Shown here in pieces: positions 1 through 64,000 of a DNA stretch of 64,000 bases; the stretch's first letter is position 1, and every line of letters begins with the position of its first letter. This DNA is from Desulfuromonadales bacterium (GTDB lineage: Bacteria; Desulfobacterota; Desulfuromonadia; Desulfuromonadales; Geopsychrobacteraceae): positions 1 to 64,000 of the forward strand of contig JAHYIY010000011.1 of the NCBI GenBank assembly GCA_019429255.1, written 5' to 3'. The translations under genes and the position numbers were made by a program. The notes under the pieces were generated by a model. That model did no database searches and was not told where the DNA came from. It saw only the letters and a list, made by a program, of their open reading frames with translations.

Positions 1-352
1 CGCCCAGGTCGAAGTAATCGCGGTGCTCATCAACCCGGCCATCAGCAGCAATGTGCAGATAACTGATACCGGGCACCTCGACCTCGGCACCGCGGTTCAA
101 ACGTGGATGGCGCAGATGCATCACCCATTGCACGTACACCTGGTCGCCGCCGCCACAGGGTTCGGCAAAATCAAAGCTGATATGCTCAACATGGGTGTAC
201 AGTCCAGCAAAATAATCACGCAGGGCCGCCAGCCCGTTCAAACTGTGGGCCGGATCACTGAAGTGCACATCAGGACTGTAGATCTCGTCAAGCAGCTCAA
301 GGTTGTCGCGATTCAAGCGCTGGTAGATGCTTAAAAAATGTTCCAATACCAT
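1..352 (-). CDS. NTF2/SnoaL-like protein, C-terminus cut by window edge
   Basis: The minus strand is open from ATG at 352 to the window edge, giving at least 117 residues. It begins MVLEHFLSIYQRLNRDN and contains YSPDVHFSDPAHSLNG and FDFAEPC, the pattern of a small cone-shaped NTF2/SnoaL-like domain (helix, then a sheet with an aromatic-rich pocket). Such domains bind small hydrophobic ligands or act as enzymes; the substrate cannot be read here. The start lies two bases after the stop of the chalcone-isomerase-like gene, so the two are surely co-transcribed. With DUF3833 upstream, this set resembles a lipid-modification / singlet-oxygen-response gene group known in gammaproteobacteria and Rhodobacter; the rest would lie left of the window. 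Confidence 0.8.
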   Translation of the reverse strand, partial: MVLEHFLSIYQRLNRDNLELLDEIYSPDVHFSDPAHSLNGLAALRDYFAGLYTHVEHISFDFAEPCGGGDQVYVQWVMHLRHPRLNRGAEVEVPGISYLHIAADGRVDEHRDYFDLG

Positions 353-354
353 CA

Positions 355-915
355 CTACCCTCGCCCGTTAGTCAGTGAAGCCAGCAACCGGTTACGTAAT
401 CCCGCATCCAACGGTTGCTCGGCATCCAGCCAGATCCCGGCATAAAGAATAGCAAATTCCGGGGAAATAACACTGACCAGCACCTCATCATTGAAAATCA
501 GTTGGGTCAATTGACGCTCAGCATCGTAGCAGAGACGATAACGATCCCCCTTGGTGACATCGCGATAGGCTTGATGGAGCCGGTCAATCTGCGGCCGGTA
601 GCTTGCAAGCTCGCTTTGGGAATATTGGCGTAACAGGATCTCTTCGGCGGCAGTGACAAAATTCTCCGCGGTCAACGCTACCTTGTAGGTCAGACGCAGA
701 CAAAAAGAACGCTGCGCCTGCAGCACATCGTTCAGTACCGCGTCTGCCGGCGCCAGCAGCTCAGCGTCATAGACACGAATGAAACCCATATAGCGAACAT
801 TGCCTTCACCGCGAACAACCATATCATCTGCAGGGTCAGCATGAGCCTGTGCCATCGCTAACAGCAGAAACAATGGCAACAGCAGCAAAGTTTTATAGTA
901 ACTATTCAGCGCCAT
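355..915 (-). CDS. Chalcone isomerase-like periplasmic protein
   Basis: Predicted secreted protein of 186 residues. A signal peptide is clear (KTLLLLPLFLLLAMAQAHA, cleavage near residue 27), followed by VVRGEGNVRYMGFIRVYDAELLAP-type sequence matching the chalcone-isomerase-like fold (CHI_3 type) used by bacteria as a lipid-binding or lipid-modifying protein rather than in flavonoid synthesis. The chosen ATG gives the signal peptide at the very N-terminus, but its upstream bases belong to the palindromic repeat at 921-1032 and show only AAGG right against the codon, so the ribosome site is poor. The frame stays open far upstream through that repeat, so a longer form cannot be excluded. Enzymatic activity is not predicted. 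Confidence 0.75.
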   Translation of the reverse strand: MALNSYYKTLLLLPLFLLLAMAQAHADPADDMVVRGEGNVRYMGFIRVYDAELLAPADAVLNDVLQAQRSFCLRLTYKVALTAENFVTAAEEILLRQYSQSELASYRPQIDRLHQAYRDVTKGDRYRLCYDAERQLTQLIFNDEVLVSVISPEFAILYAGIWLDAEQPLDAGLRNRLLASLTNGRG

Positions 916-920
916 CCTTG

Positions 921-1032
921 GCGCAGGGTCTTGGGTCCTGTGACAAGGGTGTCTGGCGCCATGGAGGGCGACACTCAAGCGGCCATGGAGGGCGAAAAGC
1001 GCCCCTTGGCACAGGATCCCTGAACCGGTACC
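921..1032. repeat. Palindromic dispersed element, copy A1
   Basis: About 112 bp, nearly identical over an 88-bp core to the copy at 38584-38698 (about five differences). The flanks TCCTGTGACAAGGG and CCCTTGGCACAGGA are inverted repeats, and GGCGCCATGGAGGGCGAC forms an inner hairpin. It sits between DUF3833 and the chalcone-isomerase-like gene, inside a probable operon, so it would be transcribed and fold into a strong stem. Confidence 0.85.
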
Positions 1033-1045
1033 GGGCAGACATCTT

Positions 1046-1621
1046 TTAATCATTCGCATCATCATCGTCTCCTGCATTTTCAACCGGCGTAAAAGCAATC
1101 GTCACTTGTGCCAGCTCAAATCCGAACTTGGACATGGTCGCGCGGTTCAGCAAAACACCATCCGGCTGTAAAAACATCCAGTCATCAAAACGTACCTTCC
1201 AGGTTGAGCCACGCGCTTCAAGATTCAGCTGATAATTCCAGTTCAGTACGTTGCCATAAACTGCCCCCTCAGCGGCACCAAAAACGTCCGCTGCCCGCCC
1301 GCGAAATTCGTGGGGGCCGGTCCTCTCGATGGTCCAGATACGCTCGCTGTGCTCACCATCACTCCAGACAAACTGCTCATCCAACACCAGCTCACCCGCA
1401 TCGTTAAGATAGCCATTGATATCAACGACAAACTGACGCAGCAATTCCCCTTTGCGATTTTGGACAATGCCCCAGCCTCTGGTCTCACCGATGAAGTAGT
1501 CAAAGAGATCGAACTCGGGCTGTTGCCCGGCATAGCCTTTGACCTCAACCGTTGAGCAGCCCGCGGCCAGGAACAATAATGTCCCCACAAAAACAGTCAA
1601 CACGAAACGTCTATTCTTCAT
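1046..1621 (-). CDS. DUF3833 family lipoprotein
   Basis: Protein of 191 residues with a lipoprotein signal ending LFLAAGCS (Cys22). The mature part starts with YAGQQPEFDLFDYFIGE and has the repeated W-rich strands typical of DUF3833, a lipocalin-like family. Family members occur with CFA-synthase-like methyltransferases, DUF1365 and flavin oxidoreductases in ChrR/sigma-E-type operons linked to modified fatty acids. Biochemical role unknown. RBS GGGGAGA lies before the ATG. The C-terminus is acidic (GDDDDAND). It appears to be the first gene of the minus-strand operon continuing to the left edge. Confidence 0.82.
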   Translation of the reverse strand: MKNRRFVLTVFVGTLLFLAAGCSTVEVKGYAGQQPEFDLFDYFIGETRGWGIVQNRKGELLRQFVVDINGYLNDAGELVLDEQFVWSDGEHSERIWTIERTGPHEFRGRAADVFGAAEGAVYGNVLNWNYQLNLEARGSTWKVRFDDWMFLQPDGVLLNRATMSKFGFELAQVTIAFTPVENAGDDDDAND

Positions 1622-1741
1622 CGACTATCTCCCCATCTGTACGGCCGGCAAACCAACAAAAAAAACTTGATTGGTAATATATCGAATGATGGTTTTTTTG
1701 TCCATGACAGTTTAGTATTTATTTGTTTTTAAATGTTTTTA

Positions 1742-1764
1742 CCGACCCGGTGCTGAACAGATAC
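1742..1764 (-). repeat. Solo end of the dispersed element family
   Basis: Read on the minus strand, this is GTATCTGTTCAGCACCGG followed by GTCGG. The same end starts the elements at 45025 and 25120 and, with one change, 44758. No interior or partner end is evident nearby, so it looks like a remnant. Confidence 0.65.
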
Positions 1765-2037
1765 AATTTTTTAATACCTTGCCGGCAGTTGGTGATACAA
1801 TGCCCTTTGTAGTCCAGACATGAGAACGATACTACAAAGCAACAATAAACTCATATAGAGTAACAAACTACTCAATCAACCCAAGCATCGGGCATCGTCA
1901 ATGGTCAACACCTGACGATACCCGACCAACCCGATACGGCCGGACCCTTACCGCCGGCAACAAAGACTCCCCGGACCCAGAGTCCGGCCTGATACAACCG
2001 CAAACGCCACAACCGGACCGCCCACCACTCGAACATT

Positions 2038-2053
2038 AGGCACAATTCTTGCT
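2038..2053 (+). promoter_or_regulatory. Candidate sigma-54 promoter of gdhA
   Basis: AGGCACAATTCTTGCT matches the sigma-54 consensus TGGCAC-N5-TTGCW at all positions except the first, with the GG and GC elements correctly spaced. It lies about 105 bp before the gdhA start, as expected for nitrogen-regulated glutamate dehydrogenase. No activator site was identified. Confidence 0.6.
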
Positions 2054-2115
2054 GACCCTAAACAGATTGTTTTCTTACCGACCTGTTTCGCCAACGGCAA
2101 GATCAATGCTGCTAA

Positions 2116-3550
<1,435 letters not shown>

Positions 3551-3581
3551 AAAAAGCCCGGCCTTAACGCCGGGCTTTTTT
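3551..3581 (+). terminator. Rho-independent terminator of gdhA
   Basis: AAAAAGCCCGGC-cttaac-GCCGGGCTTTTTT: a long GC stem flanked by A and T runs, working for gdhA and plausibly for the convergent gene. Confidence 0.92.
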
Positions 3582-3586
3582 CATAT

Positions 3587-3628
3587 CTCCCCACTCCCCA
3601 CTCCCCACTACCCACTCCCTTCTCCCTA
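3587..3628. repeat. Heptamer repeat, GGGGAGT type
   Basis: On the minus strand, about six 7-bp units (GGGAGAA, GGGAGTG, GGTAGTG, GGGAGTG...) begin directly at the TAG stop codon of the PEP/pyruvate-binding gene. Confidence 0.8.
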
Positions 3629-6226
3629 CTCCTGCTCCCCCTCAAAACAGACCAGTTCCTGCGATACCACGTCGGCCATCAGGCGTATGCCGGTATCCGG
3701 CACACGGCAGACCTTGACCACTGACTTGTAATGACCGCTGGAGGGGATCAGCCCATCCAGTGCGTTGGGCCGATCCTGCAACCAGGCACGGTTAAGGGTA
3801 CACCCCGGGTGCTCCGGGAACAGGGCCAGGTAGAAGATATCAGCTTCGACCAGATCCTGGAAAAAGTGCGAGCCGAAAGACAGCTCCGGCATCAGACCAC
3901 CAGAAGGAAACGCCACCTCGACCAGGGCGGTCAAATTGTTGATCTCCGAAAAGGACACCGGCACACCGAGGGAAGGTGTCGTCGTCCCCCAGCGCCCTGG
4001 CCCGATCAGCATGGTGCGTCCGCCCTGATCACGACCGGCAATCCGCCGATTAAGCCGCCCCACCAGACGCGCCACCTCGTATTTTTCCGACAGCGGCAAA
4101 CGCAGGTATTCCGCCGGCTCAATCCAGATAATCCAGTCCAGCGCGTGGGAGACATTCCCGCCCATAAAATTGCCGGTTGAGCGGAACAGCAACTTATCAT
4201 CAGCAATCTCCTGAGGGATCTCCAGGGTCGACTCAGCACCGTGAGTCTGAAGCGGGCGACACTGCACGACATCGATTTTAACCGTGCGATCGGCGGTGAA
4301 GTTGGCGGTAAACTCCACATCAACCGGATAGCCATAGGCCCGTTCAATAGTCTTAAGCAGCCGCTGCATCAACGGGGCAAAATCGCTCTGCTCAAGGAAA
4401 TCGTCAAAGGTCAGCATCCAGACGTTGGCAACCTTGCGGCCACGTTCCTGCAGCAACCGGATGGTGTCTTCGTCGCGGACGGCATAAATGTCCCAGGGGA
4501 GACCAAGATCCTCTTGCGCAAGATTATACAGGGACAGGGTCTGCAAACTGTTGTCGTTGATGTTGAGCAGGTCAATATCGTGCTGAGAGAACTTGCGCAC
4601 ATCCTCAAAGCCTTTATGCTGCCGTCGGGTCGGCGCGTCAAGGGCGACCACGCGCGGATAGTCAACCTCGGAGCGGTCAACAGCGCGGGTCCCCATCCCC
4701 ACCACCAGACGCAACATACCGGCCTGGGGATCCATCTCCTTGTCCCAGACAAAGGTATTGTACGACACGCCAACACCCGCCAATTCCGGCAGGTAGTAAT
4801 GCTTGCGATAAGACCCGGAAACGCGCTGGATCAGCAGTGCCATCTGCTCGTCTTTTTTATCAAGGCCCCGCTGCAAACGGTAGCTCAGGGCGTCTTCACT
4901 CATGGCACTGGCAAAGACCTTGCGGACAGCATTTTCCAGCGCCTCCAGACGCTCTTCCGGACTGCCCTGGTTGACACAGAAAAAACTGTCATATTTACCC
5001 GCAAAGGCGTTGCCGAAACCGTCTTCGAGCAATGAACTGGAACGCACAATGATCGGATACTGGCCGTAATATTCGAGCATCTGCTGAAATTCCTCGCGGA
5101 TTTCCTCCGGAAATCTGCCCGCGAGCATCTTCTCGCGCAGTTCGGCAGCAACGCTGAAATAACCGGCTTCGGCTTTCTGCTGCATAAACAGGGGCCAGAG
5201 ATTATTGTGTACGATGTAGGAATAATAAACGTTGGAACCGACATAGTAGGAATCGTGCTTTTCCAGATGATGATCCCAGTCAAAGCTCTCATCGCGGCGC
5301 AAAATATGATGAGCCAAAAGCATGCCGACGGCCTTGCCGCCGATAAAGCCGGTACCGATGATGCGGGATTTGATATCGAGCAGATCGGGCAGGCTGAAAT
5401 ATTCACGCGCTAACGCCAGCATCCGCTCCTCGCGGGCAAGAACATGGCGGCAAAGATGGCGCACCATACTGTCACGATCATAACCGGAACCATTGTCGCG
5501 ACAGAGATCTTCCGCATCCATAAACAGCCGGTGCCAATGATCAATCTGGCGCCGACCACCGTTGGCGGTGCGCTCCGCCAATGACTTGTAGAGCCGGGTC
5601 GACTCAAAACTGTTGGTCAAGGGAATAAAGCGCTCGCCGATCTTATGATGCGGCAGAAACATGGTCGGCGAACGTCGCTGCCAGACCTTGAGGGGCTGAA
5701 GGTGAAAGTGATCTTCGTGGCTGAAAACATCGATCAACACCTGGGTGGTATTGCGGATCTGTTCAACCGTGCGGAAGGCATGCCGGCTGCGGATCAGGGC
5801 AAAATAGGCGACGGTATCAAGATCGAACAGATAAGGGCAGGTGATACGGAAAAAATTGCCGATCATGTGATCGGTGGCCCAGGCCGACAGCAGCTCGGAA
5901 AGGCAATCAAAAACATAGAAAGCCTCCTTCCCCTGGTCAGTAATGATCTGATAAACCTGGCCGGCGAAGGGCTCAAAGCCCTCTTTGGGATCGATCTGAT
6001 GGACCTGAACTTGGGGCGCTTCAGCCAGCAACGGCAGATGATCACCAAAACGCATATAGTTGATGGTGCGGCCATCGCGCAGCGCCTGGTCAACAAAAGG
6101 TTGAACAAAATAGCGGTAATCGTCAATCGACTCGACCTTAAGCACGACATTGTCGCCAATGCGCAAACCATCAAGGATATCATCCAGTTCGGCATAGCCC
6201 GTCGACACCCGCTGAGACTTACTCAT
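3626..6226 (-). CDS. PEP/pyruvate-binding protein with degenerate KaiC-like N-terminus
   Basis: Protein of 866 residues. Residues 1-240 start STGYAELDDILDGL like KaiC/RadA ATPases, but the Walker A loop is replaced (NVVLKVESIDDYRYF), so ATP hydrolysis there is unlikely. Residues about 300-690 are a PPDK/PEP-synthase ATP-grasp domain: IGTGFIGGKAVGM, IIVRSSSLLEDGFGNAFAGK and VVQCRPLQ. The phosphohistidine swivel and the TIM-barrel PEP domain are absent; a C-terminal domain with MLIGPGRWGTTTPSLG takes their place. It therefore cannot be an ordinary PEP synthase; a nucleotide-driven phosphotransfer or regulatory role is possible. Start chosen at ATGAGTAAG behind GGAGA. Divergent from gltB. Confidence 0.8.
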   Translation of the reverse strand: MSKSQRVSTGYAELDDILDGLRIGDNVVLKVESIDDYRYFVQPFVDQALRDGRTINYMRFGDHLPLLAEAPQVQVHQIDPKEGFEPFAGQVYQIITDQGKEAFYVFDCLSELLSAWATDHMIGNFFRITCPYLFDLDTVAYFALIRSRHAFRTVEQIRNTTQVLIDVFSHEDHFHLQPLKVWQRRSPTMFLPHHKIGERFIPLTNSFESTRLYKSLAERTANGGRRQIDHWHRLFMDAEDLCRDNGSGYDRDSMVRHLCRHVLAREERMLALAREYFSLPDLLDIKSRIIGTGFIGGKAVGMLLAHHILRRDESFDWDHHLEKHDSYYVGSNVYYSYIVHNNLWPLFMQQKAEAGYFSVAAELREKMLAGRFPEEIREEFQQMLEYYGQYPIIVRSSSLLEDGFGNAFAGKYDSFFCVNQGSPEERLEALENAVRKVFASAMSEDALSYRLQRGLDKKDEQMALLIQRVSGSYRKHYYLPELAGVGVSYNTFVWDKEMDPQAGMLRLVVGMGTRAVDRSEVDYPRVVALDAPTRRQHKGFEDVRKFSQHDIDLLNINDNSLQTLSLYNLAQEDLGLPWDIYAVRDEDTIRLLQERGRKVANVWMLTFDDFLEQSDFAPLMQRLLKTIERAYGYPVDVEFTANFTADRTVKIDVVQCRPLQTHGAESTLEIPQEIADDKLLFRSTGNFMGGNVSHALDWIIWIEPAEYLRLPLSEKYEVARLVGRLNRRIAGRDQGGRTMLIGPGRWGTTTPSLGVPVSFSEINNLTALVEVAFPSGGLMPELSFGSHFFQDLVEADIFYLALFPEHPGCTLNRAWLQDRPNALDGLIPSSGHYKSVVKVCRVPDTGIRLMADVVSQELVCFEGEQE

Positions 6227-6503
6227 AAATGTGTCTCCTCTTGCAGTAAACATATGATAATTTTCAAATTGCTGTTTTTTATAGCACACACTGCAGTAAA
6301 CTGCGTAATGTTTCAGCAACATCACAGCTGCAACGATGGCGCTGATCCGGCACCTTGCTATTGGTTGCAGGCCGCTATTTCTTTCCAGACATTGTGCACG
6401 CTTTTTGCATCAGATGTTTGCCCTTACCCATTATTCAAGTAACGACAGCTCAGCGCACCATCTACGCGACATGCATCACCCCAGCAAAGGACAGGTTTTT
6501 TTT

Positions 6504-9500
6504 ATGAATCCAGCAGAAAAATTTCGTGACAACTGTGGCTTTGGCTTGCTCGCCCAGATTGACAACCAGCCCAGCCATCAGCTCCTGAAAGATTCCATCA
6601 AAGCGCTAAAACGCATGATGCATCGTGGTGCCATTGCTGCTGATGGCAAGACCGGCGATGGTTCCGGTCTGCTCTGCTCCATGCCCGTCGGCTTTCTCAG
6701 TAAAGCAGCAGAAGAACAGGACATCTCTCTGCCGGAGCAGTTTGCCGTTGCGGTGGTATTTACTCGTGATGCGAAAAAGCAGCTGCCGCTGTTCGAGAAG
6801 TTCTGCAGCAAGAATGACCTGCAGATCCTCTTTACCCGCGAGGTTCCGGTCAACACCGAGGCCCTCGGCGAGTACGCATTAAGCCGGCTGCCACAGATCT
6901 TCCAGATTTTTGTCGTACCGGCGGCACTGATTGCTACCAAGCGCTTTGATGCTCTGCTCTATCTAACGCGCAAGGAGGCAGAAAAACAGTTTGTCGCTGA
7001 TCCGCATTTTTACATCACCAGCTTTTCGCGCACCCTGATCAGCTACAAAGGGCTGGTCATGCCGACCTACATCGAAACCCTGTTCCCCGATCTGCAGGAT
7101 TCCGACTTTGAAATTTCGTTTGCCCTCTTTCACCAGCGCTTTTCCACCAACACCCTGCCCCAGTGGAAGCTCGCTCAACCCTTACGCGTGATTGCCCACA
7201 ACGGCGAGATCAATTCGATCCAGGGCAACCGCTTCAAGGCCCGCTACAAGTTCAGTGATGCGCGCAGTCCGGTTTTTACTGAGGATGAGATGGCACGGAT
7301 CATGCCATTGCTCGAAGAAGGGGTCAGTGACAGCGCCAGCCTCGATAACATGATTGAGTTTAAACTGGCCAACGGCGTCGATTTTTTCAAGGCCATCCGC
7401 GGCCTGGTGCCGCCGGCACGTCACAATGTCGCCAACATGCCGGCCAAACTGCGCGCTTTTTATGAGTACACCTCCGGCGCCTATGAGCCCTGGGACGGCC
7501 CGGCCGCCATCAGCCTGACCGATGGCCGTTACATCGGCTGTATCCTCGATCGCAACGGTCTGCGCCCGGCAAAATACATCATCACCGTTGATAATCGCCT
7601 GCTGATCAGTAGCGAGTACGGTGTCATCGACACGCCGGCCGAGATGATCCGCGAGCGTGGCCGGCTGCAAAGTGGCCAGATGATTGCCGCCGACCTGAAC
7701 TCCGGGCAGATCTTCTACACCCGCGATATCGACCGCTATCTGATGGAGTCCCAGCCTTACAATCAGTGGCTGACCGAACACACCTACTACCTGCAGGAAT
7801 TTATCGGTCGCCAGTTCTGCGACGACAAGGACTACCGCTACCCCGATCTTGAGACCGTTCAGCGGTATCACCATATCACCGCGGAGGTCGTTGATCTGGT
7901 CATCCGGCCGATGATGACTGACGGCAAGGAACCGGTCGGCTCCATGGGGGACGACACGCCGCTGGCGGCTTTTTCCGATCAACAGCGTAACTTCAGCGAT
8001 TTTTTCAAGCAGAAATTCGCCCAGGTCACCAATCCGCCCATCGACCCCTTGCGTGAAAAAGCGGTGATGTCGACCACCATCGGCTTCGGCGGCATCGGCA
8101 ACCCGCTGATCGAAACCAAAAGCCGCGCCATGCGCTTGAAAAGCGTATCACCCTTTCTTTCCTACGAGATCTATCATTCCCTGCTGACCTTTGGTGACCC
8201 GCAACTGCCGCGTTTCGAAGCCTGCTACAAGTACCGGATTTTCCATACCGACTTCCGCACTGATCTGCAAAAAGCCCTGCAGCACCTGGCCGAGCAGGTA
8301 CTGGATGCGGTGAGCAACGACGGTGTCCGCATCGTTATTCTTGACGACCGGGTCCTTGGCAAGGATAACAAGCTGATTCCGATGGCCATGGCCGTTGGCT
8401 ATATCAACCGTCAGCTGCTCAAAACCCGGTTGCGTCAGCATGTCAGTCTGGTGGTGGTGACCGGTGAAGTGGTCGACCCCCATGCCGCGGCCGTGCTGAT
8501 CGGCTACGGTGCTATTGCCATCTACCCCTGGCTGCTGTATGCCAGCGCCCTCGAAATCGGAGAAAAACGCAACCAACCGCCTCGGGAACTGCGTAAAGCA
8601 TTGCAGAACATCTACCAGGCCCTGAACCAGGGGATTCTTAAAATCATGTCAAAAATGGGGATCAGCACCGTTTCGAGCTACCGTAACGCCGCCCTGTTTG
8701 ACATTATCGGTCTGGCTACCGAGGTTGTTGATGCCTGCTTCAAGGGCTCGCCCCTGCTGATGCCGGGCCTGGGCTTCCAGGAGATCGAGGAACGCATTGA
8801 CAAGGTGCATCGCAAGGTCTTCGCCGAAACCTACATGACTCCCATCTACCCCCTTGAGATCGGCGGCTACTATCGCGACAACCCGGGGTTTGAATATCAC
8901 GATTTCAACTCCTGGCACGTAACCCAGCTGCATCGCTTTGCTGAACATCGTACTCGCGAAGAATATTTGAAATTCCGCTCGATGATCGACCACCGTGGCA
9001 TCAGATATGTGCGCGATGCCCTCGGCTTCAAAAGCCCTCACTCGCCCCTGCCGATTGAGCAGGTGGAACCGATTGCCGCCATCACCCGTCGTTTTGACTC
9101 CGCCGCCATGTCCTTAGGTGCCCTGTCGCCGGAGGCCCACGAGGCCCTGGCTGAAGCGATGAATCGTATGGGTGGTCATTCCAACAGCGGCGAAGGTGGG
9201 GAAGACGCTGCGCGCTTCAAAACCATCCGCAACAGCCGTATCAAGCAGATCGCTTCAGGACGTTTCGGCGTCACCCCCGGCTATCTGCGCAGCGCCGAAG
9301 AGATCCAGATCAAACTCGCCCAGGGCGCCAAGCCTGGAGAGGGAGGTCAGTTGCCCGGCGAAAAGGTCAGCCCCCTGATTGCACGCCTGCGCTTCACCGT
9401 TCCCGGAGTGACCCTGATTTCTCCGCCGCCGCACCACGATATTTACTCCATTGAGGATCTGGCGCAGCTGATTTTTGACCTCAAACAGGTCAACCCCCAG

Positions 9501-10925
9501 GCAAAAATCAGCGTCAAACTGGTCTCTACCGAAGGGGTCGGCACCATTGCCGCCGGCGTAGCCAAAGCCTATGCCGACAAGATTGTCATTTCCGGCCACG
9601 ATGGCGGTACCGGTGCCGCGCCACTAAGTTCCATCAAACATGCCGGCAACCCCTGGGAGTTCGGCCTGAGTGAGGCTCACATCAGCCTGAAAGCCAACAA
9701 TCTGCGCGAGGCTGTCTCCCTGCAGACCGACGGTGGCATGAAAATCGGCCGCGATGTCGTCAAAGCCGCCATGCTCGGCGCCGAAAGTTTCGGCTTCGGC
9801 ACGCCGTTGCTGGTTCTGCTCGGCTGCAAGCTGCTGCGCGTCTGTCACCTCAATCGCTGTACCGTCGGCATCGCTACTCAGGATGAGAACCTGCGTGCCC
9901 ACTATATCGGCACCGTCGAGAAGGTCATCAGTTACCTGGAAAACGTCGCTGAAGACGTGCGCGAGATCCTGGCAGTGCTGGGTTTCCGCTCCCTCGAAGA
10001 GATCATTGGCCGCAGTGATCTGCTGGAAAAACTCGATACGCCGTTATTGAGTCAGTTCGATCTTTCAGACGTTTTGCGTCAGGTCGACGGAGTCAATGTG
10101 CGTACCCGCGACAACCATCCCTTTGATGACAACGCCTTTGAAAAGGAGTTGCTCAAGGAGATTTATCCGGTCATCAAAAATCCGCAGGCCGAGGTGGTGG
10201 CCGAACGCGAAATCAGCAACGTCAACCGCAGCTTCGGCACCCTGATCAGTGGCGAGATTGCGCGTTTTTACGGCGATTCCGGGCTACCCAAAGAAGCGTT
10301 GACGATCAGATTGAAGGGCGTTGCCGGACAGTCCCTCGGTGCCTTCCTTGCTGAAGGGATATCGCTTTTTCTTCACGGTGTCGGCAATGACTACGTCGGC
10401 AAAGGGATGCATGGTGGTCGCATTATCATTACCCCTCAGGTTTATCAGCCGGGCGCATCGGCGGTAGGCAACACCTGCCTTTACGGGGCCACCGGCGGCA
10501 AGCTCTTTGTTGCCGGCACCGCCGGCGAACGCTTTGCCGTGCGTAATTCCGGCGCACTGGCGGTGGTTGAGGGGACGGGCGACCATGCCTGCGAATATAT
10601 GACCGGCGGTACCGTTGTCGTGCTGGGAGAAACCGGCATCAATTTCGGTGCCGGCATGACCGGCGGCGCCGCTTTTGTCTACGACCGCAGCAAGAATTTC
10701 ATTGATCGCCTTAATCAGCAGCTGGTGGTCGCGCGGCGCATCGATGTTGATGAAGACAATGAAGGGAGACTCTACTTAAAGAGTATCCTCATCAGTTATT
10801 TCAACCGCACGGCAAGCCCGGTTGCCAAGGCGATACTCGATAATTTCCGCGAGGAGCTGGCCTATTTCTGGATGGTCACCCCCAAGGACATGAAGGCGCC
10901 GCTTAATCCGAAAGAAGGGGATTGA
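6504..10925 (+). CDS. gltB: Glutamate synthase large subunit
   Basis: Large subunit of GOGAT, 1473 residues. It splits glutamine in an N-terminal class II amidotransferase domain, channels ammonia, and aminates 2-oxoglutarate in the FMN/[3Fe-4S] synthase domain. The nucleophile Cys11 is in DNCGFGLLAQ, so a 10-residue propeptide must be removed. Other landmarks are HQRFSTNTLPQW, the FMN-domain segment SGHDGGTGAAPLSSIKHAG, the cysteine cluster GCKLLRVCHLNRCTVGIAT, and the C-terminal beta-helix GGRIII/GNTCLYGATGG. The start was chosen at the ATG after AAAGGACA because it places the Cys correctly; an in-frame upstream ATG at 6336 would add a 56-residue tail and is rejected. gltD follows after 3 bp. 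Confidence 0.97.
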   Translation: MNPAEKFRDNCGFGLLAQIDNQPSHQLLKDSIKALKRMMHRGAIAADGKTGDGSGLLCSMPVGFLSKAAEEQDISLPEQFAVAVVFTRDAKKQLPLFEKFCSKNDLQILFTREVPVNTEALGEYALSRLPQIFQIFVVPAALIATKRFDALLYLTRKEAEKQFVADPHFYITSFSRTLISYKGLVMPTYIETLFPDLQDSDFEISFALFHQRFSTNTLPQWKLAQPLRVIAHNGEINSIQGNRFKARYKFSDARSPVFTEDEMARIMPLLEEGVSDSASLDNMIEFKLANGVDFFKAIRGLVPPARHNVANMPAKLRAFYEYTSGAYEPWDGPAAISLTDGRYIGCILDRNGLRPAKYIITVDNRLLISSEYGVIDTPAEMIRERGRLQSGQMIAADLNSGQIFYTRDIDRYLMESQPYNQWLTEHTYYLQEFIGRQFCDDKDYRYPDLETVQRYHHITAEVVDLVIRPMMTDGKEPVGSMGDDTPLAAFSDQQRNFSDFFKQKFAQVTNPPIDPLREKAVMSTTIGFGGIGNPLIETKSRAMRLKSVSPFLSYEIYHSLLTFGDPQLPRFEACYKYRIFHTDFRTDLQKALQHLAEQVLDAVSNDGVRIVILDDRVLGKDNKLIPMAMAVGYINRQLLKTRLRQHVSLVVVTGEVVDPHAAAVLIGYGAIAIYPWLLYASALEIGEKRNQPPRELRKALQNIYQALNQGILKIMSKMGISTVSSYRNAALFDIIGLATEVVDACFKGSPLLMPGLGFQEIEERIDKVHRKVFAETYMTPIYPLEIGGYYRDNPGFEYHDFNSWHVTQLHRFAEHRTREEYLKFRSMIDHRGIRYVRDALGFKSPHSPLPIEQVEPIAAITRRFDSAAMSLGALSPEAHEALAEAMNRMGGHSNSGEGGEDAARFKTIRNSRIKQIASGRFGVTPGYLRSAEEIQIKLAQGAKPGEGGQLPGEKVSPLIARLRFTVPGVTLISPPPHHDIYSIEDLAQLIFDLKQVNPQAKISVKLVSTEGVGTIAAGVAKAYADKIVISGHDGGTGAAPLSSIKHAGNPWEFGLSEAHISLKANNLREAVSLQTDGGMKIGRDVVKAAMLGAESFGFGTPLLVLLGCKLLRVCHLNRCTVGIATQDENLRAHYIGTVEKVISYLENVAEDVREILAVLGFRSLEEIIGRSDLLEKLDTPLLSQFDLSDVLRQVDGVNVRTRDNHPFDDNAFEKELLKEIYPVIKNPQAEVVAEREISNVNRSFGTLISGEIARFYGDSGLPKEALTIRLKGVAGQSLGAFLAEGISLFLHGVGNDYVGKGMHGGRIIITPQVYQPGASAVGNTCLYGATGGKLFVAGTAGERFAVRNSGALAVVEGTGDHACEYMTGGTVVVLGETGINFGAGMTGGAAFVYDRSKNFIDRLNQQLVVARRIDVDEDNEGRLYLKSILISYFNRTASPVAKAILDNFREELAYFWMVTPKDMKAPLNPKEGD

Positions 10926-10928
10926 TCT

Positions 10929-12314
10929 ATGCAAAGTTTTATTGAAACCGGCCGCCAGGAGCCGGATAAATTCGAAGCTACCCAGCGGCTGCAGAATTTT
11001 GATGAAATCTACCGCTTTTTCACCAGTCGCATGGTGCGCAAGCAGTCGGAGCGCTGTGTTCAGTGTGGTGACCCTTTTTGTGCAACCATCGGCTGCCCGT
11101 TGCAGAATTACATTCCCCAATGGCTCGAAGCCATCGCCGACCGCGACCTCGAACGCGCTTTTCGCCTCTCCAATGAGAGTTCCCCGTTTCCCGAAATTCT
11201 CGGGCGCATCTGTCCTCAGGGGCATCTGTGTGAGGGCGCCTGCACCCTGGATGACGGCTACGGTGCCATCACTATCGGTGCCATTGAAGCCACCATCACC
11301 GACCTGGCTTTTGCCGCCGGCATGAAGCTTCCCTTTCCCGGTCTGCGCCACAAAACCCATGTTGCAATTGTCGGCTCCGGCCCGGCCGGCATGTCCTGCG
11401 CCCATTTTCTGCTGCGTGCCGGCATCCGTGTCTCCATGTACGAGCAGGCCGAACATCCCGGCGGCCTGCTGACCTACGGTATTCCCGGCTTCAAACTCAA
11501 TAAAAAAATTGTCTCCCAGCGCTTTGATCTGCTGCAACAGGCCGGACTGCAACTGCATCTGGGACAACGAATCGGCGAACAAATCTCTTACCCGCAACTG
11601 ATCGACAATCATGACGCGGTATTCGTCGGCATCGGTGCCACCCAGGGGCGCAGAGCCGGTATTACCGGCGAAGATCTGTCGGACGTCATGCTGGCCATGG
11701 ACTATCTAACTGAAAAACAAAAGCAATTGTTCGGAAAAGTTGCCGATCCGCGTTTTATTATGCAAGGCAAACGGGTAGCGGTGATTGGCGGTGGCGATAC
11801 CGCCATGGATTGTCTGCGCACCGCCCTGCGCGACGGCGCCGAAGAGGTCACCTGCCTCTATCGCCGTGACGAAGCCAACATGCCGGGCAGCCACAAGGAA
11901 TTTCATAATGCGGTTGAGGAAGGGGCCATTTTTGATTTCAACGTCAGCCCACGGGAAATTCGCCGCGAAAAAAATGGTCAGTTCTGTATTGAGGTCGAAC
12001 AGACCCGGTTGACGGAAAAGGATACCGACGGCCGTCAGCGCGTCGAAATTATTCCCGACACCGCCCACACCGTCTCGGCGGATGTGGTCATCCTTGCCCT
12101 CGGGTTCGATGTCTCCCCGGTGGCAGAACTGGTGGAGCTGGGAGTTAAGTGTAATCGCTGGGACCAGATGGAGATTGATCCGGCCAGTGGGTTGACCGGC
12201 CACCCCAAGGTCTATGCCGGCGGTGATTGCTTTCGTGGTGCCGACCTGGTGGTCACCGCGGCCGCCGATGGGCGTCGTGCGGCCCTGGCAATGATGCGCC
12301 GTTTTCTCGGCTGA
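10929..12314 (+). CDS. gltD: Glutamate synthase small subunit
   Basis: FAD/NADPH-binding beta subunit of GOGAT, 461 residues, delivering electrons from NADPH to GltB. The N-terminal Fe-S motif is CVQCGDPFCATIGCP with a second cluster CPQGHLCEGAC; the FAD fold is VGSGPAGMSCAHFLLRAG and the NADPH fold VIGGGDTAMDCLRTA. The C-terminal GGDCFRGADLVVTAAADGR is the FAD-binding end. It is the direct operon partner of gltB. No clear terminator follows. Confidence 0.96.
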   Translation: MQSFIETGRQEPDKFEATQRLQNFDEIYRFFTSRMVRKQSERCVQCGDPFCATIGCPLQNYIPQWLEAIADRDLERAFRLSNESSPFPEILGRICPQGHLCEGACTLDDGYGAITIGAIEATITDLAFAAGMKLPFPGLRHKTHVAIVGSGPAGMSCAHFLLRAGIRVSMYEQAEHPGGLLTYGIPGFKLNKKIVSQRFDLLQQAGLQLHLGQRIGEQISYPQLIDNHDAVFVGIGATQGRRAGITGEDLSDVMLAMDYLTEKQKQLFGKVADPRFIMQGKRVAVIGGGDTAMDCLRTALRDGAEEVTCLYRRDEANMPGSHKEFHNAVEEGAIFDFNVSPREIRREKNGQFCIEVEQTRLTEKDTDGRQRVEIIPDTAHTVSADVVILALGFDVSPVAELVELGVKCNRWDQMEIDPASGLTGHPKVYAGGDCFRGADLVVTAAADGRRAALAMMRRFLG

Positions 12315-12365
12315 GAGCTGGATTCCGGCATCTGACTGCTATATGCTTTCAGACAACAGTAACCA

Positions 12366-12468
12366 GCCACCAAGACTCTAAGGACACCAAGAGAGGCAAC
12401 GGCTGCTTTTGAGTTAAAACAATAAACCGATTTTTTGGTTTTCTTGGAGATCTTGGTGCCTTGGTGGC
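12366..12468. repeat. Inverted pair of CCACCAAGxCACCAAG-type repeats
   Basis: GCCACCAAGACTC...ACACCAAGA (12366-12393) faces TCTTGG...TTGGTGCCTTGGTGGC (12442-12468). The arms can pair over about 20 bp with mismatches around a loop of roughly 50 bases. It lies between gltD and the antiporter operon. No promoter was recognised here. Confidence 0.65.
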
Positions 12469-12506
12469 CTGCATATGATTGGTGCCATTATTTTATAGGT
12501 ATTCCG

Positions 12507-13004
12507 ATGTCTGTAGTAACATTTCGTTGGTCTCGTTTTATCCTGCGCCTTGGCGGTTGTCTGTTCCTCTGGTGGGTGCTGACTGGTGGGCGGGCGTCCT
12601 CCTGGATCATCGGAGTGCCGACCATCGCGCTGGCCCTGTGGGTCATGGAAGCAGCACCACAAACACACCCCTGGCGCATATCTTTTGCCGGGCTGCTTCG
12701 ATTTATCCCTTATTTTCTATTGCAGTCGCTGCGCGGCGGCATCGATGTCGCTCGCCGCGCCTACTCCCCCAGACTCCCCCTGGATCCGCAGATCATCGAT
12801 TTTCCGCTGAACCTTCCTCCCGGACCGGCGCAGGTTTTCTTTCTCAACAGCGTCAGCCTGCTCCCCGGCACCCTGTCTGCCGATCTCAACGGTACGACCC
12901 TCAAGGTACACCTGCTTGATCACAAGATCGATCCGCAACTCGATCAACTCGAAACCCGGGTTGCCGCTCTGTTCAAATGTTCGCTGCGGGGCGGCGATGA
13001 TTGA
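12507..13004 (+). CDS. mrpE: Mrp/Mnh antiporter subunit E
   Basis: Membrane protein of 165 residues, first gene of the antiporter operon. Two N-terminal hydrophobic segments (LGGCLFLWWVLTGG, IIGVPTIALALWVM), a third (FAGLLRFIPYFLLQSL), and a soluble tail containing NSVSLLPGTLSADLNG and LKVHLLDHK, the signature of MnhE/MbhA-like subunits. It has no proton channel of its own; the family helps assembly or stability of the complex. Start ATG at 12507 with only a weak TAGGT ribosome site. It overlaps mrpF by 8 bp. Confidence 0.88.
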   Translation: MSVVTFRWSRFILRLGGCLFLWWVLTGGRASSWIIGVPTIALALWVMEAAPQTHPWRISFAGLLRFIPYFLLQSLRGGIDVARRAYSPRLPLDPQIIDFPLNLPPGPAQVFFLNSVSLLPGTLSADLNGTTLKVHLLDHKIDPQLDQLETRVAALFKCSLRGGDD

Positions 13005-13266
13005 ACTCTATATCAGTCTGGCCCTGATCCTGCTGCTGACCATCGCCATCGGCCTGGTACGGGTTTTACGCGGGCCGACCGCTACCGACCGGATGCTGGC
13101 TGCTCAACTTTTTGGTACCACGGCGGTGGCAATCCTGCTGTTACTCGGACAGGCCGGCGGCAACACTGCCATCTGGGATGTTGCCCTGATCTTCGCCCTG
13201 CTGGCCGCCGTTGCCGCAGTGACCTTTGTGCGGCGTAAAGATATCGATACGACAACGGAAACCTGA
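12997..13266 (+). CDS. mrpF: Mrp/Mnh antiporter subunit F
   Basis: Small three-helix membrane protein, 89 residues, with RVLRGPTATDRMLAAQLFGT, the conserved loop of MrpF/MbhB. The ATG lies inside the end of mrpE, indicating translational coupling. In Mrp and Mbh structures this subunit lies with E and G in the part thought to carry sodium translocation. Confidence 0.9.
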   Translation: MIELYISLALILLLTIAIGLVRVLRGPTATDRMLAAQLFGTTAVAILLLLGQAGGNTAIWDVALIFALLAAVAAVTFVRRKDIDTTTET

Positions 13267-13323
13267 CTATTTAGAACCATCTCGACCCGCTACCGATTTG
13301 CGACTTAAAAACAAAGGAGCGCG

Positions 13324-13623
13324 ATGTTACTTTCTGATCTGATCACCACATTACTGCTGATCTGCTCCCTGCCTTTTTTTCTTGCCGGCACCCTCGGATT
13401 GCTGCGCTTCCCCGATCTCTATTGCCGTTTGCATGCGTTGACCAAAGCCGACAACCTTGGTCTGGGCCTGGTGGTACTGGCACTGATGATTCAGGCCGAC
13501 AGCTGGCAGGTCGTTATCCGCCTGCTGCTGACCTGGCTGCTGGTGTTGGTTGCCGGCGCAACTGTCGCCCACCTGATCGCGCGCAAGGCGCAGCAGGACG
13601 GGCACCAACCCTGGCGGCGCTGA
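13324..13623 (+). CDS. mrpG: Mrp/Mnh antiporter subunit G
   Basis: Three-helix membrane protein of 99 residues. FFLAGTLGLLRFPDLYCRLHALTKADNLG is split by the hallmark RFPD-x-Y-x-R-x-H-A-x-T-K loop of MrpG/MbhC. A good RBS (AAGGAGCG) precedes the ATG. It is 57 bp downstream of mrpF, the only real gap in the operon. Confidence 0.92.
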   Translation: MLLSDLITTLLLICSLPFFLAGTLGLLRFPDLYCRLHALTKADNLGLGLVVLALMIQADSWQVVIRLLLTWLLVLVAGATVAHLIARKAQQDGHQPWRR

Positions 13624-13625
13624 CC

Positions 13626-14609
13626 ATGGAACCGGCGCTGATCTTTGATCTGGTTCTGCTGCTCATCCTGATCGGCCTGGCCTGGCTGCTGCTGGCCAGC
13701 ACCGATCTGTTCCGCGCTGTGGTGCTGTTTATCGCCTTCGGCCTTCTCCTTGCCCTGGCCTGGGTACGTCTGGGGGCACCCGACGTCGCTCTCGCCGAAG
13801 CGGCCATTGGCGCCGGCATTACCGGTGCCCTGCTGTTGGTTGGCCTGGGACGCCTGGGGTCGACTGAGCGCTGCCGCTTCAGCCGAGCCCCCCTCACTTT
13901 TTTACAGCGTCTGTCGGCACCTGTGCTGGTCGGCGTGATGATCCCCTCAATCTCCCTGATCCTGCTCCTTGAAGTGCATCAACTCGCCGGTACCACCCCT
14001 GGCCGGCAGGGACTGATCAACGCCTTCCTCGACGTCAGCGGTAGCGGCCATGGGGTAACGGCGGTACTGCTGAACTTTCGTGCCTGGGATACCTTGCTGG
14101 AAAAAGGCGTCCTGTTGCTGGCGCTGATCACTATCTGGTCCCTCGATCAGGCACGTCCACTCTTTCACCAGGAAGACATATCACCACAATTGATGGGACT
14201 TGCCCGACTGCTGCTACCGCTGGTGATTGTTGTCGCAGGATTTGTGTTGTGGCAGGGGGATCAGGCTCCCGGTGGCGCGTTCCAGTCCGGAGCTTTGCTC
14301 AGCGCCGGCATTCTGCTGGCGATCCTCGTCGGCTACAGTCTCCCGCAACGCTGGCAGGGTCTGTCGTTGCGCCTGCTGCTGGCGATCGGTTTCGGTGTTT
14401 TTCTTTTAATTGCCGCCGCTACCCTGCTGTACTCCGGCTATCCCCTGCAGTATCCGGAACACCTGGCCGGTAGTTTGATTCTGCTGATTGAGCTGGTCGC
14501 CACTGCCTCCATCGCCGCGCTGCTGGCTGCCGCCGTGGTCGGTGGACATCCTCCTGATGATCTATCAACCCCTGCAGCAAAAGCCCCCTCAACAAGCGGG
14601 AGGCGATGA
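13626..14609 (+). CDS. Fused MrpA C-terminal (DUF4040 + MbhE) and MrpB domains
   Basis: Membrane protein of 327 residues joining three pieces. Residues 1-85 are a DUF4040/MbhD-like block with LGAPDVALAEAAIGAGITGA; residues about 135-180 contain VLLNFRAWDTLLEKGVLLLA, the MbhE-like piece found at the C-terminus of MrpA; residues about 195-305 are MnhB-like with GFVLWQGDQAPGGAFQSG. In Bacillus-type Mrp the first two pieces belong to MrpA and the third is MrpB; in archaeal Mbh they are MbhD, MbhE and MbhF. A single fused chain is unusual. ATG is 3 bp after mrpG and the end overlaps mrpC. Confidence 0.85.
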   Translation: MEPALIFDLVLLLILIGLAWLLLASTDLFRAVVLFIAFGLLLALAWVRLGAPDVALAEAAIGAGITGALLLVGLGRLGSTERCRFSRAPLTFLQRLSAPVLVGVMIPSISLILLLEVHQLAGTTPGRQGLINAFLDVSGSGHGVTAVLLNFRAWDTLLEKGVLLLALITIWSLDQARPLFHQEDISPQLMGLARLLLPLVIVVAGFVLWQGDQAPGGAFQSGALLSAGILLAILVGYSLPQRWQGLSLRLLLAIGFGVFLLIAAATLLYSGYPLQYPEHLAGSLILLIELVATASIAALLAAAVVGGHPPDDLSTPAAKAPSTSGRR

Positions 14610-14926
14610 TGAACACTGTATCGCTCTACGCCGGTAGCGGCATCATTCTGTTCTCCCTCGGCCTGCACGCGCTGCTGATACGTCGCCACCTGTTGCGTAA
14701 AATCCTCGCCGCCAACATCATGGGCAGCGGCGTTTTTATGGTGTTTATTGCCATGGGTGCGCGCGGCGAGAGCGGAGTTGCCGACCCGGTACCCCAGGCC
14801 ATGGTACTGACCGGCATCGTCGTCTCCCTGTGTTTTACTGCCGTAGCTATTGTCCTTGCGGTTCGAATCAATAAACTCACCGGTTGCACCACCCTGGCGG
14901 TCGATGAGGAGTCGTCCATTGACTGA
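14606..14926 (+). CDS. mrpC: Mrp/Mnh antiporter subunit C (NuoK-like)
   Basis: Three-helix NuoK/MrpC-like protein, 106 residues, with KILAANIMGSGVFMVFIA and DPVPQAMVLTGIVVSLCFTA, the conserved D-P-x-P-Q-A-(L/M)-V-L-T-G-I-V motif. ATG overlaps the previous stop (ATGATGA). The C-terminus is acidic. It forms part of the proton path between the B and D subunits in this family. Confidence 0.93.
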   Translation: MMNTVSLYAGSGIILFSLGLHALLIRRHLLRKILAANIMGSGVFMVFIAMGARGESGVADPVPQAMVLTGIVVSLCFTAVAIVLAVRINKLTGCTTLAVDEESSID

Positions 14927-16406
14927 GCTGATTGTCCAGCAGAATTGGTTTGTATGGATGACCCTGCTCCCCCTGGGGGCAGCGGTAGCAACCTTTCTGG
15001 CCCCAGGCCAGGCACGCTGGATCGGCCTGACCACCGCCTTGTTTCTCCCTTTTTGCGCCCTTGCTGCCATCGCCGCTACGGTGTTCAGCACGGCCCAGCC
15101 CTTAACCGTCGGCAACTGGCCGACCCCGCTGGGGATTGAGCTGCGTACTGACGGCCTTGCCCTGGTGATGCTCGCTGTCACCGCCCTGGTCGGCTTTATT
15201 ATCAGCTGCTATGCCCTGGGCTATTTCCCGCCACGGCAGCATCATCTCAGCCGGACTCATTATTTCTGGCCCTTATGGCTGTTTTTGTGGGGCGGATGTA
15301 ACGCCCTCTTTGTTTCCGGCGATCTGTTTAATCTCTATGTCACCCTCGAACTTGTGAGCCTCGCTTCAGTTGCCCTGATCGCGCTGGAAGGGGGGAAAGC
15401 TGCTCTGGCGGCGGCACTGCGCTATCTCTTTATCGGTCTGCTGGGTTCCCTGGCCTATCTGCTCGGTGTTGGCATTCTTTACGCTACCTATGCGACGCTA
15501 GATATCACCCTGCTGGGCGAAATAATCAGTGATAGCCGTCTCAATCATGCCGCCATGTCCCTGATGATTGCCGGACTGGTGCTCAAAAGTGCCCTGTTCC
15601 CTCTGCATTTCTGGCTTCCCCAGGCCCATACCATGGCACCGGCGCCGGTCAGCGCGGTCCTTTCCGCCCTGGTTGTCAAGGCTGCCTACGTGGTTCTGCT
15701 ACGTCTGTGGTTTGAGGTCTTCCCTGCCCTTGATACCCTTGCTATCGGCCATCTACTCGGCCTGCTCGGTTGCGTGGCGATTATCTGGGGATCGCTGATG
15801 GCGCTGCGCCAGGAACGCCTGAAACTGCTGATCGCCTATTCCACGATCGCCCAGATCGGCTACCTGTTCCTGGTCTTCCCCCTTGCCCGTGGAGAAGCCA
15901 TGGCCGGCGCCTGGGTCGGCGGTGTACTGTTAATGATGACCCATGCCTGCGGTAAGGCGGCCATGTTCCTGATGGCCGGGACGATCCACCACACCGCCGG
16001 TTCCGACCGGATTTCGCGTCTCGCTGGTGCCGGCGGCCCCATCGGCGTACAGGTAGTGGTGTTTACCCTCGCGGCGGCCACCATCATCGGTCTGCCTCCG
16101 AGCGGTGGCTTCTTTGCCAAGTGGTTATTCATCAACGCCGCCCTGGCCACCGGTCAGTGGTGGTATATAGCGATTATCCTCAGCGGCACTCTGCTGGCCG
16201 CCGCCTACATCGCCCGGGTCCTGGGATGGGCCTTTCTTGACGTTAAACGCAGCAGCTATCCGGTCATCCCCTGGGTAATGAAGTGGCCGCCGCTGGCTCT
16301 CTCGGTCATTGCCCTGGTGTTCGGCCTGATCGCTTATGCACCGGTGCAGATTGCCTTGATCGGGGCTCCGGTCAGTGTTCCGCTGCTGGTGGAGTTCGGG
16401 CCATGA
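14919..16406 (+). CDS. mrpD: Mrp/Mnh antiporter subunit D (NuoN/M-like)
   Basis: Proton-translocating antiporter-like subunit, 495 residues and about 14 helices. Lysines on the transport path are in LVLKSALFPLHFWLPQAH and SALVVKAAYVVL; the N-terminal glutamate helix is FNLYVTLELVSLASVAL. The likely start is TTG at 14919, behind GAGGAG and overlapping the mrpC stop by 8 bp; no ATG gives the full N-terminus. It overlaps the next gene by 4 bp (ATGA). Confidence 0.92.
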   Translation: MTELIVQQNWFVWMTLLPLGAAVATFLAPGQARWIGLTTALFLPFCALAAIAATVFSTAQPLTVGNWPTPLGIELRTDGLALVMLAVTALVGFIISCYALGYFPPRQHHLSRTHYFWPLWLFLWGGCNALFVSGDLFNLYVTLELVSLASVALIALEGGKAALAAALRYLFIGLLGSLAYLLGVGILYATYATLDITLLGEIISDSRLNHAAMSLMIAGLVLKSALFPLHFWLPQAHTMAPAPVSAVLSALVVKAAYVVLLRLWFEVFPALDTLAIGHLLGLLGCVAIIWGSLMALRQERLKLLIAYSTIAQIGYLFLVFPLARGEAMAGAWVGGVLLMMTHACGKAAMFLMAGTIHHTAGSDRISRLAGAGGPIGVQVVVFTLAAATIIGLPPSGGFFAKWLFINAALATGQWWYIAIILSGTLLAAAYIARVLGWAFLDVKRSSYPVIPWVMKWPPLALSVIALVFGLIAYAPVQIALIGAPVSVPLLVEFGP

Positions 16407-17893
16407 ACGATCTGATTCTGCTCGCTATTCTGTCCAGTTCGCTGCTCCCCGGCCTGATCATTTTTACCCTGCCGGAACAGAGCGTGCGCCTGCGCACCAT
16501 CCTCAACCTTGGCGGGGCAGGGGTTAAGTTGCTGCTTGTCGCTGTGCTTTTCTTGCACGTGGCCCAACGAGAATACGCGGAATTACGCCTGCCACTGCTG
16601 CCGGACATGGAGCTGGTGCTGCGCGCCGATGCTCTCTCCCTGCTCTTTTTGACCCTCTCGGCATTTCTCTGGCTGCTGACCACCATCTATGCCATCGGCT
16701 ACCTCGAAGGCTCGCCCCACCGCAGCCGCTTTTTCGGCTTCTTCAGTCTCTGCGTCAGTGCCACCACCGGCATTGCCCTGTCCGGCGACATGGTCACCTT
16801 CGTCGTTTTTTACGAAATGCTGACCATTTCCACTTACCCCCTGGTGGTTCATCGCGGTACACCGGCTGCTCTGCACGCCGGACGTATCTATCTGGCCTAC
16901 ACCCTGGGCGGCGGCGTGGTGCTGTTTTTTGCTACGGTCTGGTTACGTGCCATTGCCGGCCCCCTCGATTTCCGTCCAGGGGGTGTTGTTTCAGCCCTCG
17001 ACCCGACACTGTACGGCAGCCTCACCATCATTTTTGCCCTGCTGATTTTATCCCTGGGGGTCAAAGCAGCACTGGTTCCGCTGCATATCTGGCTCCCTAA
17101 CGCCATGATCGCCCCGGCACCGGTCAGTGCCCTGCTGCACGCAGTCGCCGTCGTCAAAGCCGGAGCTTTCGGGATTATCCGGGTCATTCATGATATTTAC
17201 GGTATCAACTTCAGCGTCGAACTGAACCTGCTCTTCCCCCTGGCGCTGCTGGCGGCATTTACCGTTATCTATGGTTCCATCCGCGCCTTGAGTCAAAACG
17301 ACTTGAAGCGCCGTTTGGCATTTTCCACCGTCAGTCAGGTGTCCTACATCCTCCTCGGAGTGACGATGGCAACCCCTCTGGCCACTATTGGTGGGTTGGT
17401 GCATCTGGTGCATCAGGGAGTGATGAAAATCACCCTGTTTTTCTGCGCCGGCAACCTGGCCGAAACCCTCGGCATCCATAAAATTGATGAAATGGACGGC
17501 GTCGGTCGCCGCATGCCCTGGACCATGGCGGCCTTTACCATCGGCGCCCTGGGGATGATCGGTCTGCCGCCCCTGGCCGGCTTTATCAGTAAATGGTATC
17601 TGGGGCTTGGTGGTCTGGCGGCCGATCAACCCTGGATCGTTCTCGTCCTGATCGGCAGTACTCTGCTCAATAGCTGTTACTTTCTACCGGTACTGCATCG
17701 TATCTGGTTTGTTCAACCACGCCAGAATTGGCCCCCCTCGGCCCTGCGCTGCGGCCGTGAAACCACCTGGGCATTGCTGGCACCGCCGTTGATCACCGCC
17801 TTCCTGGTTGTTGCGCTAGGCCTCCTCGCCCACAGCTTCGGCAGCCCGCTGTACTGGGTTGAATTGATTGCCGCGCGCGAGTACGGCCTATGA
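16403..17893 (+). CDS. Second antiporter-like subunit D paralogue
   Basis: Proton-translocating membrane protein of 496 residues, a second member of the NuoL/M/N superfamily in the same operon. GVKAALVPLHIWLPNAMIAPAPVSALLHAVAVVKAG (split here by residue position about 215-250) carries the two key lysines, and VVFYEMLTISTYPLVVH the helix-5 glutamate. It overlaps both neighbours by 4 bp. Extra D-type subunits would add proton channels to the complex; alternatively it replaces the missing N-terminal half of MrpA. Confidence 0.88.
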   Translation: MNDLILLAILSSSLLPGLIIFTLPEQSVRLRTILNLGGAGVKLLLVAVLFLHVAQREYAELRLPLLPDMELVLRADALSLLFLTLSAFLWLLTTIYAIGYLEGSPHRSRFFGFFSLCVSATTGIALSGDMVTFVVFYEMLTISTYPLVVHRGTPAALHAGRIYLAYTLGGGVVLFFATVWLRAIAGPLDFRPGGVVSALDPTLYGSLTIIFALLILSLGVKAALVPLHIWLPNAMIAPAPVSALLHAVAVVKAGAFGIIRVIHDIYGINFSVELNLLFPLALLAAFTVIYGSIRALSQNDLKRRLAFSTVSQVSYILLGVTMATPLATIGGLVHLVHQGVMKITLFFCAGNLAETLGIHKIDEMDGVGRRMPWTMAAFTIGALGMIGLPPLAGFISKWYLGLGGLAADQPWIVLVLIGSTLLNSCYFLPVLHRIWFVQPRQNWPPSALRCGRETTWALLAPPLITAFLVVALGLLAHSFGSPLYWVELIAAREYGL

Positions 17894-19599
17894 GTGCGCC
17901 TGTTACCATTGTCATTCTGCTGACGGTGCCGCTGCTGCCCCTGCTGCTGGTCAGTGCCCTGGCCTGTTCAGCGTTACGCCGCATCGCCTTTCTCGGTGCA
18001 CCTCTGGCTGCTACCCCCGGACTGGTGCTGGCATTATTACCGGGAGCAGGAGCGCCGGTTGCTATCCCCTGGCTGCTCATCGGCACCCAGCTGGGGGTCG
18101 ATGATATCGGGCGCATTTTCCTGTTGTTGACTGCCCTGTTATGGCTGGCAGCGGGTTTCTATGCTGCCGGCTCGACAAAAAACTCTCCGCAGCGGTTACG
18201 CTACTGGATCTTTTTCCTGTTGTGTATGAGTGGCAACCTGGGGCTAACCCTGGCCCTGGACATGATCAGTTTTTACCTCTTTTTCACCCTGATGAGCTTT
18301 GCCGCCTATGGCCTGATTATCCACGACGGCACCGCCTTTGCCCTGCGTGCCGGCAGAATCTATCTATGGCTGGTTATTATCGGTGAAGTGCTGTTGTTTG
18401 CCGCCTTGCTGCTGGCGGCACGGGTTGCTGATTCCCTGCTGCTGAGTGATGTCGCCGCTGTCCTCGCCCATACTGACGCTATGCCCCTGATTCTCGGGTT
18501 ATTGCTCGTCGCCCTGGGGATCAAAATGGGAGTCGTTCCCCTGCATTTCTGGTTGCCCCTGGCCCATCCGGCGGCACCGATTCCGGCCAGCGCCGTACTC
18601 AGTGGAGGGATGATCAAGGCCGGCCTGCTCGGCCTGCTGCGCCTCTTCCCCTTAGGCTCTGTGACCCTGCCTGGCTGGTCGGCCACGCTGGTGGGTCTGG
18701 GATTACTGATGGTTTTTTTCGGGGTGGTGATGGGGCTATTGCAAAACCAGCCGAAAACCCTGTTGGCCTACTCGAGTATCAGCCAGATCGGCTTTCCTCT
18801 GTTTGCCGTTGGCATCGGCCTGGCGGCGCCCCACCAGTGGCCAGTGCTGGCACCGGCGGTGGGTTTCTACGCCCTGCATCATGGCCTGTCCAAAGGCGCT
18901 CTGTTCCTTGGCGTTGGCATGATCGGTCAGCTCAATGGACCCACCCGACTGCGCTATGTCACCCGCGCCGGGCTGTTGCTTCCCGCCCTGGCGTTGGCTG
19001 GTGCCCCTTTGACCAGCGGCGCTCTGGCCAAAGCCAACCTCAAACCGTTTCTGGCGCAAGCGCCTCTACTTGGTGAATCCCTGCTGATCCTCCTGCTGGG
19101 GCTGGCGGCGGTCGCTACCACCCTGTTGATGGGGCGGCTGCTGTTTTTGTTATGGCAGCAAGCGGCGAATTCCACGCAGGTTGGCACAAAAGGGATGTGG
19201 AGCGGTTGGTGCCTGCTGCTTGTGGCGGTTATCCTGGTGGGAATTTATCCGCAGTTGCTGACGGGATCAGCACCTGCAATAAGCGCTAAATGGTTTGATG
19301 GCCTGTGGCCGGTTGCCGGCGGCTCTGCTATTGTTCTACTGGCCTGGCACCGCCTGCGTAACTGGCCCTGGGAGCTGCCTGCAAGGGATGTGGATGTGCT
19401 GCTTGAGTCATTGCTGCGCCACCTGACTGCCGCTGCTGCCAGAGTCAAACGGCCATCAGCACCAGAGTTACCCCGCTCTGCCCGCTGGCAGAATCTGCCG
19501 CTATTGCTGTTACTGCAGGATGCGGAGCAACAGTTGCGCCTGCTCAGTGTCGCCGGGGTCATGTTCATTCTGCTGTTACTGGTACTGCTGTTGTTATAG
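17890..19599 (+). CDS. Third antiporter-like subunit (complex I subunit 5 / NuoL-like)
   Basis: Membrane protein of 569 residues, last gene of the operon. Core motifs are GIKMGVVPLHFWLPLAHPAA, VLSGGMIKAGLLGLLRL and LLAYSSISQIGFPLFAVG. The helix-5 glutamate seems replaced (FYLFFTLMSFAAYGLIIHD), so its proton path may be altered. Residues after about 480 form an extra tail with a charged helix and a final hydrophobic helix, recalling the lateral helix of NuoL. It overlaps the preceding gene by 4 bp. The TAG stop is directly followed by GAGTGGG tandem repeats. Confidence 0.83.
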   Translation: MSAPVTIVILLTVPLLPLLLVSALACSALRRIAFLGAPLAATPGLVLALLPGAGAPVAIPWLLIGTQLGVDDIGRIFLLLTALLWLAAGFYAAGSTKNSPQRLRYWIFFLLCMSGNLGLTLALDMISFYLFFTLMSFAAYGLIIHDGTAFALRAGRIYLWLVIIGEVLLFAALLLAARVADSLLLSDVAAVLAHTDAMPLILGLLLVALGIKMGVVPLHFWLPLAHPAAPIPASAVLSGGMIKAGLLGLLRLFPLGSVTLPGWSATLVGLGLLMVFFGVVMGLLQNQPKTLLAYSSISQIGFPLFAVGIGLAAPHQWPVLAPAVGFYALHHGLSKGALFLGVGMIGQLNGPTRLRYVTRAGLLLPALALAGAPLTSGALAKANLKPFLAQAPLLGESLLILLLGLAAVATTLLMGRLLFLLWQQAANSTQVGTKGMWSGWCLLLVAVILVGIYPQLLTGSAPAISAKWFDGLWPVAGGSAIVLLAWHRLRNWPWELPARDVDVLLESLLRHLTAAAARVKRPSAPELPRSARWQNLPLLLLLQDAEQQLRLLSVAGVMFILLLLVLLLL

Positions 19600-19600
19600 G

Positions 19601-19655
19601 GAGTGGGGAGTGGGGAGTGGGGAGTGGGGAGTGGGTAATAGGGAGTGGGAGTGGT
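19601..19655. repeat. Heptamer repeat GAGTGGG x5 plus degenerate units
   Basis: Five perfect GAGTGGG units (19601-19635), then TAATAGGGAGTGGGAGTGG, beginning one base after the TAG of the NuoL-like gene. Confidence 0.9.
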
Positions 19656-19672
19656 AATGGACAAAAGACAAA

Positions 19673-19741
19673 GGCCGGTCTCGAAAAATTGAGCCGGCCG
19701 TTGGTTAACCTGCATGTCCGGCGGGAAAACTATTTCCCGCC
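19673..19741 (-). terminator. Two hairpins behind the cytochrome gene
   Basis: Just after the cytochrome stop is the perfect dyad GGCGGGAAA-acta-TTTCCCGCC (19720-19741). Further on, GGCCGGCTC-aatttttc-GAGACCGGCC is followed on the minus strand by TTTGTCTTTT, a probable terminator that may also stop the antiporter operon. Confidence 0.65.
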
Positions 19742-19746
19742 AGAAA

Positions 19747-20061
19747 CTACTTGACGTGACAGCGGTTACAACTGGTTTTAGCCTCGAAGGCCGTCTCGCC
19801 ATTGTGACAGAAACCACACAGCTCACCAGCGTAGATTTTTTCCATAGTAATTTCCACTGAACCCTGCTTGTATTTCGGGAACAGGTTGGGGTTATGGCAG
19901 TCACCACACTTGAAACCGGCTTCAGCGTGAATTTTTCCGGAAAACTCGACGGCGCCCAGAGCTCCTTTATCAAAGGTCAAGGAACGGTTGGCGGGAACAG
20001 CAATAGCTGCGGTTGCCGCACAGAGCACAACAATACTGAATAACAGAATGATCTTTTTCAT
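19747..20061 (-). CDS. c7-type triheme cytochrome
   Basis: Periplasmic cytochrome of 104 residues. The signal peptide MKKIILLFSIVVLCAATAAIA is followed by a domain with exactly three heme sites: CGDCH, CGFCH and CNRCH. The order KIHAEAGFKCGDCH ... LCGFCHNGETAF ... SCNRCH matches the triheme c7-type cytochromes that shuttle electrons across the periplasm in Desulfuromonas and Geobacter. The start chosen has an AAGGA ribosome site; the longer MTRIVP start is less likely. Transcribed away from the EAL-HDOD gene. Confidence 0.88.
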   Translation of the reverse strand: MKKIILLFSIVVLCAATAAIAVPANRSLTFDKGALGAVEFSGKIHAEAGFKCGDCHNPNLFPKYKQGSVEITMEKIYAGELCGFCHNGETAFEAKTSCNRCHVK

Positions 20062-20174
20062 CGGCACTATCCTTGTCAAAAAAAGTGAGTGATATGTTAT
20101 ACGAAAAAAGCCTGACTTGCTGTCGCAAGTCTATACAAGCAAAAGATAAAGGTCAACTTCCACATCAGATATTT

Positions 20175-20217
20175 GCTATTTTATTTCTGCGGTAAAAATA
20201 GCTAAACTGTTTTAGCT
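20175..20217. promoter_or_regulatory. Overlapping palindromes upstream of the EAL-HDOD gene
   Basis: GCTATTTTA ... TAAAAATAGC (20175-20202) and AGCTAAA-ctg-TTTTAGCT (20200-20217) are two adjoining dyads about 45 bp before the EAL-HDOD start, in the divergent promoter region. They could be operator sites or a leader hairpin; no known regulator was matched. Confidence 0.4.
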
Positions 20218-20262
20218 GTTATATGGCAGCAAAAAGATCAGCGCCGGAGAAAGGGATCCTCA

Positions 20263-21474
20263 GTGGAACATTTTATCGCCAGACAACCGATTTTCGACAC
20301 GCAAGGACGTGTTTTTGCCTACGAGCTGCTGTTCCGCTCCGGGATGCACAATTTCTTTGACAGCGATAACTTCGATCAGGCAGCGGCCAGTGTTATTGCC
20401 AACAGCAATCTGCTGTTCAGCCTGGGAGAGATGACCGGCAATACCAGGGCTTTTCTCAACTGCACCGAGAAAGTACTCCTCGAAGACCTGATGACTACCC
20501 TGCCACGCCAACAGGCAGTAGTAGAAATACTGGAAGATGTCGAACCAACATTGCAAGTCGTCGAAGCCTGCAGGCGTCTCAAAAAGCTCGGTTACACCCT
20601 GGCTCTCGATGATTTTGTCTATCATAAAAACTTTGAGCCACTACTGGATCTGGCCGATATCGTCAAGGTCGATTTTCTCCTCTCAGATGTCAGCCAGCAG
20701 GAAGACCTGGCACGGCAACTGATTCCCCGAGGGATCAAGATGCTGGCCGAAAAGGTTGAAACCCATGAGGTGTATGAGCTGGCGAAAACCATGGGGTATC
20801 AGCTCTTTCAAGGGTACTTTTTTGCCAAGCCGGTGATTATTTCGCGCAAGGATATCCCGACCAACAAGATTCAATTCCTGCGCATTCTTAAAGATGTCCA
20901 CGCTGAAGACGTCGATTTCAAAAAACTCGCCCTCACCATTCAGAGTGAAGTCTCCCTGACTTACAAGCTGCTCAAATTGATCAATTCGGCCGCCTTTGCG
21001 CTGCGCAACCGGGTGACTTCGGTCCTGCAAGCCCTGTCCCTGTTGGGCTTGCGGGAAATTCGCTCATGGGTCTCCCTGTTATCCATTTCCTCCATGGCTA
21101 ACGATAAACCGGCGGAACTTGTCGTCAGTTCGCTGATTCGCGCCCGCCTCTGTGAGCAATTGGCGCTACCAAGCCGCTTGGGGGATCGCACATCCGATCT
21201 GTTTTTGATGGGTCTATTCTCCCTGCTTGATGTCATCATGTCGCGCCCCCTCGATGAAATCCTTCAGGAGATTACCGTTGATGATGAGGTATTTGCCGCC
21301 CTGACCGGTGAAGATAATCAGCTCAGATCGATTCTCCTGCTTGTCATCGCGATGGAAAAAGGGGAGTGGGAGACGGTTTCACAACTGACCGCAGAGACCC
21401 GGATCGATGAACAACTGCTACCGGCCGCCTACCTCGAAGCAGTCTCCTGGGCCCAGAATATTTACAGCTTGTGA
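20263..21474 (+). CDS. EAL-HDOD domain signalling protein
   Basis: Cytoplasmic signalling protein of 403 residues of the YuxH type. Residues 1-200 are an EAL-like domain: FIARQPIFDTQGRVFAYELL, LALDDF and AEKVET. The catalytic EAL triplet is ELL and several metal residues differ from active cyclic-di-GMP phosphodiesterases, so it may only bind a ligand. Residues 200-400 are an HDOD domain (SEVSLTYKLLKLINSAAF). GTG start behind AAAGGG. No HD catalytic pair is evident. Its partner is unknown. Confidence 0.87.
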   Translation: MEHFIARQPIFDTQGRVFAYELLFRSGMHNFFDSDNFDQAAASVIANSNLLFSLGEMTGNTRAFLNCTEKVLLEDLMTTLPRQQAVVEILEDVEPTLQVVEACRRLKKLGYTLALDDFVYHKNFEPLLDLADIVKVDFLLSDVSQQEDLARQLIPRGIKMLAEKVETHEVYELAKTMGYQLFQGYFFAKPVIISRKDIPTNKIQFLRILKDVHAEDVDFKKLALTIQSEVSLTYKLLKLINSAAFALRNRVTSVLQALSLLGLREIRSWVSLLSISSMANDKPAELVVSSLIRARLCEQLALPSRLGDRTSDLFLMGLFSLLDVIMSRPLDEILQEITVDDEVFAALTGEDNQLRSILLLVIAMEKGEWETVSQLTAETRIDEQLLPAAYLEAVSWAQNIYSL

Positions 21475-21582
21475 ATTCCGCAAAGGTGTTTTACTTGCTG
21501 CCCGCAGTGACCATGTTTGCCGCATCCCTGATTGACAGTCCCGAGCGGACAGGGTACAAAGGATGTTTCCCAAGGAGCACAC

Positions 21583-22005
21583 ATGACCAAGAAGGTAACG
21601 GCCGCTGGTGATCACACCCTCTCACGCTGTAGCAAATGCAAAGAATCCACCAATCACACCATTGTTGCCATGGTTGGCGACCGCGTCGCCCGGGTTGAGT
21701 GCAACGTCTGTGGCAGTATCCATAACCACCGCAGCACAACCGCTCCAAAGCCGCGCAGCACATCCCCGCGCACCCCGGCTCAACCGCGCAAAACCCGCTC
21801 GCAGACCCAGTGGGTGGACATCATGGCCACAGCGGATCAGACCCGTGCCATCCCTTACCACCTTAAAACTCCGGTCAAAACCGGTTATCTGATCAATCAC
21901 CCCAGCTTTGGCATGGGCAAGATTCTCTCCACCACCCGCCCCAACAAAATGGAGGTCATCTTTGAGCAGGGGGTCAAGCTGCTGCTCTGCAACGTTGCAG
22001 ACTGA
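21583..22005 (+). CDS. Zinc-ribbon protein of unknown function
   Basis: Protein of 140 residues. Residues 13-45 carry CSKCK ... CNVCG, a four-cysteine zinc-ribbon like those of nucleic-acid-binding proteins. A proline/threonine/arginine-rich linker (about 50-80) follows, and the C-terminus has YLINHPSFGMGKILSTTRP and VIFEQGVKLLLCN, a small beta-barrel-like segment seen in delta-proteobacterial proteins of the same layout. Good RBS (AAGGAG). It ends 2 bp before the AI-2E-family gene. Function not known; nucleic-acid binding is a guess. Confidence 0.7.
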   Translation: MTKKVTAAGDHTLSRCSKCKESTNHTIVAMVGDRVARVECNVCGSIHNHRSTTAPKPRSTSPRTPAQPRKTRSQTQWVDIMATADQTRAIPYHLKTPVKTGYLINHPSFGMGKILSTTRPNKMEVIFEQGVKLLLCNVAD

Positions 22006-22007
22006 CC

Positions 22008-23078
22008 ATGACCAGCCGACGGAACCGAGCAACCGACATACTTGTCTCCCTGGCCGCCCTGGTAATCATCATCGCCGGGTTGAAGACCGCCCAGGCGCTA
22101 CTGGTGCCTTTTCTGCTGGCTTTTTTCATCTCGATTATTTGTGCCGGTCCCTTCTACTGGCTGCGCCAACATCAGGTTCCGGCTTGGTTGGCGCTGCTGA
22201 TCGTCATTGCCGTGGTCATGCTTGGCGGACTGATCGTGCTGACCATCATCGGCACCTCGGTTAATGATTTTACCAGCCAGCTCCCGCTGTACGAGCAAAA
22301 GTTGCGTTCCCAAACCCTGATCTTCATCGACTGGCTCGACCGTTTCGGCATACAGATTTCACGCCGGCTACTGCTTGACCACTTTGATCCGGGCTCGATC
22401 ATGCAGTACGCCGGACGCATGTTATCGGCCGCCGGTGGGGTACTAACCAATTCCTTTCTGATTCTGTTGACGGTCATCTTTATCCTTTTTGAAGCGGCGG
22501 GAATACCTGACAAATTACGTGCCGCCCTGACCGACGCTGACACCTCCCTGGCCTCTTATGAACGCTTTGTCAAAGGGGTGCGCCAATATTTGATGATTAA
22601 AACCCTGATCAGCCTGGTCACCGGCCTGATTGTTACTGCCGGGCTGATGCTCATTGGCGTCGATTATGCTCTACTCTGGGGACTGATTGCCTTTCTGCTG
22701 AACTATGTCCCCAATATCGGCTCCATTATCGCTGCCATTCCGGCGGTACTCCTGGCGCTGGTACAACTCGGCCCATTGCATGCGCTGCTGGTAACCGGCC
22801 TATACCTTGCCATCAACGTAGTGATGGGGAATGCCGTCGAGCCGCGCCTGATGGGGAAGAGTCTCGGTTTGTCGACCCTGGTGGTGTTTCTGTCATTGGT
22901 CTTCTGGGGCTGGGTGCTGGGCCCGGTGGGGATGCTATTATCGGTACCCTTAACGATGATCATGAAAATCGCCCTCGAGATCAATCCATCGACGCGCTGG
23001 TTGGCAATCATGCTTGGCTCCGATGTTTCACCGGCAAAACCAGCGCCAGATGAGTCAGCCGGTGTCGACCTGACCTGA
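22008..23078 (+). CDS. AI-2E family transporter
   Basis: Inner-membrane protein of 356 residues with about eight helices in the PerM/TqsA layout: hydrophobic helices 1-3, a soluble loop (residues 80-140), then helices 4-8 with LLWGLIAFLLNYVPNIGSII and GNAVEPRLMGKSLGLSTLVV. Characterised relatives export autoinducer-2 or act as Na+(Li+)/H+ antiporters, so the name does not fix the substrate. It is 2 bp after the zinc-ribbon gene, probably one operon. Confidence 0.88.
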   Translation: MTSRRNRATDILVSLAALVIIIAGLKTAQALLVPFLLAFFISIICAGPFYWLRQHQVPAWLALLIVIAVVMLGGLIVLTIIGTSVNDFTSQLPLYEQKLRSQTLIFIDWLDRFGIQISRRLLLDHFDPGSIMQYAGRMLSAAGGVLTNSFLILLTVIFILFEAAGIPDKLRAALTDADTSLASYERFVKGVRQYLMIKTLISLVTGLIVTAGLMLIGVDYALLWGLIAFLLNYVPNIGSIIAAIPAVLLALVQLGPLHALLVTGLYLAINVVMGNAVEPRLMGKSLGLSTLVVFLSLVFWGWVLGPVGMLLSVPLTMIMKIALEINPSTRWLAIMLGSDVSPAKPAPDESAGVDLT

Positions 23079-23088
23079 CTGTCTCGCT

Positions 23089-23256
23089 ATGCTCTACCGC
23101 CCTTTTGGACGAACCGCTACAGCACTTTCCATCATCAGCTTTGGGGGCATGCGTTTTCCCGATCCCGATGACCTCGACGCCAGTGCTGAACTGGTACGGT
23201 ATGCCTGGAACCAGGGAATAAATTATTTCGACACCGCACCCCTCTGCTGCAACTAA
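23089..23256 (+). pseudogene. Aldo/keto reductase N-terminal remnant
   Basis: An open frame of 55 residues begins MLYRPFGRTATALSIISFGG and ends INYFDTAPLCCN-stop. This is the first beta-alpha segment of a ferredoxin-type aldo/keto reductase, including the G-(I/V)-N-(Y/F)-F-D-T-A-P strand, which in full proteins continues for about 300 more residues. The rest is missing: the flavodoxin gene on the other strand begins 27 bp further on. It is best read as a truncated relic left by a deletion. No RBS of note. Confidence 0.8.
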
Positions 23257-23282
23257 ATGAACAGATTTCCTGCAACGTCCGG

Positions 23283-23789
23283 CTAAAGACCGGCCTCGCG
23301 ACGTAACTGTACCACCCAACCGTTCAGGCGAGATTCAGTCAGCTCCGGCTGATTGGTCAGATCGAGGGGCAGGCCAAGAAAAAAATCCCCTTCGATAGCT
23401 GCTGAATAGTGGTAGTCATAATCCTCGTCGGGCCACTTGCCGACAACCTCGGCACCTGCAGCTTTTGCGACATCGTGCAGAACCCTGATCGCGTCAACAA
23501 AGGCATCAGGGTAGCCAACCTGATCGCCGATACCGAACAGCGCCACCTTTTTGCCTTTGAGATTGGCCTCATGCAGGCACTCAAACGCATCGTTCCAGTC
23601 ATCCTGAAGACGATCCCGGGCATCACACCAACTTGACGACCCCAGAATCAGCAGATCACAGGATTCGAAATCGGCGCGTGTTGCCTCGGCCACCGGATAG
23701 AGTTTTGCCGTGCTGATCAATTGCGCCAGTTGCCCAGCCACTGCTGCCGTCCTACCTGTGCTGCTGCCGTAGAAAATGCCGACGTTCAT
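23283..23789 (-). CDS. Flavodoxin, long-chain type
   Basis: FMN electron carrier of 168 residues. The phosphate loop is GIFYGSSTGRTAAVA at the N-terminus, with FMN-stacking loops SSSWCDARDRLQDDW (residues 51-65) and FGIGDQVGYPDAFVDA. The insertion typical of long-chain flavodoxins is present (ADEDYDYHYSAAIEGDFFLGL-like region near residue 120-140). Strong RBS AAAGGAG. Flavodoxins commonly replace ferredoxin in iron shortage. DUF3793 lies upstream in the same direction, an association seen in other anaerobes. Confidence 0.93.
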   Translation of the reverse strand: MNVGIFYGSSTGRTAAVAGQLAQLISTAKLYPVAEATRADFESCDLLILGSSSWCDARDRLQDDWNDAFECLHEANLKGKKVALFGIGDQVGYPDAFVDAIRVLHDVAKAAGAEVVGKWPDEDYDYHYSAAIEGDFFLGLPLDLTNQPELTESRLNGWVVQLRREAGL

Positions 23790-24008
23790 GGGTCGCTCCT
23801 TTGGACGATTCCGAAAACAGGGAAACTATCGTCTCTCATACTGCTGTTAATAAGTTTCAACCGGAAGTTCCAGATAAACACAATGCCGCTTTTTTAGAAT
23901 CCTAATGGAATCACACTTTATCTATACCACAACCACACTCAGTATCGTCCAACAACCCTTCCAGCAACGGGGCGCGGCGCACGCAGGTCAGCAGTCTAGC
24001 ACTTGTTG

Positions 24009-24734
24009 TCATACAGCAAGCAGGAGCGCTGCAGGATCGTTGCCGGCCATCATGCGTCGATTGATCACCTGGCGTTCCGCACAAAAACGCCGATAGAGCT
24101 GCAGACTACGTCCGGGCGGCCCATAAATCCGCCACAGACAGCGCCCTTGCCAGGGGCGGCTTGTGCCGGAGATAAAGCCTTTGACATCCTTAAGAGGATA
24201 ACCGAGAAACATCCCGATTTCATCGGGAGAATCTTCGACCTGACAAACCTGTTGCAAATGCGTCAGCGCTGTATCAAGGGTCAAGGGGCGCGGATAGCCA
24301 CATCCGGCCAGAAAAGATTGCATCGTCCGACTGGACAGTCGTTTAACCAGCAGTTCGGGGCAATAAAACAGCAGGGATACGCCATCAGCATCAGAGCGCA
24401 AGGTAAGTACCTGCAACGCCGAGTCCCGCAACATATCAGCACCATAATCCTGCCAGAGTTGATGCATACAACGACCACAAGGCAAGGTGCGCCTGATGAT
24501 GCGGATCAGGTTGGCAGGCTTGACGCCGGCAATTACCTCGGCGGCACTGCTGACAACAAAGGCGGCAAGGCACTCGCGCGAAGACGGATAACGGTTAATC
24601 AGATCAACCCAGGTTAGTTCGCGCTGTGGCTGTTTTTCCGGGACACAACAAAACCCGGACCGAGTACTGACCAACGACTCGCGACAAGCGGGAGTCAGAT
24701 GAATCTCTTCTGTGTTTTTAATGTTAATTTTCAT
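24009..24734 (-). CDS. DUF3793 family protein
   Basis: Protein of 241 residues matching DUF3793: FVVSSAAEVIAGVKPANLI, CGRCMHQLWQDYG, LLFYCPELL and EIGMFLGYPLKDVKGFI. The last motif and the cysteine-rich centre are the family landmarks. Function unknown; the family is found in anaerobes next to flavodoxin or iron genes, suggesting a role in low-iron redox metabolism. ATG chosen at 24734 (MKINIKNTEE); the upstream extension is Cys-rich and unlike the family. The ribosome site is weak. It is 219 bp before the flavodoxin gene. Confidence 0.78.
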   Translation of the reverse strand: MKINIKNTEEIHLTPACRESLVSTRSGFCCVPEKQPQRELTWVDLINRYPSSRECLAAFVVSSAAEVIAGVKPANLIRIIRRTLPCGRCMHQLWQDYGADMLRDSALQVLTLRSDADGVSLLFYCPELLVKRLSSRTMQSFLAGCGYPRPLTLDTALTHLQQVCQVEDSPDEIGMFLGYPLKDVKGFISGTSRPWQGRCLWRIYGPPGRSLQLYRRFCAERQVINRRMMAGNDPAALLLAV

Positions 24735-24820
24735 GGAGTCCCGGTAAAAGTACCAGCAACACGTAGCAATCGTAGCAGTCACCCCAAATCGGCCACACAC
24801 TACTTTTATTCGACACTAAT

Positions 24821-24839
24821 GTTATTGATTATGACTTTC
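24821..24839 (-). promoter_or_regulatory. Weak Fur-box-like site upstream of DUF3793
   Basis: GTTATTGATTATGACTTTC agrees with the classical 19-bp Fur consensus at 13 positions and lies 87 bp before the DUF3793 start. It fits low-iron control of DUF3793 but could be a chance A+T-rich match. Confidence 0.3.
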
Positions 24840-25175
24840 AAAAATACAGAAAAATATCGATCATTGCAAAGATTTTTATCTTGAGAGTTTATTATCAGTT
24901 GGTGACATTAGTCCACCAGGCGCCTCTATTGACAAAGTTTTGTGAAATACGGCAACAGCTTATGGCGTTTGCGCTACCGATGTTCATGCTATAATGCCGA
25001 TGGTGCAGACACTACGACCAGCGCTAAATTAAATTTGTGATAACTGTCACAAAACGCGCGCTTTTTGATAACGATGATCAATTTTGTCTTTTCTGCAAAG
25101 GGCTTTGTTTGATAAAAAAGTATCTGTTCAGCACCGGATCGGGGTGAATAGGTACATAAAAAAGGGACCTTTTCT
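24840..25175. other. Intergenic region, DUF3793 / cation efflux gene
   Basis: No ORF of note. A good -10 (TATAAT, 24990-24995) has only a weak -35 (TTTGCG) 16 bp upstream. TGTGATAACTGTCACA near 25036-25051 is a dyad that could be an operator. The 36-bp repeat element lies at 25120-25155. No NiCo or other riboswitch was recognised. Confidence 0.5.
25120..25155 (+). repeat. Miniature (36-bp) element, ends only
   Basis: Starts GTATCTGTTCAGCACCGGATC, identical to the left end of the element at 45025, and closes GGTGAATAGGTAC, a match to the right end. The two halves form an imperfect inverted repeat with no interior. It ends 20 bp before the GTG start of the cation efflux gene and so lies in its leader. 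Confidence 0.7.
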
Positions 25176-26222
25176 GTGTTAAAGATCAACGTCATCACTG
25201 AACAAACCAGCGGGAACGAACCCATGCCGAAATCATCATCTCCCAACCCCAACTGCATCGCCGGGCAAGTCTGCTATCAGCATGATTTCGGTCATGGCAA
25301 GCTGAGCAAGGCCGAACGCCGCACCCTGATCGCCACGGTGCTGACCCTGCTGACCATGATCGCCGAGATCTTCGGTGGCTGGCTGACCGGCTCTATGGCC
25401 CTGTTGGCCGATGGGGTCCACATGGGCGGCCACACTGTTGCTTTGGGGCTGGCGGCAGGGGCCTACTACCTGACCCGCCACCACGCTGAAAATCGCCGCT
25501 TCAGCCTTGGTAGCGGCAAGATCGGTGATCTGGCAGCTTATACCAGCGCTCTGTTGCTGGGTTTGTCGGTCATCTGGCTGGTGTATGAATCGATCCAGCG
25601 CCTGCTCAACCCCACGATCCTTCATGCCCGAGAAGCGTTGCTGGTAGCGATCATCGGTCTGATCGTCAACCTGCTCTGCGCCTGGCTGCTGACCGGCAGC
25701 CAGGATCATCAACATGGTCATGACCACGCCGCTGGACACAATCACGCCCATCAGGACCATAATCTGCGCGCCGCACTGGTTCATGTGATCGCCGACGCGG
25801 TCACCTCAGTCGCTGCTATTATCGGCTTGATCGCTGCCTGGGCCTGGGGGTGGAACTGGCTTGATCCGCTGATTGCCCTGGTCGCTTCGGTGGTGATTCT
25901 GCGCTGGGCCGCCGTTCTGGTGTACCAGACCGGCGCAATTCTGCTCGATGCAGAAGCGCCCGAAGCCATGCGTGAGCAGGTGCGCCAGCGGCTGGAATCA
26001 GTCCCCGACAGTGAAGTTATCGATCTGCATCTATGGTCGGTGGGACAAAAAAGCTGGATTCTGGTGGCAGCAGTGGTCTGTCATAGCGAGGCGACACCGG
26101 CAGACTATAAAAACAGCCTCACAGATATGCCGCAAATCCACCATCCGGTCATCGAAGTACTGATCTGCCGGGAATGTGACCCTGCACAAATACACACACA
26201 CCAAACCAGAAATTCGCTATAG
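25176..26222 (+). CDS. Cation diffusion facilitator, DmeF-like
   Basis: Inner-membrane divalent-cation/proton antiporter of 348 residues (or 332 from ATG at 25224). Transport-site motifs are LLADGVHMGGHT in helix 2 and HVIADAVTSVAA in helix 5: HxxxH-D type sites instead of the DxxxD/HxxxD of plain zinc carriers. The loop HQHGHDHAAGHNHAHQDHN is histidine-rich. The arrangement is that of DmeF-type Co(II)/Ni(II) exporters. GTG at 25176 has an AAAGGGA site at good spacing. A C-terminal soluble domain is present. Confidence 0.88.
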   Translation: MLKINVITEQTSGNEPMPKSSSPNPNCIAGQVCYQHDFGHGKLSKAERRTLIATVLTLLTMIAEIFGGWLTGSMALLADGVHMGGHTVALGLAAGAYYLTRHHAENRRFSLGSGKIGDLAAYTSALLLGLSVIWLVYESIQRLLNPTILHAREALLVAIIGLIVNLLCAWLLTGSQDHQHGHDHAAGHNHAHQDHNLRAALVHVIADAVTSVAAIIGLIAAWAWGWNWLDPLIALVASVVILRWAAVLVYQTGAILLDAEAPEAMREQVRQRLESVPDSEVIDLHLWSVGQKSWILVAAVVCHSEATPADYKNSLTDMPQIHHPVIEVLICRECDPAQIHTHQTRNSL

Positions 26223-26521
26223 TATGGATTGATCATTGGCGCTATGGTGACAAGGGATGTAGGGGATGTAGAGTTTTTTTGGTTATCTATTTGATTTCAG
26301 TAAGGCAGAAAAGAGGACATGGATGCTGTGACTGCGCTTCGCTCCGCGCAGAATGACGGCAGGATCCCGTTCCGAACGATAGTGTCTGTGTCATCCTGCG
26401 CGACATCGCCGGATCGAGATTTCCAGCTGGTCGCGGCGGCCTCGATCCTCTAATCGTCACAACTGAAGTGAAGCGGATAACCAGTGAGAGTTTTTTACTG
26501 CAACAAGGATTTTTCACTATC
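26223..26521. other. Intergenic region with REP-like hairpin
   Basis: GCGCAGAATGAC (26346-26357) and GTCATCCTGCGC (26390-26401) are inverted with one mismatch and preceded by a small GCGCTTCGCTCCGCGC dyad. This TCATTCTGCGC-type sequence is a common dispersed repeat in many proteobacteria. Nothing else is recognised; a promoter for macA should lie here. Confidence 0.55.
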
Positions 26522-27724
26522 ATGCGAGTACCCGGATTCAATCAACAGGGCAAGTTTCTGTTGCCTGCCGTCATCGTCCTGTTGCTGATCAGCGCTACTG
26601 CTGGAGGCTGGTACTATCTGGTGATACAGCATGACAAACCCACCCCGCCCACCCTTGTCACCGTCCAGCGCGGCTCCATCGAAGATCTGGTCACCGCTAC
26701 CGGCATCCTCCAGCCACGGGATTATGTCGATGTCGGTGCCCAGGTTTCCGGACAACTGCACCGCATTCACGTTGAGGTCGGCGATAAGGTGGAAAGCGGC
26801 GATCTGCTCGCCGAAATTGATCCGACCCTGTTCATGGCGAAGGTTGATGCCAGCCGCGCCCAGTTGCGTTATCAGCGTGCATTGCTGAATGATCGGCAGG
26901 CACAGCTGCAACTGGCGCAGATCCATCACCAGCGCCAGCAGAACCTCCTCGCCGCGCAGGCAACCAGCGAAGAAAGTGCGCAGAACGCGGCGGCAGCCTA
27001 TCAGTCGGCCAAGGCCCAGATCGACATGCTCATGGCCCAGATCGATCAGAACGAGTCAACCTTACGTGCCGATGAGGCCAACTTAAGCTATGCGCAGATT
27101 TTTGCACCGATGGACGGCACGGTGGTCGCCATCAGCGCCCGTCAGGGGCAAACCATCAACGCCAGTCAACAGGCGCCGGTGCTGATGCAGATCGCCGATC
27201 TGTCGGCCATGACGGTCAAAACCCGGGTTTCCGAAGCCGACATTGCGCGCCTGCAGGTCGGCATGGAAGCCTATTTTACTACCCTGGGAGGACGCGACCA
27301 ACGCTGGTTCGGCACCCTCTACCGGATTGAACCGACCCCCACAGTTGAAAACAACGTAGTGCTCTACAGCGCCCTTTTTGATGTCGACAACAGCAACCAC
27401 AACCTGCTGCCGCAAATGACCGCCCAGGTGTTTTTCGTCATCGCCGCTGCACAAGACACCCTGCTGCTGCCGGTCACTGCCGTACACACCCGGCGCCCAC
27501 CCCAAACGCCGGCGGCTGGTAGCGGCGCACCGGCAACCGTGACGCTGCTTGATGACAAAGGTGACCTGGTGGAGCACCAGGTCAGGGTCGGTATCAGCAA
27601 TCGTATTCAGGTTGAGATTCTGGAAGGACTCAAGGAGGGCGAGCAGGTTGTCGCCTCGACGGCAAACGCTAGTGATCAGCGCAGCAACCAGGCACGCCCA
27701 CCTATGGGTATGCGGATGCGCTGA
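26522..27724 (+). CDS. macA: MacA-like periplasmic adaptor subunit
   Basis: Adaptor of 400 residues linking the inner-membrane MacB pump to an outer-membrane channel. One N-terminal membrane helix ([21 protein letters not shown]); then the barrel/lipoyl halves ([19 protein letters not shown] ... [18 protein letters not shown]) around a long coiled-coil hairpin (residues 95-190, rich in Q and A) that reaches the channel. Start ATG at 26522 behind AAGGA; an upstream in-frame start would add 18 residues. It overlaps macB by one base pair (TGATG). Confidence 0.9.
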
Positions 27725-29667
27725 TGGTGGACATCAATCAACCCCTCATTGAACTGCGCAAGGTCAGCAAAACCTACTACCGCGGCGAACTGGCGACCAG
27801 GGTGCTGCACGGAATCGATCTGCAGATCGATCCGGGGGAGTTTATCGCCATCATGGGAGCCTCCGGTTCCGGCAAAACCACCCTGATGAACCTGCTCGGC
27901 TGCCTTGATCGTCCTACTTCCGGCGACTACCTGTTCATGGGTGAAAATGTCGCGACCCTGTCCAACGATGAGCTGGCGCGTCTGCGCCGTGAAGAGTTCG
28001 GTTTTGTTTTTCAGAGCTACCACCTGATTGCCACTGCTAACGCCCTGGAGAATGTGGAGGTGCCTTCGGTGTATGCCGGCGTACCCCATGCGCAGCGGCG
28101 CAGCCGGGCAACCGAACTGCTGACCGAGCTGGGGCTGGAGGATCGCCTCACCTACCGACCAAACCAGCTTTCAGGCGGTCAACAGCAACGGGTATCCATC
28201 GCCAGGGCACTGATGAACGGCGGGCGCATTATCCTTGCCGACGAACCAACCGGGGCGCTGGACAGCCATAGCGGCGCCGAGGTAATGAAACTGCTCAGTG
28301 ATCTGGCGCAGCGTGGCCATACGGTCATCCTGATCACCCATGAGCAGGAGGTTGCTAATCATGCCGACCGCATCATCGATATCCGCGATGGACTGATCAT
28401 CTCAGATACCCGCACAAGCCCTGCCACGCTCCCCACCCTGAAACGAACACGGCCACCGGTACTGATGAACTCCTATCCGGCAGAATTGGTTGAAGCCACC
28501 CGCACCGCAGTACGTTCACTGCGCAGCAATATTTTCCGCACGATTCTGACCCTGCTCGGTATTGTCATCGGCGTTGCCTCGGTGATCACCATGCTCGCCA
28601 TTGGTGACGGCGCCAAACAGGCGGTGGTGGAACGGATCAGTGTACTCGGCAGCAACTTGCTGATGGTCAGGCCGGGTGCCCCCAACATGCGCGGCGCGGG
28701 AGGCATCGCCACCCTGGTGCCCGAAGACGCCATTGCGGCCCGCACCATCCCCAATGTTCTGGCCGCCATCCCTGAGCAAAGCAGCGCCATCACCGTGCGC
28801 GCCGGAGAGTTTGATCACCGCACCAGCCTCAACAGCACTTCCAGCGATTTCGTTATTGCGCGGCGCTGGCAGCTTGCCGGTGGCAGCTTTTTTACTGAAA
28901 CGGACGAGCGCAATTTTGCCACCGTCGCTGTTCTTGGTCAAACCGTTGCCCGCGCTCTGTTTCCCGACAGTGAGCCGTTGGGGAAATATCTGTTGATCAA
29001 CAATATCCCTTTCCAGATCATTGGCGTGATGGCTCCCATGGGTGCCGGCATGGGCGGCAGCGATCAGGATGACGTGGTATTTGTCCCCTACACCACCGGC
29101 AGTCTGCGCCTGACCGGCCAGCGCCATCTGCGCAACATCACCGTTGCGGTGGATAATGTGTCACGTATTGACGAAACCCAGCAGCAACTCCAGCAACTGC
29201 TGCTCTTACGTCATGGCGGCATTGAGGATTTCCAGATCCGTAACATGGCCTCGATCATCGACAGTATCACCGAAACCCAGAATACCCTGACCATCCTGCT
29301 CGGTTCCATTGCCGCCATCTCCCTGCTGGTCGGTGGCATCGGGGTGATGAATATCATGCTTGTCAGTGTCACCGAACGGACCCGTGAAATCGGCATCCGC
29401 ATGGCCACCGGCGCGCGGATGCGCAATATTCAGCAGCAATTTCTTATTGAAGCATTGGTTGTCACTGCCCTGGGAGGTATCATTGGGGTCATTGCCGGCC
29501 TCGGCACGGCAGCCATCATTGCCGCCTTTGACACACCGATTCACTATGCCGTTCTGCCGGTCATCCTGGCCTTTGGCTGTGCCTTTATTACCGGGCTGGT
29601 GTTTGGTTATTTCCCTGCACGTAAAGCCGCCCGCCTTGATCCGGTGGTGGCACTGGCGTCGGAATAG
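27724..29667 (+). CDS. macB: MacB-like ABC transporter (ATPase + permease)
   Basis: Fused ABC exporter of 647 residues. The ATPase half has Walker [13 protein letters not shown], signature [15 protein letters not shown] and Walker [14 protein letters not shown]. After a linker, the permease has one helix ([20 protein letters not shown]), a periplasmic MacB_PCD domain, and three FtsX-type helices at the end ([21 protein letters not shown]). It works as a mechanotransmitter driving substrates from periplasm through MacA to the outer membrane. Substrate not predictable: macrolides, peptides, lipids or siderophores in relatives. Confidence 0.94.
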
Positions 29668-29679
29668 GTCATATTCACG

Positions 29680-31077
29680 ATGAACACGTTACACCTCCTC
29701 AAATTAATTATCCTGGCGGCGCTGCTGAGTGCTTGCGCCCTGCCGATCGAGCACCAGACGCCCGAGTTTACCTTACCATCAGCCTGGGATGAAACCACCA
29801 CATCGACCATGCCCTCCACACAACCGCTGGAAAAAGACTGGTGGAGCGGCTTTAACTCGGTTGAACTGGAACGGCTGATTGTCCAAACCCTCAGCGCCAG
29901 CCCCGATATCCGCATCGCCACCGAACGGGTGCTGCAGGCGGAGATTGCCCTGCGTAACAGCCGGGCGCCGCTGTTTCCCACCCTCAATCTCGATGCGACA
30001 ACGCGCGCCGGGCGCAGTGAAACCAGCGGCACCTCGGTTCGCACGGAAAGCTCCCGTGCCGGACTGGCGATCAATTATGAGATTGATGTCTGGGGGAGTA
30101 ATTTTGCCGCCTGGCAGGGGGGACAGGCCGCTTATGCTGCCAGCCGCCACGACTATGAAGCGACCCGCTTGTCGCTGATTGCCGGCGTAGCCAACGCCTA
30201 TTGGCAGGTCCTGGCAGTCCGCGACCGCCTCGCCATCACCCGCCACAATCTGGAAATTGCCGAACGCCTTTTTACCATTGTCGCAGCGCGCCAACGCTAC
30301 GGTGCTGCCAGCGCTCTCGATCTGAGCCGCCAACGTACGGCAGTGATGGTGCAGCGCGACGCCCTCTTGCCTCTGGAGATACGGGAACGTCAGACCTTAC
30401 GGGCGCTGGCGCTGCTGGTGGGAAAACCACCACAGGGATTTACTGTGACCGAGGGTGGTCTAGATGATCTGGTGGTGCCAACGGTAACCAGCGCATTGCC
30501 CGCTGAACTGCTGATCCGCCGCCCCGACATCGCAGCAGCGGAAGAACGACTGTTCGCCGCCAGCGCTAACATCAGCGTCGCCCGCGCTGCCCTGTTCCCC
30601 CTCAAACTTAACCTCGGTTTGTCGAGCCTGCTGGCGAGCAGCGAATTTGCCTTTTCGGGGCTGGGCAGTCCAGTGCATTCTGCTGATGCGATTGTGTCCC
30701 TGACCCGTGCCCTGTTTGACGGCGGCCGCCTGCGCGGTCAGGTAGCCAGGAATGAATCAGAACAACGGGTTTTGGTTGAAAGCTGGCGCAAGGCAGTTCT
30801 GGTCGCGCTAAGGGAGGTGGACGACGCCCTGGCGGTGGTCCATCGCAGCCAGATCCAGGAACAGACTCAGCGCGAGATCCGTGATGAAACGCTTCATGCC
30901 CTGGAGTTGTCTGAGCTACGCTATAAAGAGGGGAGCGACAGCCTGACCACCCTTCTCGATGCCCAGCGCAGTTTATTTGCGATTGAAGATCAACTGATTC
31001 AGCAAAAGCTTGCCCGCCTGACCGCCACCGTCGATCTGTACAAGGCCCTGGGCGGTGGCTGGCAACTGGCGCACTGA
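29680..31077 (+). CDS. NodT-type outer-membrane efflux lipoprotein
   Basis: TolC-like channel of 465 residues. Lipoprotein signal with LLSACAL (Cys19) anchors it to the outer membrane. Two repeats of long helices and beta segments follow (QPLEKDWWSGFNSVELERL and RRPDIAAAEERLFAASANI are NodT landmarks). It starts 12 bp after macB and so completes the tripartite pump. The ribosome site is weak (AGGT). Confidence 0.92.
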   Translation: MNTLHLLKLIILAALLSACALPIEHQTPEFTLPSAWDETTTSTMPSTQPLEKDWWSGFNSVELERLIVQTLSASPDIRIATERVLQAEIALRNSRAPLFPTLNLDATTRAGRSETSGTSVRTESSRAGLAINYEIDVWGSNFAAWQGGQAAYAASRHDYEATRLSLIAGVANAYWQVLAVRDRLAITRHNLEIAERLFTIVAARQRYGAASALDLSRQRTAVMVQRDALLPLEIRERQTLRALALLVGKPPQGFTVTEGGLDDLVVPTVTSALPAELLIRRPDIAAAEERLFAASANISVARAALFPLKLNLGLSSLLASSEFAFSGLGSPVHSADAIVSLTRALFDGGRLRGQVARNESEQRVLVESWRKAVLVALREVDDALAVVHRSQIQEQTQREIRDETLHALELSELRYKEGSDSLTTLLDAQRSLFAIEDQLIQQKLARLTATVDLYKALGGGWQLAH

Positions 31078-31163
31078 ATTCCCTGTACTGTCTTCCCCTT
31101 TTCTGCTACAGCAAATAACGTACACCGACTGATTGGCTCATTCCCTGAAAAGCAGAAAACCTC

Positions 31164-32342
31164 ATGCCACAGCGTCGCTATTTTGAACTTATTCCCATCA
31201 TCCTGACCACCGTGCTGGCCCTCTCCGCCCTGTACGCCCCGCAACCGTTGTTGCCTGCATTACAGCTTGAGTTCGGTGTCAGCCGCGAGGCCGCAGCGGC
31301 TCTGACTACCGTCACCTTTATCCCCCTGGCCCTGGCACCACTGGTCTACGGTTATCTGCTTGAGACAGTTTCACCCCTGCGCATTCTGAAGCTGGCGGTA
31401 CCATTATTAGCCATTTCCGCCCTGCTCTTTGCCGTCGCCACCAGCTACCCCCAGCTGCTTGCTATCCGACTGTTTCAGGGCTTGCTGATTCCCGCCCTGC
31501 TGACCTCGCTGATGACCTGGCTGTCGGCCCGTTCCAGCGCCGAAACCCTGCAGCGCACCATGGCTCTGTATATCACTGCCACCATCTTCGGTGGTTTCGC
31601 TGGACGAGCCACCTCCGGATTGATTGCCAACCTGTTCGGCTGGCGTTTCAGTTTTGTTGCCCTGGCCTTCAGTCTGTTTGTCGCTTTTGCCCTGCTGATC
31701 CGGCTCAAACCGGCCAGCGGCACCAGGTTCGTTCGCCCACACCCCCAGGCCATCCTGGAGGTTCTGCGTAAACCTGACTTCCTCCCCCTCTATCTGGGCG
31801 TCTTCTGTCTGTTCCTGGTCTTTTCAGCCGTCATGAACTTTATTCCTTTTCGTCTGACGGAACTCAGTGACAAAACTGATTCCATGCGCATCGGCCTGAT
31901 GTATTCCGGTTATATGATGGGCATTGTCACCTCTTTGGGCGCCCCCTGGTTTATCCGCCAGCTCGGAGGGGAAGTCAGGACGATCCGCTCCGGGCTACTT
32001 GTGCTTGGCGGCACCCTGATCACCTTTGCCACTCCCCTAGTCGGTGTTCTGTTTGCCTCCATGTTCCTCTTCTGCGGCGCCATGTTCCTGGTCCATACTA
32101 CCGCTTCAGGGCTGGTCAACCAGATGGCCGGCAACAGCCATCGTGGTCTGACCAACGGCCTTTATGTCGCCTTTTATTACGCCGGCGGCAGCATCGGTTC
32201 GATTGCCCCCGGGATCCTTTACCAACAATTCGGCTGGAATGCGTTTCTGCTGCTACTGGCGCTGATCTGTATCATCGGCTATGGTTGTTGTCGGCGGATT
32301 TCAGTAACCACAACAATTCCCCCTCGTTCTGGAGATCAGTGA
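31164..32342 (+). CDS. MFS transporter
   Basis: Major-facilitator membrane protein of 392 residues and 12 predicted helices. PLVYGYLLETVSPLRIL is the loop 2-3 motif A in degenerate form, and GFAGRATSGLIANLFGWRFSF resembles the motif C/loop region of YnfM/inner membrane transport protein types. Substrate unknown; the group contains drug/H+ antiporters. It is 86 bp behind the efflux operon and 3 bp before the CvfB-like gene. Confidence 0.85.
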   Translation: MPQRRYFELIPIILTTVLALSALYAPQPLLPALQLEFGVSREAAAALTTVTFIPLALAPLVYGYLLETVSPLRILKLAVPLLAISALLFAVATSYPQLLAIRLFQGLLIPALLTSLMTWLSARSSAETLQRTMALYITATIFGGFAGRATSGLIANLFGWRFSFVALAFSLFVAFALLIRLKPASGTRFVRPHPQAILEVLRKPDFLPLYLGVFCLFLVFSAVMNFIPFRLTELSDKTDSMRIGLMYSGYMMGIVTSLGAPWFIRQLGGEVRTIRSGLLVLGGTLITFATPLVGVLFASMFLFCGAMFLVHTTASGLVNQMAGNSHRGLTNGLYVAFYYAGGSIGSIAPGILYQQFGWNAFLLLLALICIIGYGCCRRISVTTTIPPRSGDQ

Positions 32343-32345
32343 CCC

Positions 32346-33167
32346 ATGTTGCTACCCGGTTATTACTACCAACTGTCCGTCACCCGTACAGCCGGCGAAG
32401 GAATATGGCTGGATGCAGCGGGAACAGAAATCCTCCTGCCTCGTCAGGAATGCCCCGACAACCTGCAACGCGGTGATCAACTGACGGTGTTCCTCTATCT
32501 TGATCGCAACCAGCAACTTCGACCGACGAGCCGCAGACCAGCGGCACAGGTCGGAGAATTTGTCCTGTTGACGGTGAAAAACATCTCCCCCCAGGGGGCC
32601 TTTCTCGATTGGGGTCTCGCCAAGGATCTTTTTGTGCCGCACCCGGAACAGCTCGAGCCGATGCAGGTCGGCCGCCCTTATCTGGTGCGCATTTGTCACG
32701 ACGACCAGCAGCGTCCTATCGCTTCAGCACGACTGGAAAAATATCTACGCGACGAAAACTGTGACCTGCGTCAGGGAGACGAGGTCGATGTGATTGTCTG
32801 GTTATTTACCGACCTGGGCGCCAAAGTCATTGTCAACCATCTTTATACTGGTCTGATTTACACTGACGACCTGCTACCCGGGCTCAAACGAGGAACCCAA
32901 CGCAAGGGCTATGTGGCTAAAATCCGCGATGATGGTAAACTCGACATCAGCCTGCAACCGGCAGGAACGGCCGGAATCGACGCTGCCCGCGCTATTTTGC
33001 TCCAACAATTGGCGCAACAGGAATGGCTTCCCCTGACCGACGCCAGCCCCCCCGAGGTGATCCGCAGCCGCCTGGGAATCAGCAAGAAGCTGTTTAAAAA
33101 AGCGGTCGGCGCCCTTTATAAAGAGGGTAAAATTGTCCTGACAACCGACGGCATTCGGCGAAACTAA
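32346..33167 (+). CDS. CvfB-like S1-domain RNA-binding protein
   Basis: Protein of 273 residues of the CvfB/YitL type: three S1-like OB folds followed by a winged helix. Landmarks are VKNISPQGAFLDWGLAKDLF, the second fold around EVDVIVWLFTDLGAKVIVN, RKGYVAKIRDDGKLDISLQP, and the C-terminal GISKKLFKKAVGALYKEGKI. CvfB binds RNA and affects virulence gene expression in Staphylococcus; elsewhere its role is unclear. It starts 3 bp after the MFS gene. Confidence 0.88.
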   Translation: MLLPGYYYQLSVTRTAGEGIWLDAAGTEILLPRQECPDNLQRGDQLTVFLYLDRNQQLRPTSRRPAAQVGEFVLLTVKNISPQGAFLDWGLAKDLFVPHPEQLEPMQVGRPYLVRICHDDQQRPIASARLEKYLRDENCDLRQGDEVDVIVWLFTDLGAKVIVNHLYTGLIYTDDLLPGLKRGTQRKGYVAKIRDDGKLDISLQPAGTAGIDAARAILLQQLAQQEWLPLTDASPPEVIRSRLGISKKLFKKAVGALYKEGKIVLTTDGIRRN

Positions 33168-33246
33168 ACAGTTTGTCGCACATCATTGATCTATTTAGTT
33201 GTAATTTTTATCGCTCTAATCCCTCATGAAGAACGAGCTTTTATTC

Positions 33247-33275
33247 TTGACAACAACGCTGAAGATTCTTATAGT
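33247..33275 (+). promoter_or_regulatory. Sigma-70 type promoter of the Rrf2 gene
   Basis: TTGACA, 17-bp spacer, TATAGT: near consensus, 31 bp before the Rrf2-family ATG. Autorepression by the product would be expected; no operator was defined. Confidence 0.75.
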
Positions 33276-33305
33276 TTCTGCAATTTAATGATGGAGGCAC
33301 AAAAC

Positions 33306-33782
33306 ATGAAGTTGTCTACCAAAAGCCGCTACGGCGTCCGTGCGCTGTTCGATATGGCCTACCACGCCGGTTCAATGCCGGCTCAGATCAAGGATATTTC
33401 CCGGCGCCAGAACATTTCACCCCGCTACCTGGAACAGATATTTCAGGATTTAAAAAAAGCCGGTCTGCTGAAAAGCCGCCGTGGTCCTCAGGGCGGTTAC
33501 AGCCTGGCGAAAACACCGGAAAAAATTACGGTTAAAGAAATTGTTCTCGCCGCAGAAGGAGAACTGCTGCTCGTCAATTGTGTTAAAGGGCGCCGCAAGG
33601 ATGGCGAATCTGATCCCATTTGTGAATTCGACAACCAGTGCCTGACCCAACGGATCTGGGCCGAAGGCAGCAAAATTCTTGGTGACTACTTTGAGTCCAT
33701 TACCCTGAAGGACATGTGTGACCAGGGGCAGCAGATGGGCCTGGAAAAGGAACTTGATCACCGCTTTATGTATTTTATCTGA
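33306..33782 (+). CDS. Rrf2-family transcriptional regulator
   Basis: Winged-helix regulator of 158 residues with MKLSTKSRYGVRALFDMAYH and PRYLEQIFQDLKKAGLLKS, the Rrf2/IscR recognition helix and wing (SRRGPQGGYSLAK). Three cysteines are spaced C-x13-C-x5-C (LVNCV ... ICEFDNQC), which could hold an Fe-S cluster as in IscR, though the spacing differs. No isc/suf or cysteine genes are adjacent, so the target is unknown. The ATG at 33306 follows GGAGG; a longer frame starts in the promoter and is rejected. Confidence 0.9.
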   Translation: MKLSTKSRYGVRALFDMAYHAGSMPAQIKDISRRQNISPRYLEQIFQDLKKAGLLKSRRGPQGGYSLAKTPEKITVKEIVLAAEGELLLVNCVKGRRKDGESDPICEFDNQCLTQRIWAEGSKILGDYFESITLKDMCDQGQQMGLEKELDHRFMYFI

Positions 33783-33846
33783 CCCTCCTGCAGTAACAGA
33801 TTGAACATCTTCAGATGGGCAGCTACCCTACAGTCCAGGAGAGATC

Positions 33847-34269
33847 ATGCCGAAAACCAGCACGTTATTTGCCGTCTGTTTTGTTTCCGGCCTGCTGGGA
33901 GCCCTGTTCAGCAGTCTGTTTTTATGGCTTGGTAGCGAATGGGGCATCATCCGGATACTTGGTATCAATCTCTCTCGCAGCATCGCCCTGCCCGCCCTCT
34001 ATCCCCTTATGTTTGCCGGCGGCTTGTGGGGGCTGCTTTTCTTTGTCAGCGTGGCATCACCCCGAAGCCGACGATTCTGGATTCGCAAGAGCTTATGGGT
34101 CGCCCTGATCCCAGCTTTGGTCGACATCGCCTATATCTATCCGCAAGTGCAGAATCAGGGAATCGGCGGGATTAATCTCGGCATACTGATGCCGGGGCTG
34201 ATTATCCTGAGCTGGCTGGTCTGGGGATTCTTTACCGGCTTTTTCGCCCGGCTACTGTGGGGGCGTTAG
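33847..34269 (+). CDS. Four-helix membrane protein of unknown function
   Basis: Protein of 140 residues with four hydrophobic segments (positions about 8-28, 48-68, 82-98, 112-135). Short charged loop SPRSRRFWIRK between helices 2 and 3. I do not recognise a family with confidence. ATG behind GGAGA. The stop overlaps the following nuclease gene by one base, suggesting co-transcription. Confidence 0.7.
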   Translation: MPKTSTLFAVCFVSGLLGALFSSLFLWLGSEWGIIRILGINLSRSIALPALYPLMFAGGLWGLLFFVSVASPRSRRFWIRKSLWVALIPALVDIAYIYPQVQNQGIGGINLGILMPGLIILSWLVWGFFTGFFARLLWGR

Positions 34270-34757
34270 TGCTCGGGCGCATGCTTGTCGCCCTGTTAGT
34301 CTTTGTTCAGCTGTGCGCCTGCCAGCAGGCTGAAGCGATTTCCGGGCAGGTGACCTGGGTCTACGATGGCGACACTATCGAGGTGGAGAATATTGGTCGC
34401 GTCCGTTTGTTGGGCACTGATGCTCCAGAAGCGAAGGACTCTAAACGTGACCGCTTTTATCAGCACAACTTCCAGATCTCACCAGCAACCCTGCGCTCAG
34501 TAGCGCGCCAGGCCAGCCATTTTGTTATTCGCCACAGTCGCGATCAGATCGTCCGGCTGGAATTCGATCAGGAACGGATAGATTCCTACGGCCGCACCCT
34601 GGCTTACGTATACCTACCTGATGGCCGTCTGCTCAACAAATTGCTGATTGAAGAAGGACTTGCTGCGGTGTTCCGCCGGGCTGACTTTGAGCTCAAAGAT
34701 CAATTTATGGCGGCAGAGGCTGTAGCACGCCACAACAAACGCGGTCTGTGGCATTAG
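34269..34757 (+). CDS. Thermonuclease-family (SNase-like) secreted nuclease
   Basis: Staphylococcal-nuclease-like protein of about 162 residues. A signal sequence (VALLVFVQLCACQQAEA, possibly a lipoprotein with CACQ) is followed by VTWVYDGDTIEVENIGRVRL, LGTDAPEA and YGRTLAYVYLPDGRLLN: calcium-site Asp and catalytic Arg/Glu positions are conserved. It would cut DNA or RNA outside the cytoplasm. Start uncertain: GTG at 34269 is overlapped by the previous stop and has GGGGG before it; ATG at 34281 and GTG at 34257 are alternatives. Confidence 0.85.
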   Translation: MLGRMLVALLVFVQLCACQQAEAISGQVTWVYDGDTIEVENIGRVRLLGTDAPEAKDSKRDRFYQHNFQISPATLRSVARQASHFVIRHSRDQIVRLEFDQERIDSYGRTLAYVYLPDGRLLNKLLIEEGLAAVFRRADFELKDQFMAAEAVARHNKRGLWH

Positions 34758-34765
34758 CCTGTTGG

Positions 34766-35257
34766 TTAAGACTTTTCCTGACCGGCAGTCAAATAGGCGT
34801 AAATCAATTCATCCAGAGAAGATTCAGCAGGTTTGGGCTTTTTGAATTTATCGATGCTGGGTTCAGCAACAAATGCCGGTTCGCGCCGTGGCTCATCCGT
34901 GTTTGCAAGCTCTGCGTCTGCTTCTTCTTCAACTTGCTTCTTTGCGGATTCCGCCGCCGCGATTTTGACCTGCGGCGCCGCCAGGACAATTCCCAGTTCC
35001 TCGATCCGCCGATCAAATTCACCACGGGTCAAGCTGCGCAACATCCCCTTATGCTGTTCCTTGGCCAATTCCTCAACTACTTTATCGAGATGATCAACCT
35101 TGATGATATCAGCGTAGACGGTTTTTTTCGACGCGATGATGGTGCCACCAAGGTACAGCAGAGTTACCAGTTGCGGTCGTGCCGGACCGCTGTCTTCGGT
35201 CTGCACATGGAAGGTTTTTCCACGGTAACTGGCATTGTGATTGTACCCGACAATCAT
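34766..35257 (-). CDS. Conserved delta-proteobacterial protein, unknown function
   Basis: Protein of 163 residues starting MIVGYNHNASYRGKTFHVQT. The first 60 residues (YNHN, FHVQTEDSG, LVTLLYLGGTIIASKKT) form a small beta-rich domain that I have seen in uncharacterised Geobacter/myxobacterial proteins; the rest is charged and Ala/Glu-rich, likely disordered (AAAESAKKQVEEEADAEL). Start chosen behind AAGGAG. No enzyme motif. Function unknown. Confidence 0.65.
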   Translation of the reverse strand: MIVGYNHNASYRGKTFHVQTEDSGPARPQLVTLLYLGGTIIASKKTVYADIIKVDHLDKVVEELAKEQHKGMLRSLTRGEFDRRIEELGIVLAAPQVKIAAAESAKKQVEEEADAELANTDEPRREPAFVAEPSIDKFKKPKPAESSLDELIYAYLTAGQEKS

Positions 35258-35344
35258 CCTGACTCCTTGAATTAAGGCGGCACTCCAGCACTTCTGTTTA
35301 TACTGCACTCTCATGCTGTTGAGCAAGAAGAGCAACCACCTGCT

Positions 35345-35394
35345 AGTTGCTGCCTTTAGTTGCTGCCTTTAGTTGCTGCCTTTAGTTGCCGCCT
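35345..35394. repeat. 13-bp tandem repeat AGTTGCTGCCTTT
   Basis: Three perfect units and a partial fourth. The stop codon of the GerMN-domain gene lies inside the second unit, and its last residues (KGSN) are encoded by the repeat. Copy-number change would alter the frame and the C-terminus. Confidence 0.9.
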
Positions 35395-36019
35395 CTATCA
35401 ACCGCTCAATCTCGTGATAGTCCTGTTGTTCGCGCGTTGGATCAACGGTGCCGGTACCAAGCCCGGGTGGTTGTGTCAACGCATAATCGGCATAAACCGG
35501 GTGATCAATCCGCACATGCCCTTTCAGGGTCTGACGCACCTCCCCTTCCACCAGAATCTGCAACTGCCGCAGGTACGGAAAGCTTTCACTCAAACTGTTG
35601 ATCAGGCTATAAATCGTCAGGAGCTCGGTCAGACTACCGCCGGGATGATGATCGATTAAATGGCGTGAAAAGTTGATACGCACCAGATCATTATCCAGCT
35701 CCACCCCTTTGATCCGCGTGGTCGCCGGCATCACCCGCACGGCCTTGCCTTGTGGCCCGGCAATCAGGCGCTCGAGCAGGGCACGAACACAGTCGCGATC
35801 ATCCTCGCAGCCACTGATCCCATCGGTCACTCTGAGCAGATAGCGCCCCTGGGGTTCAGCAAAATACAGGGCAACCTCGCGCTTGGCCAAAGGTTCTTCA
35901 ATAAACCCCGGGGGTTGCATCAACTCGTCCTGGGAATCCTGCAAAACCCAGCCGATCATATAACCAAGCACTATGCCGACGACCAGCACCAGCGTCAGGC
36001 TGAGAAATATTTTTTTCAT
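35369..36019 (-). CDS. GerMN-domain membrane-anchored protein
   Basis: Protein of 216 residues with an N-terminal membrane helix (IFLSLTLVLVVGIVLGYMIGW) and one GerMN domain (residues about 50-180: VALYFAEPQGRYLLRV, LLERLIAGP, GVELDNDLVRINFSRHLI). GerMN domains occur in spore proteins and in envelope proteins of Gram-negatives; their ligand is unsettled. The C-terminus is encoded by a 13-bp tandem repeat. It is 26 bp downstream of murI and probably co-transcribed. Confidence 0.85.
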   Translation of the reverse strand: MKKIFLSLTLVLVVGIVLGYMIGWVLQDSQDELMQPPGFIEEPLAKREVALYFAEPQGRYLLRVTDGISGCEDDRDCVRALLERLIAGPQGKAVRVMPATTRIKGVELDNDLVRINFSRHLIDHHPGGSLTELLTIYSLINSLSESFPYLRQLQILVEGEVRQTLKGHVRIDHPVYADYALTQPPGLGTGTVDPTREQQDYHEIERLIEAATKGSN

Positions 36020-36045
36020 GAACTGTCCTTCCCTGATTGCCCGCC

Positions 36046-36840
36046 TTAACCGATTTCCACCTGAACAACTCGCCCTAATTCGGAACCCAGAAAAGCTGTT
36101 CCTACCCGTTCAAAACGGGTAGGAACATCGGTAACGTAAAACTCGCGGCGACCGCCACTATCTGGATTTACCAGGCCCTGCTGACGGAACAACTGCTGAA
36201 CCGTCTTGGCGGTCTCCTCGGCTGAATCAACCAGTAACACCTCTGCACCAAAAATACCACGCAGGGTGTTGCGCAACAGTGGGTAGTGGGTACAACCTAG
36301 AACCAGCGTGTCAATCTGCGCCTGAAGCAACGGTTGCAGATACTCCAGGGCCGTCAGGCGGGCAATTTCATGTTCAGACCAGCCCTCCTCAGCCAACGGC
36401 ACAAACAGAGGACAGGCAACTGAAAATATTTGTGCATCAGGCACGAGAGCGGTGATTGCCTCGGGATAGCGCCCACTGTTGATCGTGCCTTCGGTACCAA
36501 TCACGCCGATGCGGCGGTTGCGACTGGCACAGGCCCGGCGCGCACCGGGCTCGATAACGCCGATAACAGGTAGTTGAAAACGCTCGCGTAGCTGTTCCAG
36601 TGCCACAGCTGAAGCAGTATTACAGGCAACCACCAGCAGTTTCACACCGCGATCAACAAGAAATTCCGCTGCTTCTAAAGCATAGCGCTGGACAGTTTTG
36701 ACACTTTTGGTACCATAGGGCACCCGCGCGGTATCGCCAAGATAAATAAGGTTCTCGCGTGGCAACAGAGCAGCCACCTCTTTGAAGACCGTCAGGCCGC
36801 CTACTCCGGAATCAAAAATACCTATCGCTTTGCCCAGCAC
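36046..36840 (-). CDS. murI: Glutamate racemase
   Basis: Cytoplasmic enzyme of 264 residues making D-glutamate for peptidoglycan. The two catalytic cysteines are in VVACNTASAVAL and LGCTHYPLLR; the N-terminus IGIFDSGVGGLTVFKEV is characteristic. GTG start chosen at 36840 behind GGGGAGA; the longer open frame has no ribosome site. Confidence 0.95.
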   Translation of the reverse strand: MLGKAIGIFDSGVGGLTVFKEVAALLPRENLIYLGDTARVPYGTKSVKTVQRYALEAAEFLVDRGVKLLVVACNTASAVALEQLRERFQLPVIGVIEPGARRACASRNRRIGVIGTEGTINSGRYPEAITALVPDAQIFSVACPLFVPLAEEGWSEHEIARLTALEYLQPLLQAQIDTLVLGCTHYPLLRNTLRGIFGAEVLLVDSAEETAKTVQQLFRQQGLVNPDSGGRREFYVTDVPTRFERVGTAFLGSELGRVVQVEIG

Positions 36841-36971
36841 TGCATTCTCCCCATTGGAAACATCTCGATAAAAAATGCCCCGCAGGGCTTTGACATAACG
36901 GGTCATCGTAGAGAAGCAGATGGTCAAAGTCAAGCAGACGAACACCCTTCGCCAACGAGATTAACCCTTTT

Positions 36972-36999
36972 TTGCCGGGCGCCGATCTGCTAGTATATG
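36972..36999 (+). promoter_or_regulatory. Possible promoter before the small membrane protein
   Basis: TTGCCG, 16 bp, TATATG, ending about 31 bp before the ATG at 37031. Moderate match only. Confidence 0.35.
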
Positions 37000-37030
37000 T
37001 GGGCTTTTCGTAACTTTTGTGGAGGCATCT

Positions 37031-37363
37031 ATGAATCTGGCAGCGGTCGCAGATTTTTTTGAAAATTTTCGCACGGACAGACTTATTGAGCAGCTTAATG
37101 CCTGGAACGTCGGTGATCTGCACAGTAATCCCTGGTTCATCGGCACTTTTGTTGTTATGGTTCTGATTTCCTATGTTATCGGCTGGCGCGCTGTCTCCGC
37201 CATCATCACCGGCTTCGGTGGCTTTATCATCACCATCTCCCTGACCCTGGCCAAAGGTACCGGCACCGAAGGGCTCGAAGGGGGAGGGCTTTATATTATC
37301 GTCATCGGCGGTGCGGTGGCGGTGATGCTTTTTATTTATCTGCTGTTTATCAAAACGGAATAA
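37031..37363 (+). CDS. Small membrane protein, unknown function
   Basis: Protein of 110 residues with an amphipathic N-terminus (ADFFENFRTDRLIEQLNAWN) and three hydrophobic segments (about 38-55, 58-75, 87-107). A strong RBS (GGAGG) supports translation. Found just before a diheme cytochrome on the same strand, so it may be a partner of an electron-transfer step; this is inference only. I cannot name the family. Confidence 0.7.
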   Translation: MNLAAVADFFENFRTDRLIEQLNAWNVGDLHSNPWFIGTFVVMVLISYVIGWRAVSAIITGFGGFIITISLTLAKGTGTEGLEGGGLYIIVIGGAVAVMLFIYLLFIKTE

Positions 37364-37406
37364 CCACTGATAGACCATGACGGTCTCTTTTGAATCGGAG
37401 TCGATA

Positions 37407-37658
37407 ATGAAAAAACGTGATATATTCCTGTTGCTTGCAGGGGTGGCCCTGGTAACCTTCTTGTGGATGGCGCCGGAGGAGACAACAGCACCGGTTCCAC
37501 ACGACGAGATCCACGAGCCCTTCTTCGCCGTTGCCGCAAAAGAAGGAAGAAAAGCCGCTGAGGCTTCCTGCACTCAATGCCACAACGCAGAGATGGTCCC
37601 CTTCACGGAGAATCACCCCACCACCTTCCGGTGCTTGTTCTGTCATAAACTGAAGTAA
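37407..37658 (+). CDS. Small diheme cytochrome c
   Basis: Protein of 83 residues with an N-terminal membrane helix (FLLLAGVALVTFLWMA) that may act as anchor, and two heme sites: CTQCH and CLFCH near the C-terminus. With so few residues it resembles a single half of NapB/c3-like proteins. It is 43 bp behind the small membrane protein. A role in periplasmic electron transfer is likely, its partner unknown. Confidence 0.82.
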   Translation: MKKRDIFLLLAGVALVTFLWMAPEETTAPVPHDEIHEPFFAVAAKEGRKAAEASCTQCHNAEMVPFTENHPTTFRCLFCHKLK

Positions 37659-37684
37659 AAGAGAAAGGCTGCTTTGTAGGACAG

Positions 37685-38389
37685 TCAGATTCCGCGCACC
37701 TGGACCTGATGAACATATCCTTGAGCAATGGTGGCGAACTGCTGCAACTGCGCCGCAGGATAAGCTTCCAACCGTTGCCATTCAGCAAACATGGCGTGCT
37801 CTCTCACATATTGCTGCAGCACCCACAAGCGCGCACCGCGCAGCAGTTCTCCGATCTCGTCAATCTCTCGCTGTGTCACCAGTCCGGGCATACAGGTCGT
37901 CCGATATTCCACCGCAATGGCGGCATGACGCAGTAACTCGACGGTTTCGATCAAGCCGGCAGGATCAACAGTGACGCTATGCAGTTCGGAGTAACGCTGT
38001 GGGGAGGTCTTGATATCAACGGCAATATAATCGAGCAGATTGAGTTCGAGCAGATCAGCAATAACGTTGGGTAACAGACCATTGGTGTCGAGCTTGACCT
38101 GCAATCCCAGCTGTTTAAGCGCGGATAAAAATGCCGGCAGACCGGCTTCGATGGTCGGTTCTCCGCCCGATATCACAACCCCATCGATAAAATTCCTTCG
38201 TGCCTGCAGATCTGCCAGCAACTCGTCAACCGGGATATCCGGATAGCCGTCAGGATCTAATACCAGCCCGCCATTATGGCAAAAGGGGCAAGTCAGGTTA
38301 CAACCACCGGTAAAAACCAGGGATGCCACCCGCCCGGGAAAATCAAGCAGGCTGGTCCCCTGAAACCCTTTGATGGAAATTGTTTTCAG
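37685..38389 (-). CDS. nrdG: Anaerobic ribonucleotide reductase activating enzyme
   Basis: Radical-SAM activase of about 234 residues that installs the glycyl radical on NrdD. The cluster motif is CNLTCPFC; GGEPT and the KLDTNG strand are also present. No ATG gives a full N-terminus: the family start (KTISIKGFQGTSLLDFPGR) is in frame behind CTG at 38389, which overlaps the stop of the glycyl-radical gene in the form CTGA, as ATGA overlaps usually do. A shorter GTG start at 38329 would remove family residues. Non-ATG initiation is therefore inferred. Operon: nrdD - small nrdD - nrdG. Confidence 0.88.
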   Translation of the reverse strand: MKTISIKGFQGTSLLDFPGRVASLVFTGGCNLTCPFCHNGGLVLDPDGYPDIPVDELLADLQARRNFIDGVVISGGEPTIEAGLPAFLSALKQLGLQVKLDTNGLLPNVIADLLELNLLDYIAVDIKTSPQRYSELHSVTVDPAGLIETVELLRHAAIAVEYRTTCMPGLVTQREIDEIGELLRGARLWVLQQYVREHAMFAEWQRLEAYPAAQLQQFATIAQGYVHQVQVRGI

Positions 38390-38532
38390 CGCTTCAACTC
38401 GGTCGGAGCAACAACGTACTCAGAGCGATCCTTGAACTCTTCCTTCTTACCGCGATTCCATTGTTGCACCGGGCGGAAAAACCCGCACACCCGTGAATAG
38501 ACTTCGGTCTTTGAATCACATCTGGTCGCCAT
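38386..38532 (-). CDS. nrdD: Glycyl-radical tail of class III ribonucleotide reductase as a separate 48-aa protein
   Basis: Protein of 48 residues: MATRCDSKTEVYSRVCGFFRPVQQWNRGKKEEF... (only key parts shown). SRVCGFFRPV is the glycyl-radical loop and WNRGKKEEFKDR the closing segment normally at the C-terminus of NrdD. A perfect RBS (AGGAGG) shows it is made on its own. It must associate with the large NrdD, which lacks this segment. It lies between the palindromic repeat A2 and nrdG. Stand-alone glycyl-radical pieces are known for some class III enzymes. Confidence 0.85.
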   Translation of the reverse strand: MATRCDSKTEVYSRVCGFFRPVQQWNRGKKEEFKDRSEYVVAPTELKR

Positions 38533-38583
38533 TATTTTCCTCCTGTAATTTAAAAAAACTTGCAACAATTCAATTATAGCCCA

Positions 38584-38698
38584 TGGCACCGGGTCGGGGG
38601 TCCTGTGACAAGGGTGTCTGTCGCCATGGAGGGCGACAGTCAAGCGGCGATGGACGGCGAAAAGCGTCCCTTGGCACAGGATCCCCGACCCGGTGCCA
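38584..38698. repeat. Palindromic dispersed element, copy A2
   Basis: 115 bp with nearly perfect 30-bp inverted ends (TGGCACCGGGTCGGGG then TCCTGTGACAAGGG against its complement, two mismatches). Inside, TGTCGCC-atgga-GGGCGACA forms another hairpin. It lies between the two nrdD pieces within the operon. Same core as 921-1032 and related to the elements at 44758 and 45025. Confidence 0.92.
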
Positions 38699-38706
38699 AC
38701 CCCCCA

Positions 38707-40695
38707 TCAGGCCGCACGGTCAATATGATCATGGGGGCAGGCAAAGTGCTCGCCGCTGATGTAGCCATGAACGGGGCAAATGGTGAAGGTCGGACTCAAG
38801 GTAAAATAGGGCAGATGAAAATTCTCGGCAATCCGCTTCACCAACAGACGCGCACTGCGCCAGTCTTCCAGACGCTCGCCGAGGAAACCATGAAACACCG
38901 TGCCGCCGGTATAGCGGGTCTGAAGCTCGTCCTGATGGGTCAGGGCAGCAAAGATATCTTCGGTGCTACCCACCGGCAACTGGGTTGAGTTGGTGTAATA
39001 GGGTTCGCTGGTGCCGGCACAGTGGATGTCGGGAAAGCGCTTGCGGTCACCGCTGGCCAGACGGAAGCTGGTGCCTTCGGCCGGAGTTGCCTCGAGATTA
39101 TAGAGGTGGCCGGTTTTATCCTGGAAAGCCTCAAGCTGGCGACGCATAAAGTCCAGGGTTTCTTGTGACAGAGTCTGCCCGGCGGCACTGTCAATCCCTG
39201 CGCCGATCAGATTGAGACAAGCCTCATGCATACCGATCAGGCCAATGGTGGAAAAATGGTTATCCCAATAGTTGCCGCTACGCTGGCGAATCGAATCGAG
39301 GTAAAACTTGCTGTAGGGGTAGAGACCGTCATCGGTAAAACGTTCGAGCTGCTTGCGTTTGATCTCCAGGGAACGAAAAGCGCTGTCCATCAGCTCACTG
39401 ATACGACTGAAAAAATCGGCTTTAGTTGCGGCCAGGTAGGCGGCACGCGGCAGATTGATGGTCACCACCCCGATCGACCCGGTCATCGGATTGGAACCAA
39501 ACAGGCCCCCGCCACGGCGCCGTAACTCGCGGTTATCAAGCCTCAAGCGGCAGCACATGGAACGCGCATCTTCCGGATCCATATCGGAGTTGACGAAATT
39601 GCTGAAATAGGGGATGCCGTATTTGGCCGTCATCTCAAAAACGGGGCGTAGCCGATCACTCTCCCAATCGAGATCTTTGGTGATGTTGTAGGTCGGAATC
39701 GGGAACGAAAAGATCCGCCCTGCAGCATCCCCTGCCATCATCACCTCGCAGAAGGCCTGATTGAACAGATCCATTTCCGCCTGAAATTCACCATAACAGC
39801 GATCCATCAGCCGGCCACCGATGACCACCGCTTCAGCGGCCATATTGGAAGGCACCATCATATCCATGGTAATGTTGGTAAAGGGTGTCTGGAAGCCGAC
39901 CCGAGTCGGCACGTTCATATTGAAAACGAACTCCTGCAGACACTGAAGAACCTCCTTGTAACCCAATTTGTCATAAGCGATGAAGGGTGCCAGCAAGGTA
40001 TCAAAGCCGGCAAACGCCTGCGCGCCGGCCGCCTCCCCCTGGAGGGTATAGAAGAAATTGACCACCTGCCCCAAAGCGGTACGGAAGTGCTTGGGCGGAT
40101 GACTCTGGACCTTGCCGTAAGCGCCACAGAAGCCTTTAAGAAGCAAATCTTTGAGATCCCAGCCGCAGCAATAGACCGACAGCATCCCCAGGTCGTGGAT
40201 ATGGAAATCCCCTTCGCGGTGGGCACGGGCAATATCTTCGGGGTAGATTTTATTGAGCCAGTAGTTACTGGTGATGTTAGCGGCGATGTGATTATTCAAA
40301 CCCTGCAGGGAATAGCCCATATTGGCATTTTCGTTGACCCGCCAGTCCTCACGCACCAGATAGGAATCAATAGAAGCGATCGACTCTTCCATAAACTCCT
40401 GGGTACGGCGCAACCCTTCACGCTGCTTGCGATAAAGGATATATGCCTTGGCGGTCTGGGCATGGCCGTTTTCAATCAGGATTTTCTCGACCAGATCCTG
40501 CACGTTCTCAACGGTGGGAAGATTGTTCTCTTTGTAGAGAACTGTCAGGATGCTACCAACCTGAAGGGTAATTTCCGACGGTTTTTCGAAATCGCTGCCA
40601 CCCACTGCCTTGACGGCATTACAGATCGCCTGGGTGATTTTACTTTCATCGTAAGGAACCAGACGCCCATCGCGCTTGCGAATATATGTCAGCAT
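38707..40695 (-). CDS. nrdD: Class III anaerobic ribonucleotide reductase, large part
   Basis: Enzyme of 662 residues that reduces ribonucleotides in the absence of oxygen. An N-terminal ATP-cone (MLTYIRKRDGRLVPYDESKI) is followed by the barrel, with the thiyl-radical cysteine region SMCCRLRLDNRELRRRGGG, and the C-terminal zinc site CPVHGYISGEHFACP. The sequence then stops: the glycyl-radical segment is on a separate gene downstream. Two NrdR boxes lie upstream. The ATG follows GGGAGAGAGGG. Confidence 0.93.
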   Translation of the reverse strand: MLTYIRKRDGRLVPYDESKITQAICNAVKAVGGSDFEKPSEITLQVGSILTVLYKENNLPTVENVQDLVEKILIENGHAQTAKAYILYRKQREGLRRTQEFMEESIASIDSYLVREDWRVNENANMGYSLQGLNNHIAANITSNYWLNKIYPEDIARAHREGDFHIHDLGMLSVYCCGWDLKDLLLKGFCGAYGKVQSHPPKHFRTALGQVVNFFYTLQGEAAGAQAFAGFDTLLAPFIAYDKLGYKEVLQCLQEFVFNMNVPTRVGFQTPFTNITMDMMVPSNMAAEAVVIGGRLMDRCYGEFQAEMDLFNQAFCEVMMAGDAAGRIFSFPIPTYNITKDLDWESDRLRPVFEMTAKYGIPYFSNFVNSDMDPEDARSMCCRLRLDNRELRRRGGGLFGSNPMTGSIGVVTINLPRAAYLAATKADFFSRISELMDSAFRSLEIKRKQLERFTDDGLYPYSKFYLDSIRQRSGNYWDNHFSTIGLIGMHEACLNLIGAGIDSAAGQTLSQETLDFMRRQLEAFQDKTGHLYNLEATPAEGTSFRLASGDRKRFPDIHCAGTSEPYYTNSTQLPVGSTEDIFAALTHQDELQTRYTGGTVFHGFLGERLEDWRSARLLVKRIAENFHLPYFTLSPTFTICPVHGYISGEHFACPHDHIDRAA

Positions 40696-40846
40696 ACCCT
40701 CTCTCCCAACAACTGTGACCTGCGGCCACCGGTCAACAACCCAGACGTGAAAACAAAGGGAAGATCCTCCCTGTCGGCCGATCTACTGGAATAAACCACC
40801 GAGGCGCAGACTAGCACAGGCCGTAGCAGCATGACAATGGTTAAAA

Positions 40847-40893
40847 ACACTATATCTGGTGGATGAGTTAGAAAAGGATACTACATCTTGTCA
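40847..40893 (-). promoter_or_regulatory. Pair of NrdR boxes and promoter of the nrdD operon
   Basis: Boxes CCACCAGATATAGTGT (40847-40862, minus strand) and TGACAAGATGTAGTAT (40878-40893) match the NrdR consensus ACACWATATATWGTGT at 12 and 11 positions and start 31 bp apart, the spacing used by NrdR tetramers. A TTGACA -35 (40889-40894) overlaps the second box. Repression by NrdR with dATP is the expected control. Confidence 0.85.
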
Positions 40894-40965
40894 ACATGCC
40901 TGTTGATTGTTTGTGGATAAAGAGAGGCTAAACCACCATAAAAACACTGGCTTTAGTGATTTTTT

Positions 40966-41976
40966 TCAGAAACATTCAGAGTCCGGCGCAATAGCAAAAT
41001 GGCCTTGCAGACGGGCAAGAAAAGTCGCAGCCGACGTTGCTCGCTTGAGCTTGCCGAGATCGCGCTGTAAATCGGGATCAGGGATAAAATTGAGTACATC
41101 CTTGATCTTCATCAGCGCCTGGCGCTCACCGCAAAATTTCTGCAGATAGCTTGGCCACAGGTCGCTGATAAACCGGCCGAGTTCCCGGCGCCGCAGCTCC
41201 GAATCGACCATCTGAGGAGCCGTGCCGCGAATCCGCTGAAAAATAACCGGGTCGGCCAGAGCACCGCGGCCGATCATCAGCCCGGCAACACCCGTCTGCG
41301 TCAGCAACGCCCGAGCCATAGCGGCTGAATTGATATCGCCGTTGGCAATAACCGGCAACCTGGTTTTTGCTGCCATGGCAGCAGTGATCCGGTGATCGGC
41401 AGCACCATTGTAGCGCTGCGCTACAGTACGCGGATGGAGAATAATAAAATCGACACCGCTGTCGGCAAAAACAGGCAACAGGCTCTGCCACTGGTCCAGG
41501 TCACCATAACCGGCACGGCATTTCACTGAAAAACTGCCACGGCAGACACGCCGTAACGCCGCCAGCATCGCCGCCAACTGCTGTGGGTGGCGCAGCAATT
41601 CGCCACCGGTTGCACCAGTGGTCATACGCCCATAGGGGCAACCCAGATTCAGATTGATGTGCTTTACGCCACCGGCCTGCACCAGCACTGCCGCTTCGGC
41701 CAGGGCCGCAGGGTCATTACCGATCAACTGCACCACCAGAGGCACCTCAGCAACATGATCCTGGAGTTCACTCAGCTCGTTTTTAGCGACCCGCTTTCGG
41801 GTCTGGGACTGCACCCGCACAAACTCAGTGAAGACCAGATCCGGCTGGTATTTCTGCAGATAGAGGCGGCGCAGGGCCGAATTGGTCAACCCCTGCATCG
41901 GCGCCAGCATCAGCGGACGCTGGCCGACGCTCCAGGGGAGAACAGAATCAGCAGATGATTTATCGTTGGGGCTCAC
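40966..41976 (-). CDS. tRNA-dihydrouridine synthase
   Basis: FMN enzyme of 336 residues reducing uridines in tRNA. The catalytic cysteine is in LNLGCPYGRMTTGATGGELL; FMN contacts include LMLAPMQGLTNSALRR, HPRTVAQRYNG, VIANGDI and GLMIGRGALADP. Closest in layout to the DusC subgroup because of the short C-terminal helical domain, but the subgroup is not certain. It is 8 bp downstream of cobL. Confidence 0.92.
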   Translation of the reverse strand: MSPNDKSSADSVLPWSVGQRPLMLAPMQGLTNSALRRLYLQKYQPDLVFTEFVRVQSQTRKRVAKNELSELQDHVAEVPLVVQLIGNDPAALAEAAVLVQAGGVKHINLNLGCPYGRMTTGATGGELLRHPQQLAAMLAALRRVCRGSFSVKCRAGYGDLDQWQSLLPVFADSGVDFIILHPRTVAQRYNGAADHRITAAMAAKTRLPVIANGDINSAAMARALLTQTGVAGLMIGRGALADPVIFQRIRGTAPQMVDSELRRRELGRFISDLWPSYLQKFCGERQALMKIKDVLNFIPDPDLQRDLGKLKRATSAATFLARLQGHFAIAPDSECF

Positions 41977-41984
41977 AACAAGAC

Positions 41985-43199
41985 TTATTGTTTGACCCCG
42001 GTGATAATATACACGGGGTTATACGCCTCAAACATCTTGTAATTGGTTTCCGGACGGGTACGGGCAATGTTTAAAGCCACGACTTCGACCTGATAGCCGG
42101 CATTGTTAAAATAATCATTGGCAGCGGTCAGAGTGTCGAGGGTAATGGCATTAAGGACAACCAGCCCGCCACTTGCCAGGCGCTGGTCAACCTGTTCAAG
42201 AATCTCCCACAGATGGCCGCCACTGCCGCCGATGAAGACCCGATCGGGATCGGGCAACTCATCCAGACATTCGGGCGCGCTGCCGGTCACCAGGGTAACG
42301 TTGCGGGCATTAAAACGCCGCAGATTCTCGCGGATAAAACCCAGACTCTCATCATTACGTTCAATCGCGAACACCCGCCCCTGCGGCAGCAGATAGTCCG
42401 CCTCGATACTGATGGAGCCGGAACCGGCACCGATATCCCACAGGCACATATCATGGCGCAGACGCAGCTTGGCCAGGGTCACAACCCGCACCTCTTCGCG
42501 GGTCATGGTTTTTTTGACACTTAAAAATTCATCGTCCGGAATGCCAAAGACGGGCAACGCCTGCTGTTCATCCTCCTCGTATTCGCGAATGAGAATCAGC
42601 ACGTTCAGCGCTGCCACGTCCAACTCCAGCAGTCCCTTAACACTGGTCAGGCGGATTTTCTCTTCCGGCGTGCCAAGGTTCTCACAGAGATAGACCCGGT
42701 AACCGAGACGGTCGCGCCCCGCCAACTCGGCCGCGATCATCTTCGGAGTGATCAGTCCATCGGTCAGAATAGCGGCCTTGTCGTTGGCCACCACCCGATC
42801 AACAACACTCTTGACATCACGACTATGGGTCGAAACAAAAATGGCATCATCCCAGGGCTCACGAATCTTGGCAAAGGCGTACTGGACCGATGTGACGTTG
42901 GGCAAAAAGTCGATCAGCGCGTCGGGCAGATTGCGCAGCAGATAGCGACCGACGCCGAAAAAGAGTGGGTCGCCCGATGCCAGCACCACCGCATTGCCGT
43001 GAAAATGACGCAGACGCTCAATCATCGCCGCCATCGACTCATCATCGATCTGCTGCTTTTCTCCCTGATAGTCGGGAAACAGAGCGAGCAGACGGGACGC
43101 ACCAAAGAGGATGTCGCCGGCAGCAACCAGCCCCAACGCTTGGGCAGTAAAACCTTCCTGCCCCGCCATACCGGCGCCAATAACATGAATTGACTTCAT
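41985..43199 (-). CDS. cobL: Precorrin-6Y C5,15-methyltransferase (decarboxylating), fused CbiE-CbiT
   Basis: Two-domain SAM-dependent methyltransferase of 404 residues. The first half (IHVIGAGMAGQEGFT, ASGDPLFFGVG) is CbiE-like and methylates C5; the second half (LWDIGAGSGSISIEADYL, FIGGSGGHLWEIL) is CbiT-like, methylating C15 and decarboxylating the acetate side chain. It is a step of corrin ring synthesis. The start is the ATG at 43199 behind AAGGGAG; a GTG nine bases upstream is possible. No other corrin ring gene is in the window except a possible cobC-like phosphatase nearby. No cobalamin riboswitch was seen. Confidence 0.92.
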   Translation of the reverse strand: MKSIHVIGAGMAGQEGFTAQALGLVAAGDILFGASRLLALFPDYQGEKQQIDDESMAAMIERLRHFHGNAVVLASGDPLFFGVGRYLLRNLPDALIDFLPNVTSVQYAFAKIREPWDDAIFVSTHSRDVKSVVDRVVANDKAAILTDGLITPKMIAAELAGRDRLGYRVYLCENLGTPEEKIRLTSVKGLLELDVAALNVLILIREYEEDEQQALPVFGIPDDEFLSVKKTMTREEVRVVTLAKLRLRHDMCLWDIGAGSGSISIEADYLLPQGRVFAIERNDESLGFIRENLRRFNARNVTLVTGSAPECLDELPDPDRVFIGGSGGHLWEILEQVDQRLASGGLVVLNAITLDTLTAANDYFNNAGYQVEVVALNIARTRPETNYKMFEAYNPVYIITGVKQ

Positions 43200-43421
43200 G
43201 GTTTGCACTCCCTTAGTTGATGTCTATCCGGAAAAACCCAGATGAATTTAAAAGTTACTTTCCGTACCTATTGGTTGAGGCGGTGGGTAAACAGCCTGTC
43301 ATTTCCGAGTTCTTTCAGCGGGCATCCATGCTGTCGCAGCTTGAAAGGATACCGGTTTACAGCCCATGCGGGGATGGCGATCAAAAGCTGCCCTTAACGG
43401 CCTTTCCAACGGAGCAATAAA

Positions 43422-44027
43422 CTACCTGCCATTAACCAATGAAACGCTCGTTCGCCGGTCTGGATAATAATCGATAATATTGTGACAGGCGTAGTCCTGC
43501 TCGATGCGCATCACACTTTCCAACGGTGCCCCAAGGGCATCAAGAAGAATCAGACGATTCACCCCGCCGTGGGACACTATAACAACTTCACCCTCGGGGT
43601 GAGAGGAAATTATCTGCTGCAGTTCAGGCCGCACCCGAGCGGCAAGCATGCTGAAGCTCTCGCCACCGGGGGGCGCAATATGAACGATATCGCGCAGGCG
43701 CGCCTGCCACAATGGGGCAGCATCGCGCTGCAGTGCCGCCCAGGGGACACCCTCCCAGTCACCGGCACAGAGTTCGCGCAAGCTGGTTCGATACAGCGGC
43801 GTAACCTGTTGAAACAGGGCGATCTGGTCAGCGGCAAAGCGACAACGCTGCAGGTCACTGGAATAGATAGCGGCCAGACGGCGGGACTGAAAGCGTCCGG
43901 CAAGGCTCGCGGATTGGCGCCGCCCGAGAACGGTCAGTGGAATATCGGCCTGACCGTTGTAACGTTTTTCTTCATAGCCTTCAACCTGGCCATGGCGTAA
44001 CAGATGCACCCGCGTGGGGTTTTTCAT
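43422..44027 (-). CDS. Histidine phosphatase, alpha-ribazole phosphatase-like
   Basis: Phosphoglycerate-mutase-fold phosphatase of 201 residues: LLRHGQVEGYEEKRYNGQAD holds the catalytic RHG, and VIVSHGGVNRLIL the second histidine. The motif RYNGQADIPLT resembles CobC, which removes phosphate from alpha-ribazole phosphate in cobalamin assembly; the nearby cobL supports this, but the fold is used for many substrates. It overlaps engB by 4 bp. Confidence 0.85.
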   Translation of the reverse strand: MKNPTRVHLLRHGQVEGYEEKRYNGQADIPLTVLGRRQSASLAGRFQSRRLAAIYSSDLQRCRFAADQIALFQQVTPLYRTSLRELCAGDWEGVPWAALQRDAAPLWQARLRDIVHIAPPGGESFSMLAARVRPELQQIISSHPEGEVVIVSHGGVNRLILLDALGAPLESVMRIEQDYACHNIIDYYPDRRTSVSLVNGR

Positions 44028-44647
44028 GGGATCTCACCACCTTCTGATATCCCATCGGTGACCTGCTGTTCAAGAACAGATTCAATCCGCTCACGAATAT
44101 CCTCAATCCCTTCGCGGCTCAACGCCGAGAACAGACTGAAGGCATCAACCGGCAAACCGGTCGCCGCAGCAATGCGTTCGACGTGTTGGCGGCGCTGCGA
44201 ACGACTGACCTTGTCTATCTTGGAAATCACCGGAATGGTCGGCACACCGAACTCTTCAAGCCAGTCAAGCAAATCCAGATCCTCCTCCCCCGGGGTGCGG
44301 CGGATGTCAATAATGAATACCGTCGCCGCCAGACAGTCGCGGATCTCCAGATAGGTTCTGATCATCGGACCCCAGGCTTTTCTGACCGCCACCGGCACCT
44401 TGGCAAAACCGTAACCAGGTAAATCGACCAGCACAAAACGCTGGTTGACATTGAAAAAATTGATCAACTGGGTACGCCCCGGGGTCGATGAGGTGCGGAC
44501 CAGATTTTTTCGATTGAGGACCACATTGATCAGGGTGCTCTTGCCGACATTACTGCGCCCGGCAAAGGCAATTTCAGGAAACTGAGGATCCGGATAATGC
44601 GCGGGCCTGGTTGCGCTTTTAATAAACTCGGCGGTGCTAATTTTCAT
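44024..44647 (-). CDS. engB: Ribosome biogenesis GTPase EngB (YihA/YsxC)
   Basis: GTPase of 207 residues needed for assembly of the 50S ribosomal subunit. G1 GRSNVGKSTLINV, G3 DLPGYGFAKV, G4 SKIDK are intact, and the N-terminal EIAFAGRSN strand is typical. ATG at 44647 follows AGGA. An upstream in-frame ATG would add 18 Cys-rich residues and is not supported. Confidence 0.96.
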   Translation of the reverse strand: MKISTAEFIKSATRPAHYPDPQFPEIAFAGRSNVGKSTLINVVLNRKNLVRTSSTPGRTQLINFFNVNQRFVLVDLPGYGFAKVPVAVRKAWGPMIRTYLEIRDCLAATVFIIDIRRTPGEEDLDLLDWLEEFGVPTIPVISKIDKVSRSQRRQHVERIAAATGLPVDAFSLFSALSREGIEDIRERIESVLEQQVTDGISEGGEIP

Positions 44648-44757
44648 TGGTTCGTCCTGGCAGGAAAAATGGAACAATGCCTTGCAGCATACCCGATCCA
44701 TGGCAGGCCTGACAACTGTCGTCTGACCAGGGACAAAGTCACCAATACTGTCAGTTG

Positions 44758-44912
44758 GTAGCTGTTCAGCACCGGATCTTCGGATCCTATGTCAAAGGAC
44801 GCGATTGTTTCCTATTGGGTTATCCCTGACCGCTTGTTGTCGCCGTCCATAGCGACAAACACCCTTGCCACAGGAACCCCGACCCTGCGCAAGGACAGTG
44901 CTGAATAGTTAC
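44758..44912 (+). repeat. Dispersed element, copy B1 (155 bp)
   Basis: Ends GTAGCTGTTCAGCAC and GTGCTGAATAGTTAC are inverted (about 13 of 15 pairs). The interior has GGATCCTATGTCAAAGGACGC, GTCGCCGTCCATAGCGAC (a hairpin) and CACCCTTGCCACAGGA, matching the reverse complement of the A1/A2 core. Confidence 0.92.
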
Positions 44913-45024
44913 ATCAGTTTTTTAGTGATATCAGGGGCAGGAATCTGCTATTGTGCCAAATCAAACTTTGCAGCAGCGGGACAATATCGACTATACTGAG
45001 CGCTGACCCCGATACTATATGAAT

Positions 45025-45181
45025 GTATCTGTTCAGCACCGGATCTTCGGATCCTATGTCAAGGGACGCGATTGTTTCCTATTGGGTCATCCCTGACCGC
45101 TTGTTGTCGCCGTCCATAGCGACAAACACCCTTCACACAGGAACCCCGACCTGATGTGAAGGACAGCAGCTGAATAGCAAC
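45025..45181 (+). repeat. Dispersed element, copy B2 (157 bp)
   Basis: Same orientation as B1 and identical except for scattered changes, mostly in the last 40 bp. Left end GTATCTGTTCAGCACC is shared with the solo copies at 1742 and 25120. It ends 86 bp before the ferritin start. Confidence 0.92.
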
Positions 45182-45212
45182 GCACGCCGCGCTGCGCCGT
45201 CTTGTCATAAAC

Positions 45213-45228
45213 TAACTTTTTTAAGTTA
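45213..45228. promoter_or_regulatory. Palindrome upstream of ferritin gene
   Basis: TAACTT-tttt-AAGTTA, a perfect 6-bp dyad, followed by a further AAGTTAC 10 bases on. It lies 40 bp before the ferritin ATG, a plausible operator; the regulator is unknown. Confidence 0.35.
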
Positions 45229-45267
45229 CTCTGAAGTTACATATGAATAAAACAAGGAGACCAATCG

Positions 45268-45780
45268 ATGCTCAGTGACAACCTCGTTAGTGCCATCAAC
45301 GACCAAATCCAGTTCGAACACTACTCTGCGTTCATCTACAAATCGATGCAGGCCTATTTTGAGACAGCGGATCTTCCCGGTATGGCCAACTGGATGAGTG
45401 TCCAGTTTCAGGAAGAGATGTCCCACGCCGAAAAAATGTTTCATTTTGTCTGTGACACGGGAAATCGGGTTGTTCTGCAGGGCATGGACACCCCCCATCG
45501 TGAATTCTCCTCACCATTGGAGGTTTTTGAGGTCGCGCTGGAACATGAGCAGATTGTCACCGCGCGCATCAACGCCCTGATGGATCTCGCTCAGCAGGAG
45601 AAAAATCATGCGGCGCAGATTTTTCTGCAGTGGTTTGTCACCGAACAGATTGAAGAAGAGGCAACCGCCAACCATATTATTGCCAAGCTCAAAAGAGTCG
45701 AAGGAGATGGCCGCGGGTTGATGATGATCGACCAGGAACTTGCCCAGCGTACCTTTGTTCCAATAGCAGCCGCAAACTAA
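45268..45780 (+). CDS. Ferritin
   Basis: Iron-storage protein of 170 residues, FtnA-like four-helix bundle. Ferroxidase residues are in the pattern of helix 1 (FEHYSAFIYKSMQAYFE), helix 2 (EEMSHAEKMFHFV), and helix 3-4 (LEHEQIVTARINALMDLAQQE, FVTEQIEEEATANHII). No heme methionine as in bacterioferritin was recognised. RBS AAGGAG. A second ferritin-like gene follows after 39 bp. Confidence 0.94.
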   Translation: MLSDNLVSAINDQIQFEHYSAFIYKSMQAYFETADLPGMANWMSVQFQEEMSHAEKMFHFVCDTGNRVVLQGMDTPHREFSSPLEVFEVALEHEQIVTARINALMDLAQQEKNHAAQIFLQWFVTEQIEEEATANHIIAKLKRVEGDGRGLMMIDQELAQRTFVPIAAAN

Positions 45781-45819
45781 CTGGTTTATTTCAGTTAATT
45801 ACTACAGGAGGAGACACCC

Positions 45820-46323
45820 ATGCTTAACGAAGCCGAAGTCAAAAACGCCTTGGTCAGTTCGGTCAAGACAGAAAAAAACGCCATGAATTTCTACCAGATT
45901 GCCGCCAAGCAGATGAAGGACAAGAATGCCATTGCAACCTTCGAACTGCTGGCTAGAGAAGAGCGTGAGCACGCCAAGCACTTCTTTGACAAGTGCACCG
46001 ACTGCAGCGACATGCTTCCCCCCTTCGATGAATTTATCGATGCCCCGCCGGAGAAAAACAGCGAATGGCTTTCCGATCTCGACAAGGCTCTGCTGCAGAA
46101 ATTTGATGACCGCAAGGCCATGGAGCTGGCACTGGATAAGGAAAAACGGCTGGCTGAAAGCCTGCGCGCGATGGCCGCAAAAATTGAAGATGCATCTGTT
46201 CGTGCAATTTTCGAAGAAAATGCCAAGTCGACTGAAAACCACTACATCATCATCGAGTCTGAATATGCCCGTCTGATGGGGATGGTTCACGAAACCGACA
46301 TCGACACCTTCGTACGCGAGTAG
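45820..46323 (+). CDS. Rubrerythrin/ferritin-like diiron protein
   Basis: Ferritin-like protein of 167 residues. Iron-binding helices: KTEKNAMNFYQIAAKQM (residues 16-32), LLAREEREHAKHFF (EExxH), and the repeat of this pattern in the second half (ALDKEKRLAESLRAMAAK, IFEENAKSTENHY). The rubredoxin domain of classic rubrerythrin is absent, but CTDC lies at residues 59-62. Likely peroxide or iron handling in the cytoplasm. Very good RBS (AGGAGGAG). Same operon as ferritin and closed by a terminator. Confidence 0.87.
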   Translation: MLNEAEVKNALVSSVKTEKNAMNFYQIAAKQMKDKNAIATFELLAREEREHAKHFFDKCTDCSDMLPPFDEFIDAPPEKNSEWLSDLDKALLQKFDDRKAMELALDKEKRLAESLRAMAAKIEDASVRAIFEENAKSTENHYIIIESEYARLMGMVHETDIDTFVRE

Positions 46324-46353
46324 CACCAACTTAAGCCGCACTGCTTATTGCAT

Positions 46354-46390
46354 AAAAAGACCGCTGTCTTATCAAGGTAGCGGTCTTTTT
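46354..46390 (+). terminator. Terminator of the ferritin operon
   Basis: AAAAAGACCGCT-gtcttatcaaggt-AGCGGTCTTTTT, a strong stem with a T run. Confidence 0.93.
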
Positions 46391-46418
46391 GTTGATCAGG
46401 GGTGACGGTCAGTTTTTT

Positions 46419-47843
46419 TTAATATTCCTGTTGCGGGTTCGGCAACTCCACCACAAAGGTAGCACCACCACCGGGAGTTTCCTCGATCCAGACACGACCC
46501 TGATAAACCCGGGCGATTTTAGCCACCGTCGCCAGACCGATACCGGTGCCACTGTATTTATCGGCGACTACGCCACGGACAAAAGGCTCAAAAACTGTCT
46601 CCCGTTCTGTCTCCGCTACCCCCACGCCATGGTCACGAACCAGCAGTTCGATCCGACTACCAACCACATGACCAAAGATTTCGATCCGCGCCTCCTGTTT
46701 GCCGACCCCATACTTAAGAGCATTGCTGAGCAGGTTACGATAGAGATCGGCAAGTAAAGACTCCGGGATCATCACATCCGGCAGTCGACCGATATCGATC
46801 TGCACCCCACGGCGCGCAATAGATTCGCTGAGTTCATTGACAATTTCGGCGACTACCCTGGATGTTGTCACCGGCTCGACCGGGATCGGCACCTGACCAA
46901 CACGCGCCAGACACAGGAGATCCTCGAGCAGATCCCTCATCCGTTCTGCGGTCGAATGAATCTCGCTGATCGACTCCCGCCCAAGGTCATCCAGATTATA
47001 ACTGTAATGTTCCTGCAGTAATTCAGCGTAACCAATCAGTGGCGTCAAGGGGGAACGTAAATCGTGGGAGACCATGGACACAAAAGCATCCAGCTCGCGA
47101 TTTACCTGTTGCAAACGTTGCCTGATCGCCAGGCGCTCGGTAATATCGCGGCAGATGCCCAGCTTGCACTCGGGCTGCTGATAAAAATGGCAGGCGGAGT
47201 GAAGGACCTCGTAGATACGTCCGGTTCCGATCAGGTGAGTCTCCTGGCGACACAGTTCCCCAGCAAACACTTCATCCATGGGGCAGTCAGGGCAGACATC
47301 GTCACGACCGTACAACACTTCATAGCAGGGTCGATCGGTCATTTTACCGATCAACCTGTCCATCGCCCGATTAAAAAAGAGCAGCCGATAATAACGATCA
47401 CAGATGTAAATCGGATCGGTTATGCTGTTGAGTACCGAGCGTAAGGAATCCCGCTCCAGTTCCACATCGCGCAAGCCGGTACGGTCAATAATGGCTTCGA
47501 TACCGCCGACAACACGACCATCCGCAGCGCGCAACAGATCAGCATTTTTGCTCAGGCTCAAACGGTGACCACCCTTGTGGACAAAAGAACAGGATTTACC
47601 CATCAGCGGCTTGCTGGTTTCGTCATCAAACAAAGCACAGTCATGACAACAGTTATCTGCGTGCAACTCTAAACAGGAACGACCGATCACCTCGGCGGCG
47701 GTGTAACCGGTTATCCGCTCCGCCCCTTCACTCCAGTAGACAATGCGCTGATCCGGTGTGACGGCAAAAATACCGGCAGGAATAACCTGCAGGAGCTTTT
47801 CCAGAGGGTAATGTTCGATGAGGTAGTAAAGGTATGAGTTCAT
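46419..47843 (-). CDS. PAS-PAS sensor histidine kinase with cysteine clusters
   Basis: Soluble sensor kinase of 474 residues. Two PAS domains (about 15-130 and 135-260); the first contains NCCHDCALFDDE and the second CYEVLYGRDDVCPDCP, both clustered cysteines that could bind metal or an Fe-S group. The kinase core has H-box FVSMVSHDLRSPLTPLIGY, N-box LYRNLLSNALKYG, and G boxes DHGVGV and SGTGIGLATVAKI. No transmembrane segment; no response regulator adjacent. ATG at 47843 is chosen; a TTG 45 bases upstream would extend it. Signal unknown, redox or metal sensing is an inference. Confidence 0.9.
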   Translation of the reverse strand: MNSYLYYLIEHYPLEKLLQVIPAGIFAVTPDQRIVYWSEGAERITGYTAAEVIGRSCLELHADNCCHDCALFDDETSKPLMGKSCSFVHKGGHRLSLSKNADLLRAADGRVVGGIEAIIDRTGLRDVELERDSLRSVLNSITDPIYICDRYYRLLFFNRAMDRLIGKMTDRPCYEVLYGRDDVCPDCPMDEVFAGELCRQETHLIGTGRIYEVLHSACHFYQQPECKLGICRDITERLAIRQRLQQVNRELDAFVSMVSHDLRSPLTPLIGYAELLQEHYSYNLDDLGRESISEIHSTAERMRDLLEDLLCLARVGQVPIPVEPVTTSRVVAEIVNELSESIARRGVQIDIGRLPDVMIPESLLADLYRNLLSNALKYGVGKQEARIEIFGHVVGSRIELLVRDHGVGVAETERETVFEPFVRGVVADKYSGTGIGLATVAKIARVYQGRVWIEETPGGGATFVVELPNPQQEY

Positions 47844-47954
47844 CAGGCATCCCGGCATTGATTGCTTGCGCTGCGTCGGATCTGTCAACTATAGCATCAT
47901 CACAACCATCGGCAATAAGGTATTGTAGTAGCCTAAAGATGCCTGCCGGCGCCC

Positions 47955-48674
47955 TCATGACAAAGGAGCTCGGGCAACAACAGCAACTTCGACACGCTCA
48001 GCTCCAGCGGCGAGTAACACCTGGCTACACAGATCAAGGGTGACTCCGGTCGTCATGACATCGTCGATGAGAAGAATTTTTTTTCCTTCCACATCGCGAT
48101 TCAGCGCAAACGCACCTTGCAGATTCTCGCGCCGCCGGCGTGCAGACAGGGTCTGCTGCGGCTCAGTAGCGCGACACTTGACCAGCACATCATGAGCCGC
48201 CGGCAAGCGCCGGCGGTGCCCGAGTTCGCGAGCAAGCAACCAGGCTTGATTATAGGTGCGCTCGCGCAATCGTGGAGGATACAAAGGGACGGGCACGAGC
48301 AGATCAACCTCGAGGAACGCCGGCAGACGAGCCTCAAGCAAGCGCGCAAGGGGACGATCAAGATTGGGGCGCTGATGAAACTTCAAGCACCTTATAGCGG
48401 TGCGCAGGGGCCCTTCATAAAGGGCGGCGGCGTAAGCCATAGCATAAGCGGGAGGCGCCTGAATACAGCGCCCACACAGGTGGGAAGTGTGTGCGGAGGA
48501 AGCAACAAAGGGAAGAGCACAACGCGAGCACTGTGCAGCCGGCAGCGGTGTCATGGTTGCCATACAGCGCGGGCAAAAAGGGTCTGCGGCCAGCACGAAA
48601 AAAGTGCCGCCACACAGCGGGCAGGCTGGTGGCAACATTCGACCCAACCAGGATACGACAACAGCAGTCTTCAT
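47955..48674 (-). CDS. ComF-family phosphoribosyltransferase-like protein
   Basis: Protein of 239 residues. The N-terminal zinc region has four pairs: CPLCG, CPRC, CSRC, CGRC. The PRPP-binding loop LLIDDVMTTGVTLDLC and the motif VPVPLYPPRLRERTYNQA are ComF/GntX landmarks. ComF helps DNA uptake in competent bacteria, while GntX and other relatives take part in other processes. A repeat and a 216-bp gap separate it from gpmI downstream in the opposite direction of search. Confidence 0.9.
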   Translation of the reverse strand: MKTAVVVSWLGRMLPPACPLCGGTFFVLAADPFCPRCMATMTPLPAAQCSRCALPFVASSAHTSHLCGRCIQAPPAYAMAYAAALYEGPLRTAIRCLKFHQRPNLDRPLARLLEARLPAFLEVDLLVPVPLYPPRLRERTYNQAWLLARELGHRRRLPAAHDVLVKCRATEPQQTLSARRRRENLQGAFALNRDVEGKKILLIDDVMTTGVTLDLCSQVLLAAGAERVEVAVVARAPLS

Positions 48675-48701
48675 CCCCCCTCCAGCTCCTGCAATGAACC
48701 A

Positions 48702-48830
48702 CCCCGCCGCAAGCAGCGGGGGATCAGAATATAGAAGTCAGGAGTCAGGAGTCAGGAGGCAGAAGAAAGCGTATTGATTCAACAGGTTTCCTTCTGTATT
48801 CAATATTCTGTCTCCTGGATTCCCTGACAT
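48702..48830. repeat. Compound repeat C1 (CCCCGC hairpin, heptamers, conserved spacer)
   Basis: Starts with CCCCGC-cgcaagca-GCGGGG, then AGAATAT relics, GTCAGGA x3, a conserved stretch (GAAGAAAGC, TCAACAGGTTT) and CTCCTGG-type heptamers. The same order recurs at 56172-56318. Confidence 0.8.
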
Positions 48831-48890
48831 TCAACGCAGCACGCAGCGGGAAATTTACCACTGACGGATGACAATGGCTAACCGGATATC

Positions 48891-50420
48891 CTATGCATCG
48901 ACCAGCAGAGACCGACCGGTCATCGCAGCTGGCTGTTGCAAACCCAACAGGTCGATCACCGTCGGTGCCAGATCGGCCAGAATCCCGTCAGCTAATGGTT
49001 GCCCGGCATGTTGCGGATCGACCAGAATCAGCGGAACCGCATTGCTGGTGTGGGCGGTATGGGACTGCCCGCGGCCATCAACCATTTGCTCACAATTACC
49101 ATGGTCAGCAGTAATAAGCAGCGCCCCGCCGGCCGCGACAACAGCATCAACAACCTGCCCAAGGCAGGTATCGACCGTTTCAACCGCCTTCACCGCAGCG
49201 GCCAGCACCCCGGTATGACCGACCATGTCACAGTTGGCAAAATTCAGCACAATGAACTGATAGTCACCACTTGCTACGCGCTTTACCACCTCGTCGGTCA
49301 CCTCAACCGCGCTCATCGCCGGCTTCTGGTCGTAGGTCGCCACCTCTTTGGGCGATGGTATCAGCACCCGCTCCTCACCGGGCCAGGCGCGCTCAACGCC
49401 ACCATTAAAGAAAAAGGTAACATGGGCGTATTTTTCCGTTTCGGCTACGCGCAGCTGTCTCAGGCCAGCGTTGGCAATAACGTCGGCTAGAATATCGCGA
49501 TAATTCTCGGTAGCAAAAGCAACGGGCAGATCGAAGGTTTCGTCATACTCGGTGAGGCAAACATATTTGGCGATCTGTGGTACCTTGCGGCGCACAAAGC
49601 CGTCAAAATCGGCAAGGGTCAGGGCACGGGTAATTTCCCGGGCGCGATCAGAACGAAAATTGAAGAAAATAACACCGTCCCCATCATCGATGGTGGTCGG
49701 GGTACCAATGATGCACGGCTCAACGAACTCGTCTGTCTGTCCGGCGGCATAGGCCTGCTCCATGGCTGCAACAGCACTGGCAGCCGGGGTGCCGATCCCT
49801 TCAACCAGCGCCCGATAGGCGCGTTCAACCCGCTCCCAGCGATTGTCACGATCCATGGCCCAGTAACGCCCGGTCACCGTAACAATTTTGCCGACCCCCA
49901 ACTGTCCAAGACGTTGCTCGAGGTCGGCAAGAAAACCCCGGCCGCTGGTCGGCGGCGTATCACGTCCGTCCATGAAGGCGTGGATACAGATCTGCTCGAC
50001 ACCCATCTGTTGAGCCATGCTGACCAACGCATCAATATGGCTGATGTGGGAATGAACCCCGCCATCCGATACCAGTCCAAGCAAGTGGAGTTTCTTACCG
50101 GCCGCCGCCAATTGCGTGCAGATAGCGGACAAGGCCGGATTACTAAAAAAACTGCCGTCCTCGATGGCCAGGCTGATGCGGGTCAGATCCTGATAGACAA
50201 TACGACCAGCACCAATATTCAGGTGACCGACTTCTGAATTGCCCATCTGCCCGTCCGGCAACCCGACATCCCGCCCGGAAGCACTCAGGCTGGCATGGGG
50301 CCACCGCGCAAGCAGGCCATCCATCACCGGCGTCTGCGCCTGACGTACCGCATTGCCGACAAAGCTGTCGTTTAAGCCCCAGCCATCCAGAATAACCAAG
50401 GCAACCAGTGGCGCGCTCAC
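48891..50420 (-). CDS. gpmI: 2,3-bisphosphoglycerate-independent phosphoglycerate mutase
   Basis: Manganese-dependent glycolytic enzyme of 509 residues interconverting 3- and 2-phosphoglycerate. The catalytic serine is in [16 protein letters not shown]; metal ligands are in VILDGWG and [11 protein letters not shown], and [11 protein letters not shown] is a substrate loop. The start overlaps the end of the LapB-like gene by 4 bp (ATGA type). Confidence 0.96.
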
Positions 50421-51790
50421 ACTGCCTCCCGAGCCCCGTGGGGAATCATTTTGGGGTAATCGGCGAGGCGCGCCTCTTGAATCTGTTTGCGTTCAGGAAG
50501 AATCAGGGTATCCCAGCTTTTACACTGTGGACAGCGGCTATGCCATTCGCCAAAATTAGCGCCGCAGGCATCACAGACAAAACCCAACAGCAAATGGCTG
50601 TCAATGCCGAGAGCTTTCTGATATTCCGATATCGCCTCATCGGTGCGATTGCGCCGCCGCTGAGCTTCGGCGAGAAGCAGATGAAGTTTGGTGAAATCGA
50701 TGCCGGTGGCTTCCACGTCGGTCAGATGTTGCATCGCCTCATCGACCATCTCCAGGCGCAGACACAGACGCCCGAGATACAGTTTGAGCAACAGATCCTG
50801 CGGGTCCCGCTCCATCTGATTCCGGTAAAAAGCCAGCAGCGCGGCGGGGTCTTCAGCATTAATATAGAGATCTTCGAGTCGCGCCAGAAAGACACTTTTC
50901 TGCAGGGCGCGATACCCTTCCTGATAAACCTTAACGGCATCAGCAACCCGATCGGCCTGACGGTAAGCATCACCAAGAGTCACCCGCGGTGGGGTGCAAC
51001 CGGCATCCTGCTTGATAATATCACGACAGGCATCAATGGCCTGGTCAAGGTCCCCCTGTTCCAACGCCTGATGAGCGACTTCATAACGCAACTGCAGCAT
51101 GGTCTGTTTTTCCAGTTCAACCTTGGGGCCGGCCGATGTTGCTTTGAGAATGCGCTTTTGCAGCCCCACAGCATCATCCCACTGACCGAGTCTGCTCATG
51201 ATGTCGCGCAAGGCGCGCATAGCTTTGCGGTTATCAGCGTCACTGGCGAGCACCTCCTTGTAGATCGCCATGGCTTCAGGGTACTGCTCCTGCTCTTCGT
51301 AGGTGGTCGCCAGTTTAAACAGCACCTCAACCCCCTTCGGATCAAGTTTACGCGCTTTTTGTAACAGGTCGATTCCTTCCTGGATATTACCCTCCTGCAG
51401 GGCAACACTGGCCAGGGCCAGATGGCTGTCGACCCGTCGCGGATCACGATCCAGCGCCTTTTTCAACAGGGTCCGAGCCTTCTTCAGGTCACCTGAAAGC
51501 AGTCGGCCCACGCCGCTGCGATAGATGGTACTGATCTCTTCACCTTTACGCAGATCACGCCCTTTCTTCCACCCCTTGAATGAAAGAAGAAAAGCGCTGG
51601 CAATATGGACCAGATTACCGATCAGCAAACCGATCAGCAGAACCGCCATCAGCATAATGGCGCCCGGCACGGTATAGCTGGTGTCACTGGTCAGATAAAC
51701 GGTGATATCACCTGGATTGATCCCCCAGAAGTAGAGAAAACCCAAGGCAAATACAATAAACAGCAGCACAAAAAAAGCGACTAGAATCAT
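50417..51790 (-). CDS. LapB-like TPR protein with LapA-like membrane anchor and zinc site
   Basis: Protein of 457 residues. Two N-terminal helices ([36 protein letters not shown]) resemble LapA/DUF1049; then about eight TPR units (residues 95-400) and a C-terminal rubredoxin-like metal site [18 protein letters not shown]. In E. coli lapA and lapB are separate genes that control lipopolysaccharide assembly via LpxC; here the pieces are on one chain. ATG at 51790 is preferred because AGGAG is correctly spaced; the ATG 6 bases earlier is too close. Confidence 0.87.
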
Positions 51791-51835
51791 GACCATCTCC
51801 TGGCTGTACCAGCTACCATCGGCAACAGAGTCAAA

Positions 51836-52192
51836 TTATTCACCAAACTTTTCAAATTCTTCTTTGCAGTCAATACAGTAACGGGAAAAAGGGCGAACCT
51901 CAAGTCGTCGGGGGGCAATTTCTTCTTCACAGGCAATGCAAATGCCATAGGCACCCTGCTCAATCCGCGCCAGAGCGGCATCAATATCGCGGATGCGCCC
52001 AAGTTGCGTCTGACTGAGACTCATCAGCACATCCTGAGAATAACTGTTTGCCGACATATCGCCGAGATCAGCGACGCCATCATTGCCCAACGCCAGTGAT
52101 TCGGCATGGGCTTTGCGTGAACTTTCGATGATTTCTTTGCGCAGACGCAGTAAATCCTGTTTTATCTTTTCCAGATCCTCTTTGCTATGCAC
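51836..52192 (-). CDS. TraR/DksA-family zinc finger protein
   Basis: Protein of 118 residues: a coiled-coil N-terminus (EDLEKIKQDLLRLRKEII), then YGICIACEEEIAPRRLEVRP and YCIDCKEEFE, the four-cysteine finger of DksA. DksA enters the RNA polymerase secondary channel with ppGpp; acidic coil-tip residues DM/DG (ADLGDMSANSY) are partly present. It is shorter than E. coli DksA (151), fitting the short family common in delta-proteobacteria. Confidence 0.88.
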   Translation of the reverse strand: MHSKEDLEKIKQDLLRLRKEIIESSRKAHAESLALGNDGVADLGDMSANSYSQDVLMSLSQTQLGRIRDIDAALARIEQGAYGICIACEEEIAPRRLEVRPFSRYCIDCKEEFEKFGE

Positions 52193-52240
52193 GCTATTCC
52201 TCTATACTACCCTTGATAACCGGTATCAAACCGATTGCGC

Positions 52241-52711
52241 TCAGGGGTTATGATAAGGCTCATGTCGAATGATGGTAACGCTACGATACAGTTGTTCCAA
52301 CAAAAAAAGGCGTGCCATTTGATGGGTGAAGGTCATTTTCGACAGGGACAAACACAGATCGGCACGTTTGCGCACCGCTGGGTCTACCCCGTATGCCCCG
52401 CCGACAATCAAACACCAGTCACGGCCACTGTGGAGCATCTCCTCTTCGAGCAACGCCGCCAACCCCTGAGAGTCGAACTGACGCCCACGCTCATCCAATA
52501 CCAGGATCCGCTCTGCATCCCCGACCCGGGACAATATCCGTTCCCCTTCGCGCTTGAGCAGCACCGCCGGTGAATCTTTGCGCCCGCCTTTTTCTTCCTT
52601 GAGTTCAACACATTCAAAACCGACATAATGTTGCAGACGTTCGCTGTAATCGGCGACAGCTATGCGTTGCCAATCGTTGAGCTTGCCAATACAGATCAGG
52701 CGCAGTTTCAC
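52241..52711 (-). CDS. rlmH: 23S rRNA pseudouridine-1915 N3-methyltransferase
   Basis: SPOUT methyltransferase of 156 residues, usual length, acting on the assembled 70S ribosome. LDERGRQFDSQGLA, FIVGGAYGVDP-type knot loop (LIVGGAYGVDPAVR) and the C-terminal HEPYHNP are family marks. It begins 2 bp after rsfS. Confidence 0.95.
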   Translation of the reverse strand: MKLRLICIGKLNDWQRIAVADYSERLQHYVGFECVELKEEKGGRKDSPAVLLKREGERILSRVGDAERILVLDERGRQFDSQGLAALLEEEMLHSGRDWCLIVGGAYGVDPAVRKRADLCLSLSKMTFTHQMARLFLLEQLYRSVTIIRHEPYHNP

Positions 52712-52713
52712 CG

Positions 52714-53067
52714 CTAGGCTTTCACCTCAAGAGCCACTTCCGGAGCCTCGCTCCACAACCCTTCAAGGTCATAAAACTCGCGAACAGGTTGCTGAAATAC
52801 GTGAATTGTCACATCGCCATAATCAAGCAGAACCCAGCGCCCCTTGTCCATCCCTTCAATCGACAGGGGATAAAGCTGGTGCCGGTGTTTGAATTCGGTA
52901 TGAATATTCTCAGCGATGGCCAGCACCTGGCGATCTGAGCGACCGGAAACCAGCAACAGATAATCAGTCAGGGTAGAGCGACCACGCAGGTCAAACAGAA
53001 TCAGATTGTCCCCTTTTTTGTCGCGGGCGTAGTCGACAGCAGCAAATGCTATTTCTCTGGCTTGCAA
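52714..53067 (-). CDS. rsfS: Ribosomal silencing factor RsfS
   Basis: Protein of 117 residues that binds L14 and blocks subunit joining in starvation. DYLLLVSGRSDRQVLAIAENI, GRWVLLDYGDVTIHVFQQPVREFYDLEGLW (positions about 70-105) are diagnostic. It lies between nadD and rlmH, the usual order. Confidence 0.95.
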   Translation of the reverse strand: MQAREIAFAAVDYARDKKGDNLILFDLRGRSTLTDYLLLVSGRSDRQVLAIAENIHTEFKHRHQLYPLSIEGMDKGRWVLLDYGDVTIHVFQQPVREFYDLEGLWSEAPEVALEVKA

Positions 53068-53087
53068 ATTCGTTCCCTTTTTATCGT

Positions 53088-53726
53088 CTAAACATAGAGT
53101 TGGTGAAAAGCTATATAAGAGCTCACGGCCGGCGGCACGACCCCATCAATGGAGCGCTGCTGCGCAACCCACTGACGGATCCGGGTAGAAGATATATCAT
53201 AACTGGTGTGATCGACCAGAATGAGAGAAAAACCCCTGTCAAACCGCAGATTTTTGGATTGCGAATCATAGCAGAAGCGATCGGCGATAGCAACCGGCAG
53301 CAACTCTTGCAGTGTACCGGCAAAGCCCGGGCGGGCAGTCACGACAATATGTGCCAGTTCGAATAATTCCTGGTAGCGGTGCCACAGGCTGATTTCACGA
53401 AACGAATCGAGTCCCATGATAAAGAAAAATTCGTGGCGCGGATACTTACGGCGCAGCTGAATAAGAGTTTCAACCGAAAAGCTGATCCCACCGCGTTGCC
53501 CTTCCAGATCGCAAGCAACAAAATCAGGGCGATCGGCCAGGGCCGCCTCAACCATTGCCAGCCGCTGGGCAAAGGAAACATCTGCCGCAACCTCCTTGTG
53601 GGGTGGCTGCCAGCTCGGGAGGAACCAGACCTGATCGAGCTGACAACTCTTACGCACCTCTTCGGCGATGTGCAGGTGACCGTTATGGATAGGGTTAAAA
53701 GTGCCCCCGAGCAGACCGATACGCAT
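53088..53726 (-). CDS. nadD: Nicotinate-nucleotide adenylyltransferase
   Basis: NAD biosynthesis enzyme of 212 residues. LLGGTFNPIHNGHLHIAE holds the nucleotide-binding (T/H)xGH motif, FFIMGLDSF the substrate loop and ISSTRIRQWV the second signature. It starts 2 bp after proA. Confidence 0.96.
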   Translation of the reverse strand: MRIGLLGGTFNPIHNGHLHIAEEVRKSCQLDQVWFLPSWQPPHKEVAADVSFAQRLAMVEAALADRPDFVACDLEGQRGGISFSVETLIQLRRKYPRHEFFFIMGLDSFREISLWHRYQELFELAHIVVTARPGFAGTLQELLPVAIADRFCYDSQSKNLRFDRGFSLILVDHTSYDISSTRIRQWVAQQRSIDGVVPPAVSSYIAFHQLYV

Positions 53727-53728
53727 TG

Positions 53729-54985
53729 TTATGGGCGCACCTGCCCTTGACCCAACACCACGAATTTACGCGTGGTCAAATCTTCAAGTCCCATTGGCCC
53801 GAAGGAATGCAACTTAGTAGTGGAAATACCGATCTCCGCCCCCAGTCCCAATTGATTACCATCGGAAAAACGCGAGGAGGCATTAACCATCACCACACTG
53901 GAATTTATTTCACGCAAAAACTGCCGGGAACGCTGATAATTGGTAGTGATGATCACTTCGGTATGCAGTGAGCCATAGGTTTCGATATGTTCACGCGCCT
54001 GGTCAAAGTCGTCCACCACCCGCAACGCCAGAATCAGATCAAGATACTCTGCATACCAGTCTTCCTGCGTCGCTGCAACCAGATCGCCAACCAGTTGTCG
54101 TGCCTTGTCACAACCGCGCACCTCGACCCCGGCCTGGCGCATGGCCGCAACAATCTGCGGAACGAAAACCGCCGCACTGTCTCGATGCACCAACAGCGTC
54201 TCCATGGCGTTACAGACCCCTGGCCGCTGAACCTTGGCGTTGAGGCAAATTTCTTCGGCCATGGCCAGATCCGCTTCGCTATCGACATAGGTGTGACAAA
54301 CCCCTTTGTAGTGCTTGATCACCGGAATCCGTGAATGTTCAGCAACAAAGCGGATTAACCCTTCACCACCGCGGGGAATGATCAGATCGATCTGCTCTTC
54401 GAGTTTGAGCAGCTCGGTGACGGCGTTGCGGTCACTGGTCGTCACCACCTGTAAAGCGGCCTCGGGCAGACCCAGCTCAGCAAGACATCGCTGCAGCAGC
54501 GCACCGATCGCCTGATTGGAAGCCAACGCTTCAGAACCGCCGCGCAAAATGACGGCATTGCCGCTCTTCAGGCACAATCCGGCGGCATCTGCGGTGACGT
54601 TGGGGCGCGATTCGTAGATGATACCGATGACCCCCAGCGGAATCCGCTGGCGACCGACCTGAATACCGTTGGGACGCAGCCACATGCCGGTAATTTCACC
54701 GACCGGATCAGGCAGGGCGGCAACTTCACGCAGACCATCGGCCATGGCGACAATACGTTCGCTGGTCAGGGTCAAACGATCAACCATAGCCACAGCCATG
54801 CCTGACTGTCTGGCGCGCTCAAGGTCCTTGTTATTTTCCTGCTGCAGCCACTGTTGATGGGTTTCCAGGGTCGTCGCCATGGCGATCAGCAACTGATTTT
54901 TTGTCGTTGTCGACAGGGTCGCCATGCGCCGCGCAGCCTGCCGTGCCGCCACCGCCAGAGTATACATCTGCTCAGCTATCGTCAT
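53729..54985 (-). CDS. proA: Gamma-glutamyl phosphate reductase
   Basis: Second enzyme of proline synthesis, 418 residues, reducing gamma-glutamyl phosphate with NADPH. The catalytic cysteine is in [34 protein letters not shown] is the conserved N-terminal segment. ATGATG overlaps the proB stop; the second ATG (54985) has the better distance to AGGAGG. Confidence 0.96.
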
Positions 54986-56127
54986 CATCTGACCTCCTCT
55001 TCCTTATCAACAGTCAACACCAGATCGTCGCGGCAGATCACCTCATCACGATATTTGTAGCCGAGAACCTGCTCGATTTGCGCACACTGTTTCCCCATAA
55101 TCCGCAAGATTTCCGCCAACGAATAACTGGTGATGCCGCGGGCAAATTCCTGCCCCTCATGGTCACACAGACGCACTGCATCGCCGCGTTCAAAACCGCC
55201 ATCGACACCAATAATTCCCGAGGGCAGCAAACTCTTGCCGGCACAGAGTACGGCCCTCTTACCACCTTCATCGATGAGCAGCTTGCCGCGTGGCTTTTTG
55301 GAAAAGGCGATCCAGTGCTTTTTCGCCGTCAACTTGCACTGGGCCGGCAGCACATAGGTGCCGACCTCTTCACAGGCAAAAACCCGAGTAATAATATGGG
55401 GGGTGCGGCCATTGACGATCAGGGTACCAATACCACTTAAAGCTGCGCGCTTGGCCGCCTTGAGCTTACTCCCCATACCGCCGGTACCAAGAACGCCGTG
55501 AGAACCGCCACCCATCGCTTCGATCTCCGGGGTAACCCGCTCGACCAGGGGAATCAGCCGCGCCAGAGGATCCGTCGACGGATCACGATCATAAAAACCA
55601 TCAACGTCGGAAAGGATTACCAGCAGATCGGCCTCGACCAGACTGGCAACCAGAGCCGAAAGATTGTCGTTATCACCAAAGCGGATCTCCTCCACCACCA
55701 CCGTATCATTTTCATTGACGATTGGCGTGACATCGTATTCCAGCAGGGTCATGACGGTGTTGCGGGCATTTAAATAACGACGGCGATTTGACAGATCATC
55801 GCGGGTGAGCAGGACCTGGGCGACATTGAAATCGTAGGACTGAAAGGTTTCGCGGTATTCGCGCATGATCCGGGTTTGACCAATAGCTGCGGCCGCCTGT
55901 TTCTGCGGAATCGTCTGCGGTCGCCCGACAATACCAAGCTGACCCTTGCCGGCCGCTACCGCACCGGAAGAGACAACCACGACATCAAGACCGCGCTTGA
56001 GCAATTGGCAGATATCCGCGGAAATGGCCGCCACCCGATCATTTTCAAGCCCGGCAGTATTTGAAATAACACCACTGCCAATCTTGATGACAACCCGCTT
56101 GACATGAGCAAACAAAGCATTTCGCAT
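54985..56127 (-). CDS. proB: Glutamate 5-kinase
   Basis: First enzyme of proline synthesis, 380 residues: an amino-acid kinase domain ([56 protein letters not shown]) and a C-terminal PUA domain (residues about 285-380). Proline feedback inhibition is typical. The start ATG at 56127 has no clear Shine-Dalgarno sequence; the in-frame upstream region is repeat-derived and rejected. It overlaps proA. Confidence 0.95.
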
Positions 56128-56171
56128 AAAGTGTAATTCTATATCATGTTCAACAGAGTTTTTTGAAAAGA

Positions 56172-56318
56172 ATGACCCCGCCGCAAGCAGTGGAGGAGCA
56201 GAATATAGAATATAGAATACAGAATATAGAATTTGGAAGAAAGCTCGTTGACTCAACAGGTTTTCTCCTGTCTCCTGTCTTCTATCTTCTGTCTCCTGGA
56301 TTCCTCGATTCCTGGATG
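56172..56318. repeat. Compound repeat C2 between proB and obgE
   Basis: CCCCGCCGCAAGCAG, then AGAATAT x5 (with variants), GGAAGAAAGC, TCAACAGGTTTTC, and CTCCTGT/CTTCTGT heptamers x5, ending GATTCCT units. Same order as C1 at 48702. Confidence 0.85.
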
Positions 56319-56329
56319 ATTAAACAGAA

Positions 56330-57364
<1,035 letters not shown>

Positions 57365-57393
57365 TTATTTATCCGCTCAGTACTTCGCCCAAA

Positions 57394-57435
57394 CTGAAGA
57401 ACCCGGTAACTGGCTGGCAGTACCGGGCTCTTCAG
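57394..57435 (-). terminator. Strong hairpin between rpmA and obgE
   Basis: CTGAAGA-a-CCCGGTA with its complement around a 10-base loop makes a 15-bp stem with one mismatch, without a T run. It may be an attenuator or processing site that lowers obgE expression relative to the ribosomal genes. Confidence 0.6.
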
Positions 57436-57458
57436 AACCAGACATCACAAAAACAGGA

Positions 57459-57713
57459 TCAGGCCGCGTAGACGCTGATCTGCTTCCGTCCTTTGGCTTT
57501 TGTTTCAAATGTCACTACCCCGTCAACCAGCGCAAACAGGGTATAGTCTTTGCCGCAACCAACATTGTTGCCGGCATGGAATGTGGTGCCGCGCTGACGC
57601 ACCAGGATCGAGCCGGCGCTTACCTGCTGACCACCAAAGCGTTTGACACCAAGTCGTTTACCGGCACTGTCCCGACCGTTTCTGGAACTACCGGCAGCTT
57701 TCTTATGAGCCAT
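57459..57713 (-). CDS. rpmA: Ribosomal protein L27
   Basis: Protein of 84 residues of the 50S subunit, with [15 protein letters not shown] at the start, reaching the peptidyl-transfer centre, and the [15 protein letters not shown] core. No N-terminal Firmicutes-type extension. Confidence 0.97.
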
Positions 57714-57727
57714 ACGTAAATGCCTCC

Positions 57728-58036
57728 TTAAGCTTCAATCGCCGCGACTTTAAGCCGGGTAATGGGTTGACGGTGGCCGTATTTCTTACGATTACCTCCA
57801 CGTCGCTTGGATTTAAAAACAAGAATCTTCTTGTCTTTTTCCTGGGCAACGATCCGTGCCATAACCTTGGCACCTGGTACGAGAGGTGTTCCGAGTTTAA
57901 CCTCTGCGCCACCGACCATGAGGACTTGATCGAGTTCGATGGTATCACCCACCGCGCCATCGATCATTTCGACCTTGAACAGGTCGCCTGCGGAAACTTT
58001 GTACTGTTTTCCTCCGGTCTTGATCACCGCATACAT
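57728..58036 (-). CDS. rplU: Ribosomal protein L21
   Basis: 50S protein of 102 residues ([28 protein letters not shown]). The ATG at 58036 gives the family N-terminus and lies 10 bases after AGGAG; an ATG three codons earlier sits too near the RBS. It is 14 bp before rpmA. Confidence 0.96.
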
Positions 58037-58101
58037 TGTTGACATTCTCCTCTTGAAGGTTCTTTCGTACTGCAGACGCAGGGATTGCGCCGCAACGCGA
58101 A

Positions 58102-58130
58102 ACTATAACCGCACCCCCGAACAGTGTCAA
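58102..58130 (-). promoter_or_regulatory. Promoter of rplU-rpmA
   Basis: TTGACA (58125-58130), 17-bp spacer, TATAGT (58102-58107) on the minus strand: near-consensus sigma-70 promoter giving a leader of about 60 bases. Confidence 0.85.
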
Positions 58131-58547
58131 GGAATTTGCGGCCAAAAAATAGCGGGCAGACGGTCTGCCCTCGACATGAGCGGCTGACCGTTTGTTCCTG
58201 TTTCCAACCAACCCAAACAAACCCTGTCCAAACCCTTTATCAACTGTCGTTCTGAATCTCCGTCTGCGCGCCCGACACAACCGACAATGGCCAAAATTAG
58301 CCACATATAGCATTAAAGAGCCGCTCTTGCCTTCTTTCCGCACCAGGCTAACAGCGTTATCAGGGTACGCCAGACAATCCCTGAAGAATTATTTTACTGT
58401 TTGAGAAACAGCAGGTTAGGTCTCATTATTAACCAACCTGCTGTTCTATCAGCAGCTTTGGCGCTGCTTTTGCTGAGGCTGGTTGGCCGTAAAAAACCTT
58501 CTGTGCGCCGATACCGCGCCCTTCACCTGCCACAAGGAGTTGAAACA
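58131..58547. other. Intergenic region rplU / transporter
   Basis: No ORF with a ribosome site and no known RNA family. The plus-strand frame is open upstream of the transporter ATG from 58401, but lacks an RBS. The transporter promoter was not identified. Confidence 0.5.
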
Positions 58548-60287
58548 ATGATTGCTGCTGTCTGGGATCGCCTCTGGCGAATGCATGATGAAACCAAATC
58601 CCTGTTTGTTTTTCGCCCCAAAGCCATGGTCGCACGACTGACGAAAGAACACCTCCTGTTCAGCAAGGGGAAAAAGGAAAAGGAAGTTGATCTTGCCGAT
58701 GAAATGGAAGATGCCCCATCCGAACACAATATCAAGTGTACCCCGGAGGGCTGTAACGAAGACGAACCCCGTGGCTACAGTCGCCGCCAACTCATCGGCT
58801 TGTGGCTTGGTCCAGCTCTTTTCATCCTCATGCTGCTCGTCCCGACACCCGCCGGGATGGAGCCGGCAGCCCAGAAAATGGCGGCAATCGCTCTGCTCAT
58901 GGCGACCTGGTGGATGTGCGAATCGATCCCGATTCCGGCCACCAGCCTGCTGCCGATTGTTCTGTTTCCCTGGCTTGGACTCATGTCCACCGGCAAAGCA
59001 GCAGCCCCATACGCCAACCATCTGATCTTCCTGTTTATGGGCGGCTTTATCATTGCCCTGGCGATGCAACGCTGGAATCTGCATCGTCGTATTGCCATGA
59101 ACATCGTCAAGGTCGTCGGCTTTTCGCCGGCGCGCCTGATCTTCGGTTTCATGGTCGCCACCGCCGCCCTTTCAGCCTTTGTTTCCAACACCGCCACCAC
59201 GGTCATGATGATGCCTATCGGCCTGGCGATCATCGCCCACATCATTGAAGAAGGCAAAAAGGAAGGGCTGGATAAAATCATCGACTTTTCTCAAGGCAAT
59301 TTCAACTTTGGCCTTAACCTGATGCTCGGTATCGCCTATGCCGCTTCCATCGGCGGTGTCGCCACCCTGATCGGTACCCCGCCCAATACGGTTCTGGCCG
59401 GCTACCTGAACAAAACCTACGGTTATGAAATCACCTTCGCCAAATGGATGATGTTCGGAGTACCGCTGGTCCTGGTTCTGCTCCCCTTGTGCTGGCTGTG
59501 GCTGATCAAGGTGGCCAACCCGATGAAACTGAAAAAAGTGCCCGGCGGGCGCGACATGATCAATGAGGAATTGCGCAAGATGGGACGCATGAGCGCTGGT
59601 GAACGCTGGACCGGACAGGTCTTCTTTCTCACCGCCATGGGGTGGATTTTCCGCAAGCAGCTCAGCTTTCTGTTTCCCGATCCATCGCTGATCACTGATG
59701 CGACCATCGCCATGGCCGGTGCCCTGGTGCTGTTTCTGATCCCCATCAGTCTGAAAAAAAATATCTTTGTCATGGATTGGCACTGGGCGAGTAAAATGCC
59801 CTGGGGCGTGCTGTTGCTGTTTGGTGGTGGCCTCGCCCTGGCTCAGGGATTCAGCGACACCAAACTGGCCCACTGGATCGGTCAGCAGGTCGGCCTGCTG
59901 GAAAATGCCCCGGTGCTGGTGCTGGTCATCGCTGTAGCAGCCCTGATCATCTTTCTTACAGAACTTACCTCCAACACTGCCACTGCCGCCATGGTCATGC
60001 CGATCCTTTCCGCCATCGCCATCGGCCTGGGGCAAAACCCCATGCTGCTGCTGATTCCGGCGGCCATCGCTGCCAGCTGCGCCTTCATGCTGCCGGTAGC
60101 AACACCGCCTAATGCCATTGTTTTTGGTACCGGCTATGTCACCATCCCACAGATGGTCAAGAGCGGCATCGGACTGAACATCATCAGTATTGTTCTGGCG
60201 GTAGGCATCACCTATCTGCTCGGCATGCCGATTTTCGATATTGCCGTCGACACCCTTCCGGCCTGGGCAATGCCGGTAACTCCTTGA
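58548..60287 (+). CDS. DASS (SLC13) family sodium/dicarboxylate transporter with long N-terminal extension
   Basis: Membrane protein of 579 residues. The two sodium-site motifs are present: FVSNTATTVMMMPIG and ELTSNTATAAMVMP, with IGTPPNTVLAG and VATPPNAIVFG. Substrate in the family is C4-dicarboxylate, citrate or sulfate. Residues 1-80 are a charged, cytoplasmic extension (WDRLWRMHDETKSLFVF, KGKKEKEVDLADEMED, KCTPEGCNED) not needed for the transport fold and of unknown role. RBS AAGGAG. Followed by a strong hairpin. Confidence 0.9.
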   Translation: MIAAVWDRLWRMHDETKSLFVFRPKAMVARLTKEHLLFSKGKKEKEVDLADEMEDAPSEHNIKCTPEGCNEDEPRGYSRRQLIGLWLGPALFILMLLVPTPAGMEPAAQKMAAIALLMATWWMCESIPIPATSLLPIVLFPWLGLMSTGKAAAPYANHLIFLFMGGFIIALAMQRWNLHRRIAMNIVKVVGFSPARLIFGFMVATAALSAFVSNTATTVMMMPIGLAIIAHIIEEGKKEGLDKIIDFSQGNFNFGLNLMLGIAYAASIGGVATLIGTPPNTVLAGYLNKTYGYEITFAKWMMFGVPLVLVLLPLCWLWLIKVANPMKLKKVPGGRDMINEELRKMGRMSAGERWTGQVFFLTAMGWIFRKQLSFLFPDPSLITDATIAMAGALVLFLIPISLKKNIFVMDWHWASKMPWGVLLLFGGGLALAQGFSDTKLAHWIGQQVGLLENAPVLVLVIAVAALIIFLTELTSNTATAAMVMPILSAIAIGLGQNPMLLLIPAAIAASCAFMLPVATPPNAIVFGTGYVTIPQMVKSGIGLNIISIVLAVGITYLLGMPIFDIAVDTLPAWAMPVTP

Positions 60288-60306
60288 CGTAGCAGTGCGA
60301 TAAACA

Positions 60307-60344
60307 ACCCGGAGAGGTCGCCAGGCTGGTCGGCCTCTCCGGGT
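60307..60344 (+). terminator. Hairpin after the transporter
   Basis: ACCCGGAGAGG-tcgccaggctggtcgg-CCTCTCCGGGT: 11-bp perfect stem; no T run directly behind it, so it may terminate weakly. Confidence 0.65.
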
Positions 60345-60425
60345 GAGTAAATTAGTCTTTACAGATGCCTCACCCCTTCTCTAGGATAGGCCTTCGTTGC
60401 CCGATTGCTGGCGAAGGAATCGTCC

Positions 60426-61766
60426 ATGCACCAACCAATCTCGATAGTAGCCGTCAATATACGTCACCTGCTGTTCGCCATCATGCTCTTTTTGGGCTGC
60501 ACGACAACGGCAGCGGCAGACTTTTCCTTTGTCCGCAACACGGGGGTCGCTCCCGGCCCGACCCTGCTCATCACCGCCGGCATCGATGGCGATGAGCCTG
60601 GCGGCATCCATGCCGCCGCCACCTTGATCACCCGCTACCAGATCAGATCGGGACAACTATGGATCGCACCGGATCTCCATCCCCAGGCCATCCTGCAGCG
60701 TGAACGGGGGGAAATGAATCTGAAGTTTGCGCTGATTGAGGACAGCGATCCCCTCTATAGCAGCGTTGCCAGAATCAAACAGCTGGTCCTCGACCAGCAG
60801 GTCGATCTGCTGGTCAACCTGCACGACGGCAGTGGTTTTTACTCCCCCGAACGGATCAGTCGGCAACGCAACCCCGGCAGCTGGGGGCAATCTGTAGTCA
60901 TCGATCAGCAGACTCTGCCCGGCAACCGCTTCGGCAACCTGCAGGACCTTGCCACCGCCATCGTTAGCGGAATAACACCTCACCTGCTGCGCCCCAATGA
61001 ACATTTTCAGATCAAAAACATGCGCACCGCCACCCTCGATCCTCAGGCCCCGACCCACAAGTCGTTAAGCTGGTTTGCCCTGCGCCACGGCAAGCCGGCC
61101 CTGACGATCGAAGCAAGCAAAACTCATCCGGTCCATATCCGCGTTTATTATCACCTGCTGGCCCTTGAAGCTCTGCTCAACGAGGTTAGCATCAGCTTCA
61201 CCCGTGATTTTGAGCTCACCCCACAGGGCGTTGCCCGGGTTATCCGTGAAGATGCACAAATGACCCTGGCGCAGGGGCGCATCCACCTTGATTTGAACCG
61301 CATGCAGCGCAACCTCTACAACTTTCCCCTCCCCGCTGAGCCGCAATTCAGCACCAGCGTCACCAATCCACTGATCTCGCTGCAGCCGGAAGAAAACGGC
61401 TACCGCATCCACTACGGCAACAACCGCCTGGCCCTGCTCCACCCCCGCCAGGTAGAAATTGCCGCTGACCTAAAAGCCATTCCGATGATCATCGACGGCA
61501 TCCGTCAGCAGGTGACCCCGGGTGCTATCCTGGCGGTTGATTCCCACGTCCAGATCGAGCCCCTCCCCGATTACCAGTTCACCCTCGCCGGGCACAACGG
61601 CAAGTGGCCTGATCAGGCGACCCGCATCGAGGGGGACCGGGTAGCAGTTGATCGCAGTGGTAGATTGTTGCGGCTTGAAATTTATCGTGACGACATGTTC
61701 AGTGGCATGATCCTGCTCGACTTCAGAAACGCAGGTGAAAAGACAATTGAAGAGGAAGAAAGCTGA
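60426..61766 (+). CDS. M99/Csd4-like DL-carboxypeptidase, zinc ligand variant
   Basis: Secreted metallopeptidase of 446 residues. Signal peptide: LLFAIMLFLGCTTTAAA. Zinc region: ITAGIDGDEPGG (Asp54, Glu57) and VNLHDGSGFYSP (His133), with catalytic glutamate in LTIEASKTH. In Helicobacter Csd4, the first ligand is Gln instead of the His of normal M14 enzymes; here it is Asp. C-terminal residues about 280-446 form beta-rich accessory domains. Csd4 trims peptidoglycan tripeptides and affects cell curvature, so this may be a cell-shape enzyme. ATG at 60426 behind GAAGGAA. Confidence 0.82.
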   Translation: MHQPISIVAVNIRHLLFAIMLFLGCTTTAAADFSFVRNTGVAPGPTLLITAGIDGDEPGGIHAAATLITRYQIRSGQLWIAPDLHPQAILQRERGEMNLKFALIEDSDPLYSSVARIKQLVLDQQVDLLVNLHDGSGFYSPERISRQRNPGSWGQSVVIDQQTLPGNRFGNLQDLATAIVSGITPHLLRPNEHFQIKNMRTATLDPQAPTHKSLSWFALRHGKPALTIEASKTHPVHIRVYYHLLALEALLNEVSISFTRDFELTPQGVARVIREDAQMTLAQGRIHLDLNRMQRNLYNFPLPAEPQFSTSVTNPLISLQPEENGYRIHYGNNRLALLHPRQVEIAADLKAIPMIIDGIRQQVTPGAILAVDSHVQIEPLPDYQFTLAGHNGKWPDQATRIEGDRVAVDRSGRLLRLEIYRDDMFSGMILLDFRNAGEKTIEEEES

Positions 61767-61857
61767 GTCGATCAGCCCTTCATTCACACCGGCGTTGGCT
61801 ACCACAGGGGCTTGCGGCGCTCATCAGGTTCTTTTTAGTAAAGCGGCAATCCAGGCA

Positions 61858-63363
61858 TCATGCCAGCTGAATTTCGTACTGTTCAATGTGAAACTCCGGA
61901 TGGGGATTGATCCGTACTGAACGATTGAAGCGTTTCTCCAGCGCATCAAGGCCGCTACGTTCCTCATCCACCAGCAGGCCGGCAATACGCGGATGAGCGA
62001 GCAGGGTCACCGATCCGGCGGGCAGATCGGCCAGTTCACGATGCAGTTCACGCAGAATCTCGTAAATGATGGTCAGCTTCCCCCTGACATAGCCTTTGCC
62101 TTCGCAGTAGGGACAGGGCTCACAGAGGGTGCGGCCGATACTTTCACGCACCCGCTTGCGGGTCATCTCGACCAGCCCCAGTTCTGAAATCTTGAGGATG
62201 TTGGTTTTGTTTTTATCCCCTTTGAGCGCCTCTTCCAGCGCCGCATGGACCTTTTCACGGTGCGCCTCTTTTTCCATATCGATAAAATCGATAATGATCA
62301 GTCCACCAATATTGCGCAGGCGCAGCTGAAAAGCGATCTCCTTGAGGGCCTCAAGATTGGTTTTAAGGATCGTGTCTTCAAGATTGTGCTTGCCGACATA
62401 ACGCCCGGTATTAACGTCGATGGCGGTTAACGCCTCGGTCTGCTCAATGATAATGGAGCCACCACTTTTCAGCCAGACCTTACGCCCGAGGGCGCGGGAA
62501 ATTTCAACCTCAAGCCCATAGGCATCAAAAATCGGCTCCTCCGCTTCGTAATAGTCGACGCGATAGTTGATGCGCGGCATAAAGGTGCGAAGAAAGCGGT
62601 TGATCTTGTTGTATTCATCAAGGTTGTCAACGACAATGCGCTGCACCTCTTCGGTAAGAATATCGCGCAGCACCTTGCTGGTGACATCCAGATCTGAGTG
62701 AATCAGCTCCGGCGCGCTGACAGCGTCGACACCGCGACTGATGTTTTTCCACAGGCCGACGAGAAACTCCATATCCTGACGCAGGTCATCACTACTTTTT
62801 CCTTCCGACACCGTCCGCACAATAAAGCCGGTTCCCGGTTCGCGCATCTCTTCGACAATCTTGCGCAGGCGTTCCCGTTCCGTTTCACATTCGATGCGCC
62901 GCGAAATACCGATATGATCCACCGTCGGCATATACACCAGATGTCGCCCCGGCAGGGAAACATGGGAGGTGATCCGTGCCCCCTTGGTACCGATCGGCTC
63001 TTTAGACACCTGCACCAGCAGCTCCTGCCCCTCTTTCAGCAGGTCCTCAATAGGAGGGAGCGGCGACGATATCTCGCCGTCATTCTGTCCGGTCAGCACC
63101 TCATCCCCATCGATGTGGCGTTCAACCTGCTCAATTTCTTCAAACACGTCGGCTACATACAAAAACGCCGCCTTCTCCAGCCCGATATCGACAAAGGCCG
63201 CCTGCATTCCCGGCAGCACCCGGACCACCCGCCCCTTGTAGATATTTCCCACAATTCCCCGTTCGCGTTCGCGCTCAATGTAGAGTTCGGCGATATGCCC
63301 CCCCTCCAGCAAGGCGACACGGGTTTCGTGGGAGGTGGTATTGATTACCAGCTCCTTGGTCAT
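61858..63363 (-). CDS. rng: Ribonuclease G
   Basis: Endonuclease of 501 residues acting on rRNA maturation and mRNA turnover. S1 domain near the N-terminus (GIVGNIYKGRVVRVLPGMQAAFVDIG); catalytic DNase-I-like subdomain with AIDVNTGRYVG and IIDFIDM; zinc-link CEPCPYCEGKG. No long C-terminal scaffold as in RNase E. Upstream is the DUF2344 gene, a frequent order in this group. Confidence 0.95.
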   Translation of the reverse strand: MTKELVINTTSHETRVALLEGGHIAELYIERERERGIVGNIYKGRVVRVLPGMQAAFVDIGLEKAAFLYVADVFEEIEQVERHIDGDEVLTGQNDGEISSPLPPIEDLLKEGQELLVQVSKEPIGTKGARITSHVSLPGRHLVYMPTVDHIGISRRIECETERERLRKIVEEMREPGTGFIVRTVSEGKSSDDLRQDMEFLVGLWKNISRGVDAVSAPELIHSDLDVTSKVLRDILTEEVQRIVVDNLDEYNKINRFLRTFMPRINYRVDYYEAEEPIFDAYGLEVEISRALGRKVWLKSGGSIIIEQTEALTAIDVNTGRYVGKHNLEDTILKTNLEALKEIAFQLRLRNIGGLIIIDFIDMEKEAHREKVHAALEEALKGDKNKTNILKISELGLVEMTRKRVRESIGRTLCEPCPYCEGKGYVRGKLTIIYEILRELHRELADLPAGSVTLLAHPRIAGLLVDEERSGLDALEKRFNRSVRINPHPEFHIEQYEIQLA

Positions 63364-63373
63364 TTTCTCTCCT

Positions 63374-63422
63374 GACTTGTCAGTATTCTATATTCCGAAT
63401 TCCATATTCTGTATGCTGATTT
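63374..63422. repeat. AGAATAT-type degenerate heptamers
   Basis: On the minus strand, CAGAATATGG, AATTCGG, AATATAGAATAC in tandem directly after the TAA of the DUF2344 gene, of the same type as at 3503 and 56172. Confidence 0.7.
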
Positions 63423-64000
63423 TTAATCTCTCAACTTATTCCCCGTCTTCACCACTCCCAGGCGGCGTACCTGTTCCACTTCCAGATCGAGCAACCAGGC
63501 CGCTACCAATAAAGGCCCGCCCTTGGTCAGCTCAAGCTCAAGCCCCTCTTGGGTCAGGGACAGGGCAACCAGCGCATCCCGCACATCCACCTGCAAGGGC
63601 TCCCCTTTTTTGATGCGCGTCACCAGTTGTTGTGACGCTCCCAGCAGGGCCCTGATACGCAGCTCAAGATCCTCCGGCGGCTGCTCCGGCAACGGCACCC
63701 GATAACAGCTGGAAACCACCGCTGCCGAAGGAGACGGCGATTTCCAGGGAATAATTTCACCGGAAATTATTTTGAACCCTTCAGGAAGTTGAACGTTAAT
63801 ATCGGCTATAATCTGTTCGATTGCCAAAGGATAGAGCAATTCCAGATCAATCAGTTCAGCCTGACTGGCAACGCCAAGGGGCAGCGCCTCCAGATAAGAG
63901 ACCTTCGGGGTCGGGTGAAATCCTTGCGTAAAACGTAAAGGCAAGCGTGCCCGGCGCAGCGCCCGCTGAAACATTTTCAGGTATTCCAGGTGCCCGACCA
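63423..64000 (-). CDS. DUF2344/TIGR03936-type radical-SAM-linked protein, N-terminus cut
   Basis: C-terminal 190 or so residues of a protein continuing past the right edge. GHLEYLKMFQRALRRARLPL, RFTQGFHPTPKVSYLEALPLG and LPEGFKIISGE are the DUF2344 landmarks. It usually accompanies, or is fused to, a B12-binding radical-SAM protein, upstream of rng. Function not established; RNA modification has been suggested by context only. The internal Met at 63974 is not the start because family residues lie before it. Confidence 0.88.
   Translation of the reverse strand, partial: VGHLEYLKMFQRALRRARLPLRFTQGFHPTPKVSYLEALPLGVASQAELIDLELLYPLAIEQIIADINVQLPEGFKIISGEIIPWKSPSPSAAVVSSCYRVPLPEQPPEDLELRIRALLGASQQLVTRIKKGEPLQVDVRDALVALSLTQEGLELELTKGGPLLVAAWLLDLEVEQVRRLGVVKTGNKLRD

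Follow-up and report, generated by a model that had tools for sequence, protein, structure and literature searches.

Gene content and organisation of the operon

The window, a stretch of 64,000 nucleotides from the genome of a Desulfuromonadales bacterium, contains at positions 12507-19599 an operon of eight genes: mrpE, mrpF, mrpG, a gene fusing MbhD, MbhE and MrpB, mrpC, and three genes encoding antiporter-like subunits, hereafter called D1, D2 and D3 (Table 1). The predicted proteins matched the Pfam and NCBIfam profiles MNHE, MrpF_PhaF, PhaG_MnhG, MbhD and MnhB (in a single frame), Oxidored_q2 (MrpC; ATG at 14606) and, three times, Proton_antipo_M, in agreement with an earlier sequence-only reading of the locus as an Mrp antiporter operon with three D/L-type subunits. 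As that reading had also stated, a full mrpA was not found within the operon with these profiles, and no NiFe-hydrogenase gene was detected on the contig of the operon in a search with PF00374. Its proposal of a stand-alone antiporter with extra proton channels remains the best reading. Four-base ATGA overlaps are present at the junctions of the fusion gene (AB) with mrpC, of D1 with D2 and of D2 with D3. A scan for promoters and terminators gave no useful signal above chance.

Table 1 Predicted genes of the operon, with positions in the window
Gene and product	Position	Strand	Evidence and start codon
mrpE / mbhA-like, 165 aa	12507..13004	+	Pfam MNHE 1.5e-24; ATG at 12507
mrpF / mbhB-like, 89 aa	12997..13266	+	Pfam MrpF 9e-10; top PDB match 6cfw_B; ATG at 12997
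mrpG / mbhC-like, 99 aa	13324..13623	+	Pfam 7.1e-26; ATG at 13324
Fusion of MbhD (DUF4040, MrpA C-terminal), MbhE and MrpB, 327 aa	13626..14609	+	Pfam MbhD 1.4e-17, MnhB 1.7e-11; top PDB matches 6cfw_D and 6u8y_E; ATG at 13626
mrpC / mbhG / NuoK-like, 106 aa	14606..14926	+	Pfam 6.1e-20; top PDB match 6cfw_G
D1, MrpD/MbhH type antiporter-like subunit	14904..16406	+	start codon uncertain, best 14904
D2, antiporter-like subunit, 496 aa	16403..17893	+	ATG at 16403
D3, terminal NuoL/MrpA-N-type antiporter-like subunit, 569 aa	17890..19599	+	ATG at 17890

Judged by its sequence, the operon is a group 3 Mrp operon, having mrpD copies and other mrp genes without mrpA; group 3 is described in PMC8415708 as lacking mrpA and having only mrpD, sometimes in multiple copies, alongside other mrp genes, and is defined instead through irregular gene order in PMC5703873. 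The gene calls confirmed the order E-F-G-(DE+F)-C-D, which is that of MbhA to MbhH in the membrane-bound hydrogenase (Mbh) of Thermococcales (6cfw), the source also of the best PDB matches for D1, D2, C, F and the fusion protein. The operon differs from Mbh in having no hydrogenase genes and two more antiporter-like subunits, in lacking the MrpF Asp and the MbhG Asp/His, and in a D1 that stands apart from MbhH in the best tree. The same gene order is found in the stand-alone Mrp mrpEFGBB'CD of Pyrococcus furiosus (PF1147-53), also without MrpA or a redox module, but with one antiporter-like subunit where the window has three, and with MbhD and MbhE fused and MrpB' separate whereas all three are fused in the window (PMC8415708); the likeness noted is one of gene order. 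Ca. Nitrospira alkalitolerans also has a group 3 Mrp, in which mrpD is followed by two NuoM-/NuoL-like genes that its authors regard as extra mrpA/mrpD-like subunits, a comparison drawn from the published description and not at residue level (PMC7784846). The architecture with three antiporter-like subunits is thus already in print, and the residue pattern described below is the new detail. The Ca2+/H+ Mrp of Thermomicrobium roseum was considered as a characterised member with three such subunits and set aside, a review having classed it as group 1. No published experiment on an operon with three D subunits was found.

Occurrence of the operon in other bacteria

Scanning with two peptide patterns gave at least 587 stretches and at least 531 relatives, of which 80 loci were kept, and a pattern-free check was made on 16 loci obtained by whole-protein search, three of them from congeners and two apparently duplicating loci L075 and L078 of the main set. 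Gene order was counted in 63 of the 80 loci, the other 17 having too little upstream sequence. Among the loci listed, 62 of these 63 share the eight-gene set, a recurrence far beyond chance; the exact order E-F-G-AB-C-D1-D2-D3 occurs in 40, and mrpE follows D3 in three, the remaining permutations being attributed mostly to over-long machine-read ORFs. In L060 and L061 the fusion gene is present as two separate ORFs. The loci listed are from very varied bacteria of many phyla, whereas the sequence-only reading had called the arrangement archaeal. A search of a plasmid collection returned one record only, from Rubrobacter radiotolerans.

In the window and in three of three congeners, ORFs resembling gltB-gltD lie upstream of the operon. 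Such ORFs are absent in L059, L060 and L061, the remaining three compared loci with sequence upstream, and the link with glutamate synthase was dismissed as chance linkage.

Residues of the proposed cation arm

In the window MrpF, Gln37 (codon 13105-13107) occupies the site of the conserved aspartate of the Na+ path (D35 in A. flavithermus, D38 in B. pseudofirmus). Aspartate was found at this site in none of 62 MrpF sequences among the loci listed (Gln in 52, Leu in 7, Ile in 2, Met in 1); it is present in four of four PDB references and in the canonical MrpF encoded elsewhere in this genome. The window MrpC has Ser41 and Phe44 at the sites of the cation-coordinating His37 and His40 of A. flavithermus MrpC, and histidine occurs at neither site in any of 64 sequences among the loci listed, a set that includes one MrpC from a neighbouring second operon (L064). 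In MrpG, alanine is found at the site of the TM3 proline (P86 in A. flavithermus), which is kept in one of 64 sequences among the loci listed and in the canonical MrpG of this genome.

Together with the reports that D35 is invariably conserved and that D35L is inactive (PMC7419157), and that two cation uptake routes exist (PMC9568556), these replacements suggest the possibility that the complex is Mrp-like without being an ordinary Na+/H+ antiporter, either because entry has been rewired for another ion or because the MrpF site is bypassed, the cations reaching the MrpA-type glutamate directly from the cytoplasm by a second route. This is considered unlikely, although it is the strongest of the alternatives. 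The window fusion protein retains the glutamate of its APDVALAE motif and the carboxylates of DTLLE, corresponding to the carboxylates of the MrpA C-terminal part (E706/MbhD E69; D792, E796); among the loci listed the APDxALAE-type glutamate was found in 55 of 63, the remaining eight being unmatched by the pattern, and the DTxxE carboxylates in 63 of 63. The equivalent of D29, the MrpG histidine and the helix-5 glutamate of D1 are also kept. Nor are all of the replaced residues universal, since the two histidine sites hold Tyr and Asn in the canonical MrpC encoded elsewhere in this genome, and the MrpG of Dietzia lacks both the proline and the histidine. Glutamine could still ligate a cation, and replacement of D35 by Glu or Asn had mild effects in B. 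subtilis (PMC7419157).

The third antiporter-like subunit, D3

The sequence-only reading had noted that one subunit apparently lacks the glutamate of helix 5 (GluTM5). This is the case in D3, which has Thr133 (codon 18286-18288) at that site, in FFTLMS as against FYEMLT in D2, and so departs from subunits of the NuoL and MrpA N-terminal type; what had been overlooked is a glutamate in helix 6, Glu166 (codon 18385-18387). LysTM7 is kept as Lys212 (codon 18523-18525). Among the sequences from the loci listed, which are biased to Ala or Thr at the helix-5 site because one scan pattern spans it, GluTM5 was found in none of 83 and the helix-6 glutamate in all 83; the corresponding counts in the independent whole-protein set were 0 of 16 and 16 of 16. 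The helix-6 glutamate aligns with Asp178 of E. coli NuoL, the partner of LysTM7 at a distance of 3.3 A (PMC13324432), and in D3 the helix-7 lysine probably pairs with it in place of a helix-5 glutamate. D3 has no equivalent of the Arg175 of NuoL. A search of mainly open-access literature gave no description of the shift from TM5 to TM6, or of the MrpF change, in Mrp with three D subunits.

The C-terminus of D3 comprises an extra transmembrane helix, an apparently amphipathic helix (judged by eye) and a last transmembrane helix. The AlphaFold2 model (pLDDT 90.8, pTM 0.90; weaker in the C-terminal 70 to 80 residues, with block pLDDT of 59-80) predicts a NuoL-type fold with TM15, lateral helix and TM16, and in a VIA-align comparison each of the 50 rows listed was NuoL/ND5/NdhF, MrpA or, from MBS, the subunit 6u8y_X (Z 36.9-40.2).

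With GluTM5 missing from every D3, the subunit could be a structural cap with a dead first half-channel, protons passing through D1 and D2 only, at 2 H+ per cation. In B. pseudofirmus the GluTM5 mutations E140A in MrpA and E137A in MrpD abolish antiport (PMC5703873). Such a cap is rather less likely than a change of ion. LysTM7, LysTM12 (K381), the TM11 lysine (K335) and a TM11 histidine are each present in 83 of 83 D3 sequences from the loci listed, and LysTM8 in 75 of 83; a dead channel would need none of them, nor an invariant helix-6 glutamate. The necessity of GluTM5 is itself disputed, since MrpA E113Q of B. subtilis and NuoL E144Q had little effect in growth assays (PMC4938563). D3 is better read as a third proton subunit with a displaced counter-charge.

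The partner of D3 in the trees shifts with the choice of rows. A single lineage with a 587-aa subunit encoded on contig C24 was rejected (support 84, long branches), and with that row omitted D3 moves to HyfB (83/84). The residue pattern of D3 is fixed within one clade and therefore represents one evolutionary event.

Relationships of D1 and D2

The top PDB matches of D1 were 6cfw_H (180 bits), 6u8y_H and 7qru_D (both 150 bits). In a careful tree, a check that the sequence-only reading had proposed for each subunit, D1 adjoined bacterial MrpD (support 90/87) and not MbhH, and D2 and D3 were placed on the NuoL/MrpA/NuoM/Hyf side. In AU tests D1 was constrained to group with MbhH (p-AU 0.097) or with MbhH and MbsH (p-AU 0.192), and neither grouping was rejected. 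Given the best tree and the many bacterial phyla involved, an archaeal origin is unsupported. Like the MrpD-type subunits of Mrp (CPA3) antiporters, D1 has GluTM5 (70 of 70 ungapped sequences out of 73 among the loci listed) and LysTM7 (72 of 72 ungapped). GluTM5 is also present in D2, and LysTM7 and LysTM12 are kept in D1, D2 and D3 of the loci listed with almost no exceptions, the D2-labelled alignment set including at least one MrpA N-terminus (L090); the NuoM proteins of this genome carry Glu at the LysTM12 site.

D2 grouped with full support (100/100) with the subunit that takes the place of NuoL in the third complex I of this genome, encoded on contig C24, with 42% identity across 407 residues. 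In 'green' complex I, NuoL is replaced by two MrpD-like subunits (PMC9040806), and D2 is closely related to one member of the C24 pair. It is therefore conceivable, but improbable, that D2 and D3 act separately from the antiporter, for example within complex I. The window pair is housed in an antiporter operon, joined by its ATGA overlaps to D1, and 62 of 63 loci listed have the three D genes together with E-F-G-AB-C; the C24 complex I already owns a pair of such genes, and the tie of D3 to that pair is weak and row-dependent, as described above.

Neighbouring genes and the rest of the genome

Contig C45 of this genome encodes a complete canonical Mrp, with an mrpA of 942 aa and mrpC, D, E, F and G. 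The sequence-only reading had named a complete mrpA elsewhere as grounds for its refutation; such a gene exists, but it belongs to its own complete operon and so leaves the special character of the window operon unaffected. The only NiFe-hydrogenase match (PF00374) of the genome is on a different contig (C7:10481-12031), and no group 4 NiFe hydrogenase was seen in the genome. A Hyf-like cluster on contig C14, partly named by eye, is an unlikely redox partner, having its own membrane subunits and a large subunit without CxxC.

A gene for a triheme c7 cytochrome lies immediately downstream of the operon on the opposite strand. In the 80 loci listed, 64 of which had at least 3 kb downstream, neighbouring ORFs of at least 150 aa were assigned by eye to families from their first residues, and no family occurred in more than seven loci, so that evidence from neighbours is thin. 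P-type cation ATPase ORFs were found in 7 of 80 loci, all within 1.4 kb, UspA-like ORFs in 5, Kef-like ORFs in 3 (within 1 kb), cation-exchanger-like ORFs in 3 (within 0.2 kb), and FNR-like and quinone-oxidoreductase-like ORFs in 3 each, 1.6 to 6.8 kb away. Although this module is shared by Mbh, Mbs and complex I, and redox-related ORFs, the c7 cytochrome gene included, lie near some operons, the absence of any recurrent redox gene near the operon in these loci, the location of the sole NiFe-hydrogenase match on C7, the self-equipped C14 cluster and the spread of the operon over very varied bacteria make it very improbable that the operon encodes a module docking, or awaiting, a redox enzyme encoded elsewhere.

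Proposed mechanism

The gene identity, order, conservation and residues described above, together with the predicted fold of D3, suggest with modest confidence an electrogenic cation/proton exchanger that stands alone, has three serial proton subunits and a rewired cation entry, and moves as many as 3 H+ per cation. A single group 3 Mrp-type complex would exchange a cation for protons across the cytoplasmic membrane without a redox module, a reading supported by the full set of Mrp domains and the tight operon with its overlapping genes. Its cation arm would be built from MrpE, MrpF, MrpG, MrpC and the DUF4040/MbhE-MrpB fusion protein. In its proton arm D1, D2 and D3 would follow one another, in the manner of NuoN, NuoM and NuoL in the membrane arm of complex I, which likewise has three antiporter-like subunits. 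D1, of MrpD type, would adjoin C, its helix-5 glutamate coupling to the cation site; D2 would repeat the unit; and D3, of NuoL/MrpA-N type and bearing a short lateral helix, would cap the end of the arm. D3 shares with NuoL of complex I its predicted fold and a carboxylate at the Asp178 site, and the operon differs from complex I in lacking a redox arm and, in D3, GluTM5 and the Arg175 equivalent.

Ordinary Mrp, with coupling points as described in PMC7419157, is held to move about 2 H+ per Na+ through two such subunits, a unit that in complex I-like enzymes can grow to three or four (PMC7419157). By extrapolation from this two-subunit Mrp, three subunits would allow as many as 3 H+ per cation. 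In such a 'lower gear' a cation could be expelled against a steeper gradient or with a weaker proton-motive force. The ion may be other than Na+, as the cation path differs at the MrpF aspartate, the two MrpC histidines and the MrpG proline, and Na+/H+ exchange could already be covered by the canonical Mrp of this genome.

Significance

It is put forward tentatively, as a possibility that falls short of probable, that a broad bacterial clade of Mrp combines a redox-free arm of three pumps, a helix-6 counter-charge in the third pump and a closed MrpF route. If so, it would provide a natural double experiment, on the need for GluTM5 in proton transfer and on the choice of cation route, and the exchanger may work at a 3:1 ratio or on another ion. 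The entry of Na+ into Mrp and Mbh is debated in mutually exclusive models (PMC9568556), and PMC5703873 and PMC4938563 disagree on the requirement for the helix-5 glutamate; natural proteins with a helix-6 glutamate and no MrpF site would make both debates testable. Standing between two-pump Mrp and complex I, an Mrp with three pumps would be an informative form and would test whether the number of pumps determines the H+/cation ratio, and the shifted or lost charged residues common to the relatives would test how ions move in Mrp and complex I.

Gene order and nearest solved relatives

In the operon, MbhD (DUF4040), MbhE and MrpB are joined in a single gene (AB), and with start codons checked, ATGA overlaps were found at the AB/C, D1/D2 and D2/D3 junctions, D1, D2 and D3 being the three antiporter-like subunit genes at its end. 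The top solved relative of D1, AB, MrpC and MrpF was the Pyrococcus membrane hydrogenase Mbh (6cfw; chains H, D, G and B, respectively), and likewise that of D2, so that both in how its genes are ordered and in some of its sequence signal the operon resembles Mbh, as the sequence-only reading had stated. The nearest solved relative of MrpG was B. pseudofirmus MrpG, and that of D3, by sequence, was B. pseudofirmus MrpD (94 bits; MbhH 92).

Upstream, the gltD stop is separated from the mrpE ATG by 192 bp, and a glutamate synthase-like pair likewise precedes the operon in all three congeners (L054-L056).

Coordinates of the operon, its neighbours and related loci
Feature	Location	Strand	Remarks
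mrp operon	window 12507-19599	+	MrpE, MrpF, MrpG, AB fusion, MrpC, D1, D2, D3 in order
Glutamate synthase-like large and small subunit ORFs	window 6336-12314	+	named by eye; directly upstream of operon
Triheme c7-type cytochrome gene	window 19747-20079	-	convergent with D3
ORF similar to the window cytochrome gene	L055 5162-5476		congener
Split AB	L060 5646-6643		MbhD-like and MbhE+MrpB-like ORFs separate; fused in window
Split AB	L061 5832-6825		as in L060
Hyf-like cluster	L020 (C14:1-20000) 7781-17037	+	two HyfB-like genes, NuoD/HyfG-like subunit; partly by eye
Third complex I	L021 (C24:31000-50000) 8330-13523	-	D2-like 496-aa subunit; resembles 'green' complex I

Classification and occurrence

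Group 3 Mrp has been defined by the absence of mrpA and the presence of at least one mrpD (PMC8415708), which places the window operon in this group; a review instead bases the group on an irregular order of the genes (PMC5703873). The stand-alone P. furiosus operon mrpEFGBB'CD has the same gene order as the window operon (PMC8415708). The triple-D architecture is already known in print from Ca. Nitrospira alkalitolerans, in which two NuoM/NuoL-like genes after mrpD were read as extra Mrp subunits (PMC7784846).

Genome contigs were scanned using nine aligned D3 sequences as the query, giving at least 531 relatives among at least 587 candidate stretches, of which the best 80 were kept. These 80 came from Pseudomonadota, Thermodesulfobacteriota, Verrucomicrobiota, Gemmatimonadota, Actinomycetota, Thermomicrobia, Myxococcota, Planctomycetota, Campylobacterota and others, and the operon is thus not peculiar to one genome. 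E, F, G, AB, C, D1, D2 and D3 were all present in 62 of the 63 loci among the best 80 that had more than 5.3 kb upstream, the lone exception (L127) having D1-D2-D3 alone. Among these 62 loci, the exact order E-F-G-AB-C-D1-D2-D3 was labelled in 40 and E came last in three; the other permutations were attributed mostly to over-long ORFs. As a variant of group 3 Mrp, the window operon is real, conserved and widespread. Occurrence in its own lineage was patchy: of the 59 other genomes searched as relatives, 8 had a D3 orthologue, 3/3 congeners among them, and across the phylum, counting the window genome, 11 of 395 genomes did.

Two loci (L111 and L131) each have two D3 genes in one cluster and so possibly encode four antiporter-like subunits; a canonical-looking Mrp also lies just downstream in L111. 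By raw count, 'CSSed', which we take to denote soda-lake sediment MAGs, occurred in 12 of the best 80 locus titles, others being marine, sludge or freshwater nitrifiers.

Phylogeny of D1, D2 and D3

A quick tree (n = 76) and a careful tree (n = 49) were built. In the careful tree, D1 formed a clade (100/100) adjoining MrpD (90/87), whereas MbhH and MbsH grouped with NuoN (99/91). The label 'archaeal' of the sequence-only reading is therefore not supported, although a constraint joining D1 with MbhH was not rejected (p-AU 0.097; 0.192 with MbsH added). The D3 clade (100/100) adjoined HyfB with weak support (83/84). The D2 clade (100/99) was sister to a 496-amino-acid subunit that takes the place of NuoL in the complex I on contig C24 (100/100), and D2-type subunits are thus common to an antiporter operon and a complex I. 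The C24 sister fits an MrpD-like subunit of the 'green' complex I, in which NuoL is described as replaced by two such subunits (PMC9040806). The C24 cluster also has an 82-aa ORF, for which NCBIfam gave no match at E 1e-20, and an antiporter-like subunit of 587 aa that carries Asn in place of the helix-7 lysine.

D3 lacks the helix-5 glutamate

The predicted structure of D3 (pLDDT 90.8, pTM 0.90, from 50 sequences) had as its listed matches NuoL/ND5/NdhF, MrpA or the MBS subunit 6u8y_X in 50/50 cases (Z 36.9 to 40.2). As modelled, D3 is a terminal NuoL/MrpA-N-like subunit bearing a short lateral helix; confidence is lower over the last 70 to 80 residues, at the C-terminus.

Loss of the helix-5 Glu (GluTM5) from one antiporter-like subunit was confirmed. 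Among the best 80 of at least 531 loci, D3 had this residue in 0 of 83 sequences (Ala 65, Thr 10, Ser 5, Gly 2, Val 1) and a helix-6 Glu in all 83, whereas helix-5 Glu was found in 70/70 ungapped rows of D1 and 78/79 of D2, neither with a helix-6 acid. Because one scan pattern spanned helix 5, the residues were recounted in 16 loci from a whole-protein search, with the same outcome (helix-5 Glu 0/16, helix-6 Glu 16/16). The genome's own reference subunits had helix-5 Glu in 15/15, and two NuoLs additionally had Asp in the helix-6 column, within the motif RIGD; this Asp corresponds to Asp178 of E. coli NuoL. A double ion pair is described in NuoL (Lys229-Asp178 3.3 Å, Lys229-Glu144 4.8 Å; PMC13324432), and Lys229/Asp178 is likewise taken as an ion pair in PMC9271201. 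D3 retains the helix-6 carboxylate of this arrangement, but not the helix-5 Glu or an Arg175 equivalent. Together with lysines that are invariant in helices 7, 11 and 12 (83/83) and nearly so in helix 8 (75/83) in the best 80 loci, this carboxylate suggests that D3 is a functional channel whose counter-charge has moved rather than a dead subunit. The need for GluTM5 is disputed: its replacement by Ala in B. pseudofirmus MrpA and MrpD is reported to abolish antiport (PMC5703873), whereas its replacement by Gln, in B. subtilis MrpA and also in NuoL, is reported to have had little effect in a growth assay (PMC4938563).

Residues of the cation arm

In Mrp, the proposed cation path runs by MrpF Asp35/38 and the MrpA C-terminal Glu to a site at MrpC His37/His40 and MrpD GluTM5, with exit by Asp792/Glu796 (PMC7419157); other routes are discussed in PMC9568556. 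Within the best 80 triple-D loci, the MrpF Asp was found in 0/62 (Gln in 52), the MrpC histidines in 0/64 and the MrpG proline facing the MrpF Asp in 1/64, and six relatives found without a motif scan agreed (MrpF Gln 6/6, MrpC His 0/6). The same loci had the MbhD-type Glu in 55/63 by pattern, DTxxE in 63/63, the MrpF D29 equivalent as 60 Asp and 2 Glu of 62, and an MrpG His in 64/64. The MrpC and MrpG proline changes are not special, since neither histidine is present in the genome's canonical MrpC, and Dietzia MrpG has neither the proline nor the His. The canonical Mrp of the genome retains the MrpF Asp and MrpG Pro, and in this comparison of the triple-D loci with the canonical Mrp, loss of the former is the strong change of the cation arm. 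Changing D35 to Glu or Asn is described as mild in B. subtilis (PMC7419157).

Other antiporter-like and redox systems

Eighteen Proton_antipo_M matches were found genome-wide: three in the window, two on C45, three on C14 and ten in the three complex I clusters (C22, C24 and C54; named partly by eye). A complete mrpA elsewhere, a case named in the sequence-only reading, is present: contig C45 carries a complete canonical Mrp with a 942-aa fused MrpA, which scores above the NCBIfam cut-off, followed by C, D, E, F and G.

The suggestion in the sequence-only reading of a module that awaits its redox partner is unlikely to hold, and nothing pointed to an associated redox enzyme. The genome search for hydrogenase-like partners gave a sole NiFe-hydrogenase family match, on contig C7, off the operon contig. 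The large subunit of the C14 Hyf-like cluster matched NuoD families without any CxxC motif, so this cluster is apparently not a NiFe hydrogenase. Among ORFs of at least 150 aa, named by eye, at the best 80 of at least 531 loci, FNR-like and quinone-oxidoreductase-like ORFs occurred at 3/80 loci each, 1.6 to 6.8 kb off. Taken alone, this neighbour evidence is thin. P-type cation ATPase-like ORFs lay within 1.4 kb of the operon at 7/80 loci (L079, L101, L104, L105, L107, L117 and L138), and UspA-like (five loci), Kef-like (three) and cation-exchanger-like (three) ORFs, regulators and general genes also adjoined it.

Proposed mechanism

One proton per antiporter-like subunit has been proposed, two subunits giving about 2 H+ per Na+, with LysTM12 of one subunit and the LysTM7/GluTM5 pair of its neighbour providing the coupling (PMC7419157). 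On that basis, three subunits in series would be predicted to move up to 3 H+ per cation. The GluTM5 retained in D1 would serve the cation site and that retained in D2 the D1/D2 joint, and at the D2/D3 joint the coupling partner would have shifted to helix 6. The residue pattern of triple-D Mrp (the helix-5 to helix-6 shift in D3 and the MrpF change) was not found in a literature search, and it makes two disputed mechanistic points testable on natural proteins.
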